From positions 1 through 36,076 of the IMG/VR virus record IMGVR_UViG_3300033148_010433: 36,076 nucleotides of DNA, one strand, 5' to 3'. The notes under the pieces are model-generated. The model was not told the origin of the DNA. It searched no databases and was given only the letters and a program-made list of their open reading frames with translations. Below are positions 1 through 36,076 of the stretch, piece after piece; within the stretch, counting starts at the first letter, position 1; each line of letters opens with the position of its first letter. This DNA is from a virus. A program made the position numbers and the translations under genes.

Positions 1-1434
1 AGCAACGGATAGCAGATGAGCATAAATGGTCTTGTATCCCCCAGGATGTTCTAATCGAACATGGTTCCCATAGTTGTGCCAGCCATCACGATCAAGAAGA
101 TGTATTCGGGTAACCACCCCATCAGCAGCGGCAAAAGCTCTATCCCCCTGAACAGCAGCGAAGTCTAAACCATCATGCCCCGGCAATCCGAATTGGTCAT
201 AGTTCTGGGGGTTTTCCCCGAAGTATTGGGTAATGCGTTGGCTGGTGGTTGGTAGATGGGTGAGGTGAAATGGGTCGGGTGTCGGGGGGTCTGGTGGTTG
301 GATATCCGGTTCGTAAAGGACAAAGATATTAGCCCAATCGGGCACCTTCGCCGCTACAGTTATCCGGTTACCTGTGCCTAGGTGCTGTGCCCCTTGAAAA
401 GCGTAATCCTCATTATCCCCTGGGTAGACATCCCACTTCTCTGGGGCATTGGGGTTATGTTCTAGATCAAAGATAACCTGCTGCAATGCTGCGTCTGCGT
501 TGAGGGATAATACCTGTTCCTCAAGGCTCCGTCTCCATAGCCATTGTTGCAAGGTTTCATCTGGGGGTGGTGGTTCGATGGGTGGTTCTGGGGGTAGTGC
601 TGGGGGGTTGTCTAAAACGTATTGACCGACAGGCTGTATCAGGGGTTGAACCTGATTGGCTATCTCTCCGAATCCCCCCCCCAGGTACCAGATAGCAGCT
701 CCCATCACTTCGGGCCAGGGTCGATATACCCCATCACCCCAAGCGATATCTTCCATTGCCGTACCCAGCCCAGGCACATCTTCGTATTCCCATCCCCATT
801 CGGTGATCATAACCCTGGGTCGGGTAATCTTATGCTCATCGCATACGTCAAAAAGAAACTGGAACCGGCCTATCAGGTAGGGGAACCATCGCTTGATATC
901 TTCGATTGAATAACTGTATTCGTGGAGAGCGATCCCCAGGTAGTCCCGATAGACAGCACACTTAGCCAGGAAGCGTAACATCTGCTCCCCTTCCCAATGA
1001 CCGTATTCTGGTTCACCAGCCGCCCAGCCAAAAGCAAGTATCCTGTACCCATCAGGGATAGCCAGATCAGCAAGTATGCTATGGAACTCGGCTAACCATT
1101 CTGATCGGTCTTTGTCTACTTCGTTAACAGGTACAATCCAGACCCGCTTATCGAACTCTGGGGGTAACCTGTCAAGTATGGCTTGCCAATGGAGTGGTGC
1201 GGCTTCCTGGGGGGATAGGTCATAGTGGGGTACGTCTAACCCAACGACGCGAAAAACTATCGTATGCCCCACCCCACTAATGCGGGAGAGTTTCACCGCA
1301 TCATTGCAGATACCGTAATCCCCTATTGAGACAATCGTTGCCGGTATCCCAGCAGCGTCAAGGGGTATCAGGTAATCGTCTTTGATCCCTTGCGCGTTCC
1401 CACCTGTTCCCAGGTGAAATCCGAACGTTGACAT
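1..1434 (-). CDS. Endolysin: GH-A-like glycosidase domain plus M23 peptidase domain (C-terminus cut by window edge)
   Basis: An open frame of 478 codons starts at ATG 1434 and runs off the left edge, so the C-terminus is missing. Residues 1-275 look like a clan GH-A (TIM-barrel) glycoside hydrolase: VPVNEVD (N104-E105, candidate acid/base), LHEYS near 170 and MITEWGWE (E212, candidate nucleophile). A proline-rich linker (about 279-294) and a helical stretch follow. The visible end is an M23/LytM metallopeptidase: GHDGLDFA (H420, D424, the HxGxD motif) and TIYAHL (H473). Such a protein would cut both glycan and peptide bonds of peptidoglycan at lysis; the glycan-cutting part is inferred. The start overlaps the stop of the holin-like gene (TGATG), so translation is probably coupled. 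No signal peptide is seen, which fits holin-dependent release. A virion-associated lysin is the alternative. Confidence 0.85.
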   Translation of the reverse strand, partial: MSTFGFHLGTGGNAQGIKDDYLIPLDAAGIPATIVSIGDYGICNDAVKLSRISGVGHTIVFRVVGLDVPHYDLSPQEAAPLHWQAILDRLPPEFDKRVWIVPVNEVDKDRSEWLAEFHSILADLAIPDGYRILAFGWAAGEPEYGHWEGEQMLRFLAKCAVYRDYLGIALHEYSYSIEDIKRWFPYLIGRFQFLFDVCDEHKITRPRVMITEWGWEYEDVPGLGTAMEDIAWGDGVYRPWPEVMGAAIWYLGGGFGEIANQVQPLIQPVGQYVLDNPPALPPEPPIEPPPPDETLQQWLWRRSLEEQVLSLNADAALQQVIFDLEHNPNAPEKWDVYPGDNEDYAFQGAQHLGTGNRITVAAKVPDWANIFVLYEPDIQPPDPPTPDPFHLTHLPTTSQRITQYFGENPQNYDQFGLPGHDGLDFAAVQGDRAFAAADGVVTRIHLLDRDGWHNYGNHVRLEHPGGYKTIYAHLLSVA

Positions 1435-1766
1435 CAGGGGGTTACTCCAATAGACATCTTCACAATGACACCTATGATAGCAACTAAAGCCGCCGACGCA
1501 AGAAACATAATGATGCGTTGCTCCGTCTGTATCTTCGCCATTTTTATCAGAACATCACCCAGGGCTTGCCCAAACGCAGATGTCGATGCCCGTAGAGTTT
1601 CCTTGTCGTCTACCCGTTTTTCGCCCATCGTTATCACCGCATCCCTCATCTCTTGTTGGAACGATTCAAACTTGCGTTCCTGATTCTTCTGGGATTCGTT
1701 TACCTGGGTGATTTTAAGCGTTAGGATTTCAACGAATGCGGAGACGGTAGGCTCATCCTGTGCCAT
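1434..1766 (-). CDS. Small holin-like membrane protein (coiled coil plus C-terminal membrane helix)
   Basis: This is a 110-residue protein. Residues 5-75 are charged and probably coiled coil. One hydrophobic segment (about 85-106, IIMFLASAALVAIIGVIVKM) is followed by a very short tail. This N-terminal helix plus C-terminal anchor layout is that of XhlA/BhlA-type phage lysis proteins. It sits directly before the endolysin with a TGATG stop-start overlap, which supports a role as holin or holin partner. It overlaps the PAS gene by 14 bases. No family motif is decisive, so the assignment rests on topology and position. Confidence 0.6.
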   Translation of the reverse strand: MAQDEPTVSAFVEILTLKITQVNESQKNQERKFESFQQEMRDAVITMGEKRVDDKETLRASTSAFGQALGDVLIKMAKIQTEQRIIMFLASAALVAIIGVIVKMSIGVTP

Positions 1767-2196
1767 CAGTTACCTCTCTGATGACAGCAACTACCCGTAA
1801 CAGGTTGTGTCCGTTACGGTAGCAATTTATTCGCAGGTCCACTAGCATTTTGGAGCCATCTTTTCTCAGAGCCTTTCGACGGAAACCGCGTCTTGTATTG
1901 GGTGAACATTCACCGGATTCCACTACCCGTTTGACAGCCATGATATGAGCGTCCCAGAACTCTGCGTCCATAACGAAACGTATCAGGGGTTGGTCCAGGG
2001 TTTCATCCTGTGACCAGCCAAACATAACTTCGGCCGCAGGATTCCATACCCGCACCAAGCCCCGATGGTCGATACTGATTATGGCATCAGACACCGCTTC
2101 GATGATATCTTCGTAAGCCTTCATCCGCCGTTCTCTAGCGGCAACCCTCTGGCCTAGTTCGTTGATGTCATCTAGGGTTATTTCATTAGGGTACAT
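1753..2196 (-). CDS. Single-domain PAS protein
   Basis: This 147-residue protein has an N-terminal helix (about 1-30, rich in R and E) followed by a canonical PAS domain: AVSDAIISIDHRGLVRVWNP, then AEVMFGWS, a central FxRKALRKDGS stretch and a final strand VVAVIREVTD. PAS domains bind small ligands, flavin or heme, or mediate dimerisation in sensor proteins. No kinase, cyclase or HTH output domain is present. It lies between a small tail-region gene and the holin-like gene, overlapping both by 11-14 bases, so it is expressed with the lysis genes. Its job in a phage is unknown; host capture is likely. It contains one perfect copy of the dispersed palindrome, read as GECSP. Confidence 0.8.
   Translation of the reverse strand: MYPNEITLDDINELGQRVAARERRMKAYEDIIEAVSDAIISIDHRGLVRVWNPAAEVMFGWSQDETLDQPLIRFVMDAEFWDAHIMAVKRVVESGECSPNTRRGFRRKALRKDGSKMLVDLRINCYRNGHNLLRVVAVIREVTDGTG
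1901..1914. repeat. Dispersed palindrome copy (perfect), inside the PAS gene
   Basis: The sequence is GGTGAA-CA-TTCACC, a perfect 6-bp inverted repeat with a 2-bp centre. It is read in the gene as Gly-Glu-Cys-Ser-Pro. Confidence 0.8.
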
Positions 2197-2518
2197 AAGA
2201 CAAATTCTTCACAGTGTAATCGAACTGCCCGTTCTGTTTCTCACCCGCACCGAAGGATGCTTTTATCGTAACCCTACGGGTTTCGTGTTTCTTGGTCGAT
2301 GTAACGATAGCGTTATGGGCTGATAGCAATTCCAGTTCCCAGGGGTTAGTCGGTCCTGAATCGGTACCTGTACCCATCTCCGTATCGGTAGCAAGGTCGT
2401 GTACCAGCCAGTCGATAGAAGATGGGGTATTCGGTTCGCCTTCTTTGTCCAAGAAGGTGGTTACCAGGGTAGCATTGCTACCCTCTGGAACGGGTATTTC
2501 AGAGACTATTCTCGTCAT
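2186..2518 (-). CDS. Hypothetical phage protein, possibly small tail or Ig-like
   Basis: This 110-residue protein alternates short hydrophobic stretches with S/T/G-rich loops (for example IVTSTKKHETRRVTIKASFG), suggesting a beta-sandwich fold. It has no recognisable catalytic motif, signal peptide or membrane helix. It lies between tail-fibre-type genes and the lysis genes and overlaps the PAS gene start by 11 bases. A minor tail-surface role is inferred from position only. Confidence 0.6.
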   Translation of the reverse strand: MTRIVSEIPVPEGSNATLVTTFLDKEGEPNTPSSIDWLVHDLATDTEMGTGTDSGPTNPWELELLSAHNAIVTSTKKHETRRVTIKASFGAGEKQNGQFDYTVKNLSYVP

Positions 2519-2533
2519 TGGGGTATCCCCCTA

Positions 2534-2803
2534 TTAGGCAGCAGCGGTCAACTGAACACTATCCCAGGCACCAGAGCCAGCAGCGACGGTGAGGTAGGGA
2601 TTAGTGCTGGTGAAGATAGCCATGTTACCAGCCACCGATGCACCACCAGCAGCGGCAGCGTATGCGGCTTCGATTGTCGCGGCCAGGGTATCCCCCAGGG
2701 TTCCAAGATCATGGACACCCAGAGAGTTGATGACATCCTTCTGGTTATCATCTGGGTCGGTACCCATGAATTGATCCTGCAATGTAGCAAGTGATTTTGG
2801 CAT
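2534..2803 (-). CDS. Hypothetical small alanine-rich protein of the tail region
   Basis: This 89-residue protein has an AT-rich leader with a clear GGAG ribosome site. The N-terminal half is polar. The middle is alanine/glycine-rich (AATIEAAYAAAAGGASV), and the end is a short beta-type stretch ending in LTAAA. This resembles small structural proteins found beside tail fibre genes, but no family is recognised. It lies between the 181-residue tail-region protein and the 110-residue unknown. Confidence 0.6.
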   Translation of the reverse strand: MPKSLATLQDQFMGTDPDDNQKDVINSLGVHDLGTLGDTLAATIEAAYAAAAGGASVAGNMAIFTSTNPYLTVAAGSGAWDSVQLTAAA

Positions 2804-2855
2804 GATTTTATTCTCCTTTTCGGTGAAAGATTACCAGTGATTACCAGCTCTACAA

Positions 2856-3401
2856 CTAGCTCCAGGTAATCGCCAAGTCTAATGTCCAGGTTTGACCAAC
2901 GGTCTTTGTACCCTGGGATGATGTCTTGCGGTTGAGGTTATCCCCAGTATCCGAAGATGCGTTCACCACAGTGAATTCTTCCCATGCCTCATTCGCGTCA
3001 CCAGAAGCGAACACGGCTCTCCAGGTTGTAACCTGCCCGGCTATCTGGGGATAGGTCGCTTCCATCGATTTGAAGGTAGGGGTACCGTCGATCAAGCCGG
3101 TGTCAGTTGGTCCCTCTGCCGTAGCATCAGAGCCAACCCCCAGGTATGCAACGCCGTTGCTGTAGACTGTGCCACCTGTACCGATTAGCAACGTCTGGAG
3201 AACTGCGATCCCTTCGTTCAAAAGGACGTTGCCCTCTATCTTGCTAATCCCAGGTAACCCAGGCACCTCAGGAGCGTGTCTACCCTTGTCCGGTTCCCCG
3301 GCTTCTACCCAATTTTTGAAATGAGCATCGTCGCGGAACCTGCGGATTGTCCACAGGGTATTATGTTCCGCATGATCTAATAAAGCATTTACATTTAACA
3401 T
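2856..3401 (-). CDS. Putative tail appendage protein
   Basis: This 181-residue protein has an N-terminal helical part (HAEHNTLWTIRRFRDDAHFKNW). A beta-rich region follows, with VAYLGVGSDATAEGPTDTGL, then repeated T/V/S strands up to LDLAITWS. The 'YLGVG plus threshold-like turns' pattern is seen in proteins at phage tail tips and fibres, although this is not diagnostic. It is 3 bases downstream of the long repeat protein and is probably translated with it. No enzyme motif is seen. Confidence 0.55.
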   Translation of the reverse strand: MLNVNALLDHAEHNTLWTIRRFRDDAHFKNWVEAGEPDKGRHAPEVPGLPGISKIEGNVLLNEGIAVLQTLLIGTGGTVYSNGVAYLGVGSDATAEGPTDTGLIDGTPTFKSMEATYPQIAGQVTTWRAVFASGDANEAWEEFTVVNASSDTGDNLNRKTSSQGTKTVGQTWTLDLAITWS

Positions 3402-3404
3402 AAC

Positions 3405-6188
3405 TTACTCCTTTACAACTTCTTGTCCACCAAGAAGATCGTTAGACATGGTACCAGATATCAGGCTGTGTGTCATGCTGGATTGCCCTAGATTATGCGA
3501 CATGACAAATTGCTTTAGCTCGAATCTGATGGTGACGATCTTCGTTGCTGAATCATACGCTAATACAATGTCAACCCCTGTTCCCGTATCAGCCACAGCC
3601 AAACTAACGAGAACATCGCTGATAAAATCGGTTGCTAGACCGACATCAGTTACCAGTAATCCTACTGAGATATTGTCGATGCTATCTACACCAGCACCCG
3701 CATCAGACACAGCGATAAACGTCTGTTTCAATATCTGGGTGATATCATCTGTCCCTGCCCCAGTATCGGCCAGGGTAACCAGTACTTCAACCGAAGGAAG
3801 GTCGTCTCCGGTACCGACATCGGCTACCGATAGGGTGACACTGATATCCGCAATCGAATCTACCCCAGTACCGGCATCGGCTACATGAACTAGATTACCC
3901 AGAACAGTTGCTAGATCCGCACCACTACCCAGGTCAGTGATGGTTAGGCTAACCTGGACTGTCGGTGAATCTTCACCGGAACCCGTATCGGATACCAGCA
4001 AAGCAACCTGAATATCCGTTATCGTATCGGTACCAGTACCAGCATCGGCTACCTGTTTCAATACCTCTTTTAAGACTTGGGTGATCGCATCAGCACCGGA
4101 ACCCGTATCGGATACCGTTAGTGCTGCGGCTATGGCTAGGGCACCAGTACCTAACCCGACATCGGATACCGTCAACGTAGCAAGTACCTGGGGGATGGTA
4201 TCGACACCGGAACCCGCATCGGCTACTGGTACCGAAACCTCTGGTACATTCACCTCATCAGCACCGGAGCCAACATCCGATACCCCCAAAAGAGTTAGGG
4301 CTGAGACAGCATCAGCACCGGAGCCAACATCCGATACCGTAAAGGATACCGCTGGTACATTGACAGCATCAGCACCGGAGCCAACATCGGTTACCTCTTT
4401 TGTCTGTTCTCCCAGCACATTCACATCGTCAGCACCGGAGCCAACATCGGCTACAGGCACCGATACATCTGGCACAGGTGCAGCATCAGTACCAAGCCCA
4501 GTATCGGCTACAGTAACTTCGGCGCCTATTGACGGTGAATCTTCACCACTACCCGCATCGGATACCTGGGTGCTTACCTGAATAACAGGATCGGCATCGG
4601 TGCCCGTTCCTGTATCTGCGATAGCCAGAGCCACAGCAGCGGAAACGGTATCGGTACCACTACCAACGTCCGGTATGCTGATCGTCGCTTCTACCGTGAC
4701 ATCATCAGCACCACTACCCGCATCGACAACGTTCTTGAATAACAGGATGGTCTTGCTAATCGCATCGGCACCGGATGCCGTGTCTGCGATGGTTAGGGAG
4801 ACATCGATGGTTACGTCATCGGTACCCGTTCCTGTATCGGTCACGGTCGTGTCAACCTGGATATCTGATATCACATCAGACCCAGACCCAGCATCGGCTA
4901 TAGCCGCCAGTACCGCAACTACAGGAGCAGCGTCCAATCCCCCCCCTACGTCTGATACTATTATCGACACCGTAGCTGATGCAACATCTGCGCCAGCACC
5001 GACATCGGATACCGTCAAGGATACTAATTCGCCCGGGACATCAACCCCACTACCGACATCGGATACCGTCAAGGATACCGTTATGCTGGGGGTGCCATCA
5101 GTACCACTACCAACGTCGTTCACGGTCTTGACAGTGGGGGGTGCGGCAAGCGTATACTCGTCCCAGTAGACATCCGTTCCATCACTGTAGAGGTAGTCAA
5201 TGGAATCGGTGTTGTTCAGGTTGTTGTATGACCAGCCAGCGATGACTGAGGTAAACGTACCAACTTGTAAATCGCCTTCGTCGGTCCAACCGCCACCATC
5301 ATTAGAAATCAAGTGAACGTCATTACCGCTATCCAAGAATAGGACATATCGAACACCCCCAAGCACGGATGCACCAACATAGTTCAAAATAGGCACATTG
5401 ATTTTTACCGCATAGCCTGTTGCCACGTTGTTTTCTTCTACATTGTTTGGTGCTCCTCCAGCTCCATGATAACGATAAACCGTTCCATCAGAAATAGCGG
5501 TGATATTACCAAACATCGCCCCACTTTCAGAATAAGTGTTCTCGCTAGACCAACTTGCTGTGTGGGTTCGATACGCAGGGTCTCCATCTCCGTAATAATA
5601 ATACAATACTTCGATGTAATCGCTGTTTCTTAGGGTAATTCCTGCTGGACGATTGTATATATCTACCTTTAAGGCGCGTAGACCTATCTGCGTTGGGCTT
5701 GCCCACGATGCGCCAGTTTTTTCTGTATAATAAACATTGTCTTGAGTTGAACCAGTTTGCTTGACCCTATCAACCACATGAATATGTGGCTTGTCATTGG
5801 AATCAATGGAAATAGCGCAACCAGGACTGGTTGGCGCTGCTTCAGTGTAGTTGTATGCTTCTTCCCAGGTTCCGAACGTCCAACTCCCGCCAGAATAAGT
5901 TGCTACACAATAAGCAACGTCACGTACATCTTCTGCCCCACATGACGACAACAAATGGATATTATCATTGCTGTCAATTGCGGCATGAATCCAAGCGGGA
6001 GTGCCGCTGGAAGTGCCATGAATCGTTGCGCGATTATCGGAATCTTCAACAGTCGGAGTACCATTAATATCACTATACAACTTCAAAGTAACATCCGTAT
6101 ACACGTATAAAAATGCTAATTTGGTGCCATCACTGGCTTCTAATACAGCACCTCCCCGATCCAAACCTCCACTCACAATCGTGGTCAT
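3405..6188 (-). CDS. Tail fibre or adhesin-like protein: N-terminal propeller and 28 short tandem repeats
   Basis: This protein has 927 residues. Residues 1 to about 345 look like a beta-propeller, with repeated blades ending in D-S-N-D or D-G-T turns (IDSNDNIHLLS, IDSNDKPHIHV, LDSGNDVHLIS, YSDGTDVYWD), like BNR or Kelch-type lectin or sialidase propellers. Sialidase catalytic residues were not identified. Residues about 350-870 hold 28 imperfect units of 17-23 residues, each with the core [SAT]D[VAT]G[STA]G[TAV]D. The Asp/Gly loops suggest Ca2+-binding beta-repeats (inferred). The last 55 residues are distinct and may attach the fibre. Surface recognition of the host is the likely role. The repeat region contains two perfect copies of the dispersed palindrome. 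The propeller half has few G/C runs compared with the rest of the phage. Confidence 0.75.
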   Translation of the reverse strand: MTTIVSGGLDRGGAVLEASDGTKLAFLYVYTDVTLKLYSDINGTPTVEDSDNRATIHGTSSGTPAWIHAAIDSNDNIHLLSSCGAEDVRDVAYCVATYSGGSWTFGTWEEAYNYTEAAPTSPGCAISIDSNDKPHIHVVDRVKQTGSTQDNVYYTEKTGASWASPTQIGLRALKVDIYNRPAGITLRNSDYIEVLYYYYGDGDPAYRTHTASWSSENTYSESGAMFGNITAISDGTVYRYHGAGGAPNNVEENNVATGYAVKINVPILNYVGASVLGGVRYVLFLDSGNDVHLISNDGGGWTDEGDLQVGTFTSVIAGWSYNNLNNTDSIDYLYSDGTDVYWDEYTLAAPPTVKTVNDVGSGTDGTPSITVSLTVSDVGSGVDVPGELVSLTVSDVGAGADVASATVSIIVSDVGGGLDAAPVVAVLAAIADAGSGSDVISDIQVDTTVTDTGTGTDDVTIDVSLTIADTASGADAISKTILLFKNVVDAGSGADDVTVEATISIPDVGSGTDTVSAAVALAIADTGTGTDADPVIQVSTQVSDAGSGEDSPSIGAEVTVADTGLGTDAAPVPDVSVPVADVGSGADDVNVLGEQTKEVTDVGSGADAVNVPAVSFTVSDVGSGADAVSALTLLGVSDVGSGADEVNVPEVSVPVADAGSGVDTIPQVLATLTVSDVGLGTGALAIAAALTVSDTGSGADAITQVLKEVLKQVADAGTGTDTITDIQVALLVSDTGSGEDSPTVQVSLTITDLGSGADLATVLGNLVHVADAGTGVDSIADISVTLSVADVGTGDDLPSVEVLVTLADTGAGTDDITQILKQTFIAVSDAGAGVDSIDNISVGLLVTDVGLATDFISDVLVSLAVADTGTGVDIVLAYDSATKIVTIRFELKQFVMSHNLGQSSMTHSLISGTMSNDLLGGQEVVKE
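3964..3977. repeat. Dispersed palindrome copy (perfect), in repeat protein
   Basis: GGTGAA-TC-TTCACC on the plus strand; read in the gene as Gly-Glu-Asp-Ser-Pro. Confidence 0.8.
4534..4547. repeat. Dispersed palindrome copy (perfect), in repeat protein
   Basis: GGTGAA-TC-TTCACC, again read as GEDSP. This copy and the one at 3964 may have been duplicated together with a repeat unit. Confidence 0.75.
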
Positions 6189-6191
6189 CGC

Positions 6192-6707
6192 CTATTCCCC
6201 CACCCAAGTATGACTACAAAGTGGATGGTCAGCTTCCCATTGGTCGAGCGAGCGCTGGTCAGTAAACTCTAACGGTCCCTCCGGTTCGCAGAATTTCTTA
6301 TACGCGCCATCGTCATTCGTGCCAATCAAGGCGCATGGTCGGATATTATTCGGATCGCCATCTGTAGGTTCCAAAAACGGGCACTCCAAGGAATAGCTGC
6401 TGCCGTTATTCTGTGGGCTGGTATCCTTGCAGCAGCCTTCGCCAGTGACCCAAACGTATGGGAACTTTTTGCCTCCGAGACGGTAGAACCCAACACGATT
6501 TTCAGGAGCCACGCCAATCTCATCACCAAGATTTCCGAACCCAAACATACCTAACTGCGGGCACAATTCATTTACGGCATCGTCCAGCGACCAATGCCGA
6601 AGCGCTTCCGGCCAATTACGAGGAAATGGATTTGCTTGGTTCGGGCTGCCATCAGCACCGCAACATTGGCCGCATCGGTTACAGGTACCTTGTCTCAGGA
6701 ATGCCAT
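6192..6707 (-). CDS. YkgJ-like cysteine-rich (zinc- or iron-chelating type) protein
   Basis: This 171-residue protein begins with GTCNRCGQCC (C-x2-C-x2-CC near residues 9-16), the signature of the YkgJ / UPF0153 putative Zn/Fe-chelating family. Further cysteines are at ELCPQ, GCCKD, LECPF, RPCALIG, KFCEPEG and PLCSH. The later CPF...CALIG...FCEPEG pattern also fits that family. Its role is unknown even in bacteria; metal binding is inferred. It lies 3 bases upstream of the repeat-fibre gene and 15 bases downstream of the secreted glycosidase, in a stretch poor in the G/C runs that mark the rest of the window, so recent acquisition is possible. Confidence 0.65.
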   Translation of the reverse strand: MAFLRQGTCNRCGQCCGADGSPNQANPFPRNWPEALRHWSLDDAVNELCPQLGMFGFGNLGDEIGVAPENRVGFYRLGGKKFPYVWVTGEGCCKDTSPQNNGSSYSLECPFLEPTDGDPNNIRPCALIGTNDDGAYKKFCEPEGPLEFTDQRSLDQWEADHPLCSHTWVGE

Positions 6708-6722
6708 CTATGCCGCCTCAAA

Positions 6723-7706
6723 TCAATCGTAATCGTAATATGGACGAGCGAATATCTCACTGTGGAGCGTGCCAGTGTAGGGACTATTTTCTTCCCAGTA
6801 TGGCTCGAATTTGCAAGCGTCTTGCTCATGGGTGAATGTGGTGTAACCGAAATAATATTCTATCCGGTTGTCCGTATCTGCCTCTATGAACCAGCCAGGT
6901 AGGTCGTCGCCTATTTCGTGGTCCTGGGTTGGCGCACAGGTATTGAACCAGCCGATTTCCGTAATCCAGACCTTCTTTTCGCCTTGCCCGGTATGGGTCA
7001 AATAATTCGTGTAGAAGGCATCCAACCGTTCATCCAGACTGTCATAGGGATTCCACCCCATGTTGTATACATGCATGCTTGCGGCATAGATCGCATCGTC
7101 GTCTCCACCTGCGGTAATGTAAGCATCATAGAAGTCATGGGAGATAGAACCATCGTCGTCAAAGACACTATACATCGGACCGACATACTTACAATCTGGA
7201 CAGTGATCTTGCAGGTCGAGGAAGAAGTCAACAGTATCCGCTACAGACAGATTGCATTGGTCTGGTCTGTCGCATTCGTTACCCCATAGAACAACCTGGG
7301 TGCTGGTAGTGGGTACACTTGCCTCGAAAGCGTCTAGCTGCGCCGGCCATTTTACGGATACCAGGAACGTACCAGAAAGCTCTGTGGCAGGTGCTGTCGG
7401 TGTCCACGAATGCCAGAGAAAATCTTCTGGCAAACAGAGCCGATAGAGGTCGTCTGCATTGCTTCCCCTATGCGCCCATGCCAATGCCTTTTTTGTCTGT
7501 TCGGCGCAGGGCATGTACTCGACAAGGGGAAGATATATTCTTGACGTTACTGTTATTGTCGGGAATGGGTCTGGGGTAGCGGGGGGTGGGTATGCAGAGA
7601 CAACCCCAGATGAACTATCCTGAACCATGCTCAAAGCCCCCATCACTCCAGCCACCAGAACCACGGCCAGCAATACAGAAAAAACTATCGCGCTTTTACG
7701 CATCAT
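6723..7706 (-). CDS. Secreted GH-A-like glycoside hydrolase
   Basis: The protein has 327 residues. Residues 1-25 form a signal peptide or membrane anchor (MMRKS then a VLLAVVLVAGVMGAL core). A proline-rich stretch and IYLPLV follow, a motif frequent at the mature start of exported Chloroflexota proteins. The catalytic-type motifs of a clan GH-A (GH39/GH128-like) TIM barrel are visible: VVLWGNECD (candidate acid/base E), SMHVYNMGW and KVWITEIGWF (candidate nucleophile E). The GGAGG site lies 2 bases before the first ATG and 5 before the second (7703), so the second ATG may be the true start. It could modify host surface glycans or act on the virion; substrate unknown. It is preceded by a 121-base gap. 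Confidence 0.75.
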   Translation of the reverse strand: MMRKSAIVFSVLLAVVLVAGVMGALSMVQDSSSGVVSAYPPPATPDPFPTITVTSRIYLPLVEYMPCAEQTKKALAWAHRGSNADDLYRLCLPEDFLWHSWTPTAPATELSGTFLVSVKWPAQLDAFEASVPTTSTQVVLWGNECDRPDQCNLSVADTVDFFLDLQDHCPDCKYVGPMYSVFDDDGSISHDFYDAYITAGGDDDAIYAASMHVYNMGWNPYDSLDERLDAFYTNYLTHTGQGEKKVWITEIGWFNTCAPTQDHEIGDDLPGWFIEADTDNRIEYYFGYTTFTHEQDACKFEPYWEENSPYTGTLHSEIFARPYYDYD

Positions 7707-7827
7707 AACCTCCGTTCATTTCAATATGCCTGTAAAGCCACATCAAACAGTCTCTATCCTTCGCGCTACCGGCTGTAGCTTCTTTCCTACTAGCCGTACA
7801 GTATATTCAACGTGTTAGGGGTTATCA

Positions 7828-8538
7828 TTACCCCTGCACGGTATCTGAGCCGTTTCCTGCGTCGTTCACTGATACGACACGATCCCCAGGGTTCGGGGAT
7901 GGGGTATCAGGTATTTCAAGGGGCGATCTTTCTACTGCTTCGAGAGCTTCCAGTATCGGTGAAATATCCCCGACAGTGATCTTGGCTTTGGGGTAAAATA
8001 CTTTGAACCACCCTTTCAGATGGGTGACAGCGGCATCAGACCAACCATACAGAACCACCTGATTAGTTTTCCATGCCCCTATCCCAGCATCGTCGGGGTT
8101 GAATCCCAGGGTATACCCCTTGTCTCTGGCTCCTACGAATAACGCTCGTAGGGGTTCCCCCACGACAGCTTCGTTCAGTAACCAAAAGACCCGTTTGCTC
8201 CGGTGAGCCACCTTCGCGCTATAGTCGTGGGGGGTTTCATCCGGTCGGGTTTGCTTGATGCGTAGCGTGTACCCATCAGGACGGATAATCTCAACCCTGG
8301 TACCAGGATATTTTTCCTCATAGAATTCTGATAGGCTATCCAACCTTTGAGGATTGGCTCCCAGGATACGCACGATTCGTTGTATCCGGTTACCCCCCAC
8401 CCCACCTTCGTGGGGATTGAACGCGGTCGTATAATGCCTGGGTAACTGCACCAGGAACATCGGCCACGCAATATCCTGGGGGATATCTGGGTCAATGTAG
8501 TTTACGTTCTTCTGGTATGCGATTCTTGGTTCTGTCAT
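7828..8538 (-). CDS. Tail-region protein with an internally duplicated unknown domain
   Basis: This 236-residue protein contains two copies of one domain. Residues about 35-84 (HYTTAFNPHEGGVG ... KYPGTRVEI) align with about 142-189 (GYTLGFNPDDAGIG ... FYPKAKITV), sharing YT-x2-FNP, G[VI]G, a hydrophobic strand, an amphipathic helix and YP. A proline-rich linker (PDTPSPNPGD) leads to one unit (VNDAGNGSD) of the repeat seen in the 927-residue fibre. No known family is recognised. It follows the baseplate/tail-tip gene, and a strong AGGAG site precedes the start. A perfect dispersed palindrome lies just upstream (8554-8567). Confidence 0.65.
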   Translation of the reverse strand: MTEPRIAYQKNVNYIDPDIPQDIAWPMFLVQLPRHYTTAFNPHEGGVGGNRIQRIVRILGANPQRLDSLSEFYEEKYPGTRVEIIRPDGYTLRIKQTRPDETPHDYSAKVAHRSKRVFWLLNEAVVGEPLRALFVGARDKGYTLGFNPDDAGIGAWKTNQVVLYGWSDAAVTHLKGWFKVFYPKAKITVGDISPILEALEAVERSPLEIPDTPSPNPGDRVVSVNDAGNGSDTVQG

Positions 8539-8553
8539 CGGGCTAACTCCTAT

Positions 8554-8567
8554 GGTGAAACTTCACC
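8554..8567. repeat. Dispersed palindrome copy (perfect), intergenic
   Basis: GGTGAA-AC-TTCACC followed by GATTAT. It fills the 31-base gap between the tail-tip gene stop and the start of the 236-residue gene, about 16 bases upstream of that ATG. Confidence 0.85.
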
Positions 8568-8569
8568 GA

Positions 8570-10213
8570 TTATCTGCCTAATATAGCGTTCTCTCTTAGT
8601 TTACGCTGCGCCATGAATACCGCAAGGTCATCAGGTAACCCTGTGGATATCGAAAGCTCTTGCTTGTCTGGGTTGTATGTCGTTGCTGTAATCAAGAATG
8701 TCAATCCAGCATCACTGACATCAGCCAAATCTTCCCGAAAGGTTGTTATCCTGATGCGGGTACCGGCCTTTACTTTTGATGCGGGTACCTCCCCATCTTC
8801 TCCCATCAGGTATCCTCTAACCTTGATAGGACCGGATACCATGAAACGAACATCCTTCTTTTGCGCCAGTATCCGTTTGCCGATGCTTAACGCGACAGAT
8901 GCCCCTGTAGTGCCAGCCTTTACGGTAAACTCCTTTTGCCCGTATAAAGAAATCGAATCAGTATCTTTCAACGCGGCATCGTCGTTGGGGGTAGTGATTT
9001 CAACGAAACTATCGTTTTCTGTAGTACGTTCTACGTAGACATAGTTGATAATATCATCGAAATCCTGGGATATCCGAAAGTCGGCTATCAAGTTCGGGTC
9101 GTCAATCCCAATCGTATATTCTGCGTCTCCAGAATCAAGAGATGGGTATTGAGCAAATTTTAGTACAGGGTTGCCGTCTCGGTTAGGGGATTCCTCGCTC
9201 CCCATCAGGGAGAACCCCCAGGGGTTGAAGCTAGAATCACCATGCGCGGCTACCCTGAGTAGGATATCGGCTACTGGCTCTGGTCCATCAGAAAAAAATG
9301 GTTCTAGCGTAAACGTGTTCGCGCTGATTAGCCCATCCCAAGAATCTATTTCAGAGAACAGCGCAATGATATCCCCGGCTATTGATTCGGGGGTGATGGT
9401 ACCTGTCTCGCTGTATACCATCAGGTTAGAAATCTGCATGTATATTTGATCGTCAGTTGACCCATTCTGGGGAGGGGTCTGGGTAGCATCGGAAACGAAT
9501 TCAAAGAAAGCGTATTTTGATGCGATACCCAGCGTAACATTCTTGCTCCCAGAACTGGTAGTGGTGACATTATCTTCCCCTGTGCCAGAGTAAGGGGTTC
9601 CTGCTCGTTTCATCGTGATGCGCCACGTCTGGGATGCCTCATCCATGTCGTAATTCCAGGTTATCCGTTTGACCGTCTCCCCATCGGGCATCACGTAATG
9701 AAATGTATGCCGGTCATACGTGTTGAATTCTTCTTTCTTTGGTACTACCCTGATACGATTGTGCCTGTCTATACTGAACTTGTCGGGGATAACCGCCACC
9801 GCACCACCAGACGCGAAGTACCAGACCTTCGCGCTCATCCTGTTATCAGCCCAACGCTTGTCCAGTGACCTTTTCTTTAGAAGGGCACCCCAGTATCCAA
9901 CTGCCTCAATGACCAGTGCCTGTTTAGCACCGGAGCCAAACTGGAAGCCGATGAAAACTATTTCTCCCTCCCAGACTTGGGTCATGCCGTTGGTTATTTC
10001 TACCCGTTGCCCCCCCCTCCAGGGGTGATTTCTTGTGATGTCAAGGGGAATAACTATTCTCGCGTTCCCATAGATCCCCCCAGGGTAGAAAGTCGAGTAC
10101 CGTGAAATGATCACATTATCCAGCAAGTCGTCATGGTCCGGCACGATGTCTACGGACAACCTGCTGTATATCTTTACCCGTAATTCGTTCTGGGGTATCT
10201 GGGAGCCACGCAT
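8570..10213 (-). CDS. Minor tail / tail-tip hub protein (Gp37-like)
   Basis: This is a 547-residue protein if started at ATG 10213, which overlaps the upstream stop (TAATG) and has a GGGGGG stretch 8-10 bases ahead. A longer start at 10228 has no ribosome site. The N-terminal part (VKIYSRLSVDIVPDHDDLLDNVIISRYSTFYPGG then GQRVEITNG and VWEGEIVFIG) matches the start of siphophage tail-tip hub proteins (Gp37-like / gp27 fold), where the first domain forms part of the central ring. A beta-rich insert (about 180-290) and further hub-like parts (GQKEFTVKAGTTGAS, KAGTRIRITTF) follow. It lies directly after the distal tail protein, the usual position of the hub. No peptidase motif is seen. Confidence 0.65.
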   Translation of the reverse strand: MRGSQIPQNELRVKIYSRLSVDIVPDHDDLLDNVIISRYSTFYPGGIYGNARIVIPLDITRNHPWRGGQRVEITNGMTQVWEGEIVFIGFQFGSGAKQALVIEAVGYWGALLKKRSLDKRWADNRMSAKVWYFASGGAVAVIPDKFSIDRHNRIRVVPKKEEFNTYDRHTFHYVMPDGETVKRITWNYDMDEASQTWRITMKRAGTPYSGTGEDNVTTTSSGSKNVTLGIASKYAFFEFVSDATQTPPQNGSTDDQIYMQISNLMVYSETGTITPESIAGDIIALFSEIDSWDGLISANTFTLEPFFSDGPEPVADILLRVAAHGDSSFNPWGFSLMGSEESPNRDGNPVLKFAQYPSLDSGDAEYTIGIDDPNLIADFRISQDFDDIINYVYVERTTENDSFVEITTPNDDAALKDTDSISLYGQKEFTVKAGTTGASVALSIGKRILAQKKDVRFMVSGPIKVRGYLMGEDGEVPASKVKAGTRIRITTFREDLADVSDAGLTFLITATTYNPDKQELSISTGLPDDLAVFMAQRKLRENAILGR

Positions 10214-12732
10214 TACATAACCCCCCATCTGGGACGGACAATGATGGGATCGAATTTCAGGGTATCAGTGATGGTCATCTCAGAAACATCGTCATTACCC
10301 ATTAAGACCCGTAGTTGGTTCAGCGTGTTGGGCAATAGATGAACCGGGTCGCCTTCCCTGGATATCTTGTCTCCCCATCCTCCGGTAGAATCATTTATCG
10401 CTCTTGCGTAATCCCCCGCTTTATAGACCATATCTTTGAAATCCCCACCCGCATCAGCAACCTTAAATTCTTCCATTGGACGAAACATAATGGCTGTAAA
10501 ATCTAACCAGTACGTCCTGGGGGTTACCTCTCCTGGTCGAGAATGGGAGAAGCCTAGCCCCATCAGGTAGGGGAATTTGCCTGGGGGTGCCAAGAAGCGG
10601 GGAATAATCATCGAATTAGATCGCAACAACCTGAACTGGGATGTTGTCGCCAGTAGAAATTGTCTGACTTTTCCAGTGTAGAAATTGTTGCCAAACAAGA
10701 ACCCAGGGGAGAACGCATATGCGTAGTTTACCGGCTCGGCAAACCTGTGAAACACGTAAAATTCTTTGCCTTCAAATTGTTGATAGTGGTCAACGATATC
10801 AACGGCTGTCCAGGTAGACCCTGATAGGCCAAGGGAAGCGGCCAGATATTCCCCCCCTGATGAGCCACTGTCAACCGTTCCCTGTCTCTCGTCATACAGG
10901 TATATTTCAGGGTCGATGTGATAGTCAAGTGTCAGGTTGGATAAATACATCCTCTTATAAAATGATGGTACCCGACCGAAGGTTAGGTTGTATGTTGTCA
11001 CCGCTGGGTATGAGCCAGGGATACCCCCCACCACGCACCAGTTGTCTCGGGTAGAATCATCGCAATTGTCTACAGTGGAATCACCGGCTTTCGTCCATAG
11101 CCAGGGAATAGGGGATATCTGGTCGCCCTCTCCTGCTACCTCAATCATAGCCAGGGCATCGGCTAATACCTGGGTGGCTGATAGGGAACGATCCCATATC
11201 GTCATGTCCAGTATCGTTGTCTCCAGGTTATCTGCTCCCAGGTAATCCTGACCGATTCCTACGGTGTCAAATAAAGCAGCGGCATACGCACTATTAGACG
11301 CTAACAATACCCCATCAGAGTAGATGGCTTTGAGGGTGTCATCCCAGGTAAAATGTAGAATTAGAACATCGCCGTAATCCCACGAAAAGGCAACCCCCAT
11401 GAAGTCGGCACCAGTTTGAAATACCAGCTCTCCAGCAGATGTGTCGTAATAGATTTCTTGATAGGTAGAACCGACATAGAGAGACATGAGACATCTATCT
11501 TCTGCGGCAGCGACAAGATCGGACGAAGAATAGTTCATCCGCAGCACCAGTCTCGCGCTACCAGCAGGTTTGCCATAATCCCCAGATGTCAAACGCAAAT
11601 CTCCAACAGCACGGCTACCCACCGAGTTGTTTACGGTACCTGCCCAGGAGCATCCCAGAGCATCACCCCAGATGAGGGGGGTGGGATGCAAGGTATTGGC
11701 TGTGTCGCTATCCTCTACCTGGAAACCGTCAATGTATAATCGTCGGTTGTAGCCTACCCTGATACCGACAGTGACGGATGCGCCAGAGCCAGAGAAATCC
11801 TGGTAGACCCGATACCAACCATTTGCTACGGCCACGATATTCGGGGTAGTGGCTACCCCATCGAATATCAGATCGCAATCGGACGTAGTAACGATCCCCC
11901 TATCCGGTCGCTTGACATAGACAGACAGCCGGTTATTGCCGTTGCGCTCAGTGATTGTGCAGGTATAGCGATTGTTCACTATAGATGCGTTGTAGCCAGT
12001 TACGATCATGGACGTATTTCCGAACGCCACGAAATCAGTATCCCTGTTTATAATATCGTTCAGGGTGCTTGTGGCTGTCCACCCTTGTTCTGGGGTATCG
12101 GGAAACATGAATACTGGATTAGGTATTCTGTTCGTCCCTGCTTTCGGGTTCTGTATCCCCCTAGAAAACCCCAGGGGCAACCCGATAGTATCTTCGATAA
12201 TCCCCCCACCTGCTTCGGCTACAAGCTGGTCGATGCCCTCAATAAATGGTTGCAGCTTCAACTGAATCTTGTAATTCACCGTCCGATCCCTGATGGTGCC
12301 CTTCCCCCAGGATTTCATCACTTTCGGAACCTGTCCATGGACGATTTCAAACTTGTTAGCTGCTCCGTATTGTCCCCAGACAGGATCGAAGGGGATTGAA
12401 TTGTCGGGCTTGTACTCGAATATCAGTGGACGATCTGGGGTAACCCCTGCCTGGGATAACCAGGATTCTATCACCCTGGCCGCCTTCCTTATTTCGGAGT
12501 TCTTTGTGCCCCGTATCTGAATTGGTAGGGGGTAATCACTTAGGACAGCCCGTTCGTCTATTAGGGTACCCCCACCCCACCTATTGCCAGATACGCCAGA
12601 GCCTATCAGGTGGTCGAATGTAGTACCAGGGGGGTAGAAAATATCGTCTAGCCGATAGGGATCTGCGTTCAAATCTAGGGTGCGATCCCCTACCCGAAAC
12701 CTAGCAACAACTGTCTCGTAGCCTGTCGTCAT
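10213..12732 (-). CDS. Distal tail protein with carbohydrate-binding and LamG-like domains
   Basis: The protein has 839 residues. Residues 1-190 resemble a distal tail (Dit-like) domain, with TTFDHLIGSGVSGNRWGGGTLIDERAVLSDYPLPI. Residues about 205-345 look like a carbohydrate-binding beta-sandwich (NRIPNPVFMFPDTPEQGW ... YNRRLYIDGFQVEDSD). Residues about 385-535 form a concanavalin/LamG-like lectin domain (RLVLRMNYSSSD, HFTWDDTLKAIYSDGVLLASN, LDMTIWDRSLSATQV). The C-terminal 300 residues are beta-rich and end in KFDPIIVRPRWGVM. It follows the tape measure gene by 2 bases. Host glycan binding at the tail tip is likely (inferred from the lectin folds). Confidence 0.7.
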   Translation of the reverse strand: MTTGYETVVARFRVGDRTLDLNADPYRLDDIFYPPGTTFDHLIGSGVSGNRWGGGTLIDERAVLSDYPLPIQIRGTKNSEIRKAARVIESWLSQAGVTPDRPLIFEYKPDNSIPFDPVWGQYGAANKFEIVHGQVPKVMKSWGKGTIRDRTVNYKIQLKLQPFIEGIDQLVAEAGGGIIEDTIGLPLGFSRGIQNPKAGTNRIPNPVFMFPDTPEQGWTATSTLNDIINRDTDFVAFGNTSMIVTGYNASIVNNRYTCTITERNGNNRLSVYVKRPDRGIVTTSDCDLIFDGVATTPNIVAVANGWYRVYQDFSGSGASVTVGIRVGYNRRLYIDGFQVEDSDTANTLHPTPLIWGDALGCSWAGTVNNSVGSRAVGDLRLTSGDYGKPAGSARLVLRMNYSSSDLVAAAEDRCLMSLYVGSTYQEIYYDTSAGELVFQTGADFMGVAFSWDYGDVLILHFTWDDTLKAIYSDGVLLASNSAYAAALFDTVGIGQDYLGADNLETTILDMTIWDRSLSATQVLADALAMIEVAGEGDQISPIPWLWTKAGDSTVDNCDDSTRDNWCVVGGIPGSYPAVTTYNLTFGRVPSFYKRMYLSNLTLDYHIDPEIYLYDERQGTVDSGSSGGEYLAASLGLSGSTWTAVDIVDHYQQFEGKEFYVFHRFAEPVNYAYAFSPGFLFGNNFYTGKVRQFLLATTSQFRLLRSNSMIIPRFLAPPGKFPYLMGLGFSHSRPGEVTPRTYWLDFTAIMFRPMEEFKVADAGGDFKDMVYKAGDYARAINDSTGGWGDKISREGDPVHLLPNTLNQLRVLMGNDDVSEMTITDTLKFDPIIVRPRWGVM

Positions 12733-12734
12733 TC

Positions 12735-15689
12735 TTATACTCCAGCGGCTTGGTGTAACCTAGCCAATTCCGCAATCTTCGTAGCCACTTCTTCGGCTAT
12801 TTCATCTGGGGATGCGGTTGCGCCTTCGATGGTTATATACGCCTCTATTATCACTGGTGAACTTTCACCGATATCCCCAGCATACCCCCCATTACCCAGG
12901 GGTTCGATGTCGGTGATCGCACTACCCACTACGGATGCTGCGGCATCCCTGATTTCATCGGCACCGGATAGGATGCCAAGTGCGATCCCCTGTGCAAACG
13001 GATACCCGATTTCACGCATCGGTTTCTTGGCTGGGGATGATGCCTCCGTCTCTGCTCTTGCGGCGGCCATCGCATCCCTGACAACCTGTGCGGCTGCGGC
13101 GGCTATCTCGTAGGATTTCGATAGGATACCCACCCCAATACCAGAAGCGATGTAACCACCAGCGGTTTCAAATCCAGTCCGGTAACTTCTGATAGTGGAC
13201 TGTGCCTCTGTCAATCCTGTGGAGATGTTAGTATTGACCGATGTCATAGCCGTATCGGTAGCGGTGGCTATCCCTGTCATGGTTGTATCGGTTTCACCCA
13301 GGATGGTACCCATCTCTGTGGTGGTCATGGTAGACATCGTTGTCATCCCTGTATCGAAGGCAGTAACGGTCAACCCCATGTTCTCGGTAGCACCGTCTTT
13401 GATTAGGATAAATTGCTCCTGCATAACGGTGGCTGTGGTGACCGTTTCATCGTCTACGATCCCCATCTTGTCGATATACCGTTGCTGTTCACCAGTCAAG
13501 GCTACGACCGATTCCCCGGTACCCTGGTTGGCTACGTCCATTGCGTTGTTCGCTTCCACAATCCTACCAGCGGTATCCGCAGCAAGGTCGAGGTCTTGGA
13601 TGAAACCGGATAGTTCTGTCCTCATATCGGCTACTGATATATTCCCGGCTACGTAGGATTGTGCCAGGGTATTGATCTTCTCCTGTATCAGAGCAGATTT
13701 CAAAGCAGCTTCTGCGGCTTCCTCACTGTATACCCCTAGAGCCTGTCCCAGTACTGCCATCCCAACCGCACCCACCCCCGCATCACTGGCAGCTTTCAGC
13801 ATCGCTTGGTTCAGGGTATCCTGGTTCATGGTACCAGTGAGGACAGCGGGTTCACCTTCTTCGATGACGTTATAAAAGAAGTTGGCTCCGTCTGCTCCCT
13901 GGACAGCGGCAGCAAAGTAATCCCCCACCCTAGCGGTTGCATCAGCAATAGCGGTAGCGTAATCTATTGCGGCTTGGGTAGCTTCTTCGCGAGCGATTTT
14001 TTCATCTTCCATCGCTTGATTCGCCTGTCGTACCATCGCTGCGTTTCTGTTGATACGCATGGCTTCCTCATCAGATTGCAACATCCTACGTTGCATACTA
14101 TCAGCCATGTCAACGTTCGTCTCAAATAGCCCCTCCAGTATTTCATCCTGGGTGAGCATTACTTTGTTGTTCGCCTCTATTGCTTCGGTCGTGTCATCGA
14201 CATTACCAGCAAACGCAGCATACTGTTTATTCAGAGCATCAGCTCTGATATCTGCTTGCTCCTGTAGGTCAATGGCTGCTCGTAGTTCTGTAATCTGTCC
14301 GGTCCACCCATCCTCTAACAACCCCAGGGCAATATGCAATCTGGCTATCGACCTTTCTTGGGATAGGTTACCAGCCATATGATCAAGCCCCTCATCTGTT
14401 ACGGCTTTGATCAAGAGTTTAGAAAGTGCCTGTTCTTTGTTGTATCCCCTAACAGCATCGGATGAATCTTGAAGGCTACTAGAGGTATCAGTGATCTGTC
14501 CCCGGTACTCGTCCAGGGATGATGCAACTGTCTTATTGATTTTCGTGGCCGACATATTCTCGACTTCCCATTCCAGGATAGAAATCTTGGCATCGAGAAA
14601 CTTTCTTCGTAATGGCTCCAGAGATTCGCCCATCAGTATCTTGAAAGCGGCGGCTAGTGATGCCGCCCGTTCTTCCTGCCGTAGTAGGGCTTCGTTCATC
14701 ACATCGGCAGCTTCTGTAGTAGCCCCTTCTGCGTTCTCCGCGTTCTGTAATTCTGTAGTGAATTTTTCTGCACCACTACCAGTTAGTTGCAATGCCCCTT
14801 GTGCGGCCATGATACTGCCGAACAGGTCCATCATGGCTACCCCCTGGTCGGCCGCAGCCTGTTCCATCAGGATCATAGCATCCTGTAGGTTACCCCCCTG
14901 TTCGATGAATTGTGCGAACCCCACCCCCGCAACCTGCTTAAAAGCATCTGATGTCTTGGTCCCTTCTACCGCTAATTCCTGTAGGATTGCGCGTATCTGA
15001 GTAGCTGCCTGTCTGGTGGGGGTACCCTGTGCTGTCATCGTGGCTATCGCGGCTGTTAGGTTACCGAACTCAAGCCCCAGGGATGCGGCAACAGGTACCA
15101 TCTGGAACAGTCGATCAGACATCTCTTTGAAGGTGGTCTTACCACCCTTGACAGCGGCAAACATCACATCACTGGCTTCCGCTGCTGAGATAACTCCTGG
15201 TCCGTAAGCGTTAACGACAGTGGTCAACCCATCAACGGCTGTGGACAAATCAGTTACCCCAGCCAGGGCTGTTTCGTGGGCTGTCTCCAAGAACTCGAAC
15301 ACGTTCTCCTGGGGGACACCGGCTGATATCGCTTGGTACAAAGCAGGGACAATCTCGTCTGTCATCCTACCCATTGAAGTAGATAACCGGAGAACATCTG
15401 CTTCCATCCCAACCATCGCCACTTCGGATATCCCAGGGAGCAAGGTGTAGACTTCTTTGATCCCTTCCTCAAACTGCTCAAAGGCTTGGATTGACTCGGC
15501 CATCAATTTCTTGATAGCACCAGCCGCCTTCATGATCCCCCCCACTAAGCCGATGCCAATAGCAACCTTCCCAATCTGGGATACCATGTCACCGAATTTA
15601 TCGGTTTTCTTAGTGGACCGATCAAGCGATTTCTCGTAATGCTCGGTATCACCCTGTATCTTGACAGCAAGTTTTGCTAGGGTTGTCAC
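12735..15689 (-). CDS. Tail tape measure protein
   Basis: This 984-residue protein is alanine- and helix-rich. The N-terminal coil (KIQGDTEHYEKSLDRSTKKTDKF) is followed by a hydrophobic segment (VAIGIGLVGGIMKAAGAI). The TP901-type tape measure core (PhageMin_Tail family) comes next: AFEQFEEGIKEVYTLLPG, YQAISAGVP, TTVVNAYG and GNLTAAIATMTAQGTP. The C-terminus has the typical duplicated IASGIGVGI / FAQGIALGILSGADEI with ASSPAKKPMREIG. At about 1.5 angstrom per residue the tail would be near 150 nm, suggesting a siphovirus. It follows the G/GT chaperone frame by one base. A perfect dispersed palindrome lies near its 3-prime end, read as GESSP. Confidence 0.92.
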   Translation of the reverse strand: MTTLAKLAVKIQGDTEHYEKSLDRSTKKTDKFGDMVSQIGKVAIGIGLVGGIMKAAGAIKKLMAESIQAFEQFEEGIKEVYTLLPGISEVAMVGMEADVLRLSTSMGRMTDEIVPALYQAISAGVPQENVFEFLETAHETALAGVTDLSTAVDGLTTVVNAYGPGVISAAEASDVMFAAVKGGKTTFKEMSDRLFQMVPVAASLGLEFGNLTAAIATMTAQGTPTRQAATQIRAILQELAVEGTKTSDAFKQVAGVGFAQFIEQGGNLQDAMILMEQAAADQGVAMMDLFGSIMAAQGALQLTGSGAEKFTTELQNAENAEGATTEAADVMNEALLRQEERAASLAAAFKILMGESLEPLRRKFLDAKISILEWEVENMSATKINKTVASSLDEYRGQITDTSSSLQDSSDAVRGYNKEQALSKLLIKAVTDEGLDHMAGNLSQERSIARLHIALGLLEDGWTGQITELRAAIDLQEQADIRADALNKQYAAFAGNVDDTTEAIEANNKVMLTQDEILEGLFETNVDMADSMQRRMLQSDEEAMRINRNAAMVRQANQAMEDEKIAREEATQAAIDYATAIADATARVGDYFAAAVQGADGANFFYNVIEEGEPAVLTGTMNQDTLNQAMLKAASDAGVGAVGMAVLGQALGVYSEEAAEAALKSALIQEKINTLAQSYVAGNISVADMRTELSGFIQDLDLAADTAGRIVEANNAMDVANQGTGESVVALTGEQQRYIDKMGIVDDETVTTATVMQEQFILIKDGATENMGLTVTAFDTGMTTMSTMTTTEMGTILGETDTTMTGIATATDTAMTSVNTNISTGLTEAQSTIRSYRTGFETAGGYIASGIGVGILSKSYEIAAAAAQVVRDAMAAARAETEASSPAKKPMREIGYPFAQGIALGILSGADEIRDAAASVVGSAITDIEPLGNGGYAGDIGESSPVIIEAYITIEGATASPDEIAEEVATKIAELARLHQAAGV
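12856..12869. repeat. Dispersed palindrome copy (perfect), in tape measure gene
   Basis: GGTGAA-CT-TTCACC followed by GATATC; read as Gly-Glu-Ser-Ser-Pro. Confidence 0.82.
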
Positions 15690-15690
15690 G

Positions 15691-16077
15691 TTACTTTTTC
15701 CCCGTTAAAGCCATCTTGAATTTGTTCCAAAGATCCCAATCCTTTGCCTTCCTATCGTCAACGGTACTATCCCAGGGATTAGGCTCAACGTCCTCATCCT
15801 GGGGTTGCCGTTCTAAGATTTCGGGTAGGATAAAATACTCTGGTACAAAGTCTTGCCATGTCAACGGTTTCGCGCCCTTTCTCCTGTTTGAGTTATAGGT
15901 TATGGCAGCGTGTTCCGCTAGTAACCTGATGGCTGAGTTCTCCCAGCGGGGGTCTAAAGTATACGATGCTTTATAGTCGGAGAATTCTCGCGACGTTATC
16001 TGGGTTTGCAGTAGCCGGATGGGGATTCCCAAGTCCCGGCTAAGAATTAACCAGAACCGTCGCTCTGGCCGTTTCCC
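15691..16077 (-). CDS. Tail assembly chaperone, frameshifted extension (lambda T-like part of GT)
   Basis: The frame runs from the slippery site at 16077-16071 to a stop at 15691, giving 126 residues after the shift. It has no good independent start: the first initiation codon is a TTG at 16032 without a ribosome site. The frame is open upstream across the end of the 163-residue chaperone. It contains RENSAIRLLAEHAA-type helices and a charged end (ALTGKK). A -1 shift would give a 282-residue fusion beginning at 16538, close to the 279 residues of lambda GT. It lies between the tail tube and tape measure genes, exactly where such pairs occur. Confidence 0.75.
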   Translation of the reverse strand, partial: GKRPERRFWLILSRDLGIPIRLLQTQITSREFSDYKASYTLDPRWENSAIRLLAEHAAITYNSNRRKGAKPLTWQDFVPEYFILPEILERQPQDEDVEPNPWDSTVDDRKAKDWDLWNKFKMALTGKK

Positions 16078-16538
16078 AAGTCTGCAACGTCCTCATCGTC
16101 TGCGTCCTCATCGTCAACGATCCCAGATATCACCCTAACTTCTGTGGACACTTTCTCGATTCCACGCGCACCCAGGTTAGACAGCTTCTTTACATCCCTG
16201 GGGGTAAAGAGCATCTTGGCTGTGGCACCGTTCGGGGCTGGAGCGTTACCATCTTCAACATCGGTAATGCTCGGTCCTTCGATACATCCCATAGCCACCA
16301 ACCTAGCGCGGGAGCCAATCAGGGTAATCTGTCGCTTTTGCCCACGACCCTTCACCAGACTAGCTTCAAACCTATCGCGTTCGATGCCTGTCAATTCTCG
16401 TACCCAGACACCCCCACCCCATTCGGGTACGCTTACCCACTTCACCTCTAACACAACTTTCTGTGAGAGGATATCAGTAGCGGATAATGCTTTGATCCCC
16501 TGGGGTTGCTGTTCTTTTATCTTGTTATCTTCGGGCAT
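16047..16538 (-). CDS. Tail assembly chaperone (lambda G-like)
   Basis: This 163-residue acidic protein has a predicted alpha/beta core (LSQKVVLEVKWVSVPEWGGGVWVRELTGIERDRFE) and a very acidic tail (DDEDADDEDVADLG). This matches tail assembly chaperones that bind and solubilise the tape measure protein. The slippery heptamer GGGAAAC lies seven codons before the stop. The gene has an AGGAGAA ribosome site and is preceded by the gap holding a palindrome (16559-16572) and a hairpin (16597-16634). Confidence 0.75.
   Translation of the reverse strand: MPEDNKIKEQQPQGIKALSATDILSQKVVLEVKWVSVPEWGGGVWVRELTGIERDRFEASLVKGRGQKRQITLIGSRARLVAMGCIEGPSITDVEDGNAPAPNGATAKMLFTPRDVKKLSNLGARGIEKVSTEVRVISGIVDDEDADDEDVADLGNGQSDGSG
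16071..16077 (-). other. Programmed -1 ribosomal frameshift site GGGAAAC
   Basis: On the minus strand the zero-frame codons are TTG GGA AAC. The heptamer G-GGA-AAC is an ideal X-XXY-YYZ slippery site, one base different from the lambda G/T site GGGAAAG. After a -1 slip the ribosome reads GGG AAA CGG and continues in the open downstream frame to 15691. The frames differ by exactly -1. Confidence 0.8.
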
Positions 16539-16558
16539 GTTGTTCTCCTAGTCTTACA

Positions 16559-16572
16559 GGTGAAACTTCACC
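16559..16572. repeat. Dispersed palindrome copy (perfect), intergenic
   Basis: GGTGAA-AC-TTCACC followed by GATATA. It lies 21 bases upstream of the tail chaperone start, between the tail tube gene and the chaperone. Confidence 0.85.
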
Positions 16573-16596
16573 GATATACGTCAATAGCCCCCTATC

Positions 16597-16634
16597 CCTG
16601 GGGACTGATACCGTCAAATGGCACCAGTCCCAGG
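16597..16634 (-). terminator. Hairpin after tail tube gene, possible attenuator
   Basis: CCTGGGGACTG pairs with CAGTCCCAGG (10 bp with one bulge, loop about 17). There is no U-tract after it on the minus strand. It lies just downstream of the highly expressed tail tube gene and may reduce read-through or stabilise the upstream mRNA end. Confidence 0.4.
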
Positions 16635-16647
16635 AAGGGATTATATG

Positions 16648-17067
16648 CTAGGTGATTGTCGGTGCGCCAGTCGGGGCAAAGGTCATGTTCATCTGGTAGT
16701 ATTGGTCCTTCTGGGACACCCTACCCATAACCTCAACATGAGCCGCGAAACGTATTGTCTCGCTTGCATCCGGAGACTGGATTTCAAAGTTCGTGGGGGT
16801 GGTACGGCCAAAGGCTGATACCAACTCTACGTGCTGGGCATCTGTATCATCCCACCCTAACACGACATTGAAAGTCGCCAGTTCGCGCATCCCTGAATCC
16901 TGTTTCTCCATGTAACCCTGGGGAGAATCATGGGCTGTGATATCCGATAGGATTTTTCGGATTTCTGGAAAGTCTGCGTCAATCACAGTAGCGATTGCGT
17001 TGTATACCCCAACAGGGGGTTGCTCCTCAATGGAGAATGTTAAGCCAAAGCCGATTGAAGTGGTCAT
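16648..17067 (-). CDS. Major tail (tube) protein
   Basis: This 139-residue protein has the size and beta-rich pattern of siphophage tail tube proteins: FGLTFSIEEQPPVGVYNAIATVIDADFPEI, a polar loop with HDSPQGYMEKQDSGM, then LATFNVVLGWDDTDAQHVELVSAF, and a final strand run VEVMGRVSQKDQYYQMNMTFAPTG. The 'specific D/H-S-P loop followed by a strand F-x-V' arrangement is that of the lambda gpV N-domain family. It lies between the tail terminator and the tail chaperone pair, the canonical position. Confidence 0.8.
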   Translation of the reverse strand: MTTSIGFGLTFSIEEQPPVGVYNAIATVIDADFPEIRKILSDITAHDSPQGYMEKQDSGMRELATFNVVLGWDDTDAQHVELVSAFGRTTPTNFEIQSPDASETIRFAAHVEVMGRVSQKDQYYQMNMTFAPTGAPTIT

Positions 17068-17079
17068 TGTGAACCTCCG

Positions 17080-17493
17080 TTACACGTTGAAAAAGTAATC
17101 TTGAATAACACGCCATCGGTCGATATCGGTATCCAGTTCTGAGAACTGGTTGTCTCGTAAAGCCGATTTTAGATATACCCCCCCATCAGGGTTTCCGCTT
17201 CCGATCTGAACATGGTTCAAACCGTTGAAGCTAGAGAATAACAGGGCAGCTATCGTATCCGCTTCTGATCTTGTCTTGGCGTAAATATCGAACTGGATTC
17301 TGGTGGTTTCCTGAGCCACGGTACGGTCGTGGGCGGTCACTGTTAGCGTGGTGATATCGGTCAAGGTAACGGCTGGATAACTGGGGTCGTTGGGTAGCAT
17401 GTTGGGATAGTACCGTCCATGCGTGAGCGATGCCGTGTTATTCGGGTTACCCGAATCTTCTGCGTATGTTGCTATCGCTCCGATTAGTGACAT
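17080..17493 (-). CDS. Tail terminator / tail completion protein (DUF3168-like)
   Basis: This 137-residue protein contains YPNMLPNDPSYPAVTLTDITTLTVTAHDRTVAQETTRIQFDIYAKTRSEADTIAALL-type sequence. The features are a YP-x2-LP proline loop, a 'tRIQFDIYA' strand and an 'EADTIAALL' helix, as in DUF3168 and lambda gpU-type tail terminators. It ends in DRWRVIQDYFFNV. It follows the HK97-gp10-like gene with a TGATG overlap and precedes the tail tube gene by 12 bases, as expected. It would stop tube growth and join the tail to the head. Confidence 0.75.
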   Translation of the reverse strand: MSLIGAIATYAEDSGNPNNTASLTHGRYYPNMLPNDPSYPAVTLTDITTLTVTAHDRTVAQETTRIQFDIYAKTRSEADTIAALLFSSFNGLNHVQIGSGNPDGGVYLKSALRDNQFSELDTDIDRWRVIQDYFFNV

Positions 17494-17945
17494 CAGACAA
17501 TCCTATAAATGCCGTGTCTAAGTTCCTTCCCGATAGTGTCAACCACCTTCTTGTGATTCTTGTCAAAGGCTGGCCGCATGTAAGGCCGGGCTGGGATGTT
17601 AACCGACTTCACCCTAACCCATTGGTTCCCCATCTTGAACACAAGGAAGGGAGCGTTCTTTGCTCTGATGGTACCACCGAATTCGTGTATAGCAGCGTAG
17701 ACAACATGGGTACCAACTACCACTGTCGCCCGTTTCACCAGTACTGCTCGGATACTGGCTCTCATGTTACCAGTGTCGATGAGCTGCTGCTTTCTTATGT
17801 TCTGCTTTATAGCCCGTTCAAAAACAAAGCCGCCTTGCATAAATGCTCGGTCTATTTCGGGTGGGGTAGCCAGCCCGATCATTCGCTTCATCTTATCATC
17901 GAACTCGACCAGCCCGACAAGTTTCATCGGTTCATTTGCTGGCAC
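17493..17945 (-). CDS. HK97 gp10-like neck / tail completion protein
   Basis: This 150-residue protein has the hallmarks of the HK97-gp10-like family: DTGNMRASIRAVL, VVYAAIHEFGGTIRAK and a closing IPARPYMRPAFDKN. These proteins sit at the head-tail joint or start tail assembly. The GTG start at 17945 has AGGA 7 bases ahead; an ATG six codons later is less well placed. The stop overlaps the tail terminator start (TGATG). Confidence 0.8.
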   Translation of the reverse strand: MPANEPMKLVGLVEFDDKMKRMIGLATPPEIDRAFMQGGFVFERAIKQNIRKQQLIDTGNMRASIRAVLVKRATVVVGTHVVYAAIHEFGGTIRAKNAPFLVFKMGNQWVRVKSVNIPARPYMRPAFDKNHKKVVDTIGKELRHGIYRIV

Positions 17946-17948
17946 AGG

Positions 17949-18335
17949 TTATTCCTGCCTTAGCCTTTCTAACGCCAGGGTGATGTACCGTTGTCTCATC
18001 AGGTACCCCCTTTCGCGCAAGATTTCGTTGATGGTAAATGGACCGGCTTCGATACTTCCATCTTCCAGGGTGATATCACCTATCCTGTGCTGGGTAATGT
18101 CGAGCGGTACCCCTCCTACGTCTGTATCAGGGGGAACCAGTAGACGGTAGACACCTACGGTTATCTGCGTTTCTTCACCTGTAGTTTCTGTCTCCGCTCG
18201 TTTCGATAACAAGCACTTGCAATCCGACACGTCATCCCAGGTTGGTACCCGTTCTAGCGTGTTCTCGTCAAGAAGTTCGGAGAATCCCTGGAACACGCAT
18301 GAATCCTTCATATGACGTACAGGTGATCTAGCCAT
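17949..18335 (-). CDS. Head closure (head-tail stopper) candidate
   Basis: This 128-residue, mainly beta protein has SDCKCLLSKRAETETTGEETQITVGVYRLLVPPDTDV and ends in a basic helix. Size and order (after the connector, before the gp10-like protein) fit a head-tail joining or head closure protein (lambda gpFII or SPP1 gp16-like). The 'G-x-x-x-V-x-x-Y-R-L-L-V-P-P' strand is seen in such proteins. Its ATG overlaps the preceding stop (TAATG). The assignment relies partly on position. Confidence 0.6.
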   Translation of the reverse strand: MARSPVRHMKDSCVFQGFSELLDENTLERVPTWDDVSDCKCLLSKRAETETTGEETQITVGVYRLLVPPDTDVGGVPLDITQHRIGDITLEDGSIEAGPFTINEILRERGYLMRQRYITLALERLRQE

Positions 18336-18715
18336 TAGGTATCCGACCGATAGACTTTCAGTAGTGCTTTATGTTTACCCAGGTTAGCCAGGGTGCCACT
18401 GTCATCGAGAGCTATGGCTTGTTGTCCATATACGGTTGCCTTCAATCCTTCATCCAGTGGTCCAACCTGATACGACGCGGAGAAAGATCCCCCGACAGAT
18501 TCTGACTTCAATTGGGGCTGTTGGATTGAAACAAAGTGCGCGGCTAACAGCAGTTCAATCTGGCCTAGCTCTGTAGCTGATAACCCTGTCACCCTATCGG
18601 TCAGGGTATGCGCGAAGTTGATATGAGCGTTGATGCTCCCTTCTTCAAGGTCGGTGTCAACTATTTCCTCAACTTCGTGGGCTACTACCCTTGCGTCTGG
18701 GTTCAGATCAGCCAT
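18335..18715 (-). CDS. Head-tail connector (adaptor) protein, gp6-like
   Basis: This 126-residue, mostly helical protein has ELGQIELLLAAHFVSIQ followed by LKSESVGGSFSASYQVG. 'LLAAHF ... SEsvGg.s.sY' is the usual pattern of DUF4054 / HK97 gp6-like adaptors that bind under the portal. It ends in ALLKVYRSDT. It overlaps the 106-residue gene by 8 bases and the next gene by 1. It is the first gene of the head-tail joining set. Confidence 0.7.
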   Translation of the reverse strand: MADLNPDARVVAHEVEEIVDTDLEEGSINAHINFAHTLTDRVTGLSATELGQIELLLAAHFVSIQQPQLKSESVGGSFSASYQVGPLDEGLKATVYGQQAIALDDSGTLANLGKHKALLKVYRSDT

Positions 18716-19028
18716 CTATGCGTTCCTCTAACCAAGTAACCAGGGTTACCCTTTTCTGACCGGCCAGTTCTTCGGTCAGGGCTTCTACCGGGTCCAAGAC
18801 ACCGGATTCTACGAGACCCTGAACGGTTGCGATGGTCATCTTGCTGGTATCCTGGGGTTCTGGTGAAACTTCACCGATATCCTCTACCTCCACAGGTATA
18901 TCCTCGAACTTCCCCGGGAAAGCTGCCAGTTCGGCTTCTGATGGGTTGTAGAAGGTACCTGGGGGGAGACAATCCCCCCCCACCCAATGTCCTTTCAGAC
19001 CGGCTATTATATGCGTGTAATTCAGCAT
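18708..19028 (-). CDS. Hypothetical protein between capsid and connector genes
   Basis: This 106-residue protein has an N-terminal segment YTHIIAGLKGHWVGGDCLPPGTFYNPSEAELAAFPGKFED, an acidic middle (VEVEDIGEVSPEP) and a helical C-terminus (VQGLVESGVLDPVEALTEELAGQKRVTLVTWLEERI). The C-terminal helices resemble a small SAP/Rho-N-like or lipid-free helical pair, but no family is claimed. The position between major capsid and connector is typical of small head proteins. It carries a perfect dispersed palindrome, read as GEVSP. Confidence 0.6.
   Translation of the reverse strand: MLNYTHIIAGLKGHWVGGDCLPPGTFYNPSEAELAAFPGKFEDIPVEVEDIGEVSPEPQDTSKMTIATVQGLVESGVLDPVEALTEELAGQKRVTLVTWLEERIDG
18862..18875. 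repeat. Dispersed palindrome copy (perfect), inside the 106-residue gene
   Basis: GGTGAA-AC-TTCACC followed by GATATC; read as Gly-Glu-Val-Ser-Pro. Confidence 0.85.
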
Positions 19029-19078
19029 GATTTGCGCTCCTTAAAACTGTCTAAATTGTTACCAGGATTGAACCTGCT

Positions 19079-20116
19079 TTACGCGCCAGTGTAATGAACG
19101 ATACCGGAACGGCCTTCTTTGTCGGCCTTGATTCGGGGTACCATCGCAGACATGACCTTGTAATTCTGAATCATGCCGCCTTCCTCATCCCACTGAACGT
19201 TCGTGATATCCTGGGCTATCGCCAAGTCAACGACATCCGGCAACATCGTTACCAGTACCAGAACCCCAGCAGCCAATGTATCGGCTGGCTTGATTTCCAC
19301 TAATTGGGGGATAGCATCCAGGCAACGCTGCCATGCTGATTGACCGGAGCCATCAGTATAGATTGCGCGCATTTCTGCGTATTGGGTCTTGGCGACATAC
19401 AGAACATAAGGGCCATAGTAGTTGTCGGCTTCGGCCGCAATCACCATGTTGTTCACGGTCGAGAAGATGTTCGTAATGGTACCGAAATCCCCATCAGCCG
19501 TGCCGGTGTTCCGGTTCGGATGAGTTGTGTAGCCATAGATGGGGTTGGCATCGACTACCAGGGATGTGCCGTTGAACAGCAATCCTTCGAGCGTATCCGC
19601 AACCAACCTTGATGCTACCTGGGCTTGGAGCGTATCCAAAGCATTCCCCAGGTTACGGGAAGCGAGCAAGCGCCGGATATTCAGGCTGTAGTCCTTGTGG
19701 ACTATCGGCACAGGTACACCGACCAGGGTGAAATCGAGAGTATCTTTCTCCCCCCTGGTTGCGCCGGCCATGTCAATCTGAGCAGCCGACATATCGCTCA
19801 TCTGTTCCCATTCGGATATCAGAGTACCTAACCCACCCAGAGCGTAGGTCAAGCCCCGGCTACGTAGATCGGCTACACCGATAAGCCGTTGCCGAGCGAT
19901 GTCGATCACCCTGGTATCAAGTTGTTTCCACTCGTCCTTTCGGAGTAGTGCATTGGGCTGAATCCCACCATTGCGCCGTAACGCAGCAGCTTCTTTTTGA
20001 TCAGCCGGGTACCAGGGTCGTAATGCGTTGGATGAAAATCCAGACGCGGCCATACGCGCAGGCAATCCTGCGAGGAAACCCTGGACGGTTGAAAATTGGG
20101 CCAATTCATTTGGCAT
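19079..20116 (-). CDS. Major capsid protein (HK97 fold)
   Basis: This 345-residue protein lies between the decoration protein and connector genes. Its centre and C-terminus resemble HK97-fold shell proteins of the encapsulin-like or DUF2184-like type: VIDIARQRLIGVADLRSRGLTYALGG, DFTLVGVPVPIVHKDYSLNIRRLL, RLVADTLEGLLFNGT, YGYTTHPN, then YYGPYVLYVAKTQYAEMR and a long final strand set. The N-terminal 60 residues include QKEAAALRRNGGIQPNALLRKDEW, an N-arm region. A good AGGAG site precedes it. It probably forms the capsid with the 141-residue decoration protein. Confidence 0.85.
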   Translation of the reverse strand: MPNELAQFSTVQGFLAGLPARMAASGFSSNALRPWYPADQKEAAALRRNGGIQPNALLRKDEWKQLDTRVIDIARQRLIGVADLRSRGLTYALGGLGTLISEWEQMSDMSAAQIDMAGATRGEKDTLDFTLVGVPVPIVHKDYSLNIRRLLASRNLGNALDTLQAQVASRLVADTLEGLLFNGTSLVVDANPIYGYTTHPNRNTGTADGDFGTITNIFSTVNNMVIAAEADNYYGPYVLYVAKTQYAEMRAIYTDGSGQSAWQRCLDAIPQLVEIKPADTLAAGVLVLVTMLPDVVDLAIAQDITNVQWDEEGGMIQNYKVMSAMVPRIKADKEGRSGIVHYTGA

Positions 20117-20167
20117 GATATATCTCCTTCTAATCTAACTGGTTTCGTTAGCGACTAGGGGTTAGCT

Positions 20168-20593
20168 CTAGCCAAATCGAACGCGGATACGGGCACGAGT
20201 GCCGGTCGTGGTTACGGCTTCATCGGCAAACCCAACGACAGCACCAACAACGACGGTATCGGCGATGGTTGTCTTTTGCAGATCACCGTCACCGGCTGAT
20301 AACAGGGGGTCACCCCTGACAACCGTCATGCTGGTAGTAAGCCACATATAAAGCACGTCGCCCGGCTGGGGGATAACATACAGGACGTTGTCGGCAGACG
20401 CATACGCATCGTCAATTCCGTTCCCAATGAAATCCTGCTCGATGGCTACCATCTTCTGTGCAATCCCATCACCGGAAGCGTGAACGATCACGTCGCCAGA
20501 TGATATAGCAAGCAGATGCCCTGGCTCAATTGCACCACCGGCATCGTCTTCAAAACGCGGGGGGTTCCCCTTCAAGATTACAGTATTTGGCAT
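20168..20593 (-). CDS. Head decoration protein (DUF2190-like)
   Basis: This 141-residue, beta-rich, glycine-rich protein has EPGHLLAISSGDVIVHASGDG, MVAIEQDFIGNGIDDAYASADNVLYVIPQPGDVLYMWL and VVGAVVGFADEAVTTTGTRARIRVRFG. The 'GDVLYMWL, AGDGDL, GFADEAV, RARIRV' pattern matches capsid decoration or stabilising proteins encoded just before the major capsid gene. It follows the protease-scaffold gene by 54 bases and has GGAGAA as ribosome site. Confidence 0.75.
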   Translation of the reverse strand: MPNTVILKGNPPRFEDDAGGAIEPGHLLAISSGDVIVHASGDGIAQKMVAIEQDFIGNGIDDAYASADNVLYVIPQPGDVLYMWLTTSMTVVRGDPLLSAGDGDLQKTTIADTVVVGAVVGFADEAVTTTGTRARIRVRFG

Positions 20594-20647
20594 GATATTC
20601 TCCTTCTAAGTTATGTCCTTCTACAAAGGCTATCGGTTACGATTGGG

Positions 20648-21964
20648 TCAAGCCGATTCTTCGATGGTTGGCATCGAATTGTCGACCAGTTCAGCATCGT
20701 CACCGTTCGGGCTGTAACCTGTACCCAGGGGAGCGTAATTCCGCGTCTCCCAACTACTGACCAGCTTCTCCAGCATACCCAGGGGTAACTGGCCTAGCTC
20801 ATCTTCCGAGTAGGGGTTACGGCTATCAGCGAGAGCCTGGGTTACCAGTTCGCTTCGCCGCTGGTTGGAGTTGGCCTGGATGCTTCCGATAGCCGCTTCC
20901 ACTTGCTCGATACCACCCAGACGGTCAACCATCTGAGCCAATGCTTCTAAGGCGGGATCACCCTGGGGGGTTTCATCCGTCTCGGTCGTTTCGGCTTCCG
21001 GTTCTTCCGTCTCGGTTGTTTCGACTTCTTCTTCTTCTTCTTCTTCTTCTCGTTCAATCTCGTCAGGCATGGTATCCTCCGTGTCTGATTCTCTGGGGGG
21101 TACCTGGGACATACTTTCGGCATTGCCGATTACACTTTCCCCGGTATCCGCATCTTGATAAACAACTTCAACCCTAACACGATCAGCCCAGGTCACTTCA
21201 TCACCTGTGTCTGTGTAGGGGTATGACCACAGCCCATTATCGTCATTGGCTATCACGACATTACCAAAGACTTCATTAGGCCATAGGCTACTTTCAAAGG
21301 ATGTATCGAAGGTAGCATGGAACGAGTCGAGTATCCTACCCACCCTGCTCGTCATACTTTCCTCGACATTTTCAGCTAACATATCGGGCATAGGCGTATC
21401 CTCCGTATTGATTCTAGGTATCCCGCAACCATCCCCCCAGGAGCAAGCTCCAACTTCGTGGGGGAGCAGAGCAAGGTGGTCAGGGCGCAGGTTACGCTGA
21501 ACACCGTCATAGCTTTCGCCCATGAATGTACCTTCTCCAGCTTCCAGGTCGCGCCAGTAAGCCGTTGATACTTCCATAGGTTCCCCGGCTTCTACCAGGG
21601 TCATAACCTCTAACGCTTCACCCCCCAGGGATTGAACCTTCTCGATATCGAACCATACCTCCCCAGAGAGCTTGTCCCCATCCCAGGATGCGTTCCAGAA
21701 TCGTGCGGGGGATAGGTCTACAATCTCGGGGGTATTGGCTGATACTGGTCCACCCTGGGTATCTTCTGGATGTCCGATGGGTACAGGGATGCCGTTCCAC
21801 ATTTCAACATAACGGCTAATTTCATCGGCTTCTACCAGCTCCCCATTGAGAACCCCAGGGACGATAACAACGGCCGGAGCCACTAGGTATTCTTTGCCAC
21901 CCTGGGAAACGGTTGTTACTGTCGCTGCTAGGATTGCATCATGGGTTATGAGAATTGCTGGCAT
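20648..21964 (-). CDS. Prohead protease fused to scaffold domain (DUF2213-like)
   Basis: This is a 438-residue protein from ATG 21964, where AGGGG lies 6 bases upstream; a TTG start at 22021 is unlikely. The N-terminal part matches DUF2213-type prohead proteases: VAPAVVIVPGVLNGELV, WNGIPVPIGHPEDTQ (catalytic-type His), ARFWNASWDGDKLSGEVWFDIEK, PMEVSTAYW and LRPDHLALLPHEVGACSWGDGCG. Residues about 300-340 are a glutamate tract with threonine (REEEEEEEEVETTETEE), followed by a helical C-terminus. Fusion of protease and acidic scaffold is common in HK97-type phages. It is the first gene behind the promoter at 22053-22081. Confidence 0.82.
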   Translation of the reverse strand: MPAILITHDAILAATVTTVSQGGKEYLVAPAVVIVPGVLNGELVEADEISRYVEMWNGIPVPIGHPEDTQGGPVSANTPEIVDLSPARFWNASWDGDKLSGEVWFDIEKVQSLGGEALEVMTLVEAGEPMEVSTAYWRDLEAGEGTFMGESYDGVQRNLRPDHLALLPHEVGACSWGDGCGIPRINTEDTPMPDMLAENVEESMTSRVGRILDSFHATFDTSFESSLWPNEVFGNVVIANDDNGLWSYPYTDTGDEVTWADRVRVEVVYQDADTGESVIGNAESMSQVPPRESDTEDTMPDEIEREEEEEEEEVETTETEEPEAETTETDETPQGDPALEALAQMVDRLGGIEQVEAAIGSIQANSNQRRSELVTQALADSRNPYSEDELGQLPLGMLEKLVSSWETRNYAPLGTGYSPNGDDAELVDNSMPTIEESA

Positions 21965-22052
21965 ATCATCCCCTAAAACACAAAGTGCTACGCCCCTGGT
22001 CTGGAGCATAGCCACTTTCAAGCTAAGACGTTATTCGGTTAAATTCTACCGC

Positions 22053-22081
22053 ATTCTAGCAACCCCCTATCGGGTTGTCAA
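22053..22081 (-). promoter_or_regulatory. Sigma-70-type promoter for the head and tail operon
   Basis: On the minus strand, TTGACA (22081-22076), a 17-base spacer and TAGAAT (22058-22053). The -35 box matches consensus fully and the -10 box matches 5 of 6. Start of transcription is predicted near 22046, giving an 82-base leader to the protease-scaffold gene at 21964. Confidence 0.75.
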
Positions 22082-22130
22082 GTATCCACTACCGCCAGAA
22101 TACCCGAATGTACCACCCCATCTCCATATC

Positions 22131-22144
22131 GGTGAACTTTCACC
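22131..22144. repeat. Dispersed palindrome copy (perfect), upstream of the promoter
   Basis: GGTGAA-CT-TTCACC with ATATC on its left, so the flanking GATAT lies on the opposite side from most copies. It is about 50 bases upstream of the -35 box. Confidence 0.85.
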
Positions 22145-22148
22145 CGTA

Positions 22149-22165
22149 GAATACTAGAAGTATTC
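22149..22165. promoter_or_regulatory. 17-bp palindrome, candidate operator
   Basis: GAATACT-N3-AGTATTC, a perfect 7-bp inverted repeat 4 bases from the GGTGAA palindrome. It may bind a second regulator or form a stem in a transcript reading through from packaging genes. Confidence 0.5.
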
Positions 22166-22324
22166 ACACTACGACAATCCAGAAATGACCTCTTTTTGTA
22201 ATGGCTAGATCCGAAAACAGGTGGTTTTCTGACTCCGACAATAGCGGTGTCCTACTAAGCACCCACCCCCTAACCCATTGAAAGGGGTAACTCCCTACCC
22301 TGTCGATGTTTCGATACGCTATGG

Positions 22325-22576
22325 TTACGTTTGGCTGTTGTTTTCAACCCTGATTACAAGCCCATCCTGGGGATTCTCCCCCATCAGGGATAGCAGCCAG
22401 TCTACTGTAGCTCCCTTTGGCTCGATAACATCACGTCTTACTGTGACGTACCTGGGTAGCCCCCGTTCTGTTAGAACCGTAAACTGTAATCGTGCGTTGG
22501 GTGCCCCACCCTGTTCAGCCAACTGCTGTAATCGGAGAGCGATGTTTCGGAATGGGGGCTTTAGGATATCTGCCAT
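22325..22576 (-). CDS. Hypothetical small protein after the MuF-like gene
   Basis: This 83-residue protein has a helical N-terminus (LKPPFRNIALRLQQLAEQGG) and beta stretches (LQFTVLTERGLPRYVTVRRDVI, GLVIRVEN). No known family is recognised. It begins 1 base after the MuF-like stop and is the last gene of the packaging and portal operon before the control region. Confidence 0.6.
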   Translation of the reverse strand: MADILKPPFRNIALRLQQLAEQGGAPNARLQFTVLTERGLPRYVTVRRDVIEPKGATVDWLLSLMGENPQDGLVIRVENNSQT

Positions 22577-22577
22577 A

Positions 22578-23537
22578 TTAGAATTTCCTAACGGGTAACC
22601 ATGTGCAACGACATTGGGGATGAACGGGTATCACCCCCCTTGCATCAGCGACAAGATACGTCTTGCCTTCCAGTGCAATACACAATTCACATACCCTATC
22701 GTCCCCCGCATTGGAGAACTCGACTAATGCTACAACCCCCTGGGTACCGAAGGTTTCGTATCGGTTCAGGGTACCTTCTGCGTATGCGTTGATAACTTCT
22801 GTCCTGGCTAAGATTACCGACCGGACAACCCCAATACCGTTGACTGACTTTTCGAGGTTCTTGGCTATCTGTCCTGGGCCAATCCCTTCTGCAAGCCCCA
22901 GGGTTAGTTGCTCCCTGATACCATCAGCCATAACGGTTGTCGTGTTTTTCAACAGTTCAAACTGCCTGGAATACAGGTGGTTCAATGTATTGGTGTCGAT
23001 GGGTAGATAGAACCCCACCCCCACCCCTGTACCCCCTGGGGCTATACCGGCAGCGGCTAGGTGAGCGTTTGCGTCCCCCAGAGCCTTGCTATAGGCAGAA
23101 CGGATATGGCTGTCCATCCAGTTAGTTTCGGTGAAAGTTCCCTGGAATCCCTGGGATACCCCCAGGATGCCTTCATTGATCGCACGATTCAACCAGTTTA
23201 CAAAGGCTGTCACGTTCGCGGCTGGGTCGGTGGTAAATTCAAAGCGGGTGGCCGGGTCGATGTTCTCGGCCAGCGGGTCAAAGATGGGGATATCATCGAC
23301 ATCTTCCTGGGGGGCTAATCCCAGAGCATCGTTGTCAACGACCGTCTTATAGATTAGGCTAATCAGCCAGGAGAACCGACGACGCATCTCCTGCTCATAC
23401 CCGTATCGGATACCAGCGGTGCCAGTCGGATCTACTCTCCGATTAGCATTGGTTCTATATTGTTTCTTGATGCGCTCAAGAAACTGGTTAGCAATCAGGA
23501 TTTGCCTATTCTGCGATGGTTGGTTGACCGTCAACAT
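22578..23537 (-). CDS. MuF-like head morphogenesis protein (SPP1 gp7 family)
   Basis: This 319-residue protein has the MuF / SPP1-gp7 domain in its C-terminal half: ARTEVINAYAEGTLNRYETFG, EFSNAGDDRVCELCIALEGKTY, GVIPVHPQCRCTWLPV. The conserved RTE, D-x-R-x-C-x-x-C, and H-P-x-C-R-C residues are all visible. It is a minor capsid protein acting with the portal during head assembly. It overlaps the end of the portal gene by 32 bases, the usual order portal then MuF. Confidence 0.88.
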   Translation of the reverse strand: MLTVNQPSQNRQILIANQFLERIKKQYRTNANRRVDPTGTAGIRYGYEQEMRRRFSWLISLIYKTVVDNDALGLAPQEDVDDIPIFDPLAENIDPATRFEFTTDPAANVTAFVNWLNRAINEGILGVSQGFQGTFTETNWMDSHIRSAYSKALGDANAHLAAAGIAPGGTGVGVGFYLPIDTNTLNHLYSRQFELLKNTTTVMADGIREQLTLGLAEGIGPGQIAKNLEKSVNGIGVVRSVILARTEVINAYAEGTLNRYETFGTQGVVALVEFSNAGDDRVCELCIALEGKTYLVADARGVIPVHPQCRCTWLPVRKF

Positions 23538-24939
23538 CTGTCATCGTCTCCGCGTCCAGTATCCTGGTTTCAAAGTCGGGAAGATTTATCATGTCATCTG
23601 GGGGTACGGCTGGCAACCCTAACAGTTCCTGTCTCGCTTCTGCGATGGGTACAACCAAGTCGGCGGCTCCCAGGGGTGCTACCAGATTGAGTGTCTCGGC
23701 TCTGGTCTTGTTCACGTCCGCTTCCTCGACCGGATTCAATTCAAACAGACTGGGGAACTCGAAATCGTATTCCCCGCTGGATGGGGCTGATATGGCTCCC
23801 ATCGTAACCAGGAAATCGAAGAACGGTCGTAGGATAGATGGCTCGGTAAAATTGTTCTGGCGGCTGGTAACGTAACTAGCCCAGTTCACATCGTCCTGGG
23901 ATGAGGCAAGCTCTCCCCTTTCAGATCCCAGCAGCTTTCTCTGGGGGATATCCGTCGCTGCGGATACCAGGGAGACCAGTATCTTGAAGATGCCTACAGG
24001 GTCAGATACCTGTCCTGCTCCCAGCGGGTTTATCTTTACCCCCCTGGTACGAATGAAGCGTCTCAGTTTGTGATAGTAGGCTTCAAATTCATCTTCCAAA
24101 GCCTGTTCCTGGTCTGGGGTTAGATCATATTCGGGATCTAATTCGGCTTGCATCCCCCTGTCCATAATCTGCCAGTATATCTCTGCCGATCCCCCTACTA
24201 CCTTGAGGATGTCCATCAGGTAATTCAGCACCCGCAACAACCTGGGTTTTCCTATCAGTTCGTTGTCGGTTGGGTTCTCTGCTATATGGATGCACCGGCT
24301 GTGGTGTACCTCTTGCTCAAGACCCTCATCTAGCTTCACAGAGTATGTCTCAACCAAGCCAAACCTGGGGTCGGCTGAATCCGCAACCTTTGTCTTGATG
24401 GTTGCTTGCCCAGCGTGTAGGGGTTTCAGGTAGATGATACTGTCCCCCCCCTTCGTTATGTCCCCGGCTTCTAAGGGATCGGACAGCTTCTTGTCTCCTG
24501 ATACCCCTATCAGTAAGACACCATAATCCCCAATGCCTGTGACGATATCCAACCTGTTCATGATAGACCAGATTTTCAACCGTTTGACGATAGCATTGGC
24601 TTCTTCCACGAAGGGGGTATCCGTCGCATATTCAGAATCAAGATCACCGTCTAGTACCAGGGGGGGCTTGCGCCAAGATTCCTTTGCTGGTGATTCGATA
24701 ACCCTAGCTCCCAACCCATCCCGACGATATAAGCCATAGTAGTAATCGAACTGTGGCTCCTCTGGGTACCCTAGTTCTGTGTAATAATCTCTAGCCCCAT
24801 CGAACGCGGTCCCTAGTTGGGAAGCATACGCGGCACGGCTGGATATTGTGCTGTTCCGTATGATTGCTTCGGCTTCTTGGATTATGGCTAGATTATGGGT
24901 CGTAGCTTCTGGTGAAACTTCACCGTTATTATCCGACAT
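23506..24939 (-). CDS. Portal protein (DUF1073-like)
   Basis: This 477-residue protein has the signature of the DUF1073-type portal: ARVIESPAKESWRKPPLVLDG, LKIWSIMNRLDIVTGIGDYGVLLIGVSG, a HSRCIHIAEN block, NYLMDILKVVGGSAEIYWQ and PQRKLLGSERGELASSQDD. The C-terminus has E-x-D-x-N-K-T-RAETLN. It forms the dodecameric ring for DNA entry. GGAG lies 7 bases upstream of the ATG. The palindrome GGTGAA-AC-TTCACC (24911-24924) falls in codons 6-10 (GEVSP), just inside the gene. Confidence 0.88.
   Translation of the reverse strand: MSDNNGEVSPEATTHNLAIIQEAEAIIRNSTISSRAAYASQLGTAFDGARDYYTELGYPEEPQFDYYYGLYRRDGLGARVIESPAKESWRKPPLVLDGDLDSEYATDTPFVEEANAIVKRLKIWSIMNRLDIVTGIGDYGVLLIGVSGDKKLSDPLEAGDITKGGDSIIYLKPLHAGQATIKTKVADSADPRFGLVETYSVKLDEGLEQEVHHSRCIHIAENPTDNELIGKPRLLRVLNYLMDILKVVGGSAEIYWQIMDRGMQAELDPEYDLTPDQEQALEDEFEAYYHKLRRFIRTRGVKINPLGAGQVSDPVGIFKILVSLVSAATDIPQRKLLGSERGELASSQDDVNWASYVTSRQNNFTEPSILRPFFDFLVTMGAISAPSSGEYDFEFPSLFELNPVEEADVNKTRAETLNLVAPLGAADLVVPIAEARQELLGLPAVPPDDMINLPDFETRILDAETMTDVDGQPTIAE
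24911..24924. repeat. Dispersed palindrome copy (perfect), at start of portal gene
   Basis: GGTGAA-AC-TTCACC followed by GTTATTA; read as Gly-Glu-Val-Ser-Pro, 16 bases after the start codon. Confidence 0.85.
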
Positions 24940-24941
24940 CG

Positions 24942-26537
24942 TTATCTCCTTCTCCCCCAGGTACCTGCCTTCTTTTTGGGTATTGCCACCAGCAATTTCA
25001 TTAGTGCCTGGGTGAGCGAATCTACTTGGTCATCGTTAGCCGCGTTCGGGAACGCCGACAACTCGGCTATCAAGTCCCATACCCAGGGGGCTATGTGCGG
25101 GTGGGGCAAATATACATTACCTGATTCTATCACAGGTGTTACCGCATTGGCACGTGCCACCTTGCTCCCCATCGGTTGCACAGGGAGCAACCCAGGGATC
25201 TTTGACTGTAGCATTTGTATCACCGCTGGTCCGTTGGCTTTATCTTCGATGTATTTGGCTGTAGCCAAAGGCCAGTTATTTGTCATCAGGGTGACCGCTT
25301 TCAGGGTCTTGGGTAGGTCAATCCTAGCACGGCTTTGATCTAACAGGTATGCGTTCGCGCCCAGTCCACCCCAGAGCTGCCCCACCACGAAACTGCTCGA
25401 TGCTAACTCCTTAAAAGCCATGTCCCAGGATTGTATCTGTTCATCGAATCCCCCAGGTAATTCGCCTACGGTACAGTCAACAAAGCTGCCATCTTCCATC
25501 CTAACCTTGACAGGGGGTAGTGGGTTCCCCTGGGGGTACCAGAATCGCCAATGGTATTTCTTGAACACTTCACCTGTGTCTGGGGATGGTCGCTGCTGTA
25601 ACTGCGCGGCTGATTGCTCGCTACCCAGGGTCTTTTTAAGTTGGTCAACCGATTTTCTACCGAAACGTTCCGGCCAGATTAGCTCTCCATGTTTCTTCCT
25701 GGGATCTGACCACCCCAGTGATGTGACGTATTTTTCCTTCTCGTATTCGGTAGGGATTTTTAGCACCTCATAGGGGGCACCCCCTTCCGCTTCCTTCTCC
25801 TCAAGGTAGCCTACAATGTCGCGTTCGTGTACCCGTTGACAGATGATAACAGACGATGATGCCTCTGAATTTTTACGGGTAGAAACAGTGGTCGCCCAGA
25901 ATTCATTGGTTCCTTCACGGACGGTATCAGAGTGGCGGTCATCAATCTTCAAGATATCATCAGCAACCAGATAATCCCCACCCTCTCCGGTAGACCCACC
26001 CACCCCCAATGCTTGTCGGTGACCACCCTGGTTATTTTCAAAGCGTCCTTTCAGGTTCTGATCCCCTGCTAGTTGGAATGTATCCCCAAACGCTTCCTGG
26101 TAGAAATCTGATTTTACAATTCTCCTGGCCCTGACATTATCCCTGATAGCAAACCCTGCTGAATAACTAAAATAGAGCCAATGTGTCCAGGGTCTAAATG
26201 ACCATACCCAGGGTTGCCAGATGCAACTGACAAGGGATGATTTCATGTGTCGGGGGGGGATGTTGATGATGAGATTGGGTATCTGTCCCCAGACAACGGC
26301 TTCCAGATGTTCACTAATTGCCCCGATGTGCCAGTTGTCCAGGTAGGGTACATTCGGGTCAACGACAGGCCATGCCAGGGGGATAAACTCGCGCAAGGTT
26401 AGGGCAGGTAAAGACAGCCCCCCCATCAGATCCTGCAAGTCTATTGCTTCTTCTGGGGAGAGGTAGGGGTATACGTCGTGGGTCAGGTAATCCCAGTCTA
26501 ACTCACTTGGGAGCTTGACTGTCGGCTGAACCGTCAT
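24942..26537 (-). CDS. Terminase large subunit
   Basis: This 531-residue protein has a Walker A at about 92-101 (INIPPRHMKSS), a Walker B at about 189-194 (YLVADD), motif DDRHSDTVREG near 199, a coupling-type stretch VICQRVHERD, and a C-terminal RNase-H-like nuclease with SWDMAFKE (first Asp, about 365), YIEDKANG and NDDQVDSL. This is the DNA packaging motor and headful or site-cutting nuclease. GGAGAA lies 8 bases before the ATG. It overlaps the putative TerS by 35 bases and lies 2 bases ahead of the portal. Confidence 0.95.
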   Translation of the reverse strand: MTVQPTVKLPSELDWDYLTHDVYPYLSPEEAIDLQDLMGGLSLPALTLREFIPLAWPVVDPNVPYLDNWHIGAISEHLEAVVWGQIPNLIINIPPRHMKSSLVSCIWQPWVWSFRPWTHWLYFSYSAGFAIRDNVRARRIVKSDFYQEAFGDTFQLAGDQNLKGRFENNQGGHRQALGVGGSTGEGGDYLVADDILKIDDRHSDTVREGTNEFWATTVSTRKNSEASSSVIICQRVHERDIVGYLEEKEAEGGAPYEVLKIPTEYEKEKYVTSLGWSDPRKKHGELIWPERFGRKSVDQLKKTLGSEQSAAQLQQRPSPDTGEVFKKYHWRFWYPQGNPLPPVKVRMEDGSFVDCTVGELPGGFDEQIQSWDMAFKELASSSFVVGQLWGGLGANAYLLDQSRARIDLPKTLKAVTLMTNNWPLATAKYIEDKANGPAVIQMLQSKIPGLLPVQPMGSKVARANAVTPVIESGNVYLPHPHIAPWVWDLIAELSAFPNAANDDQVDSLTQALMKLLVAIPKKKAGTWGRRR

Positions 26538-27228
26538 CCTGTTTCTCCGCTTCTGACTTTCGTCTCGCTGCTAACAGTACCATGTCTCCGATAGCATCAA
26601 CCCGCTGTTTGTCTGTTATCCTAGATTCACCTGCCGCTGGCCCTGCGTCTGGGTCATGGGTGGGGGTACCTGTTAGGATACCGTCATGAATCATGTCGAT
26701 GGCTGTAGCCAATGTCCTGGTAGCAGATGTCATCTCCCCCAGGGATTCATTACCCGTTGGCTTGTATACCAGCCACGTTGCGATCAAATGCTCCCATGCC
26801 GCCTTCGATGTTGTCCTCATCCTCTTCAAGAAAGCGATTTCCTCATCCTCTCGTTTCTTTAGCTCAACCCTACGCAGGTTTTCATCCCAGGTATTTGCCC
26901 GGTTCTCCCAGGACGGAACAGGCAATACTCGTATGTCACCATCTGTCCCGATCTGCCGGTAGTATTTCCGGTTACCCCTGTGGTCTTGTCCGTTAGCCCA
27001 CCGTCGCCAGTTTGAAGGGGCTTGCCGCACATCTGGTCTGGTTGACCTGATGGGTTTCGCGGCTCGGTAGGCTTTGCTTACGTTGCGTGGCTTATCCTTC
27101 TGGGGGAAGAAGTACAGAAAGAACGCTTCATAACTTTTGCGGGTATCCCAGGGTTGCTCCTCCCAGACTTTCGTCTCCTGGGCTACCATCGGCAACCGTC
27201 CTACGTTTTTCGGGATGTTGCTAGTCAT
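26503..27228 (-). CDS. Putative terminase small subunit
   Basis: This 241-residue protein lies directly upstream of TerL, with a 35-base overlap. The N-terminal segment (PWDTRKSYEAFFLYFFPQKDKPRNVSKAYRAAKP) has the 'WD-x-x-ES-x-x-YEAF-x-Y ... R-x-V-x-K-A' pattern of small terminase HTH domains. A WRRWANGQDHRGNRKYYRQIG stretch is basic and may bind DNA. A long helix (about 125-160, LRRVELKKREDEEIAFLKRMRTTSKAAWEHL) could form the oligomerisation core. Position and the first helix pattern support TerS; sequence alone is not conclusive. Confidence 0.6.
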   Translation of the reverse strand: MTSNIPKNVGRLPMVAQETKVWEEQPWDTRKSYEAFFLYFFPQKDKPRNVSKAYRAAKPIRSTRPDVRQAPSNWRRWANGQDHRGNRKYYRQIGTDGDIRVLPVPSWENRANTWDENLRRVELKKREDEEIAFLKRMRTTSKAAWEHLIATWLVYKPTGNESLGEMTSATRTLATAIDMIHDGILTGTPTHDPDAGPAAGESRITDKQRVDAIGDMVLLAARRKSEAEKQDDGSADSQAPK

Positions 27229-27257
27229 TGGCGATTATTTCCCCGTCTGCTGCATAT

Positions 27258-27271
27258 GGTGAAAGTTCACC
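27258..27271. repeat. Dispersed palindrome copy (perfect), at folE/terS junction
   Basis: GGTGAA-AG-TTCACC followed by GAATAC. It straddles the end of folE and the 38-base gap before terS. Confidence 0.85.
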
Positions 27272-27887
27272 GAATACCCGAAGGGGATACCAGGGATAGA
27301 AACTCGTGTCGGGCTTCCGGCTGATCCCTGAATGTCCCAAGCATAACGGATGTTGACATCATTCCTTCGGTCTTGATCCCCCTCATCTGCATACAAGTAT
27401 GTTCGCCCCTACCCAGTACCGCAACCCCAGACGCGCCGGTGATCTTTTCAATCTGGTTGGCTATGTCGTGGACCAGTTGCTCCTGGGTCTGTAGCCGATG
27501 AGCCATCAGGTGGGCTATCCTTGCAAACTTCGATAACCCCAGCACTTTGTCTGTGGCGATGTACCCTACCGACACGTCACAGTAGAATGGTAACAGGTGA
27601 TGTTCACAAAGGGACCAGACGCGCATATCGGATACCACTACCATCTGGTCTGTAGTCATTGACTCAAATGTCGTTGAGTGGTTGGTGTCTACATACCCGA
27701 TAAACTCCGACCAGAACCTAGCCACCCTTCGGGGGGTATCCTTCAACCCTGGTCGGGCTTCGTCGCCATGCCGTACTTCACCGATGGCTATGAGCAACTG
27801 TTCTATTAGCCGTTCTATCGTTGGCTGATGTACTTGTGAACCTGGATGCTCAGTCTCCAATTCCGCGTCATCGCTGTTTCGATACAT
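27267..27887 (-). CDS. folE: GTP cyclohydrolase I
   Basis: This 206-residue protein has all main features of FolE: SLCEHHLLPF (zinc Cys and His), GYIATDKVLGLSKFARI, QTQEQLVHDIANQI and GEHTCMQMRG (third zinc Cys). It converts GTP to 7,8-dihydroneopterin triphosphate, the first step of preQ0 synthesis. GGAGAAGG lies 10 bases before the ATG, which supports this start although it overlaps queE by 73 bases. It is the last gene of the modification operon before the packaging genes. Confidence 0.93.
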   Translation of the reverse strand: MYRNSDDAELETEHPGSQVHQPTIERLIEQLLIAIGEVRHGDEARPGLKDTPRRVARFWSEFIGYVDTNHSTTFESMTTDQMVVVSDMRVWSLCEHHLLPFYCDVSVGYIATDKVLGLSKFARIAHLMAHRLQTQEQLVHDIANQIEKITGASGVAVLGRGEHTCMQMRGIKTEGMMSTSVMLGTFRDQPEARHEFLSLVSPSGIR

Positions 27888-28504
27888 AATTTCGTTGCCT
27901 TCTCCGATTGACTAATTGGCTGTACGCTGACAACCCCCCCATCCTTCCTTCCGTAACGAGCAAGCATCGTAACCAGTTTGTCAACATCTTCTTGCTTACC
28001 GATTACCTGCTTTATCTCATCTGCTTGTGCCACGACAATCGGTAGCACCCGTTTCCCTCCCGGCATGTCGTGCTTGGGTGATACCGTAACCCAGTCAAAT
28101 CCTGCGTTCAGGTGGCCCTCTGCTGTACCCGATGTTTCAATGGCTACCTTGAAACCGTTGCGGTGCAAGGCTGATACTAACGGCTTCAATCTTTGTAGCG
28201 ATGGTTCTCCCCCAGACACCAAGACCCATCGAATGTTAGGATATTTTCTGTAGAGGTGGGCTGCCAGTTCGGAGACATTGACGGATGCGTTCAGCGCGTT
28301 TGTCCCCATGATCATTCGCCAATCGGCTACAGTACCGTCACCATCTTGCGCCCATGTTTCCTTCGTATCGCACCAGGGACACCCGACATCACAACCTTGC
28401 AAGCGAACCATGATCATGGGTTGTCCAGTCATGCTACCTTCGCCCTGAATACAAGGGTAAATGTCGTTCAAAACTATCGTCGTTCCTACTTCGTTTTTTG
28501 TCAT
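27815..28504 (-). CDS. queE: 7-carboxy-7-deazaguanine synthase
   Basis: This 229-residue radical-SAM enzyme has YPCIQGEGSMTGQP near the start, RLQGCDVGCPWCDTKETW with the CxxxCxxC cluster motif, VLVSGGEPSLQ, and a C-terminal VSVQPIS. It rearranges 6-carboxytetrahydropterin to 7-carboxy-7-deazaguanine. The start (ATG 28504) overlaps the stop of a 26-codon leader frame (ATGA), and the 3-prime end overlaps folE by 73 bases. Confidence 0.93.
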   Translation of the reverse strand: MTKNEVGTTIVLNDIYPCIQGEGSMTGQPMIMVRLQGCDVGCPWCDTKETWAQDGDGTVADWRMIMGTNALNASVNVSELAAHLYRKYPNIRWVLVSGGEPSLQRLKPLVSALHRNGFKVAIETSGTAEGHLNAGFDWVTVSPKHDMPGGKRVLPIVVAQADEIKQVIGKQEDVDKLVTMLARYGRKDGGVVSVQPISQSEKATKLCIETAMTRNWRLSIQVHKYISQR

Positions 28505-28581
28505 ATAATCCTCAACCTTAAAAGAAACTCTGGTATAATCTGGTACATATAGATATGCTTCGATATCTCCGTTAGCCCCAT
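28501..28581 (-). CDS. 26-residue leader ORF overlapping queE
   Basis: ATG 28581 has GAGGGG 6 bases ahead. The 26 codons (begins MGLTEISKHI, ends LLRLRII) finish in TGA overlapping the queE ATG (ATGA). Ribosomes finishing here would be placed on the queE start, so this may be a coupling leader peptide. The sequence has no known family. It may also be chance, although a strong ribosome site and exact overlap are both present. Confidence 0.4.
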   Translation of the reverse strand: MGLTEISKHIYMYQIIPEFLLRLRII

Positions 28582-28621
28582 CAGATTCCCCTCTTACGGG
28601 AAATGACGAGACACCTATACC

Positions 28622-28723
28622 CTAACCCCTGGAGAACGTGCCCGTCACTTTTGATTTTATAGCTTCTGTCACTTCTGTACCCCTTAGCACCTTCCAATCT
28701 GCCTGTGGGTCAGACGTAAGCAT
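28622..28723 (-). CDS. Possible 33-residue ORF in the queE-queD gap
   Basis: ATG 28723, 33 codons (starts MLTSDPQADWKVLRGTEVTE), stop TAG at 28622. AGAGAGG lies about 10 bases upstream. It is between queD and the queE leader. Amino-acid composition is protein-like but there is no family; low confidence. Confidence 0.25.
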   Translation of the reverse strand: MLTSDPQADWKVLRGTEVTEAIKSKVTGTFSRG

Positions 28724-28792
28724 GGGCTAGGAACCTCTCTAAGAGTGGTCGGTATGTGTCAAAAAGAGCTGTCTACGATCTTCGTAATTGGC

Positions 28793-29191
28793 TTAGTCAA
28801 ACACCTGTAAAATCTCAGGTTTCGTATTAGGAGTGTAGACAGCAGTAACCTTCGGTGTCTCCGATACCCGCACAGCGACAAGGTATTGATCCCACCAGAA
28901 GTTGACTTGACACACGGTAAAAATATACTCTGCCAAGACCTCGGCTGTAGTTGGTAATCCTTCCATCACATCATTCAAATGACGATGGTCTAGCGTGTTG
29001 TCTAGCCACTCCTTGAAGGGTGAAAGTTCACCGTAATCGACCACGAACCCATGTTCATCCAACACGTCACCAGCAAGTACCAGGGTGACAACATAATTGT
29101 GCCCATGAAGGCGACCGCATTGGTGTCCCTCTGGCAATCCTTCGATAATATGGCTGGCTGAAAAATGAAACTCTTTGCTAATGTAGTACAT
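28793..29191 (-). CDS. queD: 6-carboxytetrahydropterin synthase
   Basis: This 132-residue protein has the QueD/PTPS signature: FHFSASH (H14, zinc), HQCGRLHGHNY (C25 catalytic, H29 and H31 zinc), VVDYGELS and LDHRHLND (catalytic D68/H69). It converts dihydroneopterin triphosphate to 6-carboxytetrahydropterin for QueE. The perfect palindrome at 29019-29032 encodes the YGELSP of the conserved motif. It follows the methyltransferase by 1 base. Confidence 0.93.
   Translation of the reverse strand: MYYISKEFHFSASHIIEGLPEGHQCGRLHGHNYVVTLVLAGDVLDEHGFVVDYGELSPFKEWLDNTLDHRHLNDVMEGLPTTAEVLAEYIFTVCQVNFWWDQYLVAVRVSETPKVTAVYTPNTKPEILQVFD
29019..29032. repeat. Dispersed palindrome copy (perfect), in queD
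   Basis: GGTGAA-AG-TTCACC followed by GTAATC; read as Gly-Glu-Leu-Ser-Pro within the conserved DYGELS motif. Confidence 0.82.
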
Positions 29192-29192
29192 T

Positions 29193-29783
29193 TTATTTTT
29201 CCCTTTCGATCATAGCATAGTTACAAATGCCTTCTGTTGACAATCCCCTTTTCATCCTGAATAAACCGTCCTGGTAATGACTCCGATGAAACTTCGCGGA
29301 GGATCCGAATAACAACCCGAAATCGGTTGACGACAACTCTTTGAGATGATAAGGATTCAAGTCTCCCTTGAAAATCACGACATCCCCCAGGTGCGTTGGT
29401 CCATTCTTGGAGATACTGCCGACAACGATGGTACCCCCCTTTCGTGTCACCCTGGTTAGTTCGGAGACAACCCGCTGGTGATCCTCTACATGCTCTATAG
29501 TCTCAAAGCATAGGGTTACATCTACCGATTCATCGGGGAGGGGGATATCCAGCACGTCTCCCTCTATCACCTTCTCCTCTGGGGATGGCCTGATATCCAT
29601 GCTTGTCACATACTCGAAATGTTTCTCCAGTATCAGTCGTTGCATGTTGTCTCCGGCTGCGATATCGAGAACGCTCTTGCTCTTGTCGCCAAGCAATTCC
29701 CCGTAATAACGATAGGGGTGCATAAGCATCTCCAGTATCTCCCAGGGTGCGTTATCTGGGTTGGCCCTTTCAGGTGTTTTCAT
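29193..29783 (-). CDS. SAM-dependent methyltransferase (class I)
   Basis: This 196-residue protein has a class I fold: VLDIAAGDN (motif I, SAM binding), VTSMDIRPS (motif II acidic), GDVLDIPLPDESVDVTLCFETIEHVED (motif IV region, typical of UbiE/MerR-type small-molecule methyltransferases), then VTRKGGTIVVGS. The substrate is not evident. It is in a tight operon with the glycosyltransferase (4-base ATGA overlap) and queD (1 base). Methylation of a modified base or of a precursor, or a surface glycan, are possible; sequence alone does not decide. Confidence 0.8.
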   Translation of the reverse strand: MKTPERANPDNAPWEILEMLMHPYRYYGELLGDKSKSVLDIAAGDNMQRLILEKHFEYVTSMDIRPSPEEKVIEGDVLDIPLPDESVDVTLCFETIEHVEDHQRVVSELTRVTRKGGTIVVGSISKNGPTHLGDVVIFKGDLNPYHLKELSSTDFGLLFGSSAKFHRSHYQDGLFRMKRGLSTEGICNYAMIEREK

Positions 29784-30547
29784 TTGCTTACCTCATAACT
29801 GGCTTCCATCATGCTCTCCAGGTCTACCTCTAGCATCTTCATTGTCACCTTATGTAACCCCCATTTCTCATGGGAGTAATTGCCATAATGATAAGCATAT
29901 ACGTCATGCAGAACCAATCCCCTACCAAGTAACAGGCCAATCACTGCATCGCATCCCCCCCAGGTCATTTGCTGTATCTTATCGGCTACACTCTTGTAGC
30001 TGTCTGTCCTAATTGCGAAACAGGTACCACCAAGCCACTTTGTTGGTACATTTTCACCGATATCGAATACCCGTAGCCAATCAGGATGTACATCTCTCAA
30101 TGCCTGCTGTACCCTGGGATCGGCCCTGTCTACCCTATCCCAGATTTCAGTATGACCTGGAATGTTGTTCTCGGTTAGATTCTTAGCAAATCGTATCACT
30201 GGTAATACCCACTGATTCCGCGTTGCCTCATAAGCCAATTTCTCAAGCCCCCCATTGGGTAGCACAACCGCATCATCGTCTAGGTTGACTACCACAGGAT
30301 ATGCTGATTGTGCTGCCTGAAAATGGGACTGGCCCAGGGTTTCTGGATTTTGCTTTTCCACGATAATTTTACAACCCAATTCTGAGAGGGTGTCTAACAG
30401 GTAACGGTCTTGATGTAGCACCGGCCATCGTCGGGTAACTATCCGAAGATTGAACGGCGCATGTTGGAGCAACCCTGCCAATACCCCAGTCATGTTCTGC
30501 CCTCTAGTGGGGATTACCACTTCAAAGTCTTTTTTACTATAGCTCAT
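29780..30547 (-). CDS. GT-A-type glycosyltransferase
   Basis: This 255-residue protein starts at ATG 30547, where AAGGA lies 7 bases upstream and the start overlaps the queC stop (ATGA). A longer start at 30700 lacks support. It has FEVVIPTRGQNMTGVLAGLL, NLRIVTRRWPVLHQDRYLLD and VVVNLDDDAVV (DxD-type metal and nucleotide-sugar motif), then WLGGTCFAIRTDSYKSV and a final acidic helix. This is a GT2-like fold. Its placement inside the deazaguanine operon suggests it may glycosylate the modified base (inferred). An alternative is glycan modification. The degenerate palindrome at 30045-30058 lies inside it. Confidence 0.75.
   Translation of the reverse strand: MSYSKKDFEVVIPTRGQNMTGVLAGLLQHAPFNLRIVTRRWPVLHQDRYLLDTLSELGCKIIVEKQNPETLGQSHFQAAQSAYPVVVNLDDDAVVLPNGGLEKLAYEATRNQWVLPVIRFAKNLTENNIPGHTEIWDRVDRADPRVQQALRDVHPDWLRVFDIGENVPTKWLGGTCFAIRTDSYKSVADKIQQMTWGGCDAVIGLLLGRGLVLHDVYAYHYGNYSHEKWGLHKVTMKMLEVDLESMMEASYEVSK
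30045..30058. repeat. Degenerate palindrome copy in the glycosyltransferase gene
   Basis: GGTACA-TT-TTCACC, two mismatches, followed by GATATC; read as GENVP. Confidence 0.4.
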
Positions 30548-31371
30548 AACACGTCCTTTCTTTCTGATATCCTCTGCCTTCTGATCGCTGCTGCAGCATA
30601 GATGTTGTTCACCAGGATACCCGGCCATTCGGTAACCCTGGAGGGTATCAAGTGTTTCATCATCGCATCGCGCAACCTCCTGGGTTGAACAACTTCCCAT
30701 GACCAGGGCTGTTCAAGATGTGGCTCGTGTATACCGTTCAGCGACATAGCCACCCACCTACGAAAACAAGCCATGCACCGTCCACAACCAATGCATCCGT
30801 TTCGTTGGGCTTCTCCTGGCTGATAGCAACTGCTGGTAATCAGGAGCATTGGCACCTCATGGGGATACAGTTCGAGAAACTTTTTGACCAAGTGCGTTTT
30901 GCTCCAGTTCCTGTAGGGGGATACCACCTCAACCTTGCTACCATGCAGGTAGGTTAGTAATCGGCTGGTGTCACGGTGAAACTTCCCCGACTTATCCTTG
31001 ACGCTTTCGCCAAGCAACCCCCCCAGGATAACTTGAATGGGGTCTCCCATCTTCTTGTTTTTCCGTGTCCTCATACCCAGGATATGCAAGTAACCGGCTT
31101 GGGCTAGTATCAGGTTACGCAGGGGGATGTATCCGTCATCATGCTCAAGATCACCCATGAACCAGTTCGTGTCATTGGTAACGTTCAGGTGAATACCCAG
31201 GTGACTGTATGCTTTCCGCTGGGACATGATAGATTTTATTTCGTGGGGCTGATACCCATGTCCAAGCTCTACGTATAAAGCAGGTGGACACCCCAGTAAC
31301 CTCCACATGATCAGACTGTCTAGCCCCCCGCTATATAATTGTATCCTGGTATGATTCTTTGTTTTTTTCAT
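30544..31371 (-). CDS. queC: 7-cyano-7-deazaguanine synthase (QueC-like)
   Basis: This 275-residue protein starts at ATG 31371 (ATGA overlap with the upstream stop); a GTG start at 31419 is less likely. The N-terminal PP-loop is YSGGLDSLIMW, which binds ATP. The zinc site is C-x10-C-x2-C-x2-C-x2-C (SSCYQPGEAQRNGCIGCGRC and MAC), extended relative to the usual QueC motif. It activates 7-carboxy-7-deazaguanine to preQ0. It is longer than most QueC (about 220-240) and has a basic C-terminus. It is transcribed with the glycosyltransferase. Confidence 0.85.
   Translation of the reverse strand: MKKTKNHTRIQLYSGGLDSLIMWRLLGCPPALYVELGHGYQPHEIKSIMSQRKAYSHLGIHLNVTNDTNWFMGDLEHDDGYIPLRNLILAQAGYLHILGMRTRKNKKMGDPIQVILGGLLGESVKDKSGKFHRDTSRLLTYLHGSKVEVVSPYRNWSKTHLVKKFLELYPHEVPMLLITSSCYQPGEAQRNGCIGCGRCMACFRRWVAMSLNGIHEPHLEQPWSWEVVQPRRLRDAMMKHLIPSRVTEWPGILVNNIYAAAAIRRQRISERKDVL
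30975..30988. repeat. Near-perfect palindrome copy in queC
   Basis: GGTGAA-AC-TTCCCC, one mismatch, followed by GACTTA. Confidence 0.6.
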
Positions 31372-31601
31372 GGTCGTGTCTGATGGGTTAGCCAATCTAT
31401 AATGACGTGGCTTGTCCACCCCAGTAGCCAGATGATAACCAGCCCCCTTCTACCATGCGTGAATCGGTGAAGTTTTACCAGGGTATGATCTTCTCCCAAC
31501 CATTCGCTTCGCCAGCCAAAGAACATCAGGAAGATGTCGGGTAGTATCGCACCCACCCCACCCACTAAAGCCCCGACAATAAAATGCCTGTCCTCTCTCA
31601 T
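31368..31601 (-). CDS. Small membrane protein, YdjM-like fragment
   Basis: This 77-residue protein has hydrophobic segments at about 7-30 (FIVGALVGGVGAILPDIFLMFF) and 53-66 (LVIIWLLGWTSHVI). The motifs PDI, LHRFTHGRRG and SHVIIDWLTH match the YdjM/DUF457 'membrane-bound metal-dependent hydrolase' family, where His and Asp bind metal. It is much shorter than the family (usually over 150 residues), so it may be a minimal member. GGAG lies 7 bases upstream of the ATG. It sits between the 3D-domain-like gene and queC with an ATGA overlap. Confidence 0.6.
   Translation of the reverse strand: MREDRHFIVGALVGGVGAILPDIFLMFFGWRSEWLGEDHTLVKLHRFTHGRRGLVIIWLLGWTSHVIIDWLTHQTRP
31466..31479. repeat. Near-perfect palindrome copy in the membrane protein gene
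   Basis: GGTGAA-GT-TTTACC, one mismatch. Confidence 0.55.
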
Positions 31602-31611
31602 GCTGTTTCTC

Positions 31612-32040
31612 CTAACTATCCCAGGATACAGACCAGTCCTGTATCAGCCAATAAGCCCACTCGGGTGGGTTGTCTGCGTCCCACATGAAATCGAAGTAGA
31701 CAACGGTCTGTTCGTAATAGGGTGACCACCCCACGACGATTGCTCCTCCGGTATCGACACATTCCATCGTCTCGTCAATGTCGTGAAAGGTAATCGTAGC
31801 CCCAAGCAATTCCATCGGACATGCCCCAGATGTGAAGTACATCCCAGGGGTCAATGGTCCGGTGGCTACGGTCGTACAATCCCCATCGCAGTTGATCCCC
31901 CCATCGTCTGGGTCGTAGATCGAAAGTACCGCTGGGTAATCAGTGATAACAGGTTCGGGATCATACGGTATCGGAAACGACATCAGTATCAGCAACATGG
32001 TCGATAATCGTCTCGCTACCGTCCGTAGCCTCCTGCCCAT
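31612..32040 (-). CDS. Secreted 3D-domain-like protein
   Basis: This is a 142-residue protein from ATG 32040 (start uncertain; it may be 32094 or 31983). The N-terminus (RRLRTVARRLSTMLLILMSFPIP) looks like a signal peptide. The centre has INCDGDCTTVATG, GACPMELLGATITFHDI, ECVDTGGAIVVG and a final VVYFDFMWDA, which resembles the 3D (Asp-Asp-Asp) or RlpA-type double-psi barrel that acts on or binds peptidoglycan. It overlaps the end of dpdA by about 80 bases. It may help entry or lysis; it is an unexpected member of this operon. Confidence 0.55.
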   Translation of the reverse strand: MGRRLRTVARRLSTMLLILMSFPIPYDPEPVITDYPAVLSIYDPDDGGINCDGDCTTVATGPLTPGMYFTSGACPMELLGATITFHDIDETMECVDTGGAIVVGWSPYYEQTVVYFDFMWDADNPPEWAYWLIQDWSVSWDS

Positions 32041-32908
32041 TGGACGATGCGGGGGTGGTTGGTATGTTAGGATGCTTAATGTCAATCGGTCCATACATCT
32101 TCTCCAGATATTGCTCGGCTAACGTGTGCGATCTAGACGATATTAAGCATAACTGGATGCGTTTTGCTTTTCCTTTGTCTTGGTATACCCGATGGTCAAA
32201 GCCTAATGCTCGGATAGCGGTGCCATGCTTCGACCAGAGTTGCTTGTTACCTATCCTGATGCGCCGTAATTCAGCCCTGTGCGGGTTCCAGATAGGTACA
32301 GTCCCATACCTGAAACCACTACCCCACCCAGAGGTGTCGATACTGTACCAGGGGAACGCTTTCAGTACCTTCCAGTTTGCCATGCCGAACCCATGATAAA
32401 CTACAGGCTTGCCCATAGCCATCTGATGCGCTTTGGCTAGGTATCGCCACATGCTCCTGCTACCTGATTGCGTGTGACCAACCATCCCCCCTAGCGCGAC
32501 ATACGGGTAATCGGTGATGAAATCACGCAGCACCGACCAGGGTTCACCACCATGAAATACTGGTACAGGTTTCAACCCCATCCCTTCCAGTATCCGCTGG
32601 TTCTTTAGCCCCTCTTTTACATCCCCCTTCACGTCCAGGTTGGCATAGTGGGTAAAGATATGTCCCCACTTCTGTAGCCATTCTCCGTAGGCGTGTACGG
32701 TAACATTCACCCCCAGACTGTGAACGGATACCGCACCAGAATCAGCGAAGGTATCGGTATCTCTACCGATGCGGTCCATAACCGCATCCATGTCGCGCTT
32801 CTGGAAGTAGAAGTAAGACATCAGCACCCTGGGGGTACCGTAACCCCTAACCCCTTCCGTTGCGCTTTCCAGGTTGGCTACGTTCGTATCGGCTAGATAG
32901 ATTCTCAT
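31961..32908 (-). CDS. dpdA: DpdA-like DNA 7-deazaguanine transglycosylase
   Basis: This 315-residue TIM-barrel-type protein has DTFADSGAVSV (D56, counterpart of the TGT active-site DSG), HYANLDVKGD (D92), PVFHGGEP and YHGFGMANWKVLKAFPWYSIDTSGWGSGF (conserved barrel motifs), as in phage DpdA proteins. The tRNA-TGT zinc motif (CxCxxC) is absent. DpdA exchanges guanine in DNA for preQ0 or a derivative. The ATG overlaps the stop of the 56-residue gene (ATGA). Complete preQ0 genes lie downstream in the same direction. The C-terminal 40 residues are low-complexity. Confidence 0.88.
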   Translation of the reverse strand: MRIYLADTNVANLESATEGVRGYGTPRVLMSYFYFQKRDMDAVMDRIGRDTDTFADSGAVSVHSLGVNVTVHAYGEWLQKWGHIFTHYANLDVKGDVKEGLKNQRILEGMGLKPVPVFHGGEPWSVLRDFITDYPYVALGGMVGHTQSGSRSMWRYLAKAHQMAMGKPVVYHGFGMANWKVLKAFPWYSIDTSGWGSGFRYGTVPIWNPHRAELRRIRIGNKQLWSKHGTAIRALGFDHRVYQDKGKAKRIQLCLISSRSHTLAEQYLEKMYGPIDIKHPNIPTTPASSNGQEATDGSETIIDHVADTDVVSDTV

Positions 32909-33075
32909 TGGGCAGGTTTTCTCCAGACCAGGGATAGGTTATGTCGTCGTCGTCGTTGACTGGGGGTTTCTTTGGCTATCATCTCTCGGTAATGCTCGCG
33001 ACAGTACCAGTTAGCCAACGACAGCAGTTGCTCCTTCCTCAACTCCAGGTTGTTCCTCTGGCTGTAGTTGCTCAT
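32905..33075 (-). CDS. Small basic protein (56 residues) before dpdA
   Basis: ATG 33075, stop at 32905. GGAGGA lies 6 bases upstream. The 56-residue protein begins MSNYSQRNNLELRKEQLLSL and contains ANWYCREHYREMIAKE and RRRRHNLSLVW. It is basic and mostly helical. It overlaps the end of the ParB-like gene by 65 bases and the dpdA start by 4 (ATGA), so it is well supported as a real gene. Nucleic-acid binding or a DpdA partner is a guess from charge and position. Confidence 0.7.
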   Translation of the reverse strand: MSNYSQRNNLELRKEQLLSLANWYCREHYREMIAKETPSQRRRRHNLSLVWRKPAQ

Positions 33076-33871
33076 CTGTTCTCCTCCGGTTTAAGTTTAC
33101 GTAGTCGTGGGCTATGCTCAACATCTGGTGAAATTTCGCCGCTTCTGACAGATGCTTGGGTAGCATATCCAGTACCTCAGCGAATAGTTGGAATGTTTCG
33201 GGGGGTACGGCTACCCGAATCACCGGCCAAAAGTCCTCATCCTCTGGTTCCCCGTATTCTTCAAGTAATGCGTCTGGGTCGGGTGGGTCAAAGTCAATCC
33301 CATGAGCCTGGGATAGTTCCTCGACCATCAGTCTCAAGGGATCATGTTCCAGCTTCAATTGGGAGACAAGATCGGATAGGATATCCAGGTTCGTACCAGC
33401 CATCGCTGATATCGGGTCTAGCATCGTTAGCAACTGCTTTTCTTCCTGGGGGGTTAGCTGCCGTATGATCGCTGGTATCTTCTCCCCTGGGTACCGTTCG
33501 GCTACCTCTCGTCTACCGTGACCATCGACATAGGTGGGGATTGCTTCGTCGGCACCCCACCCATTTTCAACCTTGCGATCATTCACCAGTACCACCCCCG
33601 ACCACCCGACACCCTCCTTCCCATTAGAACCATAGATCAGAGATTCCAGAGCATCTAACTGATAGTCGTCATGGGTACGCCATTGCAGGGGGTTTTCTTG
33701 TGCGCTGTCTGGGTCAATCCAGACAACCTGTAGTTCGATATCCTCTTTCAGCGTCTCCAGGTAGGGGACGAGGTCATCCCTGTTCTCCTTCTTGGCTTGT
33801 CTGATGAATTTTTCGATTAGGGCATATTGCTGTAGGTCATCTGCTGGGGTTGTGCTGTCTTTATCGCTCAT
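33011..33871 (-). CDS. ParB-like N-terminal domain protein
   Basis: This 286-residue protein carries the ParB/Srx-type core: SAQENPLQWRTHDDYQLDALE, GWSGVVLVNDRK, YVDGHGRREVAERYPGEKIPAII and LTPQEEKQLLTMLD. The central D-G-H-G-R is the ParB nucleotide/catalytic motif. No HTH DNA-binding module is seen, so it is closer to phage ParB-like nuclease or DNA-modification proteins than to a partition factor. The end is acidic. The start (ATG 33871) follows CGGAGA by 1 base and TACAAT by 6, a layout compatible with leaderless transcription. It opens the modification operon. Confidence 0.8.
   Translation of the reverse strand: MSDKDSTTPADDLQQYALIEKFIRQAKKENRDDLVPYLETLKEDIELQVVWIDPDSAQENPLQWRTHDDYQLDALESLIYGSNGKEGVGWSGVVLVNDRKVENGWGADEAIPTYVDGHGRREVAERYPGEKIPAIIRQLTPQEEKQLLTMLDPISAMAGTNLDILSDLVSQLKLEHDPLRLMVEELSQAHGIDFDPPDPDALLEEYGEPEDEDFWPVIRVAVPPETFQLFAEVLDMLPKHLSEAAKFHQMLSIAHDYVNLNRRRTDEQLQPEEQPGVEEGATAVVG
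33127..33140. repeat. Near-perfect palindrome copy in the ParB-like gene
   Basis: GGTGAA-AT-TTCGCC, one mismatch. Confidence 0.55.
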
Positions 33872-33877
33872 TCTCCG

Positions 33878-33886
33878 ATTGTATCA
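33878..33886 (-). promoter_or_regulatory. Possible extended -10 element for the ParB-like operon
   Basis: TGA-TACAAT lies 6 bases before the ParB-like ATG on the minus strand, which would start transcription at or next to the ATG (leaderless). No matching -35 at 17 bases; a TTGACC occurs too far upstream. Weak. Confidence 0.3.
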
Positions 33887-33947
33887 CATTGTCACAGGTT
33901 GAGAAAAGGTCAACCCCAGATTCGTCTAATTCTAGGTGTCGGGGAAT

Positions 33948-33961
33948 GGTGAAAGTTTACC
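33948..33961. repeat. Near-perfect palindrome copy, upstream of ParB-like gene
   Basis: GGTGAA-AG-TTTACC, one mismatch, followed by GATATA. It lies 77 bases upstream of the ParB-like start in the gap. Confidence 0.65.
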
Positions 33962-34046
33962 GATATAGCCACCTGCCCGGTACCTGGATAGATGGGTGGT
34001 CGCTTCCCCAGGTTTCCAATGGGTTGGTCCAATAGTCACAGGCTGG

Positions 34047-34260
34047 CTGTTAGTCCGACAGGAGAATGGTCCTGTTAGACAAACAGTATGTGCTAGGTAA
34101 TATGTGTCCTGTTCCTGTTCGGGCTGTTAGCCCATTCGTAGCCGTTTCCTACGAGAAAGGTACCCGATAGGGGCACATAACAGGGTGGTTCCCCCTGGTA
34201 GGGTGATTCGTACCACCTGATTAGCCATCGCTGGCAACGGCTAGATGTACCCCCCATCTA
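34047..34260. ncRNA. Cluster of consecutive hairpins, candidate structured RNA or origin
   Basis: Stems in order: 34047-34063/34070-34086 (about 15 pairs with two mismatches and one G-T), GGGCT/AGCCC (34121-34133), CGTAG/CTACG (34137-34153), CAGGG/CCCTG (34181-34197), TAGCC/GGCTA (34222-34243) and TAGATG/CATCTA (34242-34260). TATGTGC (34087-34093) can pair with GCACATA (34173-34179) to enclose the central stems. No tRNA consensus fits. Strand and function unknown. Confidence 0.35.
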
Positions 34261-34345
34261 CCCTGTTTCTAATCTATTCTTTTTGCTCGTCTGGGTGGGG
34301 TGGGATGACCTTGCTCACTATGCGAACGGGGAGAAGTAACCAGCC

Positions 34346-34384
34346 AAAAAAATACCCCCCAGGGATACCTCTGTCCCTGGGGGG
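34346..34384 (-). terminator. Intrinsic terminator of the small zinc-motif gene
   Basis: CCCCCCAGGGA (34355-34365) pairs perfectly with TCCCTGGGGGG (34374-34384), an 11-bp stem with an 8-base loop. On the minus strand it is followed by TATTTTTTT. It lies 19 bases after the end of the 34403-34663 gene. Confidence 0.9.
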
Positions 34385-34402
34385 TGGTGGGGGTGGGTAG
34401 GA

Positions 34403-34663
34403 TTAGGCCAAGTAACCCATCGTCCGGTCGGGGTCAAAATCAGGTACCCCAGGGGTGCGGTCAAATTGCTCGTCCAACTCTATCTGATGGTCAAAACATA
34501 GTCCGGTTTCTTTTTCGGCGGCATCAAGGGGGTCTCCGCACATTCCACATTCTCCGGTATCCTGTCCAAAGGATTGTGCCATTTCCCATTCCATAATGTC
34601 GTCCATGATATCCCATCCTGATACCTGTTCTTCGATTACTGCTGTGCCATTTAAGTGTTCCAT
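34403..34663 (-). CDS. Hypothetical small protein with zinc-binding-type motif
   Basis: This is an 86-residue protein starting at ATG 34663, where GGGAGGT lies 7 bases upstream; an upstream TTG at 34678 is unlikely. It is acidic with a CGMCGDPLDAAEKETGLCFDH cluster (C-x2-C-x15-C-x2-H), which could bind zinc. A helical N-terminus has W-D-I-M-D-D-I-M-E-W. It has no known family. It is the last gene of the early-type block, followed by an intrinsic terminator. Confidence 0.65.
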   Translation of the reverse strand: MEHLNGTAVIEEQVSGWDIMDDIMEWEMAQSFGQDTGECGMCGDPLDAAEKETGLCFDHQIELDEQFDRTPGVPDFDPDRTMGYLA

Positions 34664-34686
34664 TTCGTTACCTCCCAAGTAACTGA

Positions 34687-34720
34687 TTCTGGTGGGGGGT
34701 GGTTATCCCCACCCCCCAGA
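34687..34720. repeat. GC-rich hairpin between early genes (copy 1)
   Basis: GGGGGGTGG paired with CCACCCCCC around GGATAA when read on the minus strand. No U-tract. It lies between the 34735 and 34663 genes. Confidence 0.6.
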
Positions 34721-34734
34721 TTCGATTCTGATTC

Positions 34735-35193
34735 TTAGCTGATATTATCAAAGTGATTTCCGCGTCCAGTTCGGCGGCATCGTTCTTGATAACTGGCCGA
34801 TGCTTCGGATACCATCGCGTCTATCGTTACCGTGTTGTCTGCTCTTGGCTCCTGCTCCTTCACTGTAAGGATGATTCTCGGTGCCCATCTGGGGGGTACG
34901 GTACCGTTCTGGACCGGGGCTACACCTTTAATACCCCCCAGTTCTTCCCCCAGGTCCACTGTCAAATACTTGCGTCCAAAGTCGATCACCCTGATTGTGT
35001 GCCTTGATTCCAACCATACATCCCCATCCTTCACTCGGGTGATTTCCCATAATCCTGCGATGGTAACCATCACTTGATAACCCATGTGAAACATTTGCCA
35101 TGCTTGATCATATTCTTTCTTGGCTAATTTTATTGCCCATTCTGCGTCTTTCGATTCTTTGGTGATTGTGTAGGTCTTTGTAATCTGGTTCAT
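34735..35193 (-). CDS. Hypothetical early protein (152 residues)
   Basis: The start is ATG 35193 with AGGAG 8 bases upstream; an upstream GTG at 35238 is unlikely. It contains ITKTYTITKESKDAEWAIKLAKKEYDQAWQMFHMGYQVMVTIAGLWEI, then short strands with WLESRHTIRVIDFG and YLTVDL, and a basic end. No family is recognised. The N-terminal helix-rich part and C-terminal charged tail suggest a small regulatory or DNA-binding protein (speculative). Confidence 0.65.
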   Translation of the reverse strand: MNQITKTYTITKESKDAEWAIKLAKKEYDQAWQMFHMGYQVMVTIAGLWEITRVKDGDVWLESRHTIRVIDFGRKYLTVDLGEELGGIKGVAPVQNGTVPPRWAPRIILTVKEQEPRADNTVTIDAMVSEASASYQERCRRTGRGNHFDNIS

Positions 35194-35213
35194 TTCTGTG
35201 TCTCCTGGTAATC

Positions 35214-35243
35214 CTGGGGGGGGTGGGTTATCCCCCACCCCCT
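35214..35243. repeat. GC-rich hairpin between early genes (copy 2)
   Basis: GGGGGTGGG pairs with CCCACCCCC around GGATAA on the minus strand, the same loop as copy 1. No U-tract. Confidence 0.6.
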
Positions 35244-35262
35244 AACTGATACATAATATGTT

Positions 35263-35279
35263 AAACTTGTACCAAGTTT
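35263..35279. promoter_or_regulatory. 17-bp palindrome in leader, candidate operator
   Basis: AAACTTG-TAC-CAAGTTT, a perfect 7-bp inverted repeat with a 3-base centre, about 70 bases ahead of the 35193 start. Different sequence from the GGTGAA family. Confidence 0.45.
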
Positions 35280-35437
35280 ACCGCATTGTACCTAATTGTG
35301 CAAGTGCAATACCGATATTGAACGAAGTTGCATTTTTACCAGGGGTAGCCCAGGGGGATACGTCTCCTGTAATCCCCGCTAAGATTCTATTTGCTTTTTA
35401 CCCGACCAACCTGGGGGGGAATGGCTCCGTCTATATC

Positions 35438-35451
35438 GGTGAACTTTCACC
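35438..35451. repeat. Dispersed palindrome copy (perfect) at candidate promoter
   Basis: GGTGAA-CT-TTCACC with TATATC on its left. It would sit at about +5 to +18 of the candidate promoter at 35463-35491, a good place for an operator. Confidence 0.85.
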
Positions 35452-35462
35452 CTGTAAGCATT

Positions 35463-35491
35463 CGTCTATTTTGTCTACGGTCTACAGTCAA
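35463..35491 (-). promoter_or_regulatory. Candidate promoter for the 34735-35193 gene
   Basis: TTGACT (35491-35486), 17-base spacer, TAGACG (35468-35463) on the minus strand. The -35 matches 5 of 6; the -10 only 3 of 6. Terminator just upstream and palindrome just downstream support the location. Confidence 0.4.
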
Positions 35492-35493
35492 AG

Positions 35494-35523
35494 AAAATCC
35501 CCAGGCATTGGGAGTACCTGGGG
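35494..35523 (-). terminator. Intrinsic terminator of the 35538 gene
   Basis: CCCCAGG (35499-35505) pairs with CCTGGGG (35517-35523), loop of 11, followed on the minus strand by ATTTTCTTT. It lies 15 bases after the end of the 35538-35798 gene. Confidence 0.75.
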
Positions 35524-35537
35524 TTAGGGGATGGGGG

Positions 35538-35798
35538 CTAAAATGCGGGGGCTACGATCCGCAGCTTCCCATCGTCCATACGGTTATCCAACGTCCGACC
35601 TTCGATGCCCCTGATGGGGTCGTTGTCCAGGGGGGTACCATCCTGGTCAACTTCCTGTATGTCTACGATGGGTACGAACTCCTTCATGATGTGATTCCAT
35701 TGTAACTGGATTTCAATCACCCTACCCCTCAACAGCACTTCGTCGGATAGTGGGTCGTGTAATTCGATTACTGTACCAACCTTCACGTTCTCCGTCAT
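35538..35798 (-). CDS. Hypothetical early protein (86 residues)
   Basis: This small beta-rich protein (VKVGTVIELHDPLSDEVLLRGRVIEIQLQWNHI) has a D-x-R-M-D-D-G-K-L-R end. No family is recognised. The start overlaps the stop of the neighbouring gene by 4 bases (ATGA), and the transcript ends at the terminator at 35494-35523. Confidence 0.65.
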   Translation of the reverse strand: MTENVKVGTVIELHDPLSDEVLLRGRVIEIQLQWNHIMKEFVPIVDIQEVDQDGTPLDNDPIRGIEGRTLDNRMDDGKLRIVAPAF

Positions 35799-36076
35799 CT
35801 GGTTACGCTCCTTCTATTCATCTGCTCGATACTTTCCATTGTCATCCGTTTGCGCTCGATGGTATCCGCACAGGCTTCCGCTGCCCGTAGGTGTCCAAAG
35901 AACGATACGTGCTTGTAACTGTTTAGGCTGTGGGTGAACCACTTCGCCCGACCGTTCGGCTTCCTGGGTTGACCTGGGGCTGGGGTTACCCTACCCACTA
36001 CCTGCCCGTCTATCAGAACTTGATAGATATCAGGTAATCCTGTTTTCTGTACCTTCCACTTCAATCGTATCGTCAT
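35795..36076 (-). CDS. Hypothetical early protein (93 residues, at window edge)
   Basis: The open frame begins with an ATG at the last base of the window and ends at 35795. A more upstream start beyond the window is possible. It contains LKWKVQKTGLPDIYQVLIDGQVVGRVTP, RAKWFTHSLNSYKHVSFFGHLRAAEA and a basic C-terminus. No family is recognised. The W-F-x-H-x-x-N and F-G-H-L-R-A-A-E-A-C stretches are typical of small phage accessory proteins. Confidence 0.6.
   Translation of the reverse strand: MTIRLKWKVQKTGLPDIYQVLIDGQVVGRVTPAPGQPRKPNGRAKWFTHSLNSYKHVSFFGHLRAAEACADTIERKRMTMESIEQMNRRSVTR

Follow-up and report, generated by a model that had tools for sequence, protein, structure and literature searches.

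A candidate glycosyltransferase and a methyltransferase inserted between queC and queD in a predicted viral 7-deazaguanine DNA-modification operon

The IMG/VR virus record IMGVR_UViG_3300033148_010433, analysed over its whole stretch of 36,076 nucleotides (hereafter the window) and probably a fragment of a phage genome, encodes the full gene set for a DpdA-type exchange of guanine in DNA for a 7-deazaguanine, as described in an earlier note on this DNA. Between queC and queD it carries two additional genes, for a candidate glycosyltransferase (GT) and a methyltransferase (MT), which form a clean insertion into an otherwise conserved operon, with coupled junctions kept on both sides. Gene content, gene order, junctions and the absence of this cassette from syntenic relatives can be read directly from the sequence. 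We propose, at even confidence, that one or both of GT and MT tailor the base that is inserted, giving a further-decorated and possibly still undescribed 7-deazaguanine in the phage DNA.

All genes of the operon lie on the minus strand, at the coordinates given in the earlier note. DpdA, a TGT-like DNA-guanine transglycosylase (31961–32908), matches PHROG 887 ('queuine tRNA-ribosyltransferase') at 2.3e-42 and reaches at best 34–39% with phage DpdA genes in tblastn; it carries DSGA and IDTSGW motifs and is conserved in the A1 alignment. The QueC-like 7-cyano-7-deazaguanine synthase (30544–31371; PF06508, 1.3e-7) is divergent: it scores below the NCBIfam cut-off for TIGR00364 (1.3e-4) and is matched equally by QatC, and it retains an intact SGGLDS P-loop and Cx11CxxCxxC four-cysteine motif. 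QueD, the 6-carboxytetrahydropterin synthase (28793–29191; PF01242 (PTPS), 7.5e-30; TIGR03367, 4e-25, 87.9 bits versus a cut-off of 89.25), contains the motif CGRLHGHNY, and QueE, the radical SAM 7-carboxy-7-deazaguanine synthase (27815–28504), has the CxxxCxxC motif and exceeds the 200-bit cut-off of TIGR04322 (221.5 bits, 8e-66). FolE, the GTP cyclohydrolase I (27267–27887; PF01227, 9.7e-54), bears the zinc-site motifs CEHH and EHTC and shows 51–55% identity to FolE of related phages. Thus, FolE, QueD, QueE and QueC are encoded together with a DpdA homolog, as in phage preQ0-type DpdA clusters, and the recognition of all five enzymes, their intact motifs and their synteny with mycobacteriophage-type dpd clusters support the prediction of a preQ0-to-DNA pathway made in the earlier note. 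The scan of the 36-kb fragment, which covered all but several short ORFs, recognised neither a QueF nor an amidotransferase or hydroxylase.

Every gene listed earlier is present, and two ORFs between DpdA and QueC had been omitted. One is a small ORF of uncertain start (about 31612–31995), which overlaps DpdA and is supported as an ORF only, with no family match in Pfam and NCBIfam profile searches. The other, PLPC77, is a 77-aa membrane ORF (31368–31601) sharing 4 bases with queC and weakly resembling the Zn-PLPC/YdjM families (PF00882, E=8e-4, below cut-off); its homologs occupy the same place between DpdA and QueC in two metagenomic loci, L002 (5e-14) and L050 (7e-16). Downstream, queD and queE are separated by 288 bases, so that a single operon from DpdA to FolE is probable only. 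No terminator-like site was predicted in this gap on the minus strand, and no riboswitch or tRNA was found in the operon or the gap.

The phage preQ0-type 7-deazaguanine DNA modification consists of FolE-QueD-QueE-QueC-DpdA, as in Rosebush and CAjan (Hutinet et al. 2019, PMC6884629). The window encodes the same five enzymes, and actinobacterial phages share its ParB-DpdA-QueC-QueD-QueE-FolE order. This order is kept in metagenomic L002 and in StAugustine, Finch and Sonali, the block extending to the terminase in distant phages, and it occurs minus QueC in Bipper and Nadezda. Directly upstream of DpdA lies a gene for a ParB-like protein (33011–33871, minus strand; PHROG ParB, 8.5e-7), and the ParB-DpdA order recurs in L002, L009–L012 and the mycobacteriophage and Rhodococcus phage clusters, making the ParB-like protein a conserved DpdA partner in this lineage. 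Among the examined clusters of the same order, the window alone carries GT and MT between queC and queD. L002, the syntenic relative closest to it, has queC joined directly to queD in the sequence TGATG, which identifies the GT-MT pair as an insertion.

The junctions of the pair proved to be as previously described: queC and GT overlap by 4 bases, GT and MT overlap by 4 bases, both overlaps reading ATGA, and a single base separates MT from queD. The weakest part of the earlier reasoning was to take this tight coupling as a sign of a shared pathway. Tight junctions (-4 to +4) make up 15 of the 42 in the window; spacing alone is therefore weak, non-specific evidence, and as proof of a shared pathway it was ruled out.

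The assignment of GT (29780–30547) as a highly divergent, GT-A-like glycosyltransferase is tentative, since it relies on a sub-threshold match to Pfam GT2 (PF00535, E=0.029, 14.8 bits versus a curated cut-off of 23.3) and on a DDD motif. The latter, the DxD-type NLDDDAV at residue 90, falls inside the Pfam alignment (57–133), and an N-terminal PTRG motif is also present. The protein gave no NCBIfam, PHROG or PDB match, and two AlphaFold models had pLDDT values of 40 and 34, too low for a fold search. Searches of phages, IMG/VR viral contigs and plasmids found no GT homologs, and neither did searches of 26 related virus records and of about 1,190 genomes from three phyla; three weak matches in these genomes were spurious frames without a GT-like gene.

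MT (29193–29783) is, by contrast with this weak assignment, solidly predicted to be a class I SAM-dependent methyltransferase. It contains a Methyltransf_11 domain (PF08241, 8.8e-16) with SAM motif I (DIAAGD) and an MDIR motif, and it matches class I methyltransferases in PDB. Its weak matches include sugar O-methyltransferases, namely the D-glucose O-methyltransferase 6uv6 and MftM. No direct homologs of MT were found in phages or in the IMG/VR scans, and neither the GT family nor the MT family of the window was found in any other dpd locus examined.

Unrelated sugar and methyl genes, in turn, recur across the comparison set of about 85 other dpd loci. A GT4 family, with hallmark EKxP and QETxG...EA motifs and PDB GT4 matches, is encoded inside the dpd operon of seven metagenomic phages (L034, L038, L044, L045, L082, L085 and L116) and in the dpd clusters of the cultured phages X1, ACP17, the PA5oct group and Phosso, of which X1, ACP17 and the PA5oct type are jumbo phages. 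In L034, L038, L082, X1 and ACP17 the GT4 gene overlaps or abuts DpdA. GT4 matches numbered 6 inside operons (387 kb) versus 2 outside (985 kb), small counts seeded from the inside matches and ignoring kinship; a Pfam control covered 129 flanking ORFs, with 25 of 58 families among the matches listed. Methyltransferases unrelated to that of the window are present in the dpd operons of L009, L011, L062, L023, L026, L028 and L051, and in the first three a family of 271–299 aa lies between DpdA and QueD (or QueF). The dpd genes of L011, a close relative by QueD, QueE and FolE, are surrounded by a GT4, four methyltransferases, a sulfotransferase and a true GT2; profile comparison revealed no similarity between this GT2 and the window GT. 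In L012 and L022, a neighbour of DpdA/QueC is myo-inositol-1-phosphate synthase. A link between methyltransferase presence and QueC absence was tested across dpd loci, and none was found.

By homology, FolE, QueD, QueE and QueC would convert GTP into preQ0 (or CDG/amide precursors), and DpdA would exchange guanine in the phage DNA for the preQ0-type base. GT and MT, as a two-gene tailoring cassette, would transfer a sugar and/or a methyl group onto the 7-deazaguanine before or after insertion; alternatively, MT might methylate the sugar that GT adds. The product would be a bulkier substitute for guanine, able to block a larger number of restriction enzymes. We infer these activities, the substrate, the product and its benefit from homology and gene context. 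This tailoring, already suggested in the earlier note, draws on the clean insertion and on the unrelated GT4 enzymes and methyltransferases of other dpd operons, which support it more strongly than spacing does. No relative of GT was found, nor was an acceptor-making enzyme recognised in the 36-kb fragment, and preQ0 has no obvious hydroxyl or amine to accept a sugar, which counts against tailoring of the base.

A serious though less probable reading is that the pair is cargo (a moron) that came to lie in frame within a well-expressed operon and acts on another substrate, for instance a glycan of the host surface or of the virion, or a small molecule, the DNA carrying plain dPreQ0. This would fit the absence of both genes from other dpd clusters, the commonness of tight junctions in this phage, the sugar O-methyltransferases among the MT matches and the GC content of GT and QueD (0.47 and 0.46, versus 0.51 for the window). 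It would also fit the presence, beside the dpd clusters of L062 and L101, of sugar genes whose products probably do not act on DNA (NeuB, a cytidylyltransferase and an aminotransferase). However, the insertion sits exactly at the queC/queD junction with start/stop coupling on both sides, and unrelated glycosyltransferases and methyltransferases have independently entered dpd operons of other phages, often touching DpdA. We consider it unlikely that only one of the two, probably MT, acts on the base while GT is cargo or no glycosyltransferase at all. The unequal strength of the two assignments and the seven loci with unrelated methyltransferases argue for such a division, as does the DpdA-MT-QueF-QueT layout of L009, which would fit a methylated preQ1; yet the GT and MT genes overlap and arrived together, a preQ1 methylase would need an amine that is missing from preQ0, and QueF is not seen in the fragment. 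Highly improbable, in our view, is a QueC-like protein that is no true preQ0 synthase, the operon making another handle (CDG, an amide or an ester) for GT and MT. Its sub-threshold score, the equal QatC match and the many relatives without QueC, among them all seven complete metagenomic loci with a GT4, are in keeping with this, but the P-loop is preserved together with the four-cysteine motif, and the syntenic QueC of L002, 38% identical, belongs to an otherwise standard preQ0 cluster.

Tailoring of the base by GT and/or MT, our preferred reading, has partial precedents. In T4, a sugar on a modified base (glucosylated hydroxymethylcytosine) protects the phage DNA; the proposed modification shares this principle, but base and enzyme family differ, the T4 DNA glucosyltransferases being GT-B, and the acceptor hydroxyl is missing. 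In mannosyl- and galactosyl-queuosine of tRNA, the sugar acceptor is the cyclopentenediol of queuosine; 7-deazaguanine glycosylation would be common to both systems, although here in DNA and in a pathway that makes no cyclopentenediol. Cui and colleagues reportedly described, in 2023, methylated and formylated preQ1 and other 7-deazaguanine derivatives in phage DNA; extra tailoring enzymes including a methyltransferase, in a predicted role here, are shared, whereas the window fragment has no recognised QueF/preQ1 route and has a GT candidate. The dpd-associated GT4 family (L082, L116, X1, ACP17, PA5oct, Phosso) likewise places a glycosyltransferase inside a 7-deazaguanine DNA-modification cluster. 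These enzymes are GT-B type, in clusters mostly without QueC, whereas the window GT is a GT-A-type candidate and not homologous (hhalign probability 0.3%). QueC occurs in 0 of 7 complete metagenomic GT4-bearing loci versus 42 of 65, so the parallel to the QueC-bearing window is loose, and CDG may be the inserted base in those loci.

Hypermodification of phage DNA determines the restriction, Type IV and CRISPR systems that can act, and it is a source of DNA-labelling enzymes. To our knowledge, the known phage 7-deazaguanine bases are all small: preQ0, preQ1, archaeosine and simple derivatives. It is possible, although we hold it at clearly less than even confidence, that DNA with glycosylated 7-deazaguanine forms a real class of phage hypermodification, so far undescribed and with several origins. 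It would be represented by the GT2-like/MT cassette here and by the DpdA-coupled GT4, accompanied in some cases by a radical SAM enzyme, of cultured jumbo phages such as X1, ACP17 and the PA5oct/Paride group. In these jumbo phages QueC is for the most part absent, and the handle may be CDG instead of preQ0. A sugar on 7-deazaguanine, if true, would constitute a chemically new class and shield the DNA more strongly, and the GT4-DpdA neighbourhoods of cultured phages make the glycosylation question testable now.

The window (36,076 bases), probably a fragment of a larger genome, carries genes for tail, capsid, protease, portal and terminase proteins, followed by the dpd operon, a gene cluster for 7-deazaguanine DNA modification. 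Read downwards from position 33871, all on the minus strand, this operon encodes a ParB-like protein, the DNA-guanine transglycosylase DpdA, a small ORF, PLPC77 (a 77-aa membrane ORF, 31368–31601), QueC, a candidate GT-A-like glycosyltransferase (GT, 29780–30547), a class I SAM methyltransferase (MT, 29193–29783), QueD, a 288-base gap, QueE and FolE. Domain searches gave clear family matches for FolE, QueE, QueD and MT, as the earlier note had proposed, and recognised QueC and DpdA, though as divergent members; the proposed glycosyltransferase gene is present between QueC and MT, but its family support was weak. PLPC77 has conserved histidines and weakly resembles YdjM/Zn-PLPC, and it also lies between DpdA and QueC in the dpd loci L002 and L050. 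Neither a tRNA nor a riboswitch was found, and no minus-strand terminator-like site was predicted in the queD–queE gap. The queE and folE genes overlap by 73 bases (27815–27887), as in the relative L011 (10779–10851). Among the tail and lysis genes lies an ORF with a putative PAS-like sensor domain, recognised by eye (1753–2196), and a tail-associated protein (3405–6188) contains many degenerate repeats of ~15–25 aa around the motif VSDVGSGAD.

The earlier note took tight coupling as a sign of a shared pathway. The ATGA overlaps at queC/GT and GT/MT and the one-base MT–queD spacing are indeed present; however, 15 of 42 window junctions (our own gene calls) fall within -4 to +4, so tight spacing is the general style of this phage and weak evidence for a common pathway. 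The block ParB-DpdA-QueC-QueD-QueE-FolE, followed by terminase, recurs in metagenomic phage L002 and mycobacteriophage StAugustine. Rhodococcus phage Finch and Arthrobacter phage Sonali have the block but no terminase after it, and in Bipper and Nadezda QueC is missing from it. Since this block is conserved and the L002 queD start directly overlaps the queC stop (TGATG), GT and MT are an insertion at the queC/queD junction that kept coupled junctions on both sides.

Neither the GT nor the MT family was found in the more than 110 dpd loci surveyed, and GT relatives were absent from phage and plasmid records, 26 whole records behind related loci and ~1,190 genomes from three phyla. Different sugar and methyl genes do occur within dpd operons. 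A GT4 family unrelated to GT (PF00534; PDB GT4 matches) is found in L034, L038, L044, L045, L082, L085 and L116; in L038 and L082 it shares 4 bases with the DpdA gene. In two different operons it directly follows a SPASM radical SAM gene (L082:4812-6832; L116:4759-6938), whose product could make the sugar acceptor. Cultured-phage homologs (L137:6941-8101; L139:6860-7888; L135:7001-8062; L138:6848-7939) sit in 7-deazaguanine clusters of the jumbo phages X1, ACP17, the PA5oct/Paride group and Phosso: one base upstream of DpdA in Xanthomonas X1, sharing 4 bases with a homolog of X1 DpdA (4e-55) in Acidovorax ACP17, inside the cluster in Sinorhizobium Phosso, and, in the Pseudomonas PA5oct/Paride group, adjoining a protein of 540 aa whose ADSGGFQ motif is TGT-like but which profiles did not confirm as DpdA. 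In Xanthomonas PhiXhv-15, GT4 adjoins a Gat-QueC-like protein and a deacetylase. GT4 is a coherent family within 7-deazaguanine clusters of cultured jumbo and metagenomic phages, often overlapping or abutting DpdA.

A methyltransferase family of 271–299 aa directly follows DpdA in L009, L011 and L062. Profile matches inside dpd operons (387 kb) versus outside (985 kb) numbered 6 versus 2 for GT4 and 7 versus 5 for the methyltransferases, small counts partly seeded from inside matches, with kinship ignored. A myo-inositol-1-phosphate synthase gene adjoins DpdA/QueC in two clusters (L012:9671-10753; L022:6857-8032). The L009 locus, without FolE, QueD and QueE, has the order DpdA, methyltransferase, QueF-like, Vut_1/QueT transporter (L009:9085-10849) and may be a salvage-type cluster importing a 7-deazaguanine precursor and making methylated preQ1. 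Just upstream of ParB-DpdA, L062:551-4964 carries NeuB, cytidylyltransferase, acetyltransferase and aminotransferase genes resembling a nonulosonic-acid pathway, and L101:673-3682 looks similar. In L011:6199-14965, co-directional genes on the flanks of the dpd cluster encode a GT4, four methyltransferases, a sulfotransferase and a GT2; the region may be a larger island for hypermodification or glycan synthesis.

The core enzymes of the window would lead to preQ0, whose nitrile accepts neither a sugar nor a methyl group. QueF, an amidotransferase and a hydroxylase were not recognised among the scanned genes of the fragment, an incomplete genome with several short ORFs outside the scan. Either group might instead go onto the amide intermediate of QueC, onto the exocyclic amine, or onto a moiety supplied by an enzyme whose gene lies elsewhere. 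We give roughly an even chance that GT, MT or both tailor the 7-deazaguanine base. That the pair is cargo for another substrate is a less likely but substantial alternative; that only one acts on the base, the other being cargo, is improbable, and an unusual QueC route is very improbable. The open-access literature searched, preprints not among it, yielded no account of a glycosyltransferase working within a DpdA cluster, so the novelty of such an arrangement is provisional.

QueC occurred in 0 of 7 GT4-bearing survey loci versus 42 of 65 loci without GT4 (Fisher p = 0.0014, kinship ignored), which suggests that CDG, a possible base handle upstream of preQ0, is the handle in the GT4-bearing loci. 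The window, in contrast, has QueC, and its design is therefore not the same as theirs.
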